From positions 1 to 48,089 of the forward strand of contig CAMVHE010000017.1 in the NCBI GenBank assembly GCA_947167215.1: a stretch of 48,089 nucleotides of DNA. Reading direction: 5' to 3'. Under the pieces are notes generated by a model. That model did not search any database, was not told the origin of the DNA, and saw nothing but the letters and a program-made list of their open reading frames with translations. Origin of the DNA: an uncultured Clostridia bacterium (lineage in GTDB: Bacteria; Bacillota; Clostridia; Christensenellales; Aristaeellaceae). Positions 1 through 48,089 of this stretch are shown here, piece after piece. Made by a program: the position numbers and the translations under genes. Each line of letters opens with the position of its first letter. Positions within the stretch are counted from its first letter, which is position 1.

Positions 1-15
1 GTCACCTTCGCCAGG

Positions 16-130
16 GTTGAAAGCGCTTTTTACGACCGCCACACCGCTCCTCCCCGTCAGAGCTTTTAATATGCGGTCAACAGAGCCACAGATTTGGTGA
101 TACGTCCATGGGTGTTATGACGCTTTCAAC
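16..130. repeat. 10-bp inverted repeat at the left edge
   Basis: GTTGAAAGCG at 16-25 is repeated as its exact reverse complement CGCTTTCAAC at 121-130. The segment lies downstream of the ATPase/RloB pair and holds no convincing gene. A short plus-strand reading frame runs from the window edge to a stop near 69 and could be the tail of a gene cut by the window, but I do not recognise it. A small palindrome (CCAAAG/CTTTGG) sits at 138-151 without a T-run. The repeat could mark an element edge; that is inference. Confidence 0.35.
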
Positions 131-155
131 ATAGGTCCCAAAGACCTTTGGCTAG

Positions 156-713
156 TCAACCGGACTCTGTTTCAAGCCCCCACTTCCAGCCTTTGGGCTT
201 AAGTGGCGGGTAGTTGACTTCCAGGTAGTTGGTGCGGGTGATCTTGCTGCACAATTCTCTGATCTGACCCTTATGCGCTTCGTAGCTCTGAATTCCTGTC
301 ATTTGTGCTATGACAGCGCTGTTGGTTTTCTTTCCCTGGTTCTTAAGAGAGATGTCACCAAAGTGCAGCAACATTATCTGCATGGTACATGGATTGGCAA
401 AGATAATAAGCTTTTCCGCGGCCTTCCTCTTTCCGAGAAATCTATTGATTTTAGCTTTGACCTGAACATACTCTCGATAAGGTTCCTTATCAGTGTCACA
501 GAATACCAGTATGATCTCATAGCTGTTATTCTGAAATTCGTTCTGAAACCGGCTGGGAATGTTCGAAGCACTTTTCACGTTGATCAATGTAAAACTATAT
601 GCGGAATTCCAGACATTCAGATCAAGCAAGCGCCTGAAATAATGATAATCTTCATATCCCTCGCAGATAACGCATATCCTGTGCCTGCTTTGGACTGGAG
701 GCCGGGAACTCAT
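156..713 (-). CDS. RloB-like protein (partner of AAA ATPase)
   Basis: This 185-residue protein resembles the RloB family, small proteins encoded beside RloA-type ATPases. What is seen: an N-terminal strand ending in CEGYED (Glu18), a hydrophobic strand with FCDTDKEP (Asp73 and Asp75), and ANPC followed by LLHF (Asn107, His117). The Glu plus DxD spacing is TOPRIM-like, so a metal-dependent nuclease is plausible but not proven. The family's usual NPCFELW stretch reads NPCTMQI here, so a normally conserved acidic residue is missing. The start overlaps the ATPase stop by 4 bases (ATGA), indicating translational coupling. ATPase/RloB pairs are linked to phage abortive infection (AbiL-like) and resemble the PARIS ATPase/TOPRIM design. 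The local sequence is AT-richer than most of the window, consistent with transfer. Confidence 0.7.
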   Translation of the reverse strand: MSSRPPVQSRHRICVICEGYEDYHYFRRLLDLNVWNSAYSFTLINVKSASNIPSRFQNEFQNNSYEIILVFCDTDKEPYREYVQVKAKINRFLGKRKAAEKLIIFANPCTMQIMLLHFGDISLKNQGKKTNSAVIAQMTGIQSYEAHKGQIRELCSKITRTNYLEVNYPPLKPKGWKWGLETESG

Positions 714-1972
714 GAATTTCTCACCTTCTGGAGTGTTTCAAACAGATCGGGCTCAGGGAGTGCGCCAAAGACCCCCGCACGATATTTTGCGATCAGATCC
801 GATGTACCTCTGGTTTTGGTTTCACTGGCCGTAAATTCTGCCAGCGAATACAGGTAAGCTCTGTCCTGATCTTTATGCGTAAACCATATCTGCTCTTTTC
901 TGAACAAGAAATGACAGTCGAGAAGAGAAATATCATGAGCCGTGACAATCATCTGCGCATTCACATTGAGCTCATTATTGAAGAGATTGATGATCGCGCG
1001 AGTGAGTCTGAAATGCAGGCTGTTATCCAGTTCATCTACAATAAGGATACGTCCATCCCTAAGTGCTCCAATGACATAGCTTGCAAGGGCCGCCATTTTC
1101 TTTGTCCCAGTTGAATCATATATGATACTTGGCACAGGAACACCGTGATAGACAGAGACGAGGTGCAGCATCTCTGCCAGCGGAGCGGCCTGTTGCAACG
1201 CATTCTCCTGAGGCGCAGACTTTTCAGCATTAACGTTCTGGAATACGATCCTGACCTCGTCATCTCCTGCATATCTGTAATCCTCCAGTGAGAGATCCGC
1301 ATTCAGGACAAACTTTGCAACACGCTGACTATCTTCATCAGACATCTTTAGCATTTCAATAGTTTTCTTAATTGGAATGTTGTTCATATCAAGAACATCT
1401 ATCCTGGAAGCAAATGCGATGATCGTCTTCCTAATATGGTCCAGCGTCGGAAAGCTTTCCGTGTCCAACAAATAGATCAGTAGATTATGGCGGGACGCTA
1501 CCTTCATGGTCGCTACCAGTGTTTCATCAACAGCTACATATTCTTTCTTCCGGATATCCCTCATGAGCAGCATACTGCGTTTTATGTTCTTATGCCTGTC
1601 ACGAGTGACTTCGATAAAGCGCTCGTAGATAAACTCCCCATGTGCTGCATCATACCCGAATTCGAAGATGTACTCGCCACCGTTCTGCAGAAAAGAAATA
1701 CTTGCTTCCACAATGTCATTTTCCGAGAAAAAGTTGGGCACAATCCCTGCAGGCTGGTTCAGCATGACAGACTTCATCATGGCGATCGCCCGTACAAAAA
1801 TAGTCTTCCCTGTGTTATTCGGTCCAAGCAGGACCGCAGTCTTCAGGGCATGTACGCCATGCACAGACGCGACATTGGTTGGAAAACGACGGTAATGCAT
1901 GTTTGCCATCATTGAAAACTCGACTTCATGGTTATAAATCATAAAGTTATTCAGACGAAGGGATAAAAGCAT
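710..1972 (-). CDS. AAA family ATPase, RloA-like
   Basis: About 420 residues of an ABC/SMC-type ATPase of the AAA_15/AAA_21 kind. Walker A is GPNNTGKT near residues 50-57; an ABC-signature-like STGTKK, a Walker B (ILIVDELDNSLH) and a TAHD switch histidine follow in the C-terminal third. The N-terminal 'LRLNNFMIYN' strand is typical of these OLD/RloA-like proteins. I place the start at ATG 1972 rather than the in-frame GTG at 1981, because AGGAGG ends at 1981 and gives 8 bases of spacing to this ATG. It is the first gene of a two-gene operon with the RloB-like gene. By analogy with ATPase/TOPRIM defence pairs, it would sense infection and control the partner. That role is inference. Confidence 0.75.
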   Translation of the reverse strand: MLLSLRLNNFMIYNHEVEFSMMANMHYRRFPTNVASVHGVHALKTAVLLGPNNTGKTIFVRAIAMMKSVMLNQPAGIVPNFFSENDIVEASISFLQNGGEYIFEFGYDAAHGEFIYERFIEVTRDRHKNIKRSMLLMRDIRKKEYVAVDETLVATMKVASRHNLLIYLLDTESFPTLDHIRKTIIAFASRIDVLDMNNIPIKKTIEMLKMSDEDSQRVAKFVLNADLSLEDYRYAGDDEVRIVFQNVNAEKSAPQENALQQAAPLAEMLHLVSVYHGVPVPSIIYDSTGTKKMAALASYVIGALRDGRILIVDELDNSLHFRLTRAIINLFNNELNVNAQMIVTAHDISLLDCHFLFRKEQIWFTHKDQDRAYLYSLAEFTASETKTRGTSDLIAKYRAGVFGALPEPDLFETLQKVRNS

Positions 1973-2000
1973 AACCAGCACCTCCTCCTTTACAGGTCTG

Positions 2001-2028
2001 ATTATACCATATGATAATTTTTATGCAA
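2001..2028 (-). promoter_or_regulatory. Promoter of the RloA/RloB-like operon
   Basis: On the minus strand, TTGCAT (2023-2028) is followed after 16 bases by TATAAT (2001-2006), preceded by TGG, making an extended -10. It lies about 30 bases upstream of the ATPase start. It matches the housekeeping consensus closely and suggests constitutive expression. No operator was seen. Confidence 0.65.
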
Positions 2029-2387
2029 GATTTTAGCATGAAAAATATTCTTCTCTTCTGTAAAGAGGTTATGCGTTGCTGATCCCATTTTTTCTTTCCT
2101 GGTGACTTCGGCATATACTCACTGTGTCACTTGAAAACATCATGCTCTTTCAAAGCTCTTCTTCGCTCATATTCAATCTCCATCATTACCATGTAATACA
2201 GCTGCACCAGGCCCACAAATTTTTGTGCGCCAGATGCTACCGTTTCAAATGCATTCCGGAATGCCTCTACTTAAGACCCGGATCAGCAGCACCATCAGCT
2301 CATCCCCCAGGTACGATGGATAGATTGCAGCCATTCACCATATTCCGTCTTTCTTCAACGATTCTGCGGGCAGACCTTTTGGTGAGA
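2029..2387. other. Gene-poor, AT-rich stretch
   Basis: Between the ATPase promoter and the terminator at 2388-2414 I see no reading frame with a ribosome binding site and protein-like composition on either strand. It may be residue of a decayed insertion. Confidence 0.4.
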
Positions 2388-2414
2388 GAAAAAAGGGCAG
2401 CGATTCTTCGCTGC
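2388..2414 (-). terminator. Rho-independent terminator (minus strand)
   Basis: GCAGCGA (2397-2403) pairs with TCGCTGC (2408-2414) across a TTCT loop. On the minus strand the stem is followed by CC and a T-rich tract (complement of 2389-2394). It would end the transcript of the ACT-domain gene and the small frame after it. Confidence 0.7.
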
Positions 2415-2443
2415 TGGGCTGTGTTGGATTATAGATGTTTTGA

Positions 2444-2590
2444 TCACACCTGTGGCTCAGAATTTTCTGGATATTGTAGAAATTCCATTTTCTCAACATA
2501 GCGTGATCCCAAGATTTCACTCTGCTCCTTGACCAATCCACTGAATCCGTTCAGCAGTTGCATGTCCGTCAGTTCGTGGATTACAGTCAT
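2444..2590 (-). CDS. Possible 48-residue hypothetical protein
   Basis: A short frame begins at ATG 2590, with GGAG about 10 bases upstream, 25 bases after the stop of the ACT-domain gene and before the terminator at 2388-2414. The translation starts MTVIHELTDMQLL and contains a plausible amphipathic helix, but I recognise no family. It could equally be untranslated 3' sequence of the ACT gene, or debris. Its position inside the transcript is the main support. Confidence 0.3.
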   Translation of the reverse strand: MTVIHELTDMQLLNGFSGLVKEQSEILGSRYVEKMEFLQYPENSEPQV

Positions 2591-2615
2591 CAATCTGTTT
2601 CTCCGGAAAGACCCA

Positions 2616-2981
2616 TTACACGACAGTGTATCCGGCATTTCGGAAGATATCTGCAGCATGTTGGAAAAACTCCGCCTTCAGCAGAATATAGTCCGTATTA
2701 TAGGTAGATACCGCAAAGATCGGAATCTGGTTTTCGGCCAGCAATCCGGACAGTCTGGAAAGAATTCCGACCAGGGAAAAATCCAGGACTCCCTGAATCC
2801 GGAATGCCTTCCATCCGTCATCTCTGTCCGTTGCCGACGGCGGTGTGTCCATGGTTTTACATACTACAGAAAGCTCTTCGTCGGTTTTCCCGATGAAAAA
2901 GATTTCCGCATTCAGATTGACATCCGCAAGGCTTTCCACTTTGCATACCGTCAGATCATATGGCAGTTCTTTCAATTCCAT
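2616..2981 (-). CDS. ACT domain-containing protein
   Basis: This 121-residue protein resembles the short two-ACT-lobe regulators of the ACT_7 (CASTOR-like) group. Seen: an N-terminal strand with LTVCKVESL, then the helix-strand unit 'FSLVGILSRLSGLLAENQIPIF', 'VSTYNTDYILLKAE' and a C-terminal helix/strand ending in AGYTVV. Members bind small ligands, often amino acids, and have no catalytic activity of their own. The start is supported by AAAGG about 9 bases upstream. The gene follows the transaldolase-like gene on the same strand, but a strong hairpin at 3021-3050 separates them, so it probably has its own promoter. The ligand cannot be told from sequence. Confidence 0.75.
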   Translation of the reverse strand: MELKELPYDLTVCKVESLADVNLNAEIFFIGKTDEELSVVCKTMDTPPSATDRDDGWKAFRIQGVLDFSLVGILSRLSGLLAENQIPIFAVSTYNTDYILLKAEFFQHAADIFRNAGYTVV

Positions 2982-3020
2982 GCTGTTTTCCTTTCTCTGT
3001 CTGAACCGGAAGACAAAATC

Positions 3021-3050
3021 AGCCCGAATCCGTTTTGATTCGGGCTTTTT
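3021..3050. terminator. Bidirectional terminator hairpin
   Basis: AGCCCGAATC (3021-3030) pairs perfectly with GATTCGGGCT (3037-3046) across CGTTTT. A T-run follows on the plus strand, and a T-rich tract (TGATTTTG) on the minus strand. It sits between the stop of the transaldolase-like gene and the start of the ACT gene, so its useful direction here is minus. Confidence 0.8.
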
Positions 3051-3097
3051 CGCATATTATCCCGGTGTGGTGTCTGGCGCTCCGTTCCCTGTTTTTC

Positions 3098-3763
3098 TCA
3101 GTGCGTGTCCATTCCGGTAATCGTCCGGTAGTTTGCATTAAAGGCAGCAACCGCATCCGCCACCAGAGGAGAAATCAGGACAGCCTTCAGCATCTCCGGC
3201 GGAACGGTAACCGCATGCGCACCATTGTCAATCGCCCTTGTGAGCTGGGAGGCATTTTTGAAACTGGCACCGAGAATCTTCGACGGGTAGTGATCCCGGT
3301 CAATCATTCTGCGCATCTTTGCAATAACATCGCCGAAATCGGTCTCATTCTGCTCCATGCGGTTGCAATAAGGCGCCAGGTAATCCGCGCCGGCTTCAAT
3401 GGCCAGCATTCCCTGCAGCGTGGAATAGATGGCGGTCGCTGTCACCCGGTATCCTTCTGTTTTCATTTTCCGGATCGCTTTCATGCCTTCCACCGTTGCC
3501 GGTACTTTCAGATACAGTTCCCTTCCCAGCATGCCGCACAGCTTCTCCGCCTGGGCAATCATGCTTTCGCACCCGTCTTCATAGACCTGAACATGCATCG
3601 TCTGATCCGCGCAGATCCTTCGGATGGCCTTCAGGTGTTCTTCATAATGAAACGGCCATTCCGCCTTCAGGATCGTAGGATTTGTGGTTACGCCTGCAAT
3701 GGGAAAAATGGAAAGCGCCTCGGAGATTGCATCCAGGTTGGCGGTATCAATCATCCATTCCAT
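3098..3763 (-). CDS. Transaldolase / fructose-6-phosphate aldolase-like protein
   Basis: At 221 residues this matches the short TalC/FSA class of transaldolases, TIM-barrel class I aldolases that form a Schiff base. Seen: MEWMIDTANLDAI at the N-terminus, the VTTNPTI motif near residue 25, LYLKVPAT carrying the expected catalytic lysine near residue 86, and TAIYSTLQG plus SFKNASQL later. GAAGGAG lies 9 bases upstream of the ATG. It may serve the non-oxidative pentose phosphate pathway or act as a dihydroxyacetone-dependent aldolase; sequence alone does not separate these. It lies 50 bases downstream of the TetM-like GTPase on the same strand and ends at the hairpin at 3021-3050. Confidence 0.85.
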   Translation of the reverse strand: MEWMIDTANLDAISEALSIFPIAGVTTNPTILKAEWPFHYEEHLKAIRRICADQTMHVQVYEDGCESMIAQAEKLCGMLGRELYLKVPATVEGMKAIRKMKTEGYRVTATAIYSTLQGMLAIEAGADYLAPYCNRMEQNETDFGDVIAKMRRMIDRDHYPSKILGASFKNASQLTRAIDNGAHAVTVPPEMLKAVLISPLVADAVAAFNANYRTITGMDTH

Positions 3764-3813
3764 GGTAAAAAGCTCCTTCTTTCATGATGATCAGTATTCT
3801 AGGCATGCTGCTC

Positions 3814-5742
3814 TTAACTGTCAAGCTCCGGATGCAGATGTGCATGCAGCGCGACTTCATTCCACGGCACGGTATACCCCGCCCCGTGCGAACAGAATAC
3901 GGAATCCGGCGTATCATCGGCCAGCGGATTGTAGTCTGCTTCCGCAATGCGTTTTTCCGCATCTGCTGCCGGTGCATAATGGTGTACCGCATACCGGACA
4001 GATCCCCGGCCATGGGTAAGCTGCATGAACTGATCCTGCCACTGCATGAAGGCAGACAGCCGCGCAAGCCCGTTCAGCCGTACTTTATCCCCCTGTATTT
4101 CAGGTCCTTCCGTCTCTGCCTGTATCCTGGAGAGAGACGCTGAGATCTTCCCCATGGCAGCCTCCGGCACCGTCACTTCAAAACGCACAATGGGCTCCAG
4201 GAGAACGCTGTCTGCCTGCATCAGCCCCTGGCGGATCGCCCGGTAAACCGCCTGCCGGAAATCGCCGCCCTCCGTATGCTTTAAATGGGCGCGTCCTGCA
4301 ATCAGTTCCACCGTTACATCCGTCAGCGGAGATCCGGTCAGAACCCCCTTATGCTCCTTCTCGAATACATGGGTTTCAATGAGGCGCTGCCAGTTGAGGG
4401 CCAGGTCATTGACACTGGTGCGGGATACAAAATGAATGCCGGAACCCCGTTCCGCCGGTACCAGCCGCAGATGGACCTCCGCATAGTGGCGGAGGGGTTC
4501 GTAATGGCCGATGCCGACCACGGGTGCTGCAATGGTTTCCTTATACAGCACATAGGGGCTGCCGAAGGAAATCTCCGCCCCGAAACGTTCCCGGAAGCGT
4601 TCCTGCATCACTTCCAGCTGTATCCTGCCCATGACATGGACCGTGACATGTTCCCGGAGCGTCCTGACGGCCATCTCCGGGCTCTCTTCTTCCATCTCCC
4701 TCAGCATGGCCACCATTTTAAAGGCCGGAATCGCTGCGGTATCCCAGAGGACGTCCGCTGCAATGGCCGTGGGAGACATCTTCAGCCTGCGTTCGGCATT
4801 GCCGAAGGCATCCCCCGGCAGGAAGCCCGTCAGTCCCGGGATGCCGATAAGGTCCCCGGCTTCCGCCGTCTGCACGCTCTGGTATTTTGCCCCCTGATAG
4901 CAGCGGATCTCATTGATTTTCTGCTCGCTTCCCGGAAAGATATCCTTGACATGCAGCGTACCGGAAAGAAGCTTGATCAGCGTAATCCGCTGATCCTCAT
5001 GCCGCACCCGGTAGACAATTCCGCCTGCTTCCTCCTGCAGGCGGTTTCCGTACTGCGTTCGGGGCAGGCGGAAGATCCATTCCATGGCCTCCCCTACTCC
5101 TTCATCCTGCAGGGCAGAAACTGCAAAGACAGGAAAGATTTCCCGGTTCATGAATTCCCGCGACAGTGCTGCAGCGTACATTTCATCGCTGATACCCGGC
5201 GCTTCCATCAGTTCCTCATCCCGGAGCAGAACCTCCTCGCACAGTTCCGAATCTAGCCTGTCGCTCTTCTGCGCCTGCCGGAAATCCACCACATCGGAGG
5301 AAAAAGCGTGTGTCAGCTCACCTATCACCCTCTGGGGGTCTGCACTGGGCAGATCGATCTTGTTGAGCAGCAGAATCGTGGGAATATTCTGTGCGGCAAG
5401 CAGCTGCCAGAGAAGCTCTGTATGTCCCTCAATGCCTTCACTGCTGCTGACAACCAGCACCGCCGCATCCAGGATGGAAAGCGCCCTTTCCATCTCCGCC
5501 GTAAAATCCGAATGGCCCGGAGTGTCTACCCAGTAAATGGTATCGTCTCCATGGGCGATGCAGGCCTGTTCCGAGAAAATGGTAATCCCCCGCTCCCGTT
5601 CCATGGGATGAAAGTCGAGGAAGGCATTCTGATGGTCCACCCTCCCCGCGGTACGCAGAACATGGCTGTGCAGGAGCACCTGTTCTGAAAACGTCGTCTT
5701 TCCGGCATCAACATGCGCCAGGATACCAATTGTCTTCTTCAT
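3814..5742 (-). CDS. TetM/EF-G-like translational GTPase
   Basis: About 642 residues, similar in length and layout to Tet(M)/Tet(O) ribosomal protection proteins. The G domain is complete: AHVDAGKTT, RGITIF, DTPGHSDF and NKID. EF-G-like domains follow, with an ending (DDTPDSVFCSHGAGYTV) typical of clostridial TetM-like 'translation factor GTPase' proteins. The domain IV loop that carries YSPVSTP in Tet(M) reads HLKHTEGGDF here, closer to EF-G, so tetracycline resistance should not be assumed. A ribosome-associated housekeeping or antibiotic-tolerance role is the safer call. I choose ATG 5742 (MKKTIGILAHVD) over the TTG at 5775, since it begins exactly at the conserved N-terminus; the upstream SD is weak. 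Confidence 0.85.
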   Translation of the reverse strand: MKKTIGILAHVDAGKTTFSEQVLLHSHVLRTAGRVDHQNAFLDFHPMERERGITIFSEQACIAHGDDTIYWVDTPGHSDFTAEMERALSILDAAVLVVSSSEGIEGHTELLWQLLAAQNIPTILLLNKIDLPSADPQRVIGELTHAFSSDVVDFRQAQKSDRLDSELCEEVLLRDEELMEAPGISDEMYAAALSREFMNREIFPVFAVSALQDEGVGEAMEWIFRLPRTQYGNRLQEEAGGIVYRVRHEDQRITLIKLLSGTLHVKDIFPGSEQKINEIRCYQGAKYQSVQTAEAGDLIGIPGLTGFLPGDAFGNAERRLKMSPTAIAADVLWDTAAIPAFKMVAMLREMEEESPEMAVRTLREHVTVHVMGRIQLEVMQERFRERFGAEISFGSPYVLYKETIAAPVVGIGHYEPLRHYAEVHLRLVPAERGSGIHFVSRTSVNDLALNWQRLIETHVFEKEHKGVLTGSPLTDVTVELIAGRAHLKHTEGGDFRQAVYRAIRQGLMQADSVLLEPIVRFEVTVPEAAMGKISASLSRIQAETEGPEIQGDKVRLNGLARLSAFMQWQDQFMQLTHGRGSVRYAVHHYAPAADAEKRIAEADYNPLADDTPDSVFCSHGAGYTVPWNEVALHAHLHPELDS

Positions 5743-5906
5743 GTTCTTCAGCTCAACATTTCCAATAGTATTCAATGGTCAGAATGCTTCATATTCCAGC
5801 AGAATCCCCTTGTGCCACAACAGCCGGGATTCATGAGAATGTTCATCCGACGGGCTGCTGCAATTCCGCCGCACCTGCGGGTCTCCTTTTTACTCGTCCC
5901 GCGAAC

Positions 5907-6797
5907 TCAATCCGCCGGTGTTTCCGGAGCTGCCTGTTCCGCGTCTGCATCTGCATTTTCCTGCAGGGTATTTGATATAGTTGCCGTCTCCGCACGGTGG
6001 ATAGCTTCATCCATATTCCGGCTCAGGTCCATGCTCTGAAAATCTCCGTCTTCCTCGGGCAGCATCAGCGTGAACCCGGGTGTGGAATCGAAAAATGCAT
6101 CCGCGTTGCCGATGCTTACCTGCAGCACATGCCCGCCCCGGGTCAGGTCTTCTGTAATGAAATGGAAATGCCAGCCGATGCTGTTGAGTCCGCTCATGAA
6201 CGAGGGGCAGTACAGGCCAACCATCGTTCCGCTGATATTCTCATAGTCGCATTCGATCTGATCTGCGGCGAGCGCGACATCCAGTTCCCGGTAAGGCTTT
6301 TCCTGCTTGTATTCGCTGCGCACCTTGATGGCAGAAAAATCGCCGTCGATTTTAACCATATAGAAAAGATTGGCGCCATTCTCGCGCACCATGTGATTCA
6401 GCTGTTCCTGAAGCGAAGCCATGTCCGGTACGTCTGTCAGTGGTATCTGGATATCGGGCTCAAAAAATGTCACATTGGAAAACGGGACTGTCTCGCTATC
6501 CGGCGGGATCACGATGCTTCCGTCGTGGATTGCCTGGTAAACCACGCCTTCCAGAACGATCATTTCACCATTGACGCCTTCAAAGGTGCCGATGCCGGTA
6601 TCTCCGTGCTCCCTCAGCTCTCCCACAGTGATGATTCCGTCAAAATGGCCCTGGGCGAGGGATTGCAGCAGAGCAACCTGATAGATGGACTCCGGATCCG
6701 AAAGCGTATTTTCTTCACAGCTGCCGCCAGGACTGAATGACGCAAGACACACCAGTATACAGACAAGCGCCATCCGCAGACAAGTCTTTCGTTTCAT
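5907..6797 (-). CDS. budA: Alpha-acetolactate decarboxylase, exported
   Basis: The protein converts acetolactate to acetoin. From ATG 6797 (AAGGAGGG six bases upstream) it has 296 residues. Seen: a basic, hydrophobic N-terminus (MKRKTCLRMALVCILVCLAS) that is a clear export signal, then the family motifs GELREHGDTGIGTFEG, VTFFEPD, FYMVKIDGDF, IKVRSEYK and GWHFHFITEDLTRGGHV. The HxH and GGH histidines are the zinc ligands. Exported forms are known in some Bacillota. The C-terminal tail (about 40 residues, Ala/Glu-rich) is not part of the family core. No acetolactate synthase lies nearby, so it stands apart from any butanediol operon. A cysteine near the end of the signal (GGSC) is not a good lipobox. 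Confidence 0.85.
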   Translation of the reverse strand: MKRKTCLRMALVCILVCLASFSPGGSCEENTLSDPESIYQVALLQSLAQGHFDGIITVGELREHGDTGIGTFEGVNGEMIVLEGVVYQAIHDGSIVIPPDSETVPFSNVTFFEPDIQIPLTDVPDMASLQEQLNHMVRENGANLFYMVKIDGDFSAIKVRSEYKQEKPYRELDVALAADQIECDYENISGTMVGLYCPSFMSGLNSIGWHFHFITEDLTRGGHVLQVSIGNADAFFDSTPGFTLMLPEEDGDFQSMDLSRNMDEAIHRAETATISNTLQENADADAEQAAPETPAD

Positions 6798-6980
6798 GGA
6801 AAACCCTCCTTCATCTTTCCTGTTCCGTACCTTATGTGTACTGCCATCTGACCATGGATAATCATACTTTAGTCGGAATGATTTTGCAACAATCCCTGCC
6901 GGAGGCATACCATAGGCAGGAAAAGCCTCCTGCGGCCTTCCGGACAGCCAATTCCAGCCCCGTCCTGTTCTTCTCTCTGC

Positions 6981-7003
6981 AAAAAAACCGTCCTTCCGGA
7001 CGG
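6981..7003 (-). terminator. Terminator of the secreted protein gene
   Basis: CCGTCC (6988-6993) pairs with GGACGG (6998-7003) across TTCC. The seven As at 6981-6987 become the T-run on the minus strand. It begins right after the stop codon of the minus-strand gene at 7007. Confidence 0.8.
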
Positions 7004-7006
7004 CTT

Positions 7007-7807
7007 CTATTCCGTTTGCAACGATACCTCAACCTGTTCATTAAAAAAATCCGTAAACGTCCAGTTGCTGGAATTAAAGCAGCGAAGCGTCATGTTCAGG
7101 CTTTCTGCCGCTTCGTTTGTCAGCGGCCAGATTACCGTCACCCGTTTGCTGCAGTCCGGTGAAAGCTCCGTAGCCCACCTGCATTCCGTGTTTTCCAGCC
7201 GTGCTGGGGATTCCTCCGCATAATACATGACTGCATCTTCCGTGCGGTTGATGCAGACCCAGGAAAGCAGCACCTGGTTTTCCTTCTTCTCTGCACGCTC
7301 CAGGTACATGGCTACCTGCTCTTTTTCCACGGCTGCCAGGTTCTGCGGATCCGGAACATAGTCCTCCGCTTCCCCCTTTTCTTCCCCATAGGGGTACCAG
7401 GCAACCCGTTCCTGCATCAGGTGCTTGCCAAATACGCTGGCATTTTCATAGACAAGGATTCCGAAAGCCACCTGATTCACTGCCTGGTGAATGCCGTAGG
7501 AGGAAAGCCCTTCATACCGGATGCTTTCCTCAATCGTGCTTTCCTCAGGGATCTCCCGGGAAAAAGCCATCGCTGTCTCCCATCCGTTCAGCACATGATC
7601 ATTGGAAACAAACAGTATCCGCTCTTCCGAGCGGTTTTCAATCTGCAGCGTCATTTCGAAGGCATCGTCCTCCTGAATAAAGGAAGAAACGGAAACCGCG
7701 ACCGCATCATTTTTCACAAGAATATCTCCCTCTGCTGCACCGATGGCCATCAGGCAGAGAAAGATCAGCAGACTGAAAAGGAAAAAAGAGAACCGTTTTT
7801 TTGTCAT
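7007..7807 (-). CDS. Secreted protein of unknown function
   Basis: I do not recognise a family. The 266-residue product starts with MTKKR, a hydrophobic stretch of about 17 residues and a likely signal-peptidase site near GAAEG. The mature part looks all-beta: alternating hydrophobic strands, two similar halves each opening with a strand and an ENRSEERI / INRTEDAV turn, suggesting two beta-sandwich lobes, and no obvious catalytic motif. AGAGGA lies about 6 bases upstream of the ATG. It ends in its own terminator at 6981-7003, so it is a single-gene unit. The next gene on the other side is the divergent symporter. Confidence 0.65.
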   Translation of the reverse strand: MTKKRFSFFLFSLLIFLCLMAIGAAEGDILVKNDAVAVSVSSFIQEDDAFEMTLQIENRSEERILFVSNDHVLNGWETAMAFSREIPEESTIEESIRYEGLSSYGIHQAVNQVAFGILVYENASVFGKHLMQERVAWYPYGEEKGEAEDYVPDPQNLAAVEKEQVAMYLERAEKKENQVLLSWVCINRTEDAVMYYAEESPARLENTECRWATELSPDCSKRVTVIWPLTNEAAESLNMTLRCFNSSNWTFTDFFNEQVEVSLQTE

Positions 7808-7900
7808 GGTACGTCCTCTGTTACTTTTTTTCTAGGAATGCCTGTATTATATGCAATTTTTTCGATACCGTCAACACTTCCGGGAAGGCTCTCCTCCTCC

Positions 7901-7983
7901 CCAAAAAAATTTTGGATTTTAAAAATTCCCTCTTGACTTTATCGCTTTCATGCGTTATGCTTTAACGCGTAAAAGCAATAAAG
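7901..7983 (+). promoter_or_regulatory. Symporter promoter with shared operator box
   Basis: TTGACT (7933-7938), 17 bases, then TATGCT (7956-7961) form a good housekeeping promoter. An A/T-rich palindrome (7901-7915) and A-tract lie just upstream, like an UP element. A 25-base box at 7959-7983, with core TTTAACGCGTAAAA (7961-7974), covers the expected transcription start. It is nearly identical to a box at 46320-46344. A looser copy, TTTCATGCGTTATG, lies at 7946-7959 between the -35 and -10. The placement suggests repression by a shared regulator. Confidence 0.65.
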
Positions 7984-8010
7984 AATTTTGCAGAAAGGAC
8001 TTGATCTCCC

Positions 8011-9561
8011 ATGTTAATCAAACTGCTCATGCTGCTCGTCTTTTTCGGTTCCATGGTTGCCATCGGCTTCTATTGCCGTCGTCATGCTACAAATGTAGAT
8101 GGTTTCGTCCTGGGCGGCCGTGCTGTCGGTCCGTGGCTTACTGCCTTTGCCTATGGCACCTCCTATTTCTCTGCTGTGGTATTCGTCGGCTACGCCGGTC
8201 AATTCGGATGGAAATACGGCATTGCTGCAACATGGGCAGGCATCATGAATGCTTTGCTGGGATCCCTGCTGGCATGGGCCGTGCTCGGCCGCCGCACCCG
8301 GATCATGACTCAGCACCTTTCCAGTGCCACCATGCCGGAGTTCTTCGGCAAACGTTTCGGAAGCAAATCCCTGAAGATCGTCGCTTCCATCATTATCTTT
8401 ATTTTCCTGATTCCTTACACCGCGAGCCTTTATAATGGTCTTTCCCGTCTGTTCGGAATGGCTTTCAACATCGACTATTCCATCTGTGTCATCGTCATGG
8501 CCATCCTCACCGGCATTTATGTCATCGCCGGAGGATACATGGCAACTGCCATCAATGACTTTATCCAGGGCATTATCATGATCTTCGGCATCTGTGCCGT
8601 AGTTGCTGCTGTTCTCAAAGGGCAGGGCGGTTTCCTGGCAGCCCTGGATGGACTGGCTGCCGTTTCGGATCCGGCGGTCTCCTCGGCTCCCGGCATCTTC
8701 AATTCCTTCTTCGGTCCGGACCCGGTCAACCTTCTCGGCGTCGTTCTCCTGACCTCCCTCGGTACCTGGGGCCTCCCGCAGATGGTGCAGAAATTCTATG
8801 CCATCAAGAGTGAAAATGCCATCAATAAAGGCATGATCATCTCCACGATTTTCGCATTCATCGTTGCCGGCGGCTGCTACTTCCTGGGCGGATTCGGACG
8901 CCTCTTCTCTGCTCAGATTGACGTTGCTGCAAACGGCTATGATTCCATTATCCCCACCATGCTCTCCGGACTCCCGGACCTGCTCATCGCCGTGGTTGTC
9001 ATTCTGGTTCTCTCTGCCTCCATGTCCACCCTTTCTTCCCTGGTGTTAACCTCCAGCTCCACCCTGACACTGGATTTCCTCAAGGACAACTTCATCAAGG
9101 ACCTGGATGAGAAGCGTCAGGTAAAGATCATGCGCGGACTCATTGTCGTCTTCATCCTCATCTCCGTCATCCTTGCCATTATTCAGTATCGTTCCAACGT
9201 CACCTTCATCGCACAGCTGATGGGTGTAAGCTGGGGCGCACTGGCCGGTGCCTTCCTGGCGCCTTTCCTGTACGGCCTCTACTGGAAGCGCACCAGCAAG
9301 ATTTCCTGCTGGGTCAGCTTCCTCTTCTCGACGATTGTCATGCTGGCCAACATTTTCGTCCGTTCCTCCTTCCCCGCTCTGCTGCAGAGCCCCATCAATG
9401 CCGGTGCTTTCTGCATGATCGCCGGGCTGGTCATCGTACCGGTTGTCAGCCTCTTCACCCCGGCCCCCGACAAAAAGCTGGTGGACGATGCCTTCTCCTG
9501 CTATGACCGTAAGGTTCTTGTCCCGCAGCGCGAAGCCCTTGGAGACGAACAAAGCAAATAA
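8011..9561 (+). CDS. Sodium:solute symporter family transporter
   Basis: A 516-residue integral membrane protein of the SSS family (SLC5-type fold), which uses a sodium gradient to import small organic solutes. Seen: about 13 hydrophobic segments, the early 'FVLGGRAVGPWLTAFAYGTS' region typical of the family (unwound first helix of the core), GGYMATAINDFIQG near residue 170-185, and SASMSTLSSLVLTSSS near 330-345 where the second sodium-binding serines usually sit. The substrate cannot be read from sequence; carboxylates such as acetate, pantothenate or proline are common in this family. It is monocistronic: its own promoter upstream and a perfect terminator at 9589-9634. The promoter box shared with the acyl-CoA synthetase at 46.4 kb hints at an organic acid substrate (inference). 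Confidence 0.88.
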   Translation: MLIKLLMLLVFFGSMVAIGFYCRRHATNVDGFVLGGRAVGPWLTAFAYGTSYFSAVVFVGYAGQFGWKYGIAATWAGIMNALLGSLLAWAVLGRRTRIMTQHLSSATMPEFFGKRFGSKSLKIVASIIIFIFLIPYTASLYNGLSRLFGMAFNIDYSICVIVMAILTGIYVIAGGYMATAINDFIQGIIMIFGICAVVAAVLKGQGGFLAALDGLAAVSDPAVSSAPGIFNSFFGPDPVNLLGVVLLTSLGTWGLPQMVQKFYAIKSENAINKGMIISTIFAFIVAGGCYFLGGFGRLFSAQIDVAANGYDSIIPTMLSGLPDLLIAVVVILVLSASMSTLSSLVLTSSSTLTLDFLKDNFIKDLDEKRQVKIMRGLIVVFILISVILAIIQYRSNVTFIAQLMGVSWGALAGAFLAPFLYGLYWKRTSKISCWVSFLFSTIVMLANIFVRSSFPALLQSPINAGAFCMIAGLVIVPVVSLFTPAPDKKLVDDAFSCYDRKVLVPQREALGDEQSK

Positions 9562-9588
9562 CCCTGTTCCTTTTTTCCATGAAATAAG

Positions 9589-9634
9589 CCTCCTGAAGCA
9601 GCTAAAAAAAGTCTGCTTCAGGAGGTCTTTCTTT
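9589..9634 (+). terminator. Strong terminator of the symporter gene
   Basis: CCTCCTGAAGCAG (9589-9601) pairs perfectly over 13 bases with CTGCTTCAGGAGG (9613-9625), followed by a T-rich tract on the plus strand. Confidence 0.85.
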
Positions 9635-9951
9635 CTTCCTGGAACCGCCCCGTCCGTACGACCAATAGTTTTCGATAGGCGGCCTTCCCTCAGCGCCGGA
9701 CTGTATCCCTTCAGAAAGCCTGTGTTTGCCTTTCCGGAAAGGCGATGCACCGGGGCTAGTGCAGGCGTCATAGTCACCCTCACCCCATAGCCGCGGGAAT
9801 AGTGCTCTCCTCAAAACAAAAAGAAAAGGAGGATCTCTCCCCCGCATTACAGCGTGAACGCATCCTGTGGACGGGTGCACCCTCGTCCGCCTCTTCCAGC
9901 CGCCTCAGACTGTACTTCAAAAAAATATAGCTTTTCTTAATATCGTTTCCA
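9635..9951. other. Non-coding stretch with a perfect palindrome
   Basis: No gene is supported here. A 16-base perfect palindrome, GCCTTTCCGGAAAGGC, lies at 9728-9743. The surrounding bases are GC-rich and contain many short inverted segments. I compared the region by eye with cobalamin, FMN, THF and Moco riboswitch signatures and found no match. Confidence 0.35.
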
Positions 9952-9960
9952 TGCTATACT
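9952..9960 (+). promoter_or_regulatory. Extended -10 of the desulfoferrodoxin gene
   Basis: TG-C-TATACT (9952-9960) is an extended -10 element about 43 bases upstream of the start codon. The -35 region is poor (TTTTCT at about 17 bases), which the extended -10 would compensate for. Confidence 0.5.
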
Positions 9961-10002
9961 GGACTTACGTAGTTCCATTCCATCAAATACAGGAGGTATT
10001 CT

Positions 10003-10371
10003 ATGAAATTCTATATTTGTGAACACTGCGGAAACATTATTGCCATGGTAAAAGATACCGGTGTACCGGTAATGTGCTGCGGACAGAGAATGAAGGAAAT
10101 CATTCCCGGCACCACGGATGCCGCCCAGGAAAAGCATGTTCCTGTCGTAAAGGTCGAAGACCGTCTGGTCACCGTAGACGTCGGTGCAGTTGCGCATCCC
10201 ATGCTGGAGGCACATTTCATCGAGTGGGTCGCTCTGGAAACCACCATGGGCAATCAGCGCAAACAGCTGAAGCCCGGAGATGCCCCCAAGGCCTGCTTTG
10301 CCCTTCTTCCCGGAGAAGAGGTTATCGCTGCTTATGCGTACTGCAATCTCCACAGTCTCTGGAAATCCTGA
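10003..10371 (+). CDS. dfx: Desulfoferrodoxin (superoxide reductase)
   Basis: A 122-residue cytoplasmic iron protein that reduces superoxide to peroxide without releasing oxygen, typical of anaerobes. Seen: the N-terminal desulforedoxin-type Cys4 site (CEHCG and CCGQ within residues 6-28, binding center I iron), then the catalytic center II ligands EKHVP, HPMLEAHFIEW and CNLHSLW near the C-terminus, including the essential Cys-x-x-His. Length matches two-iron class members (about 125 residues). CAGGAGG lies 8 bases upstream of the ATG. It is a single-gene unit with an extended -10 promoter and a strong terminator. No rubredoxin or rubrerythrin gene is adjacent, so the electron donor is encoded elsewhere. 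Confidence 0.93.
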   Translation: MKFYICEHCGNIIAMVKDTGVPVMCCGQRMKEIIPGTTDAAQEKHVPVVKVEDRLVTVDVGAVAHPMLEAHFIEWVALETTMGNQRKQLKPGDAPKACFALLPGEEVIAAYAYCNLHSLWKS

Positions 10372-10397
10372 GCAGCAGTCTGTTCTTTCCCTTCCTG

Positions 10398-10425
10398 ACG
10401 GTGTGCAAGGCACACCGTTTTTTTT
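10398..10425 (+). terminator. Terminator of the desulfoferrodoxin gene
   Basis: ACGGTGTGC (10398-10406) pairs perfectly with GCACACCGT (10410-10418) across AAG, followed by eight Ts. Confidence 0.9.
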
Positions 10426-10732
10426 CTTTCTTTGAAAGAGGCCGCCAGAAGAAGAAGGAAAAACAGCCATCCCCTCTTCTTCTGCGGAACGGTGACTTTC
10501 TCCCGCCCTCGCTCTGAAATACAAACGGGAAATCATCTGCCATTCCCGGAATACCGATCACAGTGAGAGAACCTCTGCCCCACGGGTGCAGTCCGGTTTG
10601 CCGGATAGATGCCAAAGCGAATGTATTGGCAGAGGGATGTCCGGAAACGGCGCATTCCCTTTCGCCTCTCCCTGCGGCATGTTCTGTCCTTTGCCAGTGG
10701 TTGTTTCGACGGTTTCCTACTGTAGCCGGAGA
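10426..10732. other. Non-coding stretch with a long imperfect hairpin
   Basis: No gene is supported. An inverted repeat, CCGC-C-AGAAGAAGA (10442-10455) against TCTTCTTCT-GCGG (10475-10487), has 13 pairs and one unpaired C. It lacks a T-run on either strand, so it is a weak candidate for the end of the minus-strand hydrolase transcript. Confidence 0.35.
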
Positions 10733-11491
10733 TTATCTTTCCAAACCGGTTTCTTTCGTATAGTCCCGCAGAATACAGCACACCTGTTCTTCTGCCTTGC
10801 CTTTGAACCCGTGCCCGCCGCCGATAATTTCTTCATATCTGCAGTTCGGATAGATTGTCTTCAGTTTTCTTGCATAACTAATGTTCACAATAGGATCTGC
10901 AGTGCCATGTATCAGCAATACAGGGCCTGTATATCCTTTCATCTTCTCAAAAGGGTCCATCCGGATCACCGTTCTGGCATAGTCGCCTCCCAGCTTCATC
11001 GGAAAACGCCCGAGTACATCCGGGATATTATTCGGATCAAACCGGTAGAACATCATCTCACCCTTCCGTGCATCATCCGGGATGCACACTGCAGGGTAGA
11101 GCATGATCAGCCGTTCTATCTTTTCTCTGCCAAGTTCAGCAGCCAGCAATCCGGAAACAAAGCCGCCCTGGCTGCACCCAAGCAGGGAAATGCCTGTCGG
11201 AGCAAATTGATCTTTCAAGCCTGTCATTACCGCAAGAAGATCCTCTACCTCTGTCCATATGGTCATATCCTGACTGCGCCCATCGCTCCTGCTGATGACC
11301 CCGCCCCCGCAGAAATCGAAGGTAATGGCCAGAAAGCCCATCTCTGCCAGCAGCCTGGCATAGGAATAGCACATTTTCTCATTTGCCAGAAATCCATGGC
11401 TCAGAAGGACCGCATGCTGCCGGCAGTCCTTCATTCCAAACACATGACCTCGTATCTTCAGGCCGGCGCGGCTGAATGTAATTTCTTCCAT
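10733..11491 (-). CDS. Alpha/beta hydrolase (S33-like esterase or peptidase)
   Basis: From ATG 11491 the protein has 252 residues of a standard alpha/beta hydrolase fold: LLSHGF near residue 30 (oxyanion loop), the nucleophile elbow LLGCSQGGF (Gly-Cys-Ser-Gln-Gly), HGTADPIV carrying the acid, and GGGHGF carrying the catalytic histidine. It has no signal peptide, so it acts in the cytoplasm; cinnamoyl or feruloyl esterase-like relatives are common in gut bacteria, but the substrate is not resolved. The open frame continues upstream to 11641, but that part is the remnant of a sensor kinase. I choose 11491 because AAGGG lies about 9 bases upstream and the fold starts there. Confidence 0.82.
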   Translation of the reverse strand: MEEITFSRAGLKIRGHVFGMKDCRQHAVLLSHGFLANEKMCYSYARLLAEMGFLAITFDFCGGGVISRSDGRSQDMTIWTEVEDLLAVMTGLKDQFAPTGISLLGCSQGGFVSGLLAAELGREKIERLIMLYPAVCIPDDARKGEMMFYRFDPNNIPDVLGRFPMKLGGDYARTVIRMDPFEKMKGYTGPVLLIHGTADPIVNISYARKLKTIYPNCRYEEIIGGGHGFKGKAEEQVCCILRDYTKETGLER

Positions 11492-11914
11492 CTTGTTTTC
11501 CCTTATTCCGTGCTTTGTATCATGGGACATAGCCCGCAGCTGGTTTGCACGCATGATCTCGCGTTCACTCTCCACACGTTCTTTTTCATGTTCCTTGATT
11601 TTGGTTGTCAGCGTACCGGTCATAATGGCAACAATCAGCATAACGACCGCAGAAGAAATGCTTTCGTGAACAAAAAATCAAAAGCATAGTAAGGAGAAGT
11701 AAATGCGAAATACACGGCAACGACATTGATAACAGACGCCGCGACCCCCCAGAAATATCCCTGTGTCAGAAAAGCAATCAGAAAAACGCCCAGTACACAG
11801 ATACCATAGGAATCAGCGAATCTGTCTAAAACAGGATTTGAATGAGAAGATTGACAAAAAAGTTACTGCTAGTATTGATAATGTGATGATGCAATCTTTT
11901 ATTTTCCTCGGCAT
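11492..11914 (-). pseudogene. Decayed KdpD-like (DUF4118) sensor kinase N-terminus
   Basis: Read on the minus strand in three frames, this segment gives the membrane domain of a KdpD-like sensor kinase. It starts at ATG 11914 behind GGGGGAG. Frame one gives MPRKIKDCIITLSILAV; frame two gives VLGVFLIAFLTQGYFWGVAA and SPYYAFDF; frame three gives SSAVVMLIVAIMTGTLTTKI, then a coiled linker and LRAMSHD. Single-base losses near 11836-11842 and in the A-run at 11672-11677 explain the shifts. After the SHD phospho-acceptor box the kinase stops short: the rest of the DHp and ATPase domains are absent, and the frame runs straight into the alpha/beta hydrolase. Not a working gene. Confidence 0.72.
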
Positions 11915-11932
11915 AATAATCTCCCCCGTTTC

Positions 11933-11941
11933 ATTATATCA
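11933..11941 (-). promoter_or_regulatory. Extended -10 upstream of the kinase remnant
   Basis: TG-A-TATAAT on the minus strand (11933-11941) sits 19 bases upstream of the remnant's start codon. It appears intact and could now drive the alpha/beta hydrolase. Confidence 0.5.
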
Positions 11942-12236
11942 TGAGCTTCAGCTAAGAAACGGTAAGAAATCAGGCGGATTCTCCCTGAACGCATGAATCT
12001 CGTTTTGTGATAGCTTGTAAGAAAATATAACTGCGGCAGTGAGTACGTATAGAAATCCACCGCGGGGGCGTACCCTCTACAGCTCAAATCCCGGCAATAT
12101 CTCTTTCATCCGGTTCTCGTCTTTGCATTTCATAACGTATCGAATCACCATCTTTGCACAGATGATCGTCCGCATGGTATCCCAATCGGCAAGCCGATTG
12201 AAGGAACTGTTGTATATCAAAGACCCCTGAAAACGC
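11942..12236. other. Gene-poor stretch with a possible protein remnant
   Basis: Minus-strand sequence from about 12230 to 12077 reads FNRLADWDTMRTIICAKMVI and ends ILPGFEL, which looks like the C-terminal helix of a real protein but has no start codon with a ribosome binding site, and lies just after a terminator. I do not recognise it. A CAATCGGC/GCCGATTG palindrome lies at 12183-12200. The stretch looks like debris next to the kinase remnant. Confidence 0.35.
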
Positions 12237-12266
12237 AAAAAACGGCGTGACCTTTCGGTCACACCG
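12237..12266 (-). terminator. Orphan minus-strand terminator
   Basis: CGGcGTGACC (12243-12252) pairs with GGTCACaCCG (12257-12266) across TTTC. The As at 12237-12242 give a T-run on the minus strand. No gene was found between it and the next minus-strand terminator at 12535-12563, so it may end a small RNA or a lost gene. Confidence 0.6.
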
Positions 12267-12534
12267 TCTCTGCGGGTACATTGGATATGGAGAAGCGCAG
12301 GCTTTTTCGTGTGTCTCCGCCCGACTTTTATGTCTATCAAGCAGCCTGTAATCGAAAAGACTCAGAAAAGCAATCCTGAAAATATCCCGTGAGCAGTCTG
12401 CGAAAAAAAACTATCCTTCAAAGAAAAGTAAGCAGGACGAACACGATAACCCGGCCCTATCTCCGCTATTCCCTGTCTGCCGTCCCGCAACCGTTCGCCC
12501 GCCGACAGCGTACATGCCATGCCCGGCAATCCCT

Positions 12535-12563
12535 AAAAAAAGAGACCACGGGATGTGGTCTCT
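12535..12563 (-). terminator. Terminator of the first ABC importer operon
   Basis: AGAGACCAC (12541-12549) pairs with GTGGTCTCT (12555-12563) across GGGAT. The As at 12535-12541 give the T-run on the minus strand. It follows the stop of the binding protein gene by about 20 bases. Confidence 0.85.
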
Positions 12564-12581
12564 TCAGGGGAATTGTCAGAA

Positions 12582-13856
12582 TCAGAGGCTCTCAGCATAA
12601 TCCTTCCAGATCTGTGCATACTGCTCGAAGAAGGTAGCACGGTCGATCTGACGGCCAACATAGAGGCTCCATACTTCGCCGATGGAATCCTTGACTTCGT
12701 CAGGAGTCCAGGGGGTACGGGTTTCAACGGCCTTGCCGGAAGAAATGTAGCCGAATACGTCCTGTCCGAGGCAGGAGAGCTCAGGCTTGACTTCGGTGAA
12801 GGAATGTGCAGGAATGTTGCCCATCTTTGCCTGATGCCAGGTCTGGGCGATGTCGCTGGTGATCAGCCAGTCGAGGAACTTCTTGGCTTCGTCAACATTC
12901 TTGCCGTCCTTGTAGATGCCGGCGTTGATGGTTGCAATCTGCAGTTTGTTCTTCGCAGCATCGTTGGAGATCGGGCAGAGGCCCTGCTTTACATAATCAG
13001 CAAGCGGAGGATTGACGTTCAGGATGTTCGGGATTTCCCAGGAACCTTCGTCATCTTCCATGGCGACTTCTTCGAGATAGAAGGCATTGCGGCCGACCCA
13101 CTTGTCGGTGGAGAGATAGTCCTCGTTGCAGTACTGCAGGATGAGGTCATAGTAGTCAAGCATGTCGTTGAGGTCCGGATCGTTGGCCAGGTCCATATCC
13201 TTGCCGCTCTTGAGCTCTGCAAAGTATGCGGACGGGTCTTCCTTGTTGGTGATCCAGGTGGAGCCGAGGTGGTTGGTCAGCGCGAGGCTGGTCTCAGCAT
13301 AGTGAGCCATGAAGGGCTTGTATCCGGCCTGCTTCAGAGCTTCGAGAAGTTCAGCCAGTTCCGCACGGGTCTCCGGGGTTTTCTCCCAGCCGACTTCGCG
13401 GAGCATACGCATGTTGTAGATAATGCCCCAGCCTTCAACGTAGATGGGCATGATCTGTACGGTCTTGCCGCCGTCAAGAGAGCAGTCATTGCGCTGTGAA
13501 TCGGACAGCTTGCCAACCAGTTCCATATCGGACAGGTCTGCGAGATAATCCGTCCAGTTGGCAATCTGCTCACCATAGCCGCATCCGAAGATGTCAGGCA
13601 TCTCGCCGGAAGCCAGTTTGGCCTTCAGCAGATCCCAATAGGTAGAAGAAGACGGGAATTCATATTCAATCGTTCCAATCTGAGGATTCTCCGCCTTGTA
13701 CGCTTCGATCAGCTCATCGAAGTTGTCCGTCCACTGGCCAAGAGCCAGCATGATGGAAAGATTCACGGATCCAGCGGGTTTTTCTTCTGCCATTGCAGAA
13801 CAGCAGACCGCGAATACCATGGCCAGAACCAGCATCCAGGTAGCGAGCTTTTTCAT
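12582..13856 (-). CDS. Sugar ABC transporter substrate-binding protein
   Basis: A 424-residue family 1 extracellular solute-binding protein. Seen: a signal peptide (MKKLATWMLVLAMVFAVCCSAMA) with cleavage likely before EEK, a beta-alpha lobe starting NLSIMLALGQW, the GEMPDIFGCGYGEQIANW segment typical of the hinge-proximal region, and a helical C-terminus (WKDYAESL). It captures a carbohydrate outside the membrane and delivers it to the two permeases encoded upstream. Unusually for a Gram-positive-type cell, no canonical lipobox is seen. AGGAGG lies 8 bases upstream of the ATG. It is the last gene of its operon; no ATPase is encoded, so a shared MsmX-like ATPase elsewhere is expected. Confidence 0.88.
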   Translation of the reverse strand: MKKLATWMLVLAMVFAVCCSAMAEEKPAGSVNLSIMLALGQWTDNFDELIEAYKAENPQIGTIEYEFPSSSTYWDLLKAKLASGEMPDIFGCGYGEQIANWTDYLADLSDMELVGKLSDSQRNDCSLDGGKTVQIMPIYVEGWGIIYNMRMLREVGWEKTPETRAELAELLEALKQAGYKPFMAHYAETSLALTNHLGSTWITNKEDPSAYFAELKSGKDMDLANDPDLNDMLDYYDLILQYCNEDYLSTDKWVGRNAFYLEEVAMEDDEGSWEIPNILNVNPPLADYVKQGLCPISNDAAKNKLQIATINAGIYKDGKNVDEAKKFLDWLITSDIAQTWHQAKMGNIPAHSFTEVKPELSCLGQDVFGYISSGKAVETRTPWTPDEVKDSIGEVWSLYVGRQIDRATFFEQYAQIWKDYAESL

Positions 13857-13915
13857 TGTTTCTTCCTCCTATGATGATTAGTGTATTGTGAACTGCTTGT
13901 GCAGTTTTCACCGGA

Positions 13916-14758
13916 TTAACCTTTGACAGCGCCGGCAGAAGCACCTGCCAGAACCTGCTTCTGCGCAATAACAAAGAAGATGAAGAGGGGCAGTATGGAA
14001 AGCGTAAGAGCTGCAAGTGCCACATCCCAGGCAAAGAATGCTTCATTGAACAGGGACTGCATGGAAATCTGAATGGTTCTCAGGGAGTTTTTGGAAAGCA
14101 CCATCTGGGTCATGAGGTAATCATTCCAGAACCAGAGGGTATTGATCGTGGCCACCGTAAAGACCGATCCCTTGATCTGCGGGAAAACCACAAACCAGTA
14201 TGTGCGCAGCGGGTTGCAACCGTCGATCAGCGCTGCACTTTCAATTTCCTGTGGGACTGCCTTTACAGCACCTGTGATAATGAACGTGCTCAGGCTTACG
14301 GTCATTGCCCAGAAGCAGATCACCATGCCGAACAGGCTGTTGCTGAGGGAGAGTTTCGTCGTCAGCCGGGCAAAAGGTATCATGAGGGCCTGGAAAGGAA
14401 TGGCCATGAAGGCAATAATGATATAAAAGCAGCATTTTGTGAACTTATTGGGATGTCTGGTGATCCAGTATCCGCACATGCTGCAGAACACAACACCGCC
14501 GAAATTGGAGAAAATGGAGATAATCGCCGTATTCTTCAGGGAATTCGCAAAGTTCAGCCTTCGCCAGGCTTCCTGATAGTTAATGGTTGTAAAATTTCTT
14601 CCAGGCCAGGCGAAAATATCCTTGGAGATATCCGCATAGATTTTAAAGGAATTGATGACAATAATGTAAAACGGAACCAGGACAATAACCAAGCACAGCA
14701 CCAGAAATGCTGTCCAGATTCCCAGGCTGAGGCGCTTTCTTATACCCAATCCTACCAT
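13916..14758 (-). CDS. Carbohydrate ABC transporter permease (MsmG-like)
   Basis: A 280-residue permease with six predicted membrane segments. The cytoplasmic EAA loop reads EIESAALIDGCNPLRTYWFV, the contact site for the ATPase. MsmG/MalG-class features include the ending ASAGAVKG. Its start overlaps the stop of the upstream permease by one base (TAATG), so translation is coupled. The binding protein gene follows after 57 bases. It forms a heterodimeric channel with the upstream permease. Confidence 0.9.
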   Translation of the reverse strand: MVGLGIRKRLSLGIWTAFLVLCLVIVLVPFYIIVINSFKIYADISKDIFAWPGRNFTTINYQEAWRRLNFANSLKNTAIISIFSNFGGVVFCSMCGYWITRHPNKFTKCCFYIIIAFMAIPFQALMIPFARLTTKLSLSNSLFGMVICFWAMTVSLSTFIITGAVKAVPQEIESAALIDGCNPLRTYWFVVFPQIKGSVFTVATINTLWFWNDYLMTQMVLSKNSLRTIQISMQSLFNEAFFAWDVALAALTLSILPLFIFFVIAQKQVLAGASAGAVKG

Positions 14759-15651
14759 TACTGCTGCACCTCCCGTCTGGATGTGATAACCACCTGAATG
14801 AGACTGATCGTTGCAATGACCAGCACCAGAATCATGGCTTTCGCAGAACCGAATCCCATCTTATTGGAGGCAAATGCCGTCTGATAGACGTTCATCGTTA
14901 CGGCCTCGGAAAGTCTGAAGGGGTTGCCGTTGGTCAGGGAGATGTTCAAGTCATACATGCGCAGACAGTTCACGATGGAAAGGAACAGTCCCTGGGTGAC
15001 AGAAGGCATGATGAGCGGAATAATGATCTTGACCAGGATGAAGAGCGGAGGCGCACCGTCGACCGTTGCCGCCTCAATGTAATCTTCCGAAACCGAGGTG
15101 AGACCTGCCAGATAAATAATCATCATATAGCCGGCAGAACTCCAGCTCATAACGATGACCAGTGCCCAGAAGGAGGACTCTGCAGTGGAAAACCAGGTCT
15201 GTGCAAGCCAGGAGATGCCGGTCATGTTTCCAATCACCGGGAAAAGGTTCTGAAAGATGAACCGCCAGACAAAGCCAAGAATGACGCCCCCGACGATCTT
15301 CGGCATATAGAAGCCCGCACGCATGAAGTTGCGCATGGGAACATTCTTCGAAAGGCCGTAGGCCCAGACAAAGCCGATGAAATTGGAAAACAATGTAACA
15401 AAGAAGGCGAATCTCAGGGTAAACAGCATGGACGACCAGTACTTGCTTTCATTGAAAACCTTGATGTAGTTCTGGATGCCCACGAAGTTGTAGGTTGTCT
15501 TGATTCCGTTCCAGTCTGTGAACGAATACCAGATCTGCTGAAAAAACGGTGTGAGACACAGAACAACAAACATCAGCAGAGCCGGGCCCATAAAAATGAT
15601 ATAATCCAGGACCTGCAGCGTCCGCTTCTTTATACTTCCCTTTTTTCGCAT
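14758..15651 (-). CDS. Sugar ABC transporter permease (MsmF-like)
   Basis: First gene of the importer operon, about 297 residues from ATG 15651. This start is preferred over ATG 15660 because AAGAAGGG ends at 15661, leaving 9 bases to 15651 but none to 15660. Seen: six membrane segments, a basic N-terminus, and the EAA loop DYIEAATVDGAPPLFILVKI. MsmF/MalF-class permeases of this length are standard. Direct repeats and a weak promoter at 15714-15778 precede it, and the divergent YesM/YesN genes are the probable regulators. Confidence 0.9.
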   Translation of the reverse strand: MRKKGSIKKRTLQVLDYIIFMGPALLMFVVLCLTPFFQQIWYSFTDWNGIKTTYNFVGIQNYIKVFNESKYWSSMLFTLRFAFFVTLFSNFIGFVWAYGLSKNVPMRNFMRAGFYMPKIVGGVILGFVWRFIFQNLFPVIGNMTGISWLAQTWFSTAESSFWALVIVMSWSSAGYMMIIYLAGLTSVSEDYIEAATVDGAPPLFILVKIIIPLIMPSVTQGLFLSIVNCLRMYDLNISLTNGNPFRLSEAVTMNVYQTAFASNKMGFGSAKAMILVLVIATISLIQVVITSRREVQQ

Positions 15652-15708
15652 ATCCGTCATCCCTTCTTTCCGCTTGTTTGCCGGTGGCTTTATTATCGTG
15701 GAATTTGC

Positions 15709-15778
15709 CCTCCTTTGAAACCAACAATTTTGACTTTTGCGGGGAAAGATTTTGACTTCTCCATCTTCCCCCGCAAAA
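15709..15778 (-). promoter_or_regulatory. Activator-type control region of the ABC importer operon
   Basis: TTTTGACTT occurs twice as a direct repeat, at 15728-15736 and 15750-15758, exactly 22 bases apart (about two helical turns). This spacing suits an AraC-type response regulator. On the minus strand a weak -35 (TTCAAA) and a -10 (GATAAT), 17 bases apart, follow just downstream. Interleaved is a 14-of-15 inverted repeat: TTTTGCGGGGAAAGA (15735-15749) against TCTTCCCCCGCAAAA (15764-15778). Binding by the YesN-like protein is inference. Confidence 0.5.
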
Positions 15779-16044
15779 TCCTCCCCCTCCGCGGATGCCG
15801 TCCCCGCATAATGCTTTCCTTCCGGGACTTTAACACATTCTGCATTTTCCGCAGGAATTCCCGGGAATAAGCAAAACCGTGCAATCTGTTTCTCGCAATT
15901 CCTCCGGCATTATGGTAAACTGTCTGCATCACCCTAAACAGAACCGTTTTCACCGATCCCGGTAAATGTACAGGGGCTGAGGTTATGTCTTTATTCTGCT
16001 GCTCCCCGATCGGATTAAGAAAACCACAGGAAAGGAAGGATACG

Positions 16045-17985
16045 ATGTCTGGATCCCGGGAACGTCATTATCACAGCATCCGGCTGAAGGTACTCTTCTC
16101 CTTTATTCTCGTCTCCACCCTGCTGATGCTGGTCTATTTCGTTTTCTATCGGAATTATACCTACCAGTCCTCCATTTCCCGCTATGACCGTACCGCAGAG
16201 CAAAACGGCCAGGCCCTGACCAGCAATCTATCCTATTACATCTCCTCCTGCGTCGCCTCGGTGCGGAGTATCTACTATAATAATGAGCTCTTCGATGAGC
16301 TGACCGACAAAAGCAGCAATTTCATCAACAGCGAAACAACGGATTCCAAGAAAATCTATTCCTACCTGCTCAGCATTTATTCTGCTGTCCCCTATGCCTC
16401 CCAGATACATCTGTCCGCCTATCCGCTCCGTACCTCCTTCCTTCTGACAACCGGAAATCTTCAGCGGTATCAGGCGGTCCTCCCCTATGACTCCTATGAA
16501 TCCGCCTATCCGGAGCATCCGGTGGAGTTTCCCGGCCAGTCCATCTGGGTGGAAGGCACCCATCCGCTCACGGACTACAATCATATGGTCAGCAAGACCG
16601 AAAGCCGGAACCAGAATGTCTTTACCGTCCATGTCCCCCTCTTTAAGCTTCCGTCCTCCCGGACCGTGATCGGACTTCTTTCCGTCGACATTTCCACGGA
16701 TTATATCGACAGCAACTGCAGTTTCAATGAAGACGAAGATAACCATGTCTATATTCTCGATGAGAACAAGCGTGTCGTTTATGCGCGGAACCAGGACCTC
16801 ATCAGCACCCTCCTTCCGGACAGCGCACCGGAGGCGGCTGTTCTGACCTCCCTTCCGAAAAAAGACGGCTCTTCCTTCCTGATTGAAGACAACACCCTCA
16901 TCAAGTCCTGGCCCATTGAAAGCCCCTACTGTACCTGGACGCTCTATTCCCTGGCGACCATCCGCTCCATTACCCATGAAATGCTGCTGTCCCAGAGCAT
17001 CCTCCTTACGGTATTTGTATTTTTCCTGCTTCTTTTCGCCCTGATCCTTTATGTCATCCTGCTGCGGTATCTGCATCCGCTCAGTCAGATTGCAACGTTT
17101 ATCCGGATCAACACCGGGGATGAAGGATATAATCTGAACAACTCTCTGTCCGCATACATCTCCTATCCGGCCAATGACGAGGTCCGGCTGCTTATTGACA
17201 GCATTGACCATATGCTTTCCACCATTCATGATTCCATGCTTTCCCAGTACCAGCTTGCCCTGGCGAACCAGTCCCTGGAACTCATGGCCCTGCAGGCTCA
17301 GATCAACCCACACTTCATCTATAATACGCTGCAGTTTATTGCTTCAACGTCCATTGAGCATGGCGATATGGAAACCTACTCCTACATTGCCAGCTTCGGC
17401 CAGATGCTGCAGTATGCCATGGACTTCAAACATACGCATGTTTCCCTGACGGAGGAAGCAGATTACCTGTCCCGCTACCTGCAGCTCCAGTCCATGCGTT
17501 TCGGAACGGACATCCGTTTTGAAATTGACCTCGAAGGGAACTACGGCCAGCTGCAGGTTCCCAAAATGCTGCTCCAGCCCCTGGTGGAAAACACCATCAA
17601 GCACGGCCGGCTGACAGAACTGGCAGATCCCTGCCTGGTTCTGGCCGCCCATACCAATGAACAGGATCTGCTCATCTCGCTTACGGACAACGGTGTCCCC
17701 ATTGATCCCGCCCATGCCGTTGCCGTCATGGAACAGCTCTCCGGCATCCGGGCAGAGTACGAAGCCCTCGAATCCCTGTCAAGCCCCACCAGCAGCCACC
17801 CTCAGAAACGCTTTTCCTGGAGCGGCAGCGAGCGCATCGGCATCCCCAACGTCTATATGCGGTGTCTTCTGCACTTCGGGGACGGCTGCCGGATGTCCAT
17901 CGGGCACAGTTCCGTCGGCGGCACCAATGTCCAGATCCGCATCCCTCTTGCACATATTTCCTTTGTGGAGGACGATAAACCATGA
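16045..17985 (+). CDS. YesM-like sensor histidine kinase
   Basis: From ATG 16045 (AGGAAAGGAAGG upstream) the protein has 646 residues; an earlier in-frame ATG at 15985 lacks a good site. Seen: membrane segment near residues 16-35, a long extracellular Cache-like sensor region, a second membrane segment near 315-341, then a linker, the LytS/YesM-type phospho-acceptor box AQINPHFIYNTL (His near 422) and the ATPase N-box LVENTIKHGR near 515. Such kinases in Clostridia usually sense extracellular sugars, sometimes through the binding protein. It overlaps the response regulator by 4 bases (ATGA), and the divergent ABC importer is its likely target. Confidence 0.9.
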   Translation: MSGSRERHYHSIRLKVLFSFILVSTLLMLVYFVFYRNYTYQSSISRYDRTAEQNGQALTSNLSYYISSCVASVRSIYYNNELFDELTDKSSNFINSETTDSKKIYSYLLSIYSAVPYASQIHLSAYPLRTSFLLTTGNLQRYQAVLPYDSYESAYPEHPVEFPGQSIWVEGTHPLTDYNHMVSKTESRNQNVFTVHVPLFKLPSSRTVIGLLSVDISTDYIDSNCSFNEDEDNHVYILDENKRVVYARNQDLISTLLPDSAPEAAVLTSLPKKDGSSFLIEDNTLIKSWPIESPYCTWTLYSLATIRSITHEMLLSQSILLTVFVFFLLLFALILYVILLRYLHPLSQIATFIRINTGDEGYNLNNSLSAYISYPANDEVRLLIDSIDHMLSTIHDSMLSQYQLALANQSLELMALQAQINPHFIYNTLQFIASTSIEHGDMETYSYIASFGQMLQYAMDFKHTHVSLTEEADYLSRYLQLQSMRFGTDIRFEIDLEGNYGQLQVPKMLLQPLVENTIKHGRLTELADPCLVLAAHTNEQDLLISLTDNGVPIDPAHAVAVMEQLSGIRAEYEALESLSSPTSSHPQKRFSWSGSERIGIPNVYMRCLLHFGDGCRMSIGHSSVGGTNVQIRIPLAHISFVEDDKP

Positions 17986-19571
17986 AGCTTCTGATCGTCG
18001 ATGATGAAAAGCACGTCATTACCGCCCTGCGGCTGCTGATCCCTGCAGAGAAACTGGGCTTCTCCGAGGTGCTCTCCACCCAGTCCTATCTGGAAGCACG
18101 TGCCATCCTTGAAAAGGAACGGCCGGAGATTGCCATCGTGGACATTGTCCTGCAGAATCAGACCGGCATCAATCTCATGTCCTTCATTCAGTCAAAGCAT
18201 CTTCCCACGAAGCTCATCGCCATCTCCGGCCACAGCGACTACGAGTATGTGCGTACCATGCTCCTGAACGGTGCCGTCGACTACCTTCTCAAGCCCATTG
18301 AACCGCATGCGCTGCAGAAAGCCCTCAAAAAGGCCATTGATTCTCTGGAACCCGCACCGGCACCGGTGGAGGCGCCCATTGAACAGGCCCAGGAAACCAC
18401 ACGGCACCTGCGCAAGCTGCTGTCGGGCCTGCTGACTGATACCCAGGACACCATCGACCGGTCCTTTGAGACGCTTGCCATGCCGTTTTCCGATCTCAGC
18501 GAATGCTCCCTGCTGTTTTTTAACACTTCTTTTTTCCCGGTCTTCAATGCCCATTTCCAGCAGACGCTTTCTATTTTCCTGGTCAAGATACGGCATATGC
18601 TTCTTTCCTCGGACTTCGGTTATCTCCTCGAGCATTTCGGCAAACCCGAAAACTATCTTATCCTGCTCCGCGGCGAAAACGCATCCCTGAATGCCATTGA
18701 AAAACTCTCCCGGGAGGTTTTCGGCTACAATACGCCTTCCTTCTTCATGGGCTGCTCCTCTCCCTTTGCGTTCCCCAATGATTTCAAGTCCGCCTACCGG
18801 GAGGCCCAGTCCTGTTTTCTCTCCGTCCCCTGCCACAATGCCCCGCATATTCTGGAGCACCGCCCCTACGTTTCCTGTTTTGAGACGCTCCGTCCACCCG
18901 AAAAGCTGCTGCAGCAGATGCTTGCCGGGATGATTGTCGGCAGGGAGTCAGAGGTCATCCGGATGGCGGAAAACTATCTGCAGGAAATCCTGCAGGCCCA
19001 TTCCCTGACCTTTGGCATGATGGCGGACCTCAAGCGCAGCATAAACCATGCAGAGACCACCTGGACGAACATGATCCGTGCAGTGTTCCCGGATTTTACC
19101 ATTTCCCTTGCAGACAGCGTTTCCTATAACAGCCTGCTGGATGAAAACCTGCTTTTTTCTCTGGACAATCTGCGGGAGCACCTGCTGCTGGAAATCAAGG
19201 GGGGCATGAAGGCCGTTACGGGGCAGCTTTCCCACCGTGATCTGTTTGAACAGATCGCCCTCTATCTCTCCCTCCTCTATACCGAGAAAATTGACCAGAC
19301 CGAAATTGCGGACCTGTTCCATATCAACCGGGATTATCTGAGCCGCAAGTTCAAGCAGGTATTCGGGGAAGGGATGGTCAACTACATCAACCGTCTGCGC
19401 ATCAAAAAAGCGGAGACACTGCTCCGCGATTCGGATATGAAAGTCCGGGATATTGCATTCCTGGTCGGGTACTCGGACGAAAAATACTTCACCAAGCAGT
19501 TCCGGCTGTTCCTGGGAACCTCTCCCAGCGAGTACCGCTTCATGGTCTCCCCGCAGTTTGCGGGCCGGTAG
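17982..19571 (+). CDS. YesN-like response regulator, AraC family
   Basis: A 529-residue regulator. N-terminal receiver domain: DDE at 7-9, phospho-acceptor Asp54 in IAIVDIVL, and Lys104 in YLLKPI. A long middle linker follows (about 130-420). The C-terminus carries two AraC helix-turn-helix units: QTEIADLFHINRDYLSRKF and DIAFLVGYSDEKYFTKQF, with the family ending GTSPSEYR. It is translated together with the kinase. Phosphorylated, it would bind direct repeats such as those at 15728-15758 and activate the divergent ABC importer. Its 3' end overlaps the convergent MATE gene by 32 bases. Confidence 0.92.
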   Translation: MKLLIVDDEKHVITALRLLIPAEKLGFSEVLSTQSYLEARAILEKERPEIAIVDIVLQNQTGINLMSFIQSKHLPTKLIAISGHSDYEYVRTMLLNGAVDYLLKPIEPHALQKALKKAIDSLEPAPAPVEAPIEQAQETTRHLRKLLSGLLTDTQDTIDRSFETLAMPFSDLSECSLLFFNTSFFPVFNAHFQQTLSIFLVKIRHMLLSSDFGYLLEHFGKPENYLILLRGENASLNAIEKLSREVFGYNTPSFFMGCSSPFAFPNDFKSAYREAQSCFLSVPCHNAPHILEHRPYVSCFETLRPPEKLLQQMLAGMIVGRESEVIRMAENYLQEILQAHSLTFGMMADLKRSINHAETTWTNMIRAVFPDFTISLADSVSYNSLLDENLLFSLDNLREHLLLEIKGGMKAVTGQLSHRDLFEQIALYLSLLYTEKIDQTEIADLFHINRDYLSRKFKQVFGEGMVNYINRLRIKKAETLLRDSDMKVRDIAFLVGYSDEKYFTKQFRLFLGTSPSEYRFMVSPQFAGR

Positions 19572-20928
19572 CTTTCCGCCCGGCCTCCCGCTCGCATCTG
19601 GCCAGCCACCCGGGAAAAATGGCCCCGATGAGAATCAGGGAGCTGACCCAGGCCAGCGTCGTCGGGAAATACAGCCCTGCCCTTCCCAGAAGGATCGGCA
19701 GGAATAGTGTTACCAGAATGCGCACCACCAGCTGGATCAGGGCTGCCAGCAGTGGGATGCGGGTATTCCCCAGCGCCTGGATCGCCTGCCGCAGCACATA
19801 CATGGGATACATGACCAACAGGAAGCAGCTCATGGTCAGCAGCAGGCCCCAGGAAACCTCCGCTGCCTCCGGCGTCACATACAGGCTGAGGATCCATCTG
19901 CCAAAGAGAATCATGGCCGTCAGCAGAAATACCGCAATGGCCATCGCAATTCCAAGGGAGACCCGTATGCCCCGCCGGATGCGGCCAAACCGGCCTGCAC
20001 CGTAATTCTGCCCCACAAAGGTGGCGGTTGCCTGCGCCAGCGCGATCGCGGCTGTCTCCAGCATGCCAAAGACTTTGTTCGTGGCGCTCATGCCGGCAAC
20101 AAACACCTCTCCATACGCATTCACATGCATCTGCACAAAGGACCCGCCGAAGGCGATGATAAAGCTCTGGAGCAGCATGGGGATGCTGAGGTCAAAGAAC
20201 TGCCGTGTAACGGCACCGTCCCTGCGAAAATGCTTCCGCTGAAGGCGGAAGCTTTCTTCTTTCAGGACCCGGCGCAGGCAGATCAGTGCGGAGGCAGTCT
20301 GGGCGGCAATGGTGGCAATCGCGGCGCCTCTGGCTCCCATGCCGAGATGCGCCACAAACCAGATATCCAGCAGGACATTGACCGCCGTTGCAAACCCGAT
20401 GGCATACAGTGGGGTTTTCCCGTCTCCGATCGCCCGCAGGCAGGCGGAAAAAAGATTGTAGAGGAAAACGGAAATCGTTCCCCAGAAGGTAATGCGGAGA
20501 TAAATGACGGCCTCCTCCATCAGGGCTGGCGGGGTGTTCTGCCACTGCAGGACGGGCCTCACGGTCAGCTGCAGCAACGGCAGCATGATCAGCAGCAGAA
20601 CGGCAGCCAGCCGGTACAGATTGGCCAGTGCATTCCGGAAGCGTTCCTTTTCCCCTGCCCCGTACCGCTGTGCCAGCAGGATCGAACAGGCCTGGGAAAA
20701 GTTGGACAGAATGCTGACCTGAAGCCAGACCGGCCAGGAACTGGAGCCGAGAACCGCAAGGCCCATCGTTCCGGCATGCCTTCCCAGAATAATGGTGTCC
20801 ACCATGGCATAAACCTGCTGCAGCGTGTTTGCCAGAATCAGTGGAAGGCCAAACCGCAGGATGAGCTTTGCCGACCTTCCTTCCGTCATGTCCAGCGCCC
20901 GGCTCTTTGTCAAAGAATTCTGTGCCAT
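19540..20928 (-). CDS. MATE family efflux transporter
   Basis: About 462 residues from ATG 20928, with 12 predicted membrane segments. Seen: LILRFGLPLILANTLQQVYAM at the N-terminus with the typical MVDTIILGR motif, its internal counterpart LSIPMLLQSFIIAFGG at the start of the second half, and QNYGAGRFGRIRRG. It is a cation-coupled exporter of drugs or metabolites. The ATG lies one base after the TAG stop of the isomerase gene, so translation is probably coupled; the TTG further upstream at 20949 is unlikely. The C-terminus overlaps the YesN gene end by 32 bases in convergent arrangement. Being last in the cupin/isomerase operon, it may export a product or by-product of that pathway. Confidence 0.88.
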   Translation of the reverse strand: MAQNSLTKSRALDMTEGRSAKLILRFGLPLILANTLQQVYAMVDTIILGRHAGTMGLAVLGSSSWPVWLQVSILSNFSQACSILLAQRYGAGEKERFRNALANLYRLAAVLLLIMLPLLQLTVRPVLQWQNTPPALMEEAVIYLRITFWGTISVFLYNLFSACLRAIGDGKTPLYAIGFATAVNVLLDIWFVAHLGMGARGAAIATIAAQTASALICLRRVLKEESFRLQRKHFRRDGAVTRQFFDLSIPMLLQSFIIAFGGSFVQMHVNAYGEVFVAGMSATNKVFGMLETAAIALAQATATFVGQNYGAGRFGRIRRGIRVSLGIAMAIAVFLLTAMILFGRWILSLYVTPEAAEVSWGLLLTMSCFLLVMYPMYVLRQAIQALGNTRIPLLAALIQLVVRILVTLFLPILLGRAGLYFPTTLAWVSSLILIGAIFPGWLARCEREAGRKATGPQTAGRP

Positions 20929-20929
20929 T

Positions 20930-21757
20930 CTATCCCTCAAGATTCTCAAGAATTGTACTCAGGTACCGGATGCTGCGCGCCGCCGCGGTATGGACATCCG
21001 GATGCTGCTTGGCTTCCAGTGCCAGCGGTCCGTCATATCCCACATCCCACAGCGCCTGCAGGGTTTCCCGGAAATCGTAATGGCCATGTCCCGGGTACCA
21101 GCGGTCATTGTCCGCCACGTGGACATGCCCGATCCGCCTGCCGTGCAGACGGATGGCGCGCCCGATATCGGCCTCGCTGATATTCATGGACACGGTATCG
21201 ACGTGGAGCACCGTATTCGGAAGATTTCCGCAGGATTCAAGGAATTCCTCTCCTTCTGCCAGCGTGTGCAGAAAATCACATTCATAGCGGTTCATCAGCT
21301 CAATGCCGACCCGTACGCCGTATTCTCCCGCCCGCGCGTCCAACTCCCGGAGCGCCTCCCGAAGGCGTTCTTTCTGTTCTTCCAGGGAGCAGGCGGCATC
21401 CTTCTGCCTGCCGGCAATCAGTCCCACGATGACCAGCCCATGCCAGGGTGCCAGGGTTTTCATATGGGCTGCCAGGTGAAGGATGGTGCGTTTCCGCACT
21501 GCAGGGTCCGCATCCACCAGATTGAGCCCCCGCAGGCCGTAGGCCGAGCCGGTTCCAATCGATGTCAGGCGCAGTCCGTTCTTCTCCAGCAGCGAATGAA
21601 GCATTTCCCGGTCCATTTCCTCGGAATCCAGGATATGCAGCTCCACTCCCCGGAAGCCGTCTTCCGCCATCTCCGGCAGAATCCGCTCAAACGGGCCCCG
21701 GTACATCAGTGCGGTCTCTTTTCCCGCCGCCAGCGTTCCCGTTGCCGTTATCAGCAT
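20930..21757 (-). CDS. Sugar phosphate isomerase/epimerase-like TIM-barrel protein
   Basis: About 275 residues from ATG 21757 (AAGGAGG six bases upstream). The fold is the AP endonuclease 2-like TIM barrel used by xylose isomerase-like sugar isomerases and epimerases. Seen: FRGVELHILDSE, VGIELMNRYECDF, VLHVDTVSMNISEADIG, HVHVADNDRWYPGHG and ALEAKQHPD, whose Glu, Asp, His and Glu residues form the usual metal site. Two metal-binding loops are intact, so it should be active on a sugar or keto-acid. It follows the tetracupin gene after a hairpin (21778-21803) and is coupled to the MATE gene. Substrate unknown. Confidence 0.82.
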   Translation of the reverse strand: MLITATGTLAAGKETALMYRGPFERILPEMAEDGFRGVELHILDSEEMDREMLHSLLEKNGLRLTSIGTGSAYGLRGLNLVDADPAVRKRTILHLAAHMKTLAPWHGLVIVGLIAGRQKDAACSLEEQKERLREALRELDARAGEYGVRVGIELMNRYECDFLHTLAEGEEFLESCGNLPNTVLHVDTVSMNISEADIGRAIRLHGRRIGHVHVADNDRWYPGHGHYDFRETLQALWDVGYDGPLALEAKQHPDVHTAAARSIRYLSTILENLEG

Positions 21758-21777
21758 AATTGCCTCCTTACTCAAAG

Positions 21778-21803
21778 GCCCCGGCAGGCTTTCCTGCCGG
21801 GGC
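21778..21803. terminator. GC-rich hairpin inside the cupin operon
   Basis: GCCCCGGCAGG (21778-21788) pairs perfectly with CCTGCCGGGGC (21793-21803) across CTTT. On the minus strand it is followed by only a short T-run, so partial termination or an RNA-stability role between the tetracupin and isomerase genes is more likely than a full stop. Confidence 0.55.
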
Positions 21804-21810
21804 TCTTCTG

Positions 21811-23346
21811 TCAGTCGTAAATGGATTTGTCATCCCCTGCTGCCAGAGAAACACAGAAATCCTGCTCTCTGGTATAGTGCTCATACCAGACATAGAAGAC
21901 TTCCTTGCCGGGCTCGGCAACCAGTGCATGATCAAATCCGGCGGGCACATAGCTCCAGTCTCCGCCATGATGCGGAACCGGATCTTCCGTATCCACCTTC
22001 AGCGTGAAGTCCGCATCTCCCAGGCAGTAGTTCCACTGTTCCACACGGGGATGTCCCTTCTCGACGGTTCCTTCGCCGATGGCCCGGACCACGCCGACCA
22101 TGATGCGGCCCAGCTGCTTCGGTCCGAGGATGGACCAGGAAGTGGTATGGGGGCCCTTGCAGTCCTGATCGTACACCGTACCCTCGCTGTAGGGCATGAA
22201 GAAGGGAAGGCGGACATGGCAGGCATCATACAGTTTCTTGTCGGCTTCGTTGTTTTCGATGACGCTGATGACGAACTCCAGGTCCGTAACCGCATGGATC
22301 GTATAGGGCTCATGGTCAAAATGCGGTGCATAGAATGCCGGCTCGTCAAAGGTGAAGAGGTTTGCCTTGGAGGTGATATAGCCCTCTCCTTTTCCGAACA
22401 TGACCAGCACGGTCTCCTCCGCATACAGCTTCGGAGCGACCTGGCAGCCGGCCTTCAGATGGCATTTGTAATTGCGGATGCCGCCGTCATAGGTTCCGGG
22501 CAGGAGCTCTTCGCAGGCAAATCCGTCGGCATCATAGGCCTTGGCGCTGTCCGCCTCATAGGCCACATAATACTTCTCAATGCCGGGCTTCGGAAGTTCC
22601 TTCTTGGGCATGGGCTTATAAATGAAGTCCCGGTCCTTGCGGGTGAACTGCTCGAACCACACATAGAAGACTTCCTTGCCGGGCTGTGCCACCAGACTGT
22701 GGTCTGCACCGGCGGGGATGAAGCTCCATTCCCCTGCCTTGTGGTTCACGGTCACGCCGTCCACGGTCATTTCAAAGTCGGAATTGCCAACGCAGTAGTT
22801 CCACTGATGCACGGCGGGATGTCCCTTTTCCACGGTTCCTTCGCCGATGGCACGGACCACGCCCATCATGACATGGCCGAGCTTCTTTCCGCAGAGCACA
22901 TGCCAGGAAGTGGTATGGGGACCCTTGCAGTCCTGATCATACTTGACGCACTTGGACAGCGGGCGGAAGAAGGGCAGGCGGTCATGGTTGGAAGCATAGT
23001 CCTCCCAGTCTTCCTTGCTCATCTCGATAACCGCCATCACGAACTCCATGTCCGTGAAAGCCTGGACGGTATAGGGGGTGCGGTCAAAATCCGGAGCATA
23101 GAAGGAGAGCTCCCGGATCGCATGGGCTCCGGTGGGGTCTGCAACATAGCCTTCCCCTTTGCCGAACATCTGGATAACCAGCTTGTCGCTGTAGGTTTTG
23201 GGGGTATAGCTGGCGCCGGCTTTCAGGAAAACCTTGAAATTGTGAATGCTTCCGTCATGGGTGCCGGGCAGCAGTTCCGTCACGGCAACGCCCTCGGCGT
23301 TATATTCCTTCTGAATATCTTCATTATGCGCGATATAGAACTCCAT
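21811..23346 (-). CDS. Four-cupin protein from internal duplication, function unknown
   Basis: A 511-residue cytoplasmic protein made of two similar units of about 250 residues. Each unit holds two cupin folds. The first fold of each has LLPGT-DG-I-N followed by VIQMFGKGEGY or VLVMFGKGEGY; the second has VVRAIGEGTVEKGHP, the metal-site-like HQWNYCVG or EQWNYCLG, and GKEVFYVWFEQF or GKEVFYVWYEHY. In the second unit the metal-site His before Gln is replaced by Glu. AAGGAG lies 8 bases upstream of the ATG, and the bicupin gene precedes it by 13 bases. Cupins of this style may be isomerases, dioxygenases or sensors; I cannot assign a reaction. A LacI-type operator controls the operon. Confidence 0.72.
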   Translation of the reverse strand: MEFYIAHNEDIQKEYNAEGVAVTELLPGTHDGSIHNFKVFLKAGASYTPKTYSDKLVIQMFGKGEGYVADPTGAHAIRELSFYAPDFDRTPYTVQAFTDMEFVMAVIEMSKEDWEDYASNHDRLPFFRPLSKCVKYDQDCKGPHTTSWHVLCGKKLGHVMMGVVRAIGEGTVEKGHPAVHQWNYCVGNSDFEMTVDGVTVNHKAGEWSFIPAGADHSLVAQPGKEVFYVWFEQFTRKDRDFIYKPMPKKELPKPGIEKYYVAYEADSAKAYDADGFACEELLPGTYDGGIRNYKCHLKAGCQVAPKLYAEETVLVMFGKGEGYITSKANLFTFDEPAFYAPHFDHEPYTIHAVTDLEFVISVIENNEADKKLYDACHVRLPFFMPYSEGTVYDQDCKGPHTTSWSILGPKQLGRIMVGVVRAIGEGTVEKGHPRVEQWNYCLGDADFTLKVDTEDPVPHHGGDWSYVPAGFDHALVAEPGKEVFYVWYEHYTREQDFCVSLAAGDDKSIYD

Positions 23347-23359
23347 GGTTTATCTCCTT

Positions 23360-24124
23360 TCACTCCGGAAGCTTCTGTCCGGGCAGCACCTTTACATCAA
23401 AATCCTTTTCACGGACGAACTGCTCATACCATACATAGAATACTTCCTTGCCGGGATCTGCCACCAGGTCATGGTCCGGTCCGGCAGGAATGAAGCTCCA
23501 CTCACCGGCAACATGGGGCAGCGGCTCGCAGTGGTCCACGGAAATATGGAAATCGGAATTGCCAACGCAGTAGTTCCACTGATGTACGGCAGGATGGCCG
23601 GCTTCCATGGTTCCTTCGCCGATGGCCCTGGTGGTGCCGATCATGATGCGTCCCAGCTGCTTGCAGTTGAGCACGCTGCGGGCTTCCGTATTGGGGCCCT
23701 TGCAGTCCTGAACATACCTGGTGCACTCGCTGTGGAGCTTGAAGAACGGCAGATAGACGTGGTTCGCAGCAATGAGTTCCTTGTCCCATTCATTGAGCTC
23801 CACGATGCTCATGACAAATTCCATATCCGTCACGGCATGGATGGTATAGGCGCACTTGTCAAAATTCGGGGCGTAGAAAGCAAGCTCCGTAATGTTGTAG
23901 GAAGCTTCCGCATCCGTGATGTATCCTCTGCCCTGTCCGAACATGAAGATCACGGTCTTGTCGGCATACATTGCCGGGCTGACACTCTGTCCAGCCTTCA
24001 GGTGGCACATATAGTTATGCATACCGCCGTCATAGGTTCCCGGCAGCAGTTCGGTACAGGAAAAGCCGTTGGCGTCGTATTCGACCCTGATATCCTCTTT
24101 CTTGGCGATAAAGAATTTCTCCAT
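23360..24124 (-). CDS. Two-cupin protein, function unknown
   Basis: About 254 residues from ATG 24124 (GAAGGAGGG upstream); one unit of the same protein family as the neighbouring four-cupin gene. Seen: SCTELLPGTYDGGMHNYMCH, VIFMFGQGRGYI and YAPNFDKCAYTIHAVTD in the first cupin, then TTRAIGEGTMEAGHP, HQWNYCVGNSDF and GKEVFYVWYEQF in the second. The second cupin keeps the His and Gln of a metal site. The two products may act as separate enzymes or as a hetero-oligomer. It is the first gene of the LacI-controlled operon, which runs on to the isomerase and MATE genes. Confidence 0.72.
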   Translation of the reverse strand: MEKFFIAKKEDIRVEYDANGFSCTELLPGTYDGGMHNYMCHLKAGQSVSPAMYADKTVIFMFGQGRGYITDAEASYNITELAFYAPNFDKCAYTIHAVTDMEFVMSIVELNEWDKELIAANHVYLPFFKLHSECTRYVQDCKGPNTEARSVLNCKQLGRIMIGTTRAIGEGTMEAGHPAVHQWNYCVGNSDFHISVDHCEPLPHVAGEWSFIPAGPDHDLVADPGKEVFYVWYEQFVREKDFDVKVLPGQKLPE

Positions 24125-24152
24125 TTTCTTTCCCTCCTTCACCGGCATGTTC

Positions 24153-24204
24153 TTGAAACCGGTTTCAATGATGCCATTATCAGCCAGGCAGGAAAGGAGG
24201 TCAA
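24153..24204 (-). promoter_or_regulatory. Promoter and LacI-type operator of the cupin operon
   Basis: On the minus strand TTGACC (24199-24204), 17 bases, then GATAAT (24176-24181) form a promoter. Just downstream lies TTGAAACCGGTTTCAA (24153-24168), a perfect 16-base palindrome with the central CCGG/CG typical of LacI-family operators. Its place at the transcription start means repression. The divergent LacI-family gene at 24344 is the likely repressor. Confidence 0.75.
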
Positions 24205-24297
24205 TACGCTTTTTCGCTGTTCGGGGAACACGGCAAAATCGTCCCCCATGCTTTTGACCGGAAGAGCAAAATCCTCCACCCTATTTTTCGGAAACTG

Positions 24298-24319
24298 TGA
24301 TATGATGTAATCGGTTACA
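24298..24319 (+). promoter_or_regulatory. Promoter and likely self-operator of the LacI gene
   Basis: TG-A-TATGAT (24298-24306) is an extended -10. Overlapping it, TGTAATCGGTTACA (24306-24319) is a dyad (TGTAA/TTACA) around a CG centre, resembling but not identical to the cupin operator. Autoregulation is inferred. Confidence 0.55.
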
Positions 24320-24343
24320 ATGCACAGGATTCGAGGTGCACTC

Positions 24344-25336
24344 ATGAACATCTATGATATCGCCCGCCTGGCCGGCGTATCTTCCGCCACCGTGTCGAGG
24401 GTGCTGAACCATGCACCGCATGTCAGCGCCGCTTCCCGGGAAAAAGTGGAAGCCGTCATCCGGGAGCAGGGCTTCATCCCCAATGCCATCGCCCAGACCC
24501 TCAATACCCGGCAGAGCAGGACCATCGGCATTGTCTGTCCGGTCATTTCCGACCTGAACCATGCCATTCCCGTAGCGGAACTCACCCGGCTTCTCCGCTC
24601 CTCCCAGTATGAATCCCTGCTGGTCAATACGGAAACCAACCTGTCCTCCAAGCGTTCCGTCTTCACCTCCCTGATCGAACGGCAGGTGGACGCCATCATC
24701 GTCATCGGCTGCAATACCACGGCCGTGGAAAAGGCAGACTTCCTCTATGCCGCCAGCCGCCTTCCCGTCTTCATCGTCAACGGCTATATCGAAGGGGAAA
24801 ACATCTACTGCACGCTCTGCGATGAGGGAAAGGTCACCTATGAAGCTGCCAGGACGCTGCTGTCCCAGGGCTGTTCCAGCATCCTGTACCTTTATGACAG
24901 CGAAACCTACAGCGGCCATGAGAAGCTGGCCGGCTACACCCGTGCCATGAAGGAAAGCGGCCTGCCCCTGCTGGTGCGGCGGGTGGTTTCCGAAGGCACT
25001 TCCTATTATAAAAGTCTGGCCGTTACCTGTGAGCTGCTGGAGAGCACCTCTTTTGATGCCGTTATCGCAGCAGACGATTCTCTGGCACTGGGCGCCGGAA
25101 AAGCCCGCATTCTTGCTGGCCTTCCTCCTGTTCCCATGCTCGGGTTCAACAATACCATGCTTTCCCAGGTGGCTACCCCTTCGCTTTCTTCGGTGGATAA
25201 CCGCATCAAGCAGCAGTGCCTGCTGACCGTGCAGAGCCTGCTCACCGTCCTCCAGGGAAACTCTGCGGCCGCACGCATCACCCTGGACGGAGAAATCATC
25301 GTTCGCAGCACCTTTCAGAAAAATGCTTCGAGGTAA
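24344..25336 (+). CDS. LacI family transcriptional regulator
   Basis: About 330 residues from ATG 24344 (GAGG upstream). Seen: the N-terminal helix-turn-helix MNIYDIARLAGVSSATVSRV, the hinge region with VEAVIREQGFIPNAIAQ, then a periplasmic-binding-protein-like ligand domain (SRTIGIVCPVISDLNHAI, DAIIVIGCNTTA, DAVIAADDSLALGAGKA). It should bind the divergent palindromes at 24153-24168 and 24306-24319 and release them on binding a sugar or sugar acid. The EamA transporter gene starts 6 bases after its stop and is probably on the same transcript. Confidence 0.92.
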   Translation: MNIYDIARLAGVSSATVSRVLNHAPHVSAASREKVEAVIREQGFIPNAIAQTLNTRQSRTIGIVCPVISDLNHAIPVAELTRLLRSSQYESLLVNTETNLSSKRSVFTSLIERQVDAIIVIGCNTTAVEKADFLYAASRLPVFIVNGYIEGENIYCTLCDEGKVTYEAARTLLSQGCSSILYLYDSETYSGHEKLAGYTRAMKESGLPLLVRRVVSEGTSYYKSLAVTCELLESTSFDAVIAADDSLALGAGKARILAGLPPVPMLGFNNTMLSQVATPSLSSVDNRIKQQCLLTVQSLLTVLQGNSAAARITLDGEIIVRSTFQKNASR

Positions 25337-25342
25337 CCTTTC

Positions 25343-26257
25343 ATGCCTACACTTTTCGTCATCGCCAGTGCCGTCATCTACGGCATTGCCCCTTCCCTGA
25401 TGAAAGTCACTTATGCCTACGGCGGAAGCGGAATGCTCAGTACCTTCTACACCTGCCTCCTCGCTCTGCCCATCCTGTATTTTTCCGTCCGTTCTTCTTC
25501 CCTTTCCCTGCGCCTCAGCAGAACGGATGCCCGGCATGTCCTCCTTCTCCTGCTGGGGGCGTGTCCCACTTCCCTGCTGCTCTACTCCTCCTATTCCTAC
25601 CTTCCGGTAGGGCTTTCGACCACGCTGCATTTTATCTTCCCGCTGGTGATGGCCGTCTATCTCCGTATCTTTTACCGGGAGCGCCTGAAAAAGAACCAGG
25701 TGTTCTGCCTCGTTCTAACCCTGCTTGGGCTTGCCATGGCATCCTCTTCGAGCTTTGGCGGAGGCAGCTTCCCCGGGATCGTGCTTGCGGTGGCTTCCGG
25801 CTTTACCTGGGCCTTTTACATGGTCTATATTCAGAAGTCCGGGCTTACCGCACTTCCACCCGCCGTCCTCAACTTCTATCTCTGCCTGGGCAATCTGGTC
25901 ACTTCCGGCCTTTTCTGTCTGGCAACCGGCAATCTGGTGCTCTACAGCGCCAATTGGGTCTGGTCCGTCGTCCTGGTCACTGCTCTCCTGCAGCGCATCC
26001 TTGCCAATATTCTCTACCAGCTGGGGATGCGCCACATTTCTCCCCTTTCCACCGGCATCCTTTCCACCTTCGAGCCCCTCACGTCCATCCTTTTCGGGGC
26101 TCTCTATCTGAAGGAGCATCTGCTGCCCTTCCAGCTGGCCGGCGCTTTTCTCATCCTGTGCGCCATCTGTGTCAATGTCCTCAGCGAGCATTTCCCCGTT
26201 TTCCGGAAGGCTGCGGCTCAGACCGAAAAGTCCTTTCCGGTAAAAAAGAGCACCTGA
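25343..26257 (+). CDS. EamA/DMT family transporter
   Basis: 304 residues with ten predicted membrane segments in two EamA halves. Seen: IASAVIYGIAPSLMKVTYAYG at the start, LSTTLHFIFPLVMAVYLRIFY at the end of the first half, and the repeated STFEPLTSILFGALYLKE in the second, the typical EamA signature. It moves small metabolites across the membrane; substrate and direction are unknown. It lies 6 bases after the LacI gene, so it may be part of the same ligand response as the cupin operon, and ends at the strong hairpin at 26407-26456. Confidence 0.85.
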   Translation: MPTLFVIASAVIYGIAPSLMKVTYAYGGSGMLSTFYTCLLALPILYFSVRSSSLSLRLSRTDARHVLLLLLGACPTSLLLYSSYSYLPVGLSTTLHFIFPLVMAVYLRIFYRERLKKNQVFCLVLTLLGLAMASSSSFGGGSFPGIVLAVASGFTWAFYMVYIQKSGLTALPPAVLNFYLCLGNLVTSGLFCLATGNLVLYSANWVWSVVLVTALLQRILANILYQLGMRHISPLSTGILSTFEPLTSILFGALYLKEHLLPFQLAGAFLILCAICVNVLSEHFPVFRKAAAQTEKSFPVKKST

Positions 26258-26406
26258 CGGACTTCCTGCGGATTTCCCGCCTGTCCCTTTTTTCCCCGAA
26301 AGCAATACACCCCGGCTTTTCCCTGTCGGGCAGCCCGCCCTTTTCCTCCCGGAAAGTCCTGCCGCGGGACTTTCCGCCGGACGGGCGTCCCGGCACTTTG
26401 ACGAAG

Positions 26407-26456
26407 AATGCCGCATAAAGCCTTTGCAACCGGCTTTATGCGGCATTCCATTTTTC
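26407..26456 (+). terminator. Terminator of the LacI/EamA transcript
   Basis: AATGCCGCATAAAGCC (26407-26422) pairs perfectly over 16 bases with GGCTTTATGCGGCATT (26432-26447), followed by CCATTTTT. It lies 150 bases after the EamA stop. The intervening bases contain no gene. Confidence 0.8.
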
Positions 26457-26472
26457 TCGTGCGGATCTCCCG

Positions 26473-26508
26473 AAAAAAATGGATCCGGTTTTATCCGAAT
26501 CCATTTTT
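26473..26508 (-). terminator. Terminator of the alpha-amylase gene
   Basis: AAAAATGGATcCGG (26475-26488) pairs with CCGaATCCATTTTT (26495-26508). The As at 26473-26479 give a T-run on the minus strand. It may also act on the plus strand. Confidence 0.75.
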
Positions 26509-26571
26509 CATTTCCCTTTTTCCGCCGGGGATCCGGCGCTGACAGCAGCCCGAAGGCTGCCCATGATGCAG

Positions 26572-28047
26572 TCACTCCGTCACGGTGAGAGCTTCGTATG
26601 CCTTATCCTGGACCCAGATCGAAACGCTCTCCTCCTGACAGGAAAACAGACCAAATCCTTCTTCGTCAATCGTAACCGGCTCTGCGCAGTTGCCCAGCGC
26701 ATCATGGAAGGACTGTCCTGCAAAGCTGCGGCCGATTTCCATCCGCTTCTGGCCGCCTTCTGCATTGCTGAGCACCACGGCAATGCCGGAAGCAGGATAG
26801 GCAGGATCCCCCCGCCTTACCCAGCCGATGAGATGCGGGTCCTCCATGGCATCCACCTGCTCTCCGTACGCATAGAAGCGACGGATCTTCATCATCTTGC
26901 CGAGGTTGGGAACCATGGGACGGTTGCGGACCGGGTTCCCGTAATAATCTGAATAGAATACGCAGGGAATCCCATCCTGCCGGAGCAGGATCAGGGCATA
27001 CGCCAGCGGCTTGAATTCGTCCCGGATAAACGACTGCAGGCTCTGTCCCAGCTGCGTATCGTGGTTATCCACAAAGGTCACCGCATTGCCGGGATTGGTC
27101 TGTACCAGCGTGTTCCTGAAAATCTCCCGCATGTCGTAGTTTCTTCCCTGTTCCGAAGCTTCAAAGAAGTGGTAATGCAGGGGCACATCAAAAAGTGACA
27201 TGCTGTAGTTCACCGCTTCCAGATAATGCTGCAGGCGCTCGGTGTCCCCACTCCAGTACTCTCCCACAGCCGGGAGATCCGGATAGCCGCGTCCGCGAAG
27301 TGACGCCAGCAGATCCCGGTAAAACGGGAAGCTGATGTGCTTCACCGCATCCAGCCGCAGGCCATCAATACCGGTCACTTCCAGATACCAGCGGAGCCAT
27401 TTTTCGGTTTCCCGCACCACCACCGGGTTCTGCGTGTCCACGTTCATGCCCATCAGGTAATCGAAGTTGCCTTTTTCCGGATCGGTTTCCGGAGCCCAGT
27501 GCTTCCCCTTGAAGCGGAAAATGCGATCTGCATATTCCGCGTTCTCGGCATAGTCCGTTCCGGTAAAGTGGGTATGATTCCAGGTGAAGCGGCTGTACTT
27601 TCCCTTTCTTCCCGGAAATGTGAATCGTGACCACACCTTTACGGTTTCTTCATCGCCCAGCTGTTGCAGGCGGTCTTCCGCGGAATCGGTCACGGCTTTC
27701 ACGTTCTCCGTCGCATCTCCACCCATGCGGTGGTTCAGAACAATATCTCCAAACACCCGGATTCCCACGGCGTGAAAAGCGGAAATCGCCTGCAGGTACT
27801 CCTCCCGGGTGCCATATTTCGTCCTTACGGTGCCCTTCTGGTCAAACTCACCGAGATCATAAAGGTCATACACGCCATATCCCACATCTTCCTGTGAGAT
27901 GCCCTTATAGGCCGGCGGCAGCCATACCGCGGTGACTCCCAGTCCCGACAGTCTTTTGGCTTTTGCGGCACAGCGCTTCCACCAGAGCCCGTCGTTGGGC
28001 AGATACCATTCAAAATACTGCATCATGGTTTCATTCTTTGTATTCAA
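26572..28047 (-). CDS. Cytoplasmic alpha-amylase, GH13
   Basis: A 491-residue GH13 enzyme of the bacterial liquefying type, hydrolysing alpha-1,4 glucan or maltodextrin. Seen: MMQYFEWYLPNDG at the start, VWLPPAYKG, FGDIVLNHR (conserved region I), GLRLDAVKH with the nucleophile Asp, AVGEYW with the acid Glu, FVDNHDTQ with the third Asp, and a short C-terminal beta domain. There is no signal peptide, so it works on imported oligosaccharides or stored glycogen. The start is a TTG at 28047: AAGGAGG sits about 7 bases upstream, whereas the ATGs at residues 8-9 are too far from it. It is a single-gene unit. Confidence 0.92.
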   Translation of the reverse strand: MNTKNETMMQYFEWYLPNDGLWWKRCAAKAKRLSGLGVTAVWLPPAYKGISQEDVGYGVYDLYDLGEFDQKGTVRTKYGTREEYLQAISAFHAVGIRVFGDIVLNHRMGGDATENVKAVTDSAEDRLQQLGDEETVKVWSRFTFPGRKGKYSRFTWNHTHFTGTDYAENAEYADRIFRFKGKHWAPETDPEKGNFDYLMGMNVDTQNPVVVRETEKWLRWYLEVTGIDGLRLDAVKHISFPFYRDLLASLRGRGYPDLPAVGEYWSGDTERLQHYLEAVNYSMSLFDVPLHYHFFEASEQGRNYDMREIFRNTLVQTNPGNAVTFVDNHDTQLGQSLQSFIRDEFKPLAYALILLRQDGIPCVFYSDYYGNPVRNRPMVPNLGKMMKIRRFYAYGEQVDAMEDPHLIGWVRRGDPAYPASGIAVVLSNAEGGQKRMEIGRSFAGQSFHDALGNCAEPVTIDEEGFGLFSCQEESVSIWVQDKAYEALTVTE

Positions 28048-28074
28048 AACATCCCTCCTTTCGGAATTTCGAAT

Positions 28075-28103
28075 GTTCTATCACAGAAGGGACGGACTGT
28101 CAA
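28075..28103 (-). promoter_or_regulatory. Alpha-amylase promoter
   Basis: On the minus strand TTGACA (28098-28103), 17 bases, then TAGAAC (28075-28080). The -35 is perfect, the -10 weak. No CcpA-type site was recognised around it. Confidence 0.5.
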
Positions 28104-28292
28104 CCGGGGCAGAAATCGCTTTGTGTGCCTTTCAGTACATTTTCTGTCGGCTGATTCTCCAAAATCCGTTTACTGTTCGCATTCTCCTTCTCTCCCTGGC
28201 CTGCACACAATTGCTCCTCCGGCGGGAAGCTTCGAAACGGTGGAAGTCCTTTTTCAGATTAGGGAATTCTGCTTTTCTTTCATTCAAAAAGT

Positions 28293-28301
28293 TGGTATAA
28301 T
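28293..28301 (+). promoter_or_regulatory. Extended -10 of the LysR gene
   Basis: TG-G-TATAAT (28293-28301) lies about 95 bases upstream of the LysR start, with a poor -35. The leader of about 90 bases between is AT-rich and has no recognised element. Confidence 0.5.
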
Positions 28302-28396
28302 ATCACTAAAATCCTCCATATTAAGCTCGTTATAAATCGGCTGATGAAAGCCGGACAGCACACGAATATCGCCTTACAGGCAAGGAGGCACGGCAA

Positions 28397-29284
28397 ATGG
28401 AATTATTGCAGCTCCGATATTTTCAGGCCATCGCCCGCTATGAAAGTGTGACCCAGGCAGCAAAGCTTTACCAGATTCCTCAGTCCGCCATGTCCCAGTC
28501 CCTGAGTCGCCTCGAAAAAGAGCTGGGAGGCGTAAAGCTTTTTGACCGGAAGAACAACCATATCTATCTGAATGAAAGCGGCCATATCTTCCTCAAATAT
28601 GTGGATGAGGCCCTGCTGGCACTGGATAACGGGATAAAAACGCTGAGCCAGCCCCAGGACAAAATCTCCGGAGTCATCAATCTGCTGGTGCTCGAAAACA
28701 GCCGCTTTGTCATCTCCTGCGTATCCAAATTCAAGAACCAGTATCCGGATGTGGATTTTTACATCTGTCACGATTTCTACAGTGACGAGATTTCCAATTA
28801 CGACATCTGTGTCGCTGCCAGCCCGTCCTACCGGCAGATGAACCGCTCCCTTCCGCTGATCAAGGAACCCATGATGCTTGCCGTCTGTGATACCCATCCT
28901 CTGGCGAACTGTCAGTTCGTTCATCTGTCCGATCTGGCGGAAGAAAAATTCATCACGCAGTCCGCCCGTTCGTCCATGTATATCCTGACCATGGAATGCT
29001 GCCGGACAGCCGGATTTGAACCCAGAATATCCATTTCCTGTGATGACCCCTACTACATCCGCAAGTATGTCTCCGAAGGCATGGGCATCACCATCGCCCC
29101 TTCCGTATCCTGGGCCGGGCGCTTCCGCGCCAATACAAAAGTGATCCCGATCATTGAGCCCGAGATCACTTCAACATCTTATCTGTTATGGAATGACAGG
29201 AAATACCAGAGTCCGGCCATGAGGCGGTTCCGTCATTTTCTGCGCGATCAGAGCAAGCTGATCGAAGGGAACATGATCACCTGA
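28397..29284 (+). CDS. LysR family transcriptional regulator
   Basis: 295 residues. N-terminal winged helix: LLQLRYFQAIARYESVTQAA, then IPQSAMSQSLSRLEKELGGV, typical of LysR. The effector-binding domain follows from about residue 90 (INLLVLENSRFVISC, GMGITIAPS). AAGGAGG lies 8 bases upstream of the ATG. The usual divergently transcribed target gene is not obvious: the alpha-amylase is divergent, with about 350 bases between the starts, and the SGNH hydrolase gene converges, overlapping by 8 bases. The effector is unknown. Confidence 0.92.
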   Translation: MELLQLRYFQAIARYESVTQAAKLYQIPQSAMSQSLSRLEKELGGVKLFDRKNNHIYLNESGHIFLKYVDEALLALDNGIKTLSQPQDKISGVINLLVLENSRFVISCVSKFKNQYPDVDFYICHDFYSDEISNYDICVAASPSYRQMNRSLPLIKEPMMLAVCDTHPLANCQFVHLSDLAEEKFITQSARSSMYILTMECCRTAGFEPRISISCDDPYYIRKYVSEGMGITIAPSVSWAGRFRANTKVIPIIEPEITSTSYLLWNDRKYQSPAMRRFRHFLRDQSKLIEGNMIT

Positions 29285-30281
29285 GCAGGTCCGGATGCCG
29301 CTGCTCAATCTCTCTTGCGATACGCTCTCCATGGATCAGGAAGCCGGCATCATTGGGATGCAGGTAATCCGGTGCAAAGAAGTCCGGCGTATGCGGATAA
29401 TGGGTATCCCTCATCACGGTGATCTGCGGGTACCTGCCTGCGATTTCCTCCAGCATGGACACCACATCCCGGAAAGTATAATCTCTGCTTCTTTCCCGGA
29501 AAATACTCTTGGCATCATGCCGATAAATCGGCAGCGTCATCAGGACCGGCACGGACGGGAACTGTGCCGCCAGCCGGCTGATATACCCGGAAGCCCGCTG
29601 ATGATATTCTTCCTTTGTCTGCGCAAGTGCATAGTCATTCGTTCCATAGGCCAGAAGGATCAGTTCCGGGTTCCATTCCGGCGTATGGTTCAGGCTGTTC
29701 AGATAAAATCCATATCCGCCGATGCCCCAGTTGAGCACTTCCGCATCCAGGTCCCTCGTCACCTTTCCGACCCAGGTCAGGCCGGGATGCCGTGCCATAT
29801 ACCCCTGGGTAATGGAATCGCCAATGGCCAGAATGCGGAGCCGTTTCGGGGGACACTGTTTTAATACTGCATGGTCAGAGACCGCCAGGTTTCTGACCAT
29901 TATTTCTGCCGACCAGGGCAGGAAAATGGTGACCCGGTGCTCTCCTTCCGGAAGCTCAAACAGAAGCCCCGAGGATTTCAGATCGTCGGCCCTGTGCGTT
30001 GCATACAGCACCTCATCCACAAACAGATCGATGCTGTAATACATCTGGGAGGAGCCCGGCTGCAGATCATACTCAAATCCGACCCAGTCCGCATCCGTCA
30101 CCAGATCCAGCGTCACGTTTGCCGATGCCCTGCACCGTACCGGGAACGTTTCCCCATCTAGGCCGTAATCCTCCACCTGCTGAGGCGTAAAGCGCCGGAA
30201 ACGGAGCCTCCCCTCCTCATCCAGTTCGGTCTTCAGCGCATTGTGAACAAAAGGAATAACCTTTTCCATTGGAAGATACAT
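29277..30281 (-). CDS. SGNH/GDSL esterase with N-terminal jelly-roll domain
   Basis: 334 residues: an N-terminal beta-sandwich (about 1-145), then an SGNH hydrolase domain. Seen: LAIGDSITQGY with the serine, GIGGYGF with the oxyanion Gly, YGTNDYA with the Asn, and DYLHPNDAG with the Asp/His pair. Such two-domain proteins often deacetylate xylan, other glycans or oligosaccharides (CE2/CE3-like). No signal peptide is present, so it should act on imported, acetylated sugars. GAAGGAG lies 7 bases upstream of the ATG. It is the last gene of the long minus-strand carbohydrate locus. Confidence 0.85.
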   Translation of the reverse strand: MYLPMEKVIPFVHNALKTELDEEGRLRFRRFTPQQVEDYGLDGETFPVRCRASANVTLDLVTDADWVGFEYDLQPGSSQMYYSIDLFVDEVLYATHRADDLKSSGLLFELPEGEHRVTIFLPWSAEIMVRNLAVSDHAVLKQCPPKRLRILAIGDSITQGYMARHPGLTWVGKVTRDLDAEVLNWGIGGYGFYLNSLNHTPEWNPELILLAYGTNDYALAQTKEEYHQRASGYISRLAAQFPSVPVLMTLPIYRHDAKSIFRERSRDYTFRDVVSMLEEIAGRYPQITVMRDTHYPHTPDFFAPDYLHPNDAGFLIHGERIAREIEQRHPDLLR

Positions 30282-30349
30282 ACTCGATTCTCCTTCTTCT
30301 GCCGCACGGTTCCCGGCCGGCTTTTTGTATATTGCAGGATAGCAGGACC

Positions 30350-31138
30350 TTACGACTGCAGGATTTCCTTCCGGAAGGCATCCGCACGCTCCGTCAGAAA
30401 GGCACTCCAGTACTTCGGATCCCTCAGCGGGTTTCCGTTTCCCTTCCCTGCCGCACGCCGCTCCAGCATCCGGGTATGTGCCGGGTGCGACCCCAGTGCA
30501 ATCGTCACCGGCAGCTCCCGCAGTGACAGCAGATCCTCGTAAAAGCGTTTCTGAAGAGAAATCGGAAACTGATGGGCTTCCAGGAATTCCCGCTTCAGGG
30601 TATTGAACCCGATCCCCCCATGCATGCCGCAGAGCTGCATGGCGCCGTCGGAAGTATCCTCAAAGAAAAAGGAACGGGCGCCTGGGGTATGGCCCGGCGT
30701 ATGGACCGTCCGGACAGAAAACCTGCCGAGGCAGACAGGATGAGCGTCCTCATATACCCGGTCCACCTGGAAATCAGGACAGTGGATGCGGTCGGAAAGC
30801 AGCAGCTCCGGGTGACCGATCAGGGGAACATCCTCTTTCCCCAGATACAGCTCTGCCCCTGTGTAGCGCCGGATTGCCTCAGCGCCGCCGGCATGATCAT
30901 AATGGGCATGGGTCAGCAGGATGATCCGGATATCCCGGGGATCAAACTGAAGCTTCCGGATGCTTTCGAAGATCAGGTATACGGTCTGGGGCATGCCGCA
31001 GTCGATGAGGACCAGTCCCTCCCCGGTATCCAGCAGATAGCTTCCCACCCAGGTATTGCCTACATAGTAGGCATGGTCAGAAACAGCAAAGGGCTCACAG
31101 GCATATGCCCAGGGTGAGCCCAGAATCGGATGAGCCAT
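30350..31138 (-). CDS. MBL fold metallo-hydrolase
   Basis: About 262 residues from ATG 31138 (GGAGG 6 bases upstream). Seen: the dinuclear-metal motif THAHYDHAGG near residue 75, the later metal histidines in HTPGHTPGARSFFF, and CGMHGGIGF. The pattern resembles subclass B3-like or lactonase-like hydrolases. Its role in the locus might be hydrolysis of a sugar lactone, but that is inference; a detoxifying or beta-lactamase-like activity is less likely given no signal peptide. It follows the phosphatase gene after 17 bases. Confidence 0.8.
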   Translation of the reverse strand: MAHPILGSPWAYACEPFAVSDHAYYVGNTWVGSYLLDTGEGLVLIDCGMPQTVYLIFESIRKLQFDPRDIRIILLTHAHYDHAGGAEAIRRYTGAELYLGKEDVPLIGHPELLLSDRIHCPDFQVDRVYEDAHPVCLGRFSVRTVHTPGHTPGARSFFFEDTSDGAMQLCGMHGGIGFNTLKREFLEAHQFPISLQKRFYEDLLSLRELPVTIALGSHPAHTRMLERRAAGKGNGNPLRDPKYWSAFLTERADAFRKEILQS

Positions 31139-31155
31139 GGTTTCCTCCAGTAAAG

Positions 31156-31728
31156 TCAGATATTCCAGCCGTCCAGCCTCCATATTCCTTCCGTGTATTC
31201 AAACACGGCAATGCAGCAGTTTCCGCAGAGCAGCCTCTGTCTGAGCCTTGGCGCCTGAAGGATCTGCTCCAGCACCGTTCTCAGAACCCCTTCATGGGTG
31301 AAAGCCGCGACATATTCTTCCTGAAACTGCTCCGCCTGACGGAGGAAGTCCGCCGCGCGGCGGATCAGCATCTCCCTGTTTTCTCCACCGTAGGGCGTAA
31401 AATCCTGGCGCTGTTTGTTTTCGATATAGGCATCCCCATAGAGAGCCTGGCACTCCTGTGCATTTCTGCCACTCAGCTCCCCTACGCTGATCTCCCGGAG
31501 CAGCGGATTTTTTTCATAGGTGCACCCGGGAAGTGCAATTTCACAGGTCTGCATGGCCCGCTTCAGGTCGCTTGCAATCACACGGCCGAAGGGGATGCCT
31601 TTCAGTTTCTGCCCTGCTGCTTCTGCCTGCAGCATGCCCTTTTCGGAAAGCGGGACCTGTCCCCAGCCTGCATGACGCCTCAGCCGGTTGGCTTCACTTT
31701 CCCCGTGGCGGATCATATACAGCTTCAT
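31156..31728 (-). CDS. Histidine phosphatase family protein
   Basis: 190 residues, phosphoglycerate mutase-like fold. Seen: LYMIRHGESEANR with the catalytic RHG histidine near residue 8, the acid Glu in REISVGELSG, and FTHEGVLRT carrying the second histidine. Typical length for cobalamin-type or sugar phosphatases (CobC/GpmB group). It dephosphorylates a small phosphorylated metabolite; in this locus a sugar phosphate would fit. GAGGG lies about 8 bases upstream of the ATG. It starts 10 bases after the FAD oxidoreductase stop, and the MBL gene follows within 17 bases. Confidence 0.88.
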   Translation of the reverse strand: MKLYMIRHGESEANRLRRHAGWGQVPLSEKGMLQAEAAGQKLKGIPFGRVIASDLKRAMQTCEIALPGCTYEKNPLLREISVGELSGRNAQECQALYGDAYIENKQRQDFTPYGGENREMLIRRAADFLRQAEQFQEEYVAAFTHEGVLRTVLEQILQAPRLRQRLLCGNCCIAVFEYTEGIWRLDGWNI

Positions 31729-31738
31729 CGGCTAACCC

Positions 31739-33136
31739 TCATTCATTGACCGGAATCGAATTAACCTGTTCCATCGTCAGCACGGCCTTTTCTTCAAACA
31801 GCTTTTCACGGAGCAGGGATACGCTGACCTCCTTCGGCAGGCACTGCGCATCCAGCGCCATGGCCGCTGCAATACCGGCCGCATGGCCCATGCTCATGCA
31901 CTGAGGCATCACCCTCGCGCTGGCCAGGGAAGCCGCATCCATGGACGCACACCTTCCCGCAAACATCAGGTTGTCGATCTCCGCAGACACAAGGCACCCG
32001 TAAGGAATGCCATAGGGCTCCTGAACCGTCTTGAACAGCGTCGTCCGGTCTTTGCCGGAATGGATGTCGATCTTGTAGCCTCCGAGGGCAATCGTGTCCT
32101 CCGGGATTTCTCCGTTCAGGAGCATATCCTCGGTCAGGCGCCGGATGCCTTTGAAGCGGCGTGATTCCCGTACGCCCAGCGTCGGGGCAATGGACGACAT
32201 GAAGCAGTTTTCAAAGCCGGGAACATACTCCCGGAGTACCTCCGTCAGCTGCCGGCACTGCACCTGGCCGTCTAGTTCCGCACGGGTCAGGTCAAAAATA
32301 TTCGTCGCGTCCGTGTTCAGCAGACGGGTCGAATTCACATACACTTCCCCGGGATACATGGACTTGATATAAATCAGCGTCTCGCGTTCTACCGGCATTT
32401 TCCCTTCCTTCCTGAGTTTTGTAAACAGCTGCCTCAGGCCGACGAACACATGGTTTTTGCTTGCCCGGAAGTAATCTGCATCGTAGCCGGGGCGGTGGTC
32501 AATCGTTGCCGAATAGGTCATCTCGTCCGGATGCGCTTCGATATAATCAAAGAGTTTCGCAGTATCCACGTTTTCCAGGGTATACATGACCGTCGGCGGC
32601 TGGATATTTCCGGTTTCCTCCTGCCCGATCTCATAGCTGCAGCCTGCCAGATATGCCACATCGCCGTCTCCGGTGCAGTCCAGGTAAAGCCCGGCGCTGA
32701 CCGTGACCGTATTCCCCTTGCCGTAGAAAACAACGCTCTCGATTTTCCCGTCCTTTTTGTTCACCCCGCACGCTTCAAGATGAAGCAGGATCTCAACGCC
32801 CGCTTCCCGGCACATCTCGATCGCCATCACCTTGAAGGCAGAAGGATCAATATTGGTAACGGAATTATGCTTGGGGCAGGTTCTGTGCCCGATGCATGCC
32901 CCCTGGCTGCAGAGCCGGTTGACATATTCCTGGGCGATTCCCCCGACAATCCGCCGTCCCTGCAGGTCCAGATAGCTCAGCAGCGGCAGCCCCAGCGTCG
33001 CATTTCCGCCCAGATATCCGTTTTTCTCCACCAGCAGGACCTTTTTACCATGGCGGGCTGCCACAATCGCGGCGGAAAGGCCGGCAGGGCCCCCGCCAAT
33101 GACCAGAATGTCGGCTGTGAGTTCAAATTGTCTCAT
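31739..33136 (-). CDS. FAD-dependent oxidoreductase (FAD_oxidored family)
   Basis: About 465 residues from ATG 33136, beginning MRQFELTADILVIGGGPAGL, the Rossmann GxGxxG for FAD, followed by LVEKNGYLGGNAT. Later: GLYLDCTGDGDVAYLAG, the conserved second FAD contact, and LMFAGRCASMDAASLASAR. These proteins oxidise or reduce small organic substrates and are common in sugar acid loci of gut bacteria. An open frame reaches back to a GTG at 33244, but its SD spacing is only 3 bases and the extra residues look random. The start at 33136 has a weak SD. It lies 134 bases after the fucosidase gene. Confidence 0.85.
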   Translation of the reverse strand: MRQFELTADILVIGGGPAGLSAAIVAARHGKKVLLVEKNGYLGGNATLGLPLLSYLDLQGRRIVGGIAQEYVNRLCSQGACIGHRTCPKHNSVTNIDPSAFKVMAIEMCREAGVEILLHLEACGVNKKDGKIESVVFYGKGNTVTVSAGLYLDCTGDGDVAYLAGCSYEIGQEETGNIQPPTVMYTLENVDTAKLFDYIEAHPDEMTYSATIDHRPGYDADYFRASKNHVFVGLRQLFTKLRKEGKMPVERETLIYIKSMYPGEVYVNSTRLLNTDATNIFDLTRAELDGQVQCRQLTEVLREYVPGFENCFMSSIAPTLGVRESRRFKGIRRLTEDMLLNGEIPEDTIALGGYKIDIHSGKDRTTLFKTVQEPYGIPYGCLVSAEIDNLMFAGRCASMDAASLASARVMPQCMSMGHAAGIAAAMALDAQCLPKEVSVSLLREKLFEEKAVLTMEQVNSIPVNE

Positions 33137-33270
33137 TGGTTTTCCATGCCAGTGCGGCACCGGCGCTAAAAAGGAATGATCACGGAAGCCGCTGCATTTT
33201 CCGTTCTCATGCGATGAATCAGATCTGTATCCATAGTGTACCACAAACTCCCGGCCCGGATGCCGGTTTT

Positions 33271-34521
33271 TCAGAGCGGTACACAGCTTATTTCTCCCTC
33301 ATAGGCAATATCTACCACCGTATCGAGCGCATCCGGAGGCTCCTCCGGCAGATAGATCATCAGCCGGTCCTCATTCCGGGCAGGTTCATAGCTCTGTTCA
33401 TACCGGAGAGGCACATGGCCTTTCAGCAGCGTGATCTGCCGCACAGAAATCCGGAGGTTGAACAGCCTCAGCTTTTTTACCGCCTCGGGATAATGAATCA
33501 CATGGAGATAGAGGTGCCCTTTTTTCATGGTACACGGTCCCCAGGAATTCTGGTAAACCATGTCGATGCTCTGTCCGGCACCGAAGATGCTCTCCCCGTT
33601 CTCCCTGAGCCATGCCCCCACCTGCTGCATCACCCGGTCCCCTTCCCCGGGAAAGCTTCCGTCCCCGTCCGGGCCGATATTGAGCAGCAGGTTTCCGCCG
33701 CGGGATACGATCTCCGTCAGTTTCAGGAGCACCGTCTGCGGACTTTTCCACCGTCGGTCGAATTTCGAATATCCCCACGTATCATTCAGTGTCAGCGGTG
33801 CCTCCCAGGCTCCCGCAAATTTCTGAGCCGGTATGCAGTTATCCGTCATCTGCCGGTAATCCCCCAGGCCGTATCCGATCCTGCCGTTGATCAGGCAGTC
33901 CGGCTGCAGCTTTCTCACGGTATCTCTCAGTTCACGGCAGAGGGACACCGGCATGTCGCAGGGGGTATCAAACCAGATGGTGCCGATCTCCCCGTACCGT
34001 GTCAGCAACTCGGTGACCTGCGGGATGACCTTGCCGTAAAAATACCTGTCAAAATTCCGCGGCGCATCCGGCCAGTCCCAGGTATTGCCATACGCATCCG
34101 GTTCCGACCAGTCCTGCATCTGACTGTAATAGATGCAGAATTTCAGCCCGTGCCGGCGCGCCGCTTCCGACAGCTCCCGCAGCACGTCCCTTCCCAGGGG
34201 CGTGTTCATCACATTGTAATCGCTGCAGCGACTGTCATACATGGCAAACCCGTCATGGTGCTTTGCCGTAAAGCAGACGTACCGGCATCCGCTGCTGCTG
34301 ACCTTTTTCATCCATGCCTCGGCATCAAAGGCCGGGGCATGGAACTGTCCGGCCAGTTCACGGTACCGGGAAAACGGAATCCGTGCCGTCTGCATGATCC
34401 ATTCCGCCGTACCGGGAGCACGCTGCCCCTGCCATTCTCCTGCCAGGAGCGAATACAGTCCCCAGTGGATGATGGCCCCATACCGGTCATGGGTAAACCA
34501 TCTGAACCGCTCTTCACACAC
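33271..34521 (-). CDS. Alpha-L-fucosidase, GH29
   Basis: About 416 residues. The start is a GTG at 34521: GGGAGG lies 7 bases upstream, while the ATG at 34596 would overlap the dehydrogenase gene and has no site. Seen: WFTHDRYGAIIHWGLYS, the GH29 N-terminal signature, SSGCRYVCFTAKHHDGF, IWFDTP with the nucleophile Asp, GRIGYGLGDY, and GGNLLLNIGPDGDG. A C-terminal beta-sandwich follows. It has no signal peptide, so it cleaves fucose (or a related deoxy-sugar) from oligosaccharides brought in by the ABC importer of the same locus. No fucose isomerase is seen nearby. Confidence 0.9.
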   Translation of the reverse strand: MCEERFRWFTHDRYGAIIHWGLYSLLAGEWQGQRAPGTAEWIMQTARIPFSRYRELAGQFHAPAFDAEAWMKKVSSSGCRYVCFTAKHHDGFAMYDSRCSDYNVMNTPLGRDVLRELSEAARRHGLKFCIYYSQMQDWSEPDAYGNTWDWPDAPRNFDRYFYGKVIPQVTELLTRYGEIGTIWFDTPCDMPVSLCRELRDTVRKLQPDCLINGRIGYGLGDYRQMTDNCIPAQKFAGAWEAPLTLNDTWGYSKFDRRWKSPQTVLLKLTEIVSRGGNLLLNIGPDGDGSFPGEGDRVMQQVGAWLRENGESIFGAGQSIDMVYQNSWGPCTMKKGHLYLHVIHYPEAVKKLRLFNLRISVRQITLLKGHVPLRYEQSYEPARNEDRLMIYLPEEPPDALDTVVDIAYEGEISCVPL

Positions 34522-34546
34522 GGCACTGCCTCCCGTCCTGCATTCT

Positions 34547-35500
34547 TCAGTTGCAGAAGTGGGCACCTTCCATGCCGCACAGCGCACGATGGGCATTTTC
34601 CACCGCCATGCGTCCCATATTCAGGGCCGCTTCCGGCGTGTTGGCACTGCAGTGCGGCATCAGGGTGATATTATCAAGCGCAAACAGCGGGCTCTCCCGG
34701 ATCGGTTCCTGCACATACACGTCCAGCCCTGCAGAAGCCAGTTTTCCGTCCCGGAGCGCTTCCGCCAGCGCTTCTTCATCCACCAGGTCGCCCCGGGCGG
34801 TATTGAGGAGCACCGCACCGGTCTTCATCCTGCCGATCGTCTCCCGGTTGATGAAGCGGAAGGTTTCCCGGTTGCATGGAATATGCAGCGAAACAATATC
34901 GCTCGAAGCCAGAAGCACATCCAGCGCCATGCGGCGGACGCCATAGGTCCTGGCCGCCTCCTCATCAAAATATGGGTCATAGGCAGCCAGTTTCATGCCG
35001 AACCCGGCAGCCCGGCGGGCCACCTCCCGGCCGATGGTTCCAAATCCCACAAGGCCAAGCTGTCTGCCCTTCAGTTCAAAGCTCGGATAGCGCTTCCATT
35101 CCCCCAGCCGGGTATGGATATCATGGTTGACCACCTGTCTTGCACAGGCAAGCATCAGGCACATGGTCATATCCGCTACCGAATCCGCATTCGCCCCCGG
35201 CGTATTGCACACCCTGATCCCGCGTTCCCTGGCGGCCTCAAGGTCAATGTTGTCAATGCCGACGCCGTAGCGGGAGATCACCTTCAGCGTCCGGGGCGCT
35301 TCTTCCAGGAAAGGCCGGTCAAAAAGCTCGGCCCCGCAGATAATCACATCGGCTCCGTCCCAGATCTGCCGGATTTCCTCCTGCGTACCGCGCCGTCCCC
35401 ACGGGTTTACCACGACTTCCTCAAAATAGGTTCCCGCCAGGTCCCGCACCGGCTTCATTTCAGGCTTCTGCAGACCGTTGGCGGTCATAACAAGCTTCAT
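34547..35500 (-). CDS. D-2-hydroxyacid dehydrogenase, PGDH-like
   Basis: 317 residues of the D-isomer-specific 2-hydroxyacid dehydrogenase family. Seen: ISRYGVGIDNIDLEAARERGI, the NAD-binding LGLVGFGTIGREVAR, LLNTARGDLVDEEAL and the catalytic His in LMPHCSANTPEA. There is no ACT domain, so this is not the serine-pathway SerA. In this locus it may reduce a 2-keto sugar acid or oxidise a sugar acid to one. GGGGGAG lies 5 bases upstream of the ATG. It comes 63 bases after the aldolase gene. Confidence 0.88.
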   Translation of the reverse strand: MKLVMTANGLQKPEMKPVRDLAGTYFEEVVVNPWGRRGTQEEIRQIWDGADVIICGAELFDRPFLEEAPRTLKVISRYGVGIDNIDLEAARERGIRVCNTPGANADSVADMTMCLMLACARQVVNHDIHTRLGEWKRYPSFELKGRQLGLVGFGTIGREVARRAAGFGMKLAAYDPYFDEEAARTYGVRRMALDVLLASSDIVSLHIPCNRETFRFINRETIGRMKTGAVLLNTARGDLVDEEALAEALRDGKLASAGLDVYVQEPIRESPLFALDNITLMPHCSANTPEAALNMGRMAVENAHRALCGMEGAHFCN

Positions 35501-35563
35501 TTCACTCCCCCTACCTTTTTCAGACGCATCCCTTGCCGGGTTCCGGCCTGCACGGCAGGCAGC

Positions 35564-36208
35564 TCAGAAAGATGCCAGAAAGGTCTTTGTCGCTTCCGTG
35601 ATCCTGTCCCATTCGCCGGCTTTGACCCAGTCCTTTTTGAACAGGCATCCCGCGACGCCGACACCGGCGCAGCCCGCCGCAAAATAGTCCTTCGCATTCT
35701 CCCCGTTGACATTGCCGACCGCCATCAGTTCACAGTCGATCAGCGGTGCATGGATATTCTTGAAATAGGAAACCCCCATATCTCCCGCCGGGAACACCTT
35801 GATGAAATCGCCGCCGCAGTCATGGGCAAACTTGATTTCGGTGGGCGTCAGCGCCCCTGGGATGGATACCATGTCATTTTCAACCGTCGCGCGGATGACC
35901 GCTTCATTCGTGTTGGGGCTGACGATGAACCTCGCACCGGCTTCCTTCGCCTGCAGAACCATCTCCACCGTCGTAACCGTTCCCGCTCCGAAGGTCATGA
36001 TGTCCCCCAGCTCACGGTTCAGCGTCTTTATGGTCTGAACCGTCCGAAGGCGTTCCTCCGCATAGATCGGGTCAAAGGTTGCCTCCAGCAGGTCGACGCC
36101 GCCCTCATGCAGTGCACGGGCCAGCTGCACGCATTCCTCCTCAAAGATGCCACGGACGATGGCAATGACTTTTTTCTTCCGGATCTCTTCAATAACCTGT
36201 TCTCTCAT
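35564..36208 (-). CDS. eda: KDPG/KHG aldolase (class I, Eda-like)
   Basis: 214 residues, standard for this family, which cleaves 2-keto-3-deoxy-6-phosphogluconate to pyruvate and glyceraldehyde 3-phosphate. Seen: VIAIVRGIFEEE, GGVDLLEATFDP with the catalytic Glu, FGAGTVTTVEM, FIVSPN and the Schiff-base lysine in FIKVFPAG. AAGGCGG lies 8-12 bases upstream of the ATG. Its presence next to a dehydrogenase and sugar isomerase points to a keto-deoxy sugar acid intermediate; the true substrate may be a galactonate or fuconate analogue. Confidence 0.9.
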   Translation of the reverse strand: MREQVIEEIRKKKVIAIVRGIFEEECVQLARALHEGGVDLLEATFDPIYAEERLRTVQTIKTLNRELGDIMTFGAGTVTTVEMVLQAKEAGARFIVSPNTNEAVIRATVENDMVSIPGALTPTEIKFAHDCGGDFIKVFPAGDMGVSYFKNIHAPLIDCELMAVGNVNGENAKDYFAAGCAGVGVAGCLFKKDWVKAGEWDRITEATKTFLASF

Positions 36209-36231
36209 CGTTTTTTTCCGCCTTTTCCAGT

Positions 36232-37119
36232 TTACTGCTGTTCCTCAAACAGCCGGATCAGAATCCTCGATGCATGGGCACAGAGCAGGCACGATTCATC
36301 TTTCAGTTCATCCGGCATGTTGCCGTTCTGACCGACCTCCAGCACAAGGTCATTGCTGAAACCCGTCCGCCGCATTGCCGGAAGCACTTTCTCCCAGGGA
36401 ATGCTGCCCATGAACGGCATAAGGTGGTCGTCGTTTTTCCCTCTGTTGTCATGGACATGAACGCACAGGATTCTGCCTGTCAGTTTTTCGATTTCAACGG
36501 TCTGGTCCCCGAAGGACAGATTCCCGTGTCCAAAGTCCCAGCACACGCCGACATGATACTCCTTCAGGGCATCGCAGAGCAGCATCAGATCACCGGCAGT
36601 TCTGCCGAAGCGGTTTTCCTGCTCCGGGCCCGGCATGTTTTCAAAAGCAGGCGCGATGCCGTACTCGCCGCATTTTTCAAGGAAACTGCGGTGGAGCTCC
36701 CGGGTCATCTTCAGGTGTGCTTCCTTGTCCTCGGCGGGGAAGCGCGGGTCCCGGACCGGATGGACAACAGCGAAAACGATTCCCGCCCTGCGGCAGATTT
36801 CCGCCGAACGCAGAAGCATTTTCTCAAAATGCGCATTGAACTCTGCGGCTTCCGGATCAAAACACTTTCCCGGATAATACGGTGCGTGGCTCTGAACAAA
36901 CCGGATATCCAGTTTCTCTGCCGTTTCCACCAGCCTTGCGGTTTCCTTTTCCCAGTCTTCCCAGCAGAACTCCATTTCCTTTCTGCTGATGCCGCAGAGA
37001 TTCAGGTCAATGTGGGAAAAGCCTGCCCTTTTCAGCCGTTGCAGGGATTCCACAACTGGCATCTTTTCCTTGGTGTTCCGCTTCGAATAGAGCAGGCTGG
37101 TCATGGTTGCAATCTGCAT
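36232..37119 (-). CDS. Sugar phosphate isomerase/epimerase-like TIM-barrel protein
   Basis: About 295 residues from ATG 37119. Seen: MQIATMTSLLYSKRN, FSHIDLNLCGISRKE, FVQSHAPYYPG, IAPAFENMPGPEQ with the metal Glu, VGVCWDFGHGNL with metal Asp/His, and CVHVHDNRGKNDDH. Compared with the protein at 20930 it keeps all metal ligands but is otherwise distant. A longer frame reaches back to 37182, but GGAG lies before 37119 and the barrel starts there. It is preceded by a strong inverted repeat (37194-37232) which separates it from the binding protein gene, and followed after 23 bases by the aldolase. Confidence 0.82.
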   Translation of the reverse strand: MQIATMTSLLYSKRNTKEKMPVVESLQRLKRAGFSHIDLNLCGISRKEMEFCWEDWEKETARLVETAEKLDIRFVQSHAPYYPGKCFDPEAAEFNAHFEKMLLRSAEICRRAGIVFAVVHPVRDPRFPAEDKEAHLKMTRELHRSFLEKCGEYGIAPAFENMPGPEQENRFGRTAGDLMLLCDALKEYHVGVCWDFGHGNLSFGDQTVEIEKLTGRILCVHVHDNRGKNDDHLMPFMGSIPWEKVLPAMRRTGFSNDLVLEVGQNGNMPDELKDESCLLCAHASRILIRLFEEQQ

Positions 37120-37193
37120 ACCCCCGAAAGCTCCTCTCTGCCGTTTCTGTTTCGTATGCAAACAGTCTCCGGTGTTCCTCATCTCATTGAAAT

Positions 37194-37232
37194 GGACCGG
37201 TATCGGTCCTGATCGGATACCGATACCGGTCC
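37194..37232 (-). terminator. Perfect 13-base inverted repeat inside the carbohydrate locus
   Basis: GGACCGGTATCGG (37194-37206) pairs perfectly with CCGATACCGGTCC (37220-37232), with a 13-base spacer. No T-run follows on the minus strand. It lies after the binding protein stop and before the isomerase gene, where it probably stabilises the upstream ABC mRNA or causes partial termination. Confidence 0.6.
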
Positions 37233-37268
37233 GTTGACTGTTCCATTGTTAAGAAAGGCTGCCGTCAC

Positions 37269-38780
37269 TTATTTGTAATAGGTATCATACCACTTCTGCA
37301 GAGCGGCACGGACGGTTTCGCCTTCGTTGTTCTCGAAGTCCTTCTTGAAGGTTTCCAGGCTGTCCATCGTCTTGACGCCGGTGACCAGCTGCTGCAGGAA
37401 GACCGTCAGGTCATTCTGCAGTGTTGCATTGTACGAAGTATAGTCATTATAGCTGCAGAATGCGAAGTATGCAGGCACCCAGCGGTCGGCATGCTGCTCG
37501 TTGAAGGCCAGCGTGCTGGAGGTGTATTCCTTCCAGATCGCGTCATTCTTGCGCAGGCGTGCAGAGAACAGCTTTGCGAAGGAGGTCATCTCTGCGAACA
37601 TGACAAACGCGGAAGACTTGTTGCGTTCATCCGTAAAGGCGGGCTGAATCGGGATCGGATAGCCGGTTTCATCCCACTGGAAATGGACGCCTTCTTCACC
37701 GAGGTTGATAATCTGCTGGTTGGCGACCTTTTCCTTGATCCAGTTCACAACATCAGCGGCATTCTTTGCATAGACCGGGACGCACCAGTAGCTTGAATAC
37801 TGGGAAGTCTCCTGATAGATACAGGTGCCGTCTTCGCCGAACAGCGGGCCGACAAATGCGATATCGTCCAGGGTCACGTTGATGTCCTTGATGGCTGCAT
37901 AGACTTCAGAAATGGTCTCACGGGAGCAGGATGCGATGATTGCCTTGCCGGAGGCAAACTTCTCGTCGACATCGCCAAATTTGTTGGCGGCATAATCGAT
38001 ATCGACCAGGCCTTCATTATACAGGGTGGTCATGAATTCGATCAGGGCCGGGAAATTCGGGTGCTCCGTATAATAGATCACCTTTCCGTTCTCATCCACC
38101 ATCCAGTCATTATAGATGCCGAATGCACCGGAGATATTGAGCGGGATGCCCATGTTCTGGCCGACATTGTTCTTGATATACGGGCCGGACCAGATGATGT
38201 ACTGATCGCCGTAAAAGTCTTTCAGGGCTTTCAGCAGGTCATGGAATTCATTGAGCGTCGTCGGCAGTGCCTCGATGCCCGCTGCCTTCAGCAGGTCCAT
38301 ACGGAAAACGAGGTTGGAGCAGATCTCGCGCTGCAGGGTATACAGCTTGGAGAACGCATACACATTGCCGTCCTCATCGGATACGCCGTTCCATGCACCG
38401 GACGGGACGCAGTCCCAGAACTCGGGAGCCAGCGCATCGATGTACTCATTCAGCGGCATCAGCATGCCCTGATCACGCAGTGCGGTGAAAGTGGCATTCG
38501 TGCACTGAATCAGGTCATAATCTTCCTGATTCGCCACAGCCATCAGGACCGCCGTGTCCCTCTGGGCTGCATCGGAAGGCAGTGTGGAATACTCGACATG
38601 ATAGCCCGTAACTTCCTCCACTACTTTCGTTTCAATGATATCGTTCGGGTCATAGGAAACAGAGTTCATCAGGACTTTGAGCGTGGGATGCTCGTCCTTG
38701 ATGGCGACGCCTTCCGCAAAGGCACCGCAGACCGTCATGGTTAACAGGAGAACCAGGACCAGTGACATCGCTTTTTTCAT
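37269..38780 (-). CDS. ABC transporter extracellular solute-binding protein (LplA-like)
   Basis: A 503-residue binding protein of the large LplA-like type. Seen: a signal peptide (MKKAMSLVLVLLLTMTVCGA) with cleavage likely near AFA-EG, a first lobe with DPNDIIETKVVEEVTGY, QEDYDLIQCT near the hinge, and a helical C-terminus (ALQKWYDTYYK). No canonical lipobox is present. AAGGAGG lies 8 bases upstream of the ATG. It follows the permease genes and is separated from the catabolic genes by the hairpin at 37194-37232. No ATPase gene is present, so a shared one is expected. Confidence 0.88.
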   Translation of the reverse strand: MKKAMSLVLVLLLTMTVCGAFAEGVAIKDEHPTLKVLMNSVSYDPNDIIETKVVEEVTGYHVEYSTLPSDAAQRDTAVLMAVANQEDYDLIQCTNATFTALRDQGMLMPLNEYIDALAPEFWDCVPSGAWNGVSDEDGNVYAFSKLYTLQREICSNLVFRMDLLKAAGIEALPTTLNEFHDLLKALKDFYGDQYIIWSGPYIKNNVGQNMGIPLNISGAFGIYNDWMVDENGKVIYYTEHPNFPALIEFMTTLYNEGLVDIDYAANKFGDVDEKFASGKAIIASCSRETISEVYAAIKDINVTLDDIAFVGPLFGEDGTCIYQETSQYSSYWCVPVYAKNAADVVNWIKEKVANQQIINLGEEGVHFQWDETGYPIPIQPAFTDERNKSSAFVMFAEMTSFAKLFSARLRKNDAIWKEYTSSTLAFNEQHADRWVPAYFAFCSYNDYTSYNATLQNDLTVFLQQLVTGVKTMDSLETFKKDFENNEGETVRAALQKWYDTYYK

Positions 38781-38833
38781 TGCAATTCCCTCCTTTTTTA
38801 TACTTAAAGCTCTTTCTGAGCCTTAATTCGGAT

Positions 38834-39748
38834 TTATCCCTTCACAGAACCGACGGTGATGCCCTTGACCATGAACCGCTGCACAAAGGGATACACCAGC
38901 ACAATGGGAATGACGCCCAGCGTCGTAACGCCTGCGACCACGACGCCGGAGGATACGAGACCGATCGATTCCGGAGTACGTTCCAGCTGCTCCGTCACGC
39001 TGGCTGTATCCGCGATCAGATTGCGGATGAACACCTGCAGGGTCTGCATGTTGCTTTTCGTAATATACAGAATCACATTAAAGTAATCATTCCAGTAATG
39101 GATCGCATAAAGCAGACAGATGGTGGCCAGCACCGGGGTTGACATGGGGATCACGATCGAAAGCAGTGTCCTCAGGTCCCCTGCCCCGTCGATTTCCGCA
39201 GATTCCATCACTTCTTCCGGCAGCCCCTCAAAATAATTCTTGATGATCAGCATGTTGAATACCGACATGGCCGAAGGAAGAATGATCGCCAGGTAATTGT
39301 TGATCAGTCCCAGGGATTTGATGACCATGTATGTCGGTATGATGCCGCCGGAAAAGACCATGCAGACAATGCAGAGAAGCGTGAAGAACCTGCGTCCCTT
39401 CAGCTTCACCTTGCTCATGGGATAGGCAAACAGGACGCTGACGACCATGCTGACCGTCGTCCCGCATACGGTGACAAGAATGGAATTCAGCATGCTGGGT
39501 AGAAAGCTGGTTCCTGTCAGGATCATCCGGATGCCTTCAATCTGAAACCCGACAGGCCAGATATACACGCGGCCGGCAACCTGCGCAGAGCCTCGGCTTA
39601 CTGCCGTGGATACAAGGTTCATCACCGGCAGCAGGGCAATGACCAGCAGCAGTGCTGCCACAACTTCCGAAATCACGCAGACTACCTTTTCGGAAGTTTC
39701 CATTTTGATTTTATTCTTATTTTTCTGCATCCGGCCGGACTGAATCAT
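38834..39748 (-). CDS. Carbohydrate ABC transporter permease (LplC-like)
   Basis: About 304 residues from ATG 39748 (AAGGAGG 8 bases upstream). Six membrane segments; the EAA loop reads VMESAEIDGAGDLRTLLSIV; the C-terminal ending MVKGITVGSVKG is typical of LplC. It starts 13 bases after the LplB-like stop and forms a heterodimer with it. Confidence 0.9.
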   Translation of the reverse strand: MIQSGRMQKNKNKIKMETSEKVVCVISEVVAALLLVIALLPVMNLVSTAVSRGSAQVAGRVYIWPVGFQIEGIRMILTGTSFLPSMLNSILVTVCGTTVSMVVSVLFAYPMSKVKLKGRRFFTLLCIVCMVFSGGIIPTYMVIKSLGLINNYLAIILPSAMSVFNMLIIKNYFEGLPEEVMESAEIDGAGDLRTLLSIVIPMSTPVLATICLLYAIHYWNDYFNVILYITKSNMQTLQVFIRNLIADTASVTEQLERTPESIGLVSSGVVVAGVTTLGVIPIVLVYPFVQRFMVKGITVGSVKG

Positions 39749-39761
39749 ATTATCTGCCTCC

Positions 39762-40721
39762 TTACCAGATGCTTCGGTGCAGTGTGCGATGACTGACAAA
39801 GTTGGCGCTCACGATGAGGATAAAGGCAACCACGGAATTAAACAGTCCCATGGCGGTGGACAGAGAATAGTTCATCTGCCCCAGACCGACACGGTAAACA
39901 TATGTCTGGATGATGTCTGCCGTATCATAAACCGCGGAATTGTAGAAAATCAGGACCTGCTCAAACCCGGCCGTCAGAATATGTCCGAGCTTGATGATGA
40001 ACATCAGGATGACCGTAGGGAGGATTCCCGGTATCGTCACATGCCAGATCTGGCGCAGCTTGTTTGCCCCGTCAACCTTGGCCGCTTCATACAGCTGCTG
40101 GTCAAGTCCCGTAATGGCAGCCAGGAAGATCACCACGTTATAACCGAGCGTCTTCCAGCCGTCCGTGAAAATCAGCAGCACTCTGAACAGTCCCGGATCC
40201 GTAAAATAGTTCAGCCGGTTCATTCCCATCCTGACAAGCAGCGAGTTGAATATGCCATACGTGCTGAGCACGCTGTTGAATATGCCATAGATGATAACCC
40301 AGCTGAAGAAGTACGGTACATAGATGATCGTCTGCGTCAGATGTGCAAACTTTCTTGACCTTACTTCATTGAGCAGGATAGCGACGATGATCTGGATCGG
40401 GAACAGAATGATAATCCTCAGTCCGTTGATTTCAAGCGTATTCCGCAAAATCTGCAGAAAGCTCGATGAACCGAACAGTTTGTCAAAATACTTGAATCCC
40501 ACCCACTTGGATGCGCTGATGGCCTGCAGCGGCGTCGGAGCTGCAAACAGCTTATAGTCCCGGAATGCGATCTGAATGCCGTAATATGGGACAAAATGGA
40601 AAATGATCATGCAGAGCAGACCGGGAATGAGCATCACATACAGCCACGGATGCATCCTGATATAACGCCAGGCGGAATGCAGTTTCCCTGGTGCTTTTCT
40701 GGCACCATCACCGCGCTTCAC
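39762..40721 (-). CDS. ABC transporter permease (LplB-like)
   Basis: 319 residues, six membrane segments, with the EAA loop LYEAAKVDGANKLRQIWHVT. The N-terminus carries the short IRMHPWLYVMLIPGLLCM region typical of LplB. The start is a GTG at 40721 that overlaps the stop of the upstream kinase gene by 4 bases (GTGA), with AAGGAGGGAG just before. It is the first of the two permease genes. Confidence 0.9.
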   Translation of the reverse strand: MKRGDGARKAPGKLHSAWRYIRMHPWLYVMLIPGLLCMIIFHFVPYYGIQIAFRDYKLFAAPTPLQAISASKWVGFKYFDKLFGSSSFLQILRNTLEINGLRIIILFPIQIIVAILLNEVRSRKFAHLTQTIIYVPYFFSWVIIYGIFNSVLSTYGIFNSLLVRMGMNRLNYFTDPGLFRVLLIFTDGWKTLGYNVVIFLAAITGLDQQLYEAAKVDGANKLRQIWHVTIPGILPTVILMFIIKLGHILTAGFEQVLIFYNSAVYDTADIIQTYVYRVGLGQMNYSLSTAMGLFNSVVAFILIVSANFVSHRTLHRSIW

Positions 40722-41320
40722 GTTCTCCCTCCTTTCCAGATCGCTTCAATCTTCGCGATCAGTCCCTGAACATCGATTTTCTCCGGATAGGTAGCGTCCA
40801 GATCGATTCTCTCTCCGCCCCAGGTCATCCGGTCCATTTTTCGTCTGATAAAGCGTTCATCAAACCCTTCCCGCGTCATGGTGAATTCCGTCGATTCCCC
40901 GGGATGCGGAGGATAATTCGTCTGCATGGCATGTCCCAGGTGACGCCTCCCGTGACTGTCACGGTCAAAATATCTCTCGTACAGCACCTGCGGATCACCC
41001 GTCAGAAACACCGTGACCACATCGGCCTGGTACCGGTCAATCAGCTGTATCAGCTGCAGGCCGGATTCCTCGTCAAAGTTATTGTCAACAATCAGGGAGC
41101 ATCCCGCTGAGAGCATGGCCTTCATCTGGTGAAGCAGCACGGTATTCGCCGCTACATCCAGCTGCCGCTTTGCCGGATACCCCTCAAACCCGATCGTATC
41201 AAACAGGCATTCCTTGATGGCATCTTTTTCAAACACAGGAAAGCCAAAGTGAGTCTGGAACTGTGCTGCCAGTGTTGATTTGCCTGTGGCGGGCATGCCG
41301 GCCAGGATGATCAGCTTCAC
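40718..41320 (-). CDS. P-loop kinase-like ATPase leading the ABC operon
   Basis: About 200 residues from GTG 41320, where GGGGAGG lies 9 bases upstream; the GTG at 41338 has no good site. Seen: the P-loop LIILAGMPATGKSTLA, the conserved FEKDAIKECLFDT, LIVDNNFDEESG (Walker B-like Asp) and VTVFLTGDPQVLYERY, the LID-region style of AAA_33/zeta-type small-molecule kinases. Such proteins phosphorylate sugars, nucleosides or other small molecules. As the first gene, with GTGA overlap to the LplB-like permease, it is probably a salvage kinase for the imported substrate. Alternatives include a zeta toxin; no antitoxin is seen. Confidence 0.72.
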   Translation of the reverse strand: MKLIILAGMPATGKSTLAAQFQTHFGFPVFEKDAIKECLFDTIGFEGYPAKRQLDVAANTVLLHQMKAMLSAGCSLIVDNNFDEESGLQLIQLIDRYQADVVTVFLTGDPQVLYERYFDRDSHGRRHLGHAMQTNYPPHPGESTEFTMTREGFDERFIRRKMDRMTWGGERIDLDATYPEKIDVQGLIAKIEAIWKGGRT

Positions 41321-41341
41321 TTCATTTGTCCTCCCCACATA

Positions 41342-41383
41342 GCTTTTTCTTATTATATTTATATTATATTCATAATTTGTTCT
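41342..41383 (-). promoter_or_regulatory. AT-rich promoter region of the ABC/fucosidase locus
   Basis: The stretch is almost all A/T with overlapping TATAAT-like hexamers on the minus strand, just upstream of the kinase start. It is probably the promoter of the long minus-strand locus. A single -35/-10 pair cannot be chosen reliably. Confidence 0.4.
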
Positions 41384-41393
41384 GCTGTATAAT

Positions 41394-41651
41394 ATGAGTT
41401 ATATTATTAACCATAACATTAATCATATGCTTCAGTGGGCAACCGTCCACAGGCGGTATCCCACGTTTTGGGGCAGCATGATGCCAATTATGGTGCATTC
41501 CGCGCTCCTGATTACGGTTTGCAAACGCTTCGTTTTTTCCATCCATCCCCTCCTGTCATCCGTGACAGCAGTTCGCTGCTCACTGCGTTTGGCGGTAATC
41601 TCCCGTGGCAGGACCTTCTCCCGTCAGAATCGTGCAATGCCTGAAACGCGC
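41394..41651. other. Non-coding stretch between two operons
   Basis: About 260 bases with no gene I can support. A plus-strand TATAAT at 41388-41393 and the bidirectional terminator at 41652-41686 bracket it, so a plus-strand small RNA is possible but unproven. A 69-residue plus-strand frame (41435-41644) has no ribosome binding site and unlikely composition. Confidence 0.35.
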
Positions 41652-41686
41652 AAAAAAGCAAGCCACAAATGCGGCTTGCTTTTATT
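41652..41686. terminator. Bidirectional terminator after the ior/paaK operon
   Basis: AAAAGCAAGCC (41654-41664) pairs with GGCTTGCTTTT (41673-41683) across ACAAATGC. A-tracts and T-tracts flank both sides. It ends the minus-strand ior/paaK/ACT operon. Confidence 0.8.
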
Positions 41687-41720
41687 TGAAATTTTTCTTT
41701 TATTCTATGAGAAAGGAGAC

Positions 41721-42155
41721 TCAAAGATTGCTGAGTTCCTCCGGATCCACCAGCTTGATCTGCTTTGCTGTCAGCTCCGCGGAAGCCTTTTTATGGTCAT
41801 TGACCCGGAAAATCATATATGCATTTTCCGCCTTCTTTCCTCCGAGGAAAGCATACATGTATTCCACGTTAATGCCGACCTTGGAGAGAATGCCGAGAAT
41901 CTTATGAAGGCCGCCGGGCACATCGGGGATGGCGACCGCAATGACGGAGCTCACTTTATGAACGAACCCCGCATCTTTCAGTACCGTGCTTGTCTTGTAA
42001 ACATCATCCACGATGATTCTGGCAATGCCAAAATCGCTGGCCTCGGCCAGGGAAAAGGCACGCATATCAATGTTATTCTCCGCCAGCACCTGAGTCATGG
42101 ACTCAAGCGCGCCGGGCTTGTTCTCAAGAAAGACCGATATCTGCTTTACGCTCAT
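41721..42155 (-). CDS. Tandem ACT domain protein of the ior operon
   Basis: 144 residues with two ACT modules: VKQISVFLENKPGALESMTQ at the start and IPDVPGGLHKILGILSKVGI near residue 75. Such proteins beside paaK and ior genes are common in anaerobes and probably sense an aromatic amino acid. AAGGAGG lies 8 bases upstream. It is the last gene of the operon, 12 bases after paaK. Confidence 0.85.
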   Translation of the reverse strand: MSVKQISVFLENKPGALESMTQVLAENNIDMRAFSLAEASDFGIARIIVDDVYKTSTVLKDAGFVHKVSSVIAVAIPDVPGGLHKILGILSKVGINVEYMYAFLGGKKAENAYMIFRVNDHKKASAELTAKQIKLVDPEELSNL

Positions 42156-42167
42156 GATTCTCCCTCC

Positions 42168-43469
42168 TTAAATCTTGCGCTTATCAATAACACGGACGGC
42201 TTTTCCTTCACTGCGGACAATGGACTTGGGCGCCACCAGGGTAACCTTTGCAGTCAGGCCAAGCATCGCACGGAGACCATCCACCAGATCCTTCTGCCTT
42301 GCCGTGATCTCGCCCATGTTGTCGGTGAACATTTCGGGAGTCATTTCCACATGGATATCCAGCGTGTCCGTGTTGTTCACGCGGTCCACCAGAATCTGGT
42401 AATTCACCGGATAGCCCTTATTGAGAAGCACCGTTTCGATCTGGGACGGGAAGACATTGACGCCGCGGATAATAAGCATGTCATCCGTACGCCCGCGGGG
42501 CTTGGTCATCTTCACATGCGTCCGGCCGCAGGAGCATTTTTCCCGGCTGAGGACACAGATGTCCCTGGTGCGGTAGCGGATCAGCGGGAAGGCCTTTTTC
42601 GTCAGCGACGTAAAGACCAGTTCTCCCTGTGTTCCGTCCGGCAGCACTTCTCCGGTCACGGGATCGATGATTTCCGCAATGAAATGGTCCTCATTGATGT
42701 GCATGCCATTCTGAGCAGAACACTCAAAGGCAACACCCGGGCCGCTCAGCTCCGTCAGACCGTAGATATCATAGGCCTTGATTCCCAGCGTCTCCTCAAT
42801 GCTGTGCCGCATCTCCTCCGACCAGGCTTCCGCACCGAAGATTCCCGCCTTCAGCGGAATCTGGTCCGGGGTCAGCCCCATCTCTTTCATCGTTTCACCG
42901 ATATAGGCCGCATAGCTGGGCGTACAGCACAGAATGGTAGCATTCAGGTCCCGGATGAACATGATCTGTCTCTCCGTATTGCCGGAGGACGTAGGAATGG
43001 TCAGACATCCCACCTTGTGGCTTCCGCCGTTGAGCCCGGGGCCGCCGGTAAACAGGCCGTAGCCATAGGAAATCTGGCACACATCCTCATTGGTTCCACC
43101 CGCGGCAGTGATGGCGCGGGCGCAGCAGTCCTCCCACAGGTCAATATCTGCCTGGGTATAGAACGCCACAACACGCTTTCCGGTCGTGCCGCTGGTTGAC
43201 TGAATGCGGACACAGTCCTTGAGAGGGGCACCAAGCAAACCATACGGATAGGCAATCCGCAAATCCTCCTTGGAGAGGAACGGCAGCTTGCATAAGTCTG
43301 CAGTGGAATGGATATCGTCGGGTGTAAGGCCCTTCTCTTCCATCTTCTTTCGATAGTACGGGACATTCTCCCATACATGCCTGACCTGCTTTACGAGGCG
43401 TTCATCCTGCAGTGCAAGGATCTCCTGGCGCGATGCCGTTTCGATTTCCGGCTGATAATATCTCTCCAT
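42168..43469 (-). CDS. paaK: Phenylacetate-CoA ligase (aryl-CoA ligase)
   Basis: 433 residues, normal for PaaK. Seen: the AMP-binding P-loop QSTSGTTGKRVVAFYT, YGLTELSGPGVAFEC, RYRTRDICVL and GRTDDMLIIRGVNVFPSQI, and a C-terminal domain ending SEGKAVRVIDKRKI. In fermenting anaerobes it runs backwards: aryl-acetyl-CoA from indolepyruvate oxidoreductase is cleaved to aryl-acetate, with formation of ATP. GGAAAGG lies upstream. It follows iorB by 30 bases and precedes the ACT gene by 12. Confidence 0.92.
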   Translation of the reverse strand: MERYYQPEIETASRQEILALQDERLVKQVRHVWENVPYYRKKMEEKGLTPDDIHSTADLCKLPFLSKEDLRIAYPYGLLGAPLKDCVRIQSTSGTTGKRVVAFYTQADIDLWEDCCARAITAAGGTNEDVCQISYGYGLFTGGPGLNGGSHKVGCLTIPTSSGNTERQIMFIRDLNATILCCTPSYAAYIGETMKEMGLTPDQIPLKAGIFGAEAWSEEMRHSIEETLGIKAYDIYGLTELSGPGVAFECSAQNGMHINEDHFIAEIIDPVTGEVLPDGTQGELVFTSLTKKAFPLIRYRTRDICVLSREKCSCGRTHVKMTKPRGRTDDMLIIRGVNVFPSQIETVLLNKGYPVNYQILVDRVNNTDTLDIHVEMTPEMFTDNMGEITARQKDLVDGLRAMLGLTAKVTLVAPKSIVRSEGKAVRVIDKRKI

Positions 43470-43499
43470 TGCGCATCATCCTTTCCGTATTATTTGGCA

Positions 43500-44072
43500 T
43501 TATGCATTTTTGCCAAGGGCAAATGCTTTCTGGTTCAGCTCCAGGAAACGTGCCGGCACGCAGGCGCTCAGCGCTTTCTGCCAGGCCTCTTCCGGGAGAT
43601 CGAAGTAATGAGACAGCCGCCCCATCAGAACAATATTGACCGCCTTGGTGCTGCCGGCCTTCTCCGCCAGCGACAGACAGTCCAGTGCATCCACTTTTGC
43701 CCCGGTGGCGCGCATTTTCGCCACCAGGTCCTCCGGGTACGTCATGGCACCCGTCACCACCGGCATGGGGTCAATCTGCTGGGTCGACGTCACAATCTGC
43801 CCGCCCGGCTTCAGGAACGGAAGCCACCGTGCGGCCTCCAGCACCTCGAAGGAAACGATAAAATCCGCCTCTCCCCGGTCAATGACGGGAGACGCTACCC
43901 GATCGCCATAGCGGACATAGGTAACCACGCTTCCGCCCCGCTGGGACATGCCGTGAACCTCAGAGACCTTTACATCGTATCCCTGTTCCATCAGCAGCCT
44001 GCCCAGCAGCTTGCTGGCCAGCAGGCTTCCCTGCCCGCCGACGCCGACAATCATGATATTCTTGGTTTCCAT
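43500..44072 (-). CDS. iorB: Indolepyruvate oxidoreductase subunit beta
   Basis: About 190 residues, the gamma-type catalytic subunit of the two-subunit enzyme. Seen: KNIMIVGVGGQGSLLASKLLG at the start, VHGMSQRGGSVVTYVR, and the PKAVN-like SKAVNIVLMGRLS-style stretch near residue 125 (STKAVNIVLMGRLSHYF). I choose ATG 44072, which lies about 7 bases from GGAGG; the ATG at 44078 is only one base away from it, though that one overlaps the iorA stop as ATGA. It pairs with iorA. Confidence 0.9.
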   Translation of the reverse strand: METKNIMIVGVGGQGSLLASKLLGRLLMEQGYDVKVSEVHGMSQRGGSVVTYVRYGDRVASPVIDRGEADFIVSFEVLEAARWLPFLKPGGQIVTSTQQIDPMPVVTGAMTYPEDLVAKMRATGAKVDALDCLSLAEKAGSTKAVNIVLMGRLSHYFDLPEEAWQKALSACVPARFLELNQKAFALGKNA

Positions 44073-44074
44073 GC

Positions 44075-45820
44075 TCATTCCTCCCTCTGGGTGCTCTCAA
44101 AGGCGTCCACCCGGCAAAGCTGTGAGCAGACACCACAGCCCACGCAAAGGGTAGCATCCACATGCGCCTTGCCTTCCCGCATGGAGATGGCAGGACAGCC
44201 GATGCGCATGCAGGACTTGCAGCCCACGCAGCGGTCGGTGTTTACCCGGAGCGGCGCTTTGTGCTTAACGTATTTGAGCAGTGCACAGGGCCTTCTGGAA
44301 ATAATGACGCTCGGCTCTTCTGCCGCCATCTCTTCCTTGACGACCCGGTCTGTCTCTGCCAGATCATACGGATCCACGACCCGCACCCGGTTGATGCCCA
44401 TGGCACGGCAGAGCTGTTCTAGATCAATCTTTCCCGCCGGATCTCCCTTGATGTTATAACCGGTGGTCGGATTCTGCTGGTGTCCCGTCATTCCGGTAAT
44501 GGAATTGTCCAGGATAATCACGGTGGAGTTGGACTGGTTGTATGCGATATTTGCCAGTCCCGTCATGCCTGAATGCATGAAGGTGGAGTCTCCGATGACT
44601 GCCACTGTCTTCTTCTCACTCTCTGCCCCCAGTGCCTTGTTATAACCGTGAATGCTGCTTACGCTGGCTCCCATGCACAGGGTCATCTCAATGGAGGAAA
44701 GGGGCGCAACCGCTCCCAGCGTGTAGCATCCGATATCTCCCAGCACCGTCGCATGGTTGCGGTTGAGGGTGTAGAAGAGTCCTCTGTGAGGGCAGCCGGC
44801 ACACATGACCGGGGGTCTCGGAGGAATGACATCGGACAGGGCCTCTCCCACGGCATGCTCCACGCCGAAGGCTTTCGCCACAATGGTCTGATTCAGTTCT
44901 CCGGTAACCGGGAACAGTGCTTTTCCTGTCACGTCCAGTCCCATTGCCCTGCAATGCTCTTCGATAAACGGATCCAGTTCCTCCACAACATAAAGCTTAT
45001 CCACGGAAGACGCAAAGTCCCGGATCTTTCCGTCCGGCATCGGCCAGATCATTCCCAGTTTCAGTACCGGGTACTTGTCCCCGCAGACTTCCTTCACATA
45101 CTGGTAGCTGGTGGACGACGTGATGATGCCGATGCTGTGATCCGTTCCCTCCTCCACGCGGTTCAGGGGGCTCTGCTCTGCAAACTCCGTCAGCTTCCGG
45201 GTCCTTTCTTCCACCACCGGATGACGGCGGATGGCATTACCCGGCATCATGACATACTTGGCAATGTTTTTCTCGTACTGCTTTACCGGCGGCACTACGC
45301 GCTCCGCGGTTTCCACCAGCGACTGCGAATGGGCAATCCGCGTGCACATCTTGAGCAATACCGGAGTATCAAAGGCCTCCGAAATCTCATAGGCTTCCTT
45401 GGCAAAGGCCAGTGCTTCTGCCGAGTCCGACGGCTCCAGCATGGGTATTTTTGCCGCCCGGGCATAATGTCTCGAATCCTGCTCATTCTGAGAGGAATGC
45501 ATTCCCGGGTCATCCGCAACCGCAATGACCATGCCGGCATTTACGCCGGTATAGGAAACCGTAAAGAGCGGGTCTGCAGCCACGTTAAGACCGACATGCT
45601 TCATCCCGCAGAAGCTTCGTTTTCCTGCCAGACTGGCACCGAAGGCAACCTCCATTGCCACCTTCTCATTCGGCGCCCACTCGCAGTAGATTTCATCGTA
45701 TTTGGCTGCCTCCTCCGTAATTTCCGTGCTGGGTGTGCCCGGATAACTGGAGGCCACACTGCAGCCCGCCTCATACAGGCCGCGTGCGGCAGCGACATTG
45801 CCAAGCATCAGCTGTTTCAT
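44075..45820 (-). CDS. iorA: Indolepyruvate ferredoxin oxidoreductase subunit alpha
   Basis: About 581 residues from ATG 45820 (GGGAGG 5 bases upstream). It oxidatively decarboxylates aryl-pyruvates from Trp, Tyr or Phe to aryl-acetyl-CoA, reducing ferredoxin. Seen: an N-terminal pyrimidine-binding domain with EWAPNEKVAMEVAFGAS, GDIGCYTLG and GDSTFMHSGMTGLANIAYNQ followed by DNSITGMTGHQ for thiamine diphosphate, and two C-terminal [4Fe-4S] motifs, CVGCKSCMRIGCP and CVGCGVCSQLC. Length is slightly shorter than usual. It follows the TrpR-like regulator by 20 bases. Confidence 0.95.
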   Translation of the reverse strand: MKQLMLGNVAAARGLYEAGCSVASSYPGTPSTEITEEAAKYDEIYCEWAPNEKVAMEVAFGASLAGKRSFCGMKHVGLNVAADPLFTVSYTGVNAGMVIAVADDPGMHSSQNEQDSRHYARAAKIPMLEPSDSAEALAFAKEAYEISEAFDTPVLLKMCTRIAHSQSLVETAERVVPPVKQYEKNIAKYVMMPGNAIRRHPVVEERTRKLTEFAEQSPLNRVEEGTDHSIGIITSSTSYQYVKEVCGDKYPVLKLGMIWPMPDGKIRDFASSVDKLYVVEELDPFIEEHCRAMGLDVTGKALFPVTGELNQTIVAKAFGVEHAVGEALSDVIPPRPPVMCAGCPHRGLFYTLNRNHATVLGDIGCYTLGAVAPLSSIEMTLCMGASVSSIHGYNKALGAESEKKTVAVIGDSTFMHSGMTGLANIAYNQSNSTVIILDNSITGMTGHQQNPTTGYNIKGDPAGKIDLEQLCRAMGINRVRVVDPYDLAETDRVVKEEMAAEEPSVIISRRPCALLKYVKHKAPLRVNTDRCVGCKSCMRIGCPAISMREGKAHVDATLCVGCGVCSQLCRVDAFESTQREE

Positions 45821-45840
45821 GTTTTCCTCCCTGTTGTTCA

Positions 45841-46161
45841 TCAACCGATCGAATCCGGCTTTTCTTCCGCTTTCCCGATCCGGTAAATAACTTCTTTCAT
45901 GGCTCCGTTCTGTTCATATTCGAGAATATTACGGCGTACCCTGCTGATGGTTGCGCTGCTTGCTCCCGTTGCTCCCAGAATATCGGCATAAACCTTATCC
46001 TGAAGCAGATAGACAGCGACATCAAAGCGCTGTTCCATGCTCCGAAGCTCCGTAGGCGTACAAAGGTCATCAAAAAACCGGCAGCATTCATCCATGTCCT
46101 TCAGGGCAAGGATAGCCTCATACATTCCCATGCTGCGTTCTTTCTTTGTTTTACGGGGCAT
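45841..46161 (-). CDS. TrpR-like YerC/YecD family DNA-binding protein
   Basis: 106 residues from ATG 46161 (GAAAGGAAGGG upstream). Seen: a helical N-terminus (MYEAILALKDMDECCRFFDD), LCTPTELRSMEQRFDVAVYL and a helix-turn-helix reading GATGASSATISRVRRN, the TrpR/YerC signature. In Bacillota such proteins are small repressors of uncertain targets. As the first gene of the ior/paaK operon it is a candidate regulator of aromatic amino acid fermentation, possibly of its own promoter. An upstream frame extends to 46233, but the SD and family start favour 46161. Confidence 0.88.
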   Translation of the reverse strand: MPRKTKKERSMGMYEAILALKDMDECCRFFDDLCTPTELRSMEQRFDVAVYLLQDKVYADILGATGASSATISRVRRNILEYEQNGAMKEVIYRIGKAEEKPDSIG

Positions 46162-46226
46162 TCTTTTCCCTTCCTTTCTGCACAAAACAAAAAAATAACA
46201 TCTTCGGATTTCCGTTCTTTTACATA

Positions 46227-46241
46227 TTACCACATTAAAGC
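46227..46241 (-). promoter_or_regulatory. Candidate operator in the ior operon promoter
   Basis: On the minus strand, GCTTTAATGTGGTAA matches 13 of 15 bases of the box at the divergent acyl-CoA synthetase promoter (GCTTTAATGCGTTAA). It overlaps a likely -10 (TAATAT, 46224-46229) of the ior operon. The -35 is weak. Confidence 0.45.
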
Positions 46242-46289
46242 AAAAAAGAAAACTGTTATTTTACCCCCTGATGAATTTCATTTTAGGGC

Positions 46290-46344
46290 TTGACAAAGCG
46301 GTCCACATCATGTATCATTGCTTTAATGCGTTAAAACAATAAAG
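46290..46344 (+). promoter_or_regulatory. Acyl-CoA synthetase promoter with shared operator box
   Basis: TTGACA (46290-46295), 17 bases, then TATCAT (46313-46318). The 25-base box 46320-46344 carries a TTTAATGCGTTAAA core (46322-46335), an almost perfect dyad placed over the start of transcription. It matches the symporter box at 7959-7983 in 22 of 25 bases. The downstream leader, with CAATAAAG and a GCAG-AAAGGA tail, is also shared. Confidence 0.7.
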
Positions 46345-46375
46345 CGATTCTTTTTCGCAGGAAAGGATGTCTGAA

Positions 46376-48010
46376 ATGCCTATTACAGACTTGCTGGAGC
46401 GCAACAGAAAGCTCTATGGTCATGAAGTTGCTCTGGTGGAAATCAACCCTGCCGTTCAGGAGGGGCCGAGAATAACCTGGCGTGAATATGCCCTGGTTCA
46501 GCCCACTTCCTCTACCCCATACCGTCGTGAGATTACCTGGTCTGTCTTTGATGAAAAAGCAAACCGCGTTGCCAATCTCCTGCTTTCCCGCGGCATCCAG
46601 AAAGGTCAGAAAGTGGCCATTCTGCTGATGAACTGCCTCGAGTGGCTTCCCATCTACTTCGGTATTCTGAAATCCGGAGCCATCGCGGTTCCGCTGAACT
46701 TCCGCTATACTGCGGATGAAATTGAATACTGTGTAAAGCTTGCAGATGCAGATATTCTCTTTTTCGGTCCGGAGTTCATCGGACGTGTGGAGGATATTGT
46801 TCCCCATATCGGCTCCGAGCGTGCGCTTTTCTTTGTGGGAGACAACTGCCCCTCCTTTGCGGAAAGCTATCATGAAGCCGTTGCCAACTGCTCTTCTTCC
46901 GCTCCGAAGGTGCTGATTGAGGATACTGATGAAGCGGCAATCTACTATTCTTCCGGAACCACCGGTTTCCCCAAGGCCATCCTGCTGGATCACACTGCAC
47001 TCCTGCAGAGCGCACGCATGGAGGCCGCACATCATCTGACCACGCATGATGATGTATTCCTCTGCATTCCCCCGCTGTATCACACCGGAGCGAAGATGCA
47101 CTGGTTCGGCTCTCTCTATACCGGAAGCAAGGCTGTCCTGCTCAAAGGCAACTCGCCGAAGGCTATCTTTGACACGGTCTCCTGGGAGCGGTGCACCATC
47201 GTATGGCTGCTGGTGCCCTGGTGCCAGGATATCCTGACCGCTCTGGACCGCGGCGAACTGCGCATGGAAGATTATCAGCTCTCCCAGTGGCGCCTCATGC
47301 ACATCGGTGCCCAGCCGGTTCCGCCTTCTCTCATCAAGCACTGGATGCAGTATTTCCCGAACCACAAATATGACACCAACTATGGCCTTTCCGAATCCAC
47401 CGGCCCCGGCTGCGTCCACCTGGGAATTGACAATATCCATAAGGTGGGTGCCATCGGAGTTCCAGGCCTTGGATGGAAATGCAAGATTGTGGATGAAAAC
47501 GATCATCCGGTCAAGCAGGGAGACGTCGGCGAGCTCTGCGTGAAAGGACCCGGCGTTATGCGCTGTTACTATCACGATGAAAAAGCTACCAGGGAGGTTC
47601 TCATCGACAACTGGCTGCATACCGGAGACATGGCCATGCAGGATCCGGACGGCTTCATATTCCTGGTAGACCGCAAGAAAGATGTTATCATCACAGGTGG
47701 TGAAAACCTTTATCCTGTCCAGATCGAGGATTTCCTGACTGCCTTCCCGAAGGTGCAGGATGTGGCTGTCATCGGTCTGCCGGACAAACGTCTGGGCGAA
47801 ATTGCTGCAGCAATCATCCAGATCAAGCCGGATATGACCTGTACAGAAGAAGAGATCAATGAGTACTGCATGGCACTGCCCCGCTACAAGCGCCCGCGCA
47901 AGATCATCTTCGCTGACGTTCCCCGCAATCCAACGGGAAAAATCGAAAAGCCCAAGCTGCGGGAGAAATACTGTGGCGTCCGTCTCGTGGAGGCACAGAA
48001 CAAGGCATAA
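46376..48010 (+). CDS. AMP-dependent acyl-CoA synthetase
   Basis: About 544 residues from ATG 46376; AGGAAAGG lies 9 bases upstream, whereas the ATG at 46367 is too close to it. ANL superfamily: the P-loop YYSSGTTGFPKAILLDHTAL near residue 185, NYGLSESTGPGCVHLG, LHTGDMAMQDPDGFIFLVDRKKDVIITGG (A8 hinge region), and the C-terminal catalytic lysine in NPTGKIEKPKL. It activates a carboxylic acid to its CoA thioester; substrate unknown, with medium-chain, carnitine-type or aryl acids possible. It is divergent from the ior operon and shares a promoter box with the symporter gene at 8.0 kb, hinting at related substrates. Confidence 0.92.
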   Translation: MPITDLLERNRKLYGHEVALVEINPAVQEGPRITWREYALVQPTSSTPYRREITWSVFDEKANRVANLLLSRGIQKGQKVAILLMNCLEWLPIYFGILKSGAIAVPLNFRYTADEIEYCVKLADADILFFGPEFIGRVEDIVPHIGSERALFFVGDNCPSFAESYHEAVANCSSSAPKVLIEDTDEAAIYYSSGTTGFPKAILLDHTALLQSARMEAAHHLTTHDDVFLCIPPLYHTGAKMHWFGSLYTGSKAVLLKGNSPKAIFDTVSWERCTIVWLLVPWCQDILTALDRGELRMEDYQLSQWRLMHIGAQPVPPSLIKHWMQYFPNHKYDTNYGLSESTGPGCVHLGIDNIHKVGAIGVPGLGWKCKIVDENDHPVKQGDVGELCVKGPGVMRCYYHDEKATREVLIDNWLHTGDMAMQDPDGFIFLVDRKKDVIITGGENLYPVQIEDFLTAFPKVQDVAVIGLPDKRLGEIAAAIIQIKPDMTCTEEEINEYCMALPRYKRPRKIIFADVPRNPTGKIEKPKLREKYCGVRLVEAQNKA

Positions 48011-48089
48011 CGTCGAGATAGGAAGATTTTACAGATTTACTGTGAAACCCTCTTCAAATAAACCAAAAAAGGGCAGACTCCCCCTATGG

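Follow-up and report, generated by a model that had tools for sequence, protein, structure and literature searches.

A promoter box shared by a symporter gene and a distant acyl-CoA synthetase gene is the probable operator of a HisR (YerC) paralogue

The closest described relatives of the system discussed here are the histidine repressor HisR (YerC), its paralogue HisR2, TrpR of E. coli, and the tyrosine T-box leaders. The consensus operator of Firmicutes HisR is cacTTTAnnnnnnTAAAgtg, a palindrome of the TTTA-N6-TAAA type, and histidine is demonstrated to be the corepressor of the HisR of R. gnavus (PMC9413887). The half-sites of TrpR are separated by an 8-bp spacer (PMC9413887). Earlier work covers HisR and its motif, the way in which HisR and T-boxes alternate, and the HisR2 paralogues near tyrosine genes (PMC9413887).

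The system described here shares with HisR the protein family, the TTTA-N6-TAAA palindrome, the control of transport and synthesis genes, the alternation with T-boxes across genomes, and frequent self-control (PMC9413887). It differs from HisR in its targets, which are a symporter, an acyl-CoA synthetase, iorAB, paaK, and an ACT gene and include no his genes, in a separate clade of paralogues without a YGxxGY stretch, in extra half-sites at an 8-bp period, and in T-boxes that read tyrosine. HisR2 of Paenibacillus, Enterococcus, and Carnobacterium, which adjoins tdcP-tdcA-tyrT, is likewise a HisR paralogue on tyrosine-related genes with a HisR-type site. However, the genes of HisR2 are those of tyrosine decarboxylation and transport, whereas the genes here are predicted to serve aryl-acid uptake, CoA ligation, and an indolepyruvate oxidoreductase (IOR) reaction (PMC9413887). 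TrpR of E. coli belongs to the same fold family (PF01371) and has the same 8-bp spacing of half-sites (PMC9413887), but its half-site is GNACT rather than CTTTA, its genes are others, and a different ligand is expected here. In relatives, the symporter and the synthetase are under the control of tyrosine T-box leaders (RF00230), but these act by RNA antitermination on uncharged tRNA, and none is found at gathering score in the window, i.e., the whole stretch of 48,089 nucleotides that was analysed. No title or abstract found in searches of the open-licence PMC literature deals with a YerC/HisR paralogue that controls iorAB, paaK, or the symporter. As far as these titles and abstracts show, the novelty lies in a large clade of paralogues that goes with the symporter, the synthetase, iorAB, paaK, and ACT, together with the extra half-sites and the alternation with tyrosine T-boxes.

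The window carries a gene for a sodium:solute symporter (SSF, PF00474; 8011..9561, plus strand), for which aryl-acid uptake is proposed, and a gene for an AMP-forming acyl-CoA synthetase (PF00501, PF13193; 46367..48010, plus strand), whose start is more likely 46376, the beginning of the conserved MPIT. Divergent from the synthetase is a minus-strand operon in the order yerC-iorA-iorB-paaK-ACT. Its first gene, at a distance of 205 bp from the synthetase, encodes a HisR/YerC paralogue of the TrpR family, the putative repressor (45841..46161; TIGR02531, PF01371, PDB 3g1c). The others encode the alpha subunit of indolepyruvate ferredoxin oxidoreductase (iorA, 44075..45844; TIGR03336, 730.5 bits, above cut-off), its beta subunit (iorB, 43500..44078; NF005325, above cut-off), a PaaK-like phenylacetate-CoA ligase (42168..43469; TIGR02155, 506.8 bits, under the curated cut-off of 646.3), and an ACT-domain-pair protein (41721..42155; PF19571, 1e-26). 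Plus-strand ORFs opposite ior-paaK match no family and lie on the wrong strand, and they were set aside. An acetolactate decarboxylase gene (5907-6908, minus strand) precedes the symporter by two ORFs and is read from the other strand.

No more than about 1.1 kb separates the symporter and synthetase genes in 9 of the 100 searched genomes (G002, G005, G007, G010, G037, G048, G052, G070, and G097), and several of the regions examined by eye have both iorA and iorB next to the two genes as well. The 38-kb gap in the window is thus a local arrangement of genes that form one set. This fits the original prediction, made from the sequence of the window, that uptake and CoA activation of an acid are coordinated.

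That prediction started from a nearly identical 25-base box at the two promoters, with about 22 matching positions, and the window sequence bears it out: 22 of the 25 bases are identical between 7959-7983 and 46320-46344. Both copies are located at sigma-70-type promoters with TTGAC-type −35 boxes and 17-base spacers, as had been claimed; read from the sequence, these are TTGACT-17-TATGCT at the symporter (7933..7961, plus strand) and TTGACA-17-TATCAT at the synthetase (46290..46318, plus strand). The symporter operator, CTTTA-N6-AAAAG-CAA-TAAAG (7960..7983, plus strand), overlaps the end of the −10 box and the expected transcription start, and the synthetase operator, CTTTA-N6-TAAAA-CAA-TAAAG (46321..46344, plus strand), lies directly behind the −10 box. 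Each box scores 9/10 against CTTTA-N6-TAAAG and has the TTTA-N6-TAAA palindrome that characterizes the HisR operator of about 20 bp. A looser extra copy had been proposed at 7946-7959, where the match to the synthetase core is weak (11/14, counted by hand); better supported is a pair of half-sites, CTTTA-N3-CTTTC, over the −35 box of the symporter (7937..7949, plus strand). A third, weaker box of the CTTTA-ATGTGG-TAATA type (46226..46241, minus strand; 8/10) lies at the divergent promoter of the regulator operon and had been missed. Of the pair of genes originally envisaged under one regulator both stand, and yerC-iorA-iorB-paaK-ACT joins them as a third member whose first gene likely encodes the regulator.

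The box is rare. The 18-bp palindrome GCTTTAACGCGTTAAAGC, with up to 3 mismatches, has two matches in the window, namely the two boxes, and none of 100 dinucleotide shuffles of the window has any match; in the complete genome it again finds the two boxes only, with no match for a reversed control pattern. The whole-genome search that the original prediction had called for also gives, for the 14-mer core TTTAAYGCGTWAAA, perfect matches in the 3.83-Mb genome at the symporter and synthetase promoters and nowhere else. At 1 mismatch, there are two more genomic sites for TTTAAYGCGTWAAA, one behind a hairpin 3′ of an ORF, by eye resembling a terminator, and one internal to a long ORF. The bare 14-bp core with up to 3 mismatches gives two matches within the window, which is not above chance since 24 of 100 shuffles equal it. 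Exact CTTTA-N6-TAAAG sites also number two in the genome (G000): the one in contig 8 is internal to a long ORF and was set aside, and the one in contig 80 (5706-5721, L272) precedes an apparent amino-acid ABC transporter gene at its promoter and was taken as a site of HisR, of which it is probably an ordinary target. Across 100 genomes the exact 18-mer is uninformative, as 55 genomes had a match (up to 3 mismatches) versus 58 for the reversed control, and none of 30 loci inspected from that search is an orthologue of the symporter or synthetase. A profile, R1, trained on 28 of 54 boxes gathered (scoring covered 150 of 549 first-look candidates), ranks the two window boxes first in their own genome (E 3.1e-4 and 6.0e-4), a ranking that is circular because both are in the training set. 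Further matches of R1 that were examined (G232 contig 97 and G238 contig 95) have no recognisable gene in common.

Orthologous promoters reveal which part of the operator is constant, namely CTTTA-N6-TAAAG, often with another TAAAG three bases on. Among the 33 symporter promoters of repressor-bearing genomes, with 1 mismatch allowed, TAAAG-N3-TAAAG is found in 24 (shuffle mean 0.32) and CTTTA-N3-CTTTA in 27 (shuffle mean 0.76), while the spacing controls at periods of 7, 9, and 10 bp give 7, 1, and 3 promoters. At the synthetase, TAAAG-N3-TAAAG occurs in 30/33 promoters and the period-9 control in 23/33; owing to a run of A, the 8- and 9-bp periods are not separable there, and the 8-bp period is clear for the symporter alone. 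The promoters of yerC itself (n = 35, 130 bp each, the window included) score at least 9/10 in 22 cases, with 0.24 expected, and at least 8/10 in 34 cases, with 4.0 expected by shuffling. At least one of these sites (in G254) is the synthetase's own site viewed from the opposite side. In the window, this third box is weak: it scores 8/10, the level at which about 4 of 35 are expected by shuffling. yerC adjoins iorA or paaK in 32 of 34 loci, the exceptions being G238, at a contig edge, and G236, and the synthetase is its divergent neighbour in 13 of the 34.

The putative repressor scores 85.2 bits with the TrpR-superfamily HisR/YerC model TIGR02531 (cut-off 42.2; 3.2e-24) and 66.7, over 27, with PF01371 (Trp_repressor), and it matches PDB 3g1c at 4.5e-20. 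It is not in the HisR orthologue group: a tree built on about 106 columns, with long branches, separates 35 paralogues from 23 ordinary YerC proteins by a branch with 100/100 support. The YGxxGY stretch, which follows the recognition helix in HisR, is present in all 23 complete ordinary YerC proteins versus none of the 35 paralogues. Common among the paralogues are M-E at positions 42-43 (34/35 and 35/35) and N78-I79 (34/35 and 35/35). When ten YerC proteins from named loci are added to the tree, six group with the paralogues. The remaining four (L181, L186, L194, and L195; two from Erysipelotrichaceae and two from Bacillota) form a second group nearer to ordinary YerC, also without YGxxGY. 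The yerC genes of this second group adjoin the symporter, divergently in three of the four, and three of the four are preceded by a 9/10 site. The other YerC of the window's genome, on contig 71, heads a his operon (genes read by eye) and is taken as the ordinary HisR.

The presence of the box follows that of the repressor. When 308 genomes of the family were searched with the YerC of the window, 40 passed an E-value of 1e-18; the 35 with E ≤ 3.1e-29, the window's own included, are called repressor-bearing here, and the five weaker ones (G030, G035, G223, G224, and G226) were kept out of that group and of the paralogues in the tree. The co-occurrence set comprises 120 loci, the best-scoring synthetase and symporter loci obtained and not all such genes in those genomes, and a site is called present at a score of at least 9/10 within 250 bp upstream. 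With the repressor, the site is found at 30/33 synthetase and 30/33 symporter promoters (shuffles 1.4 and 1.2 percent), versus 2/27 and 2/27 without it (shuffles 1.1 and 0.5 percent); the genomes in each count are related and hence are not independent trials. Seven of the 60 counted sites lie at 102-212 bp upstream, more distant than the others. The four sites without a repressor come from three genomes, G097 (both genes), G070, and G046. Most repressor-less genomes in the set have an ordinary YerC, yet lack the box at the symporter and synthetase genes. The co-conservation of box and repressor gives good support to the common regulator originally predicted for the two distant genes. LacI-type control, for which the window holds a LacI gene (24320-25336), was dropped, as the motif and the co-occurrence fit YerC.

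Conservation of the box at orthologues, which had been proposed as a check, is split along the same line: the box is kept in other repressor-bearing genera, but in same-genus orthologues, none of which comes with the repressor, it is absent at this score from all 11 synthetase and all 9 symporter promoters. In the 28 same-genus genomes searched, no YerC of the paralogue clade was found, the best match among them being at 2.0e-17 and 37 percent. Therefore, the system may have been acquired in the genome of the window. A conserved intergenic stretch of more than 150 bp, with GCTTTAAAGCG[CA]TAAAG followed by TTG..CAA..GAAAAA and later blocks, is seen in same-genus loci (L044, L046, L048, L049, L050, and L053); it occurs behind differing genes, and no link to the symporter/synthetase regulon was found for it.

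In contigs of named genomes, 592 stretches encode synthetase relatives, and the best 80 of these loci were used. The site lies within 200 bp upstream in 41 of the 79 with enough upstream DNA (1.6 expected) and at 7 of the 13 symporters usable within these 80 loci (0.2 expected). All six of the best 80 loci that encode a YerC of at least 60 percent identity have the site, including that of Flavonifractor sp. An100 (L168), which combines yerC, iorAB, paaK, ACT, and the synthetase. A perfect site is seen in Butyrivibrio proteoclasticus P18 (L179), with no YerC match in the stretch examined. A simple T-box pattern was not seen before the synthetase in the best 80 of the 592 loci.

T-boxes appear on the same genes in the family. 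Rfam was used to scan 21 synthetase or symporter loci, mostly picked for a suspected T-box or a missing box, and 15 of them have a T-box (RF00230), 8 at gathering score. The specifier is UAC in all 14 T-box alignments that were read, aligned from the 3′ side, and the register is inferred, as most of the 14 miss one base on the 5′ side. As a check, T-boxes at tyrS in the same family were found at 9 of 14 loci, and all nine, that of the window's own genome included, carry the GAA-UAC signature. Among repressor-bearing genomes, five of the six boxless promoters have a T-box by the Rfam scan, those of the synthetase in G219, G220, and G221 and of the symporter in G034 and G333, where the G219 and G221 T-boxes fall just below the gathering score and that of G333 falls 6.5 bits below. 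The sixth, the symporter promoter of G232, has an 8/10 site. In repressor-bearing genomes, the simple T-box pattern finds a T-box at none of the 60 box-bearing promoters and at 4 of the 6 boxless ones; without a repressor, it finds one at 12 of 54 promoters. A second synthetase copy in G216 (L415, contig 66), which lies outside the co-occurrence table, has the box and then a UAC T-box in the same promoter. Thus, protein and RNA control can be stacked and are not strictly exclusive, an observation that bears on the exclusivity of the two modes and leaves the identity of the regulator untouched.

We consider it probable that the box is the operator of the HisR (YerC) paralogue (45841-46161, minus strand), that three promoters form its regulon, and that this regulon serves an anabolic salvage of arylacetate with tyrosine as the likely corepressor. 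The three promoters would be those of the symporter, the acyl-CoA synthetase, and the repressor's own operon yerC-iorA-iorB-paaK-ACT. When the corepressor, in the likeliest case tyrosine or some other aromatic amino acid, is plentiful, dimers are predicted to bind the CTTTA/TAAAG half-sites side by side at an 8-bp period. Bound over the −10 box and the transcription start, and at the symporter also over the −35 box, they would block RNA polymerase. Such a block is the natural reading of repression, because the operators cover the expected transcription start. When the corepressor is scarce, the symporter would import arylacetate, one or both ligases would convert it to its CoA ester, and IorAB would turn the ester into arylpyruvate by reductive carboxylation, with transamination then giving the amino acid. 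The acid, originally left as any carboxylic acid, would probably be an arylacetate tied to the supply of tyrosine. In rumen bacteria, arylacetates serve as precursors of aromatic amino acids. A tyrA-type gene scores above cut-off in 16 of 21 genomes, that of the window included, so the arylacetate route would be a salvage supplement and not the sole way to tyrosine.

The direction of the pathway can also be read the other way with the same repressor and operator, so that IorAB oxidises aromatic amino acids, the acyl-CoA yields acid and energy, and the symporter moves the acid. Anaerobes do use IOR in the fermentation of aromatic amino acids, and similar steps have been called reversible (PMC13285125); the same source notes a proposal that IOR works backwards to make amino acids in a methanogen. 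However, expression under T-box control goes up when charged tRNA is in short supply (PMC2494555), which suits tyrosine supply and not breakdown, and T-boxes on these genes in relatives imply that the genes are needed when tyrosine is short. Since the ligases are moreover AMP-forming, as suits the activation of an acid, we regard the catabolic direction as unlikely.

It is less likely still that the boxes are bound by the ordinary histidine-sensing HisR, whose gene belongs to the contig 71 his operon, and that the genes are part of a histidine regulon. The core of the published motif is identical, the contig 80 site precedes a transporter of the kind that is a usual HisR target, and G239 has a tandem-type site, CTTTA-N6-CAAAG-CGA-TAAAG, ahead of a hisZ-like gene (contig 46; L412, 1501-1528). 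The G239 site suggests that the operators of HisR and of the paralogue overlap and that cross-binding is possible. Nevertheless, it is the paralogue clade that the box tracks and not the ordinary YerC present in most of the repressor-less genomes, and the T-boxes on these genes specify tyrosine, not histidine. If a promoter segment had been duplicated recently, the 22 identical bases of 25 and the similar leaders would be accounted for without any regulator, but we give this reading hardly any weight, as the sequence beyond the box differs between the two promoters and the half-sites are kept in orthologous promoters of other genera where other bases vary.

The regulation by the HisR paralogue proposed here assigns a regulator, an operator, and a set of genes to an anaerobic route that is poorly charted, in which aryl acids are taken up and reductively carboxylated, and whose host bacteria are known chiefly from metagenomes. 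It predicts a substrate class for the SSF symporter and the CoA ligase, which family models leave unassigned, and the exchange of protein and RNA control on the same genes allows ideas on how amino-acid sensing evolves to be tested. More tentatively, and as a conjecture to which we give somewhat less than even chances, a TrpR-fold repressor that senses tyrosine or an aryl precursor, with dimers side by side on 8-bp CTTTA arrays, may have taken the place of the tyrosine T-box, or been added to it, on a set of arylacetate-salvage genes more than once. That this happened repeatedly is suggested because the second YerC group adjoins the symporter and is also without YGxxGY.

Apart from the regulon, the left end of the window holds a HEARO RNA (1-218, minus strand; RF02033, 105.3 bits, above gathering score), right where the contig ends. 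HEARO RNAs usually adjoin genes for HNH nucleases of the IsrB/IscB kind. At 156-1981 on the minus strand lies a gene for an AAA_21 ATPase, annotated in Pfam as a putative AbiEii toxin, with a partner ORF of 185 aa that matches no family; the two are possibly a phage-defence pair.
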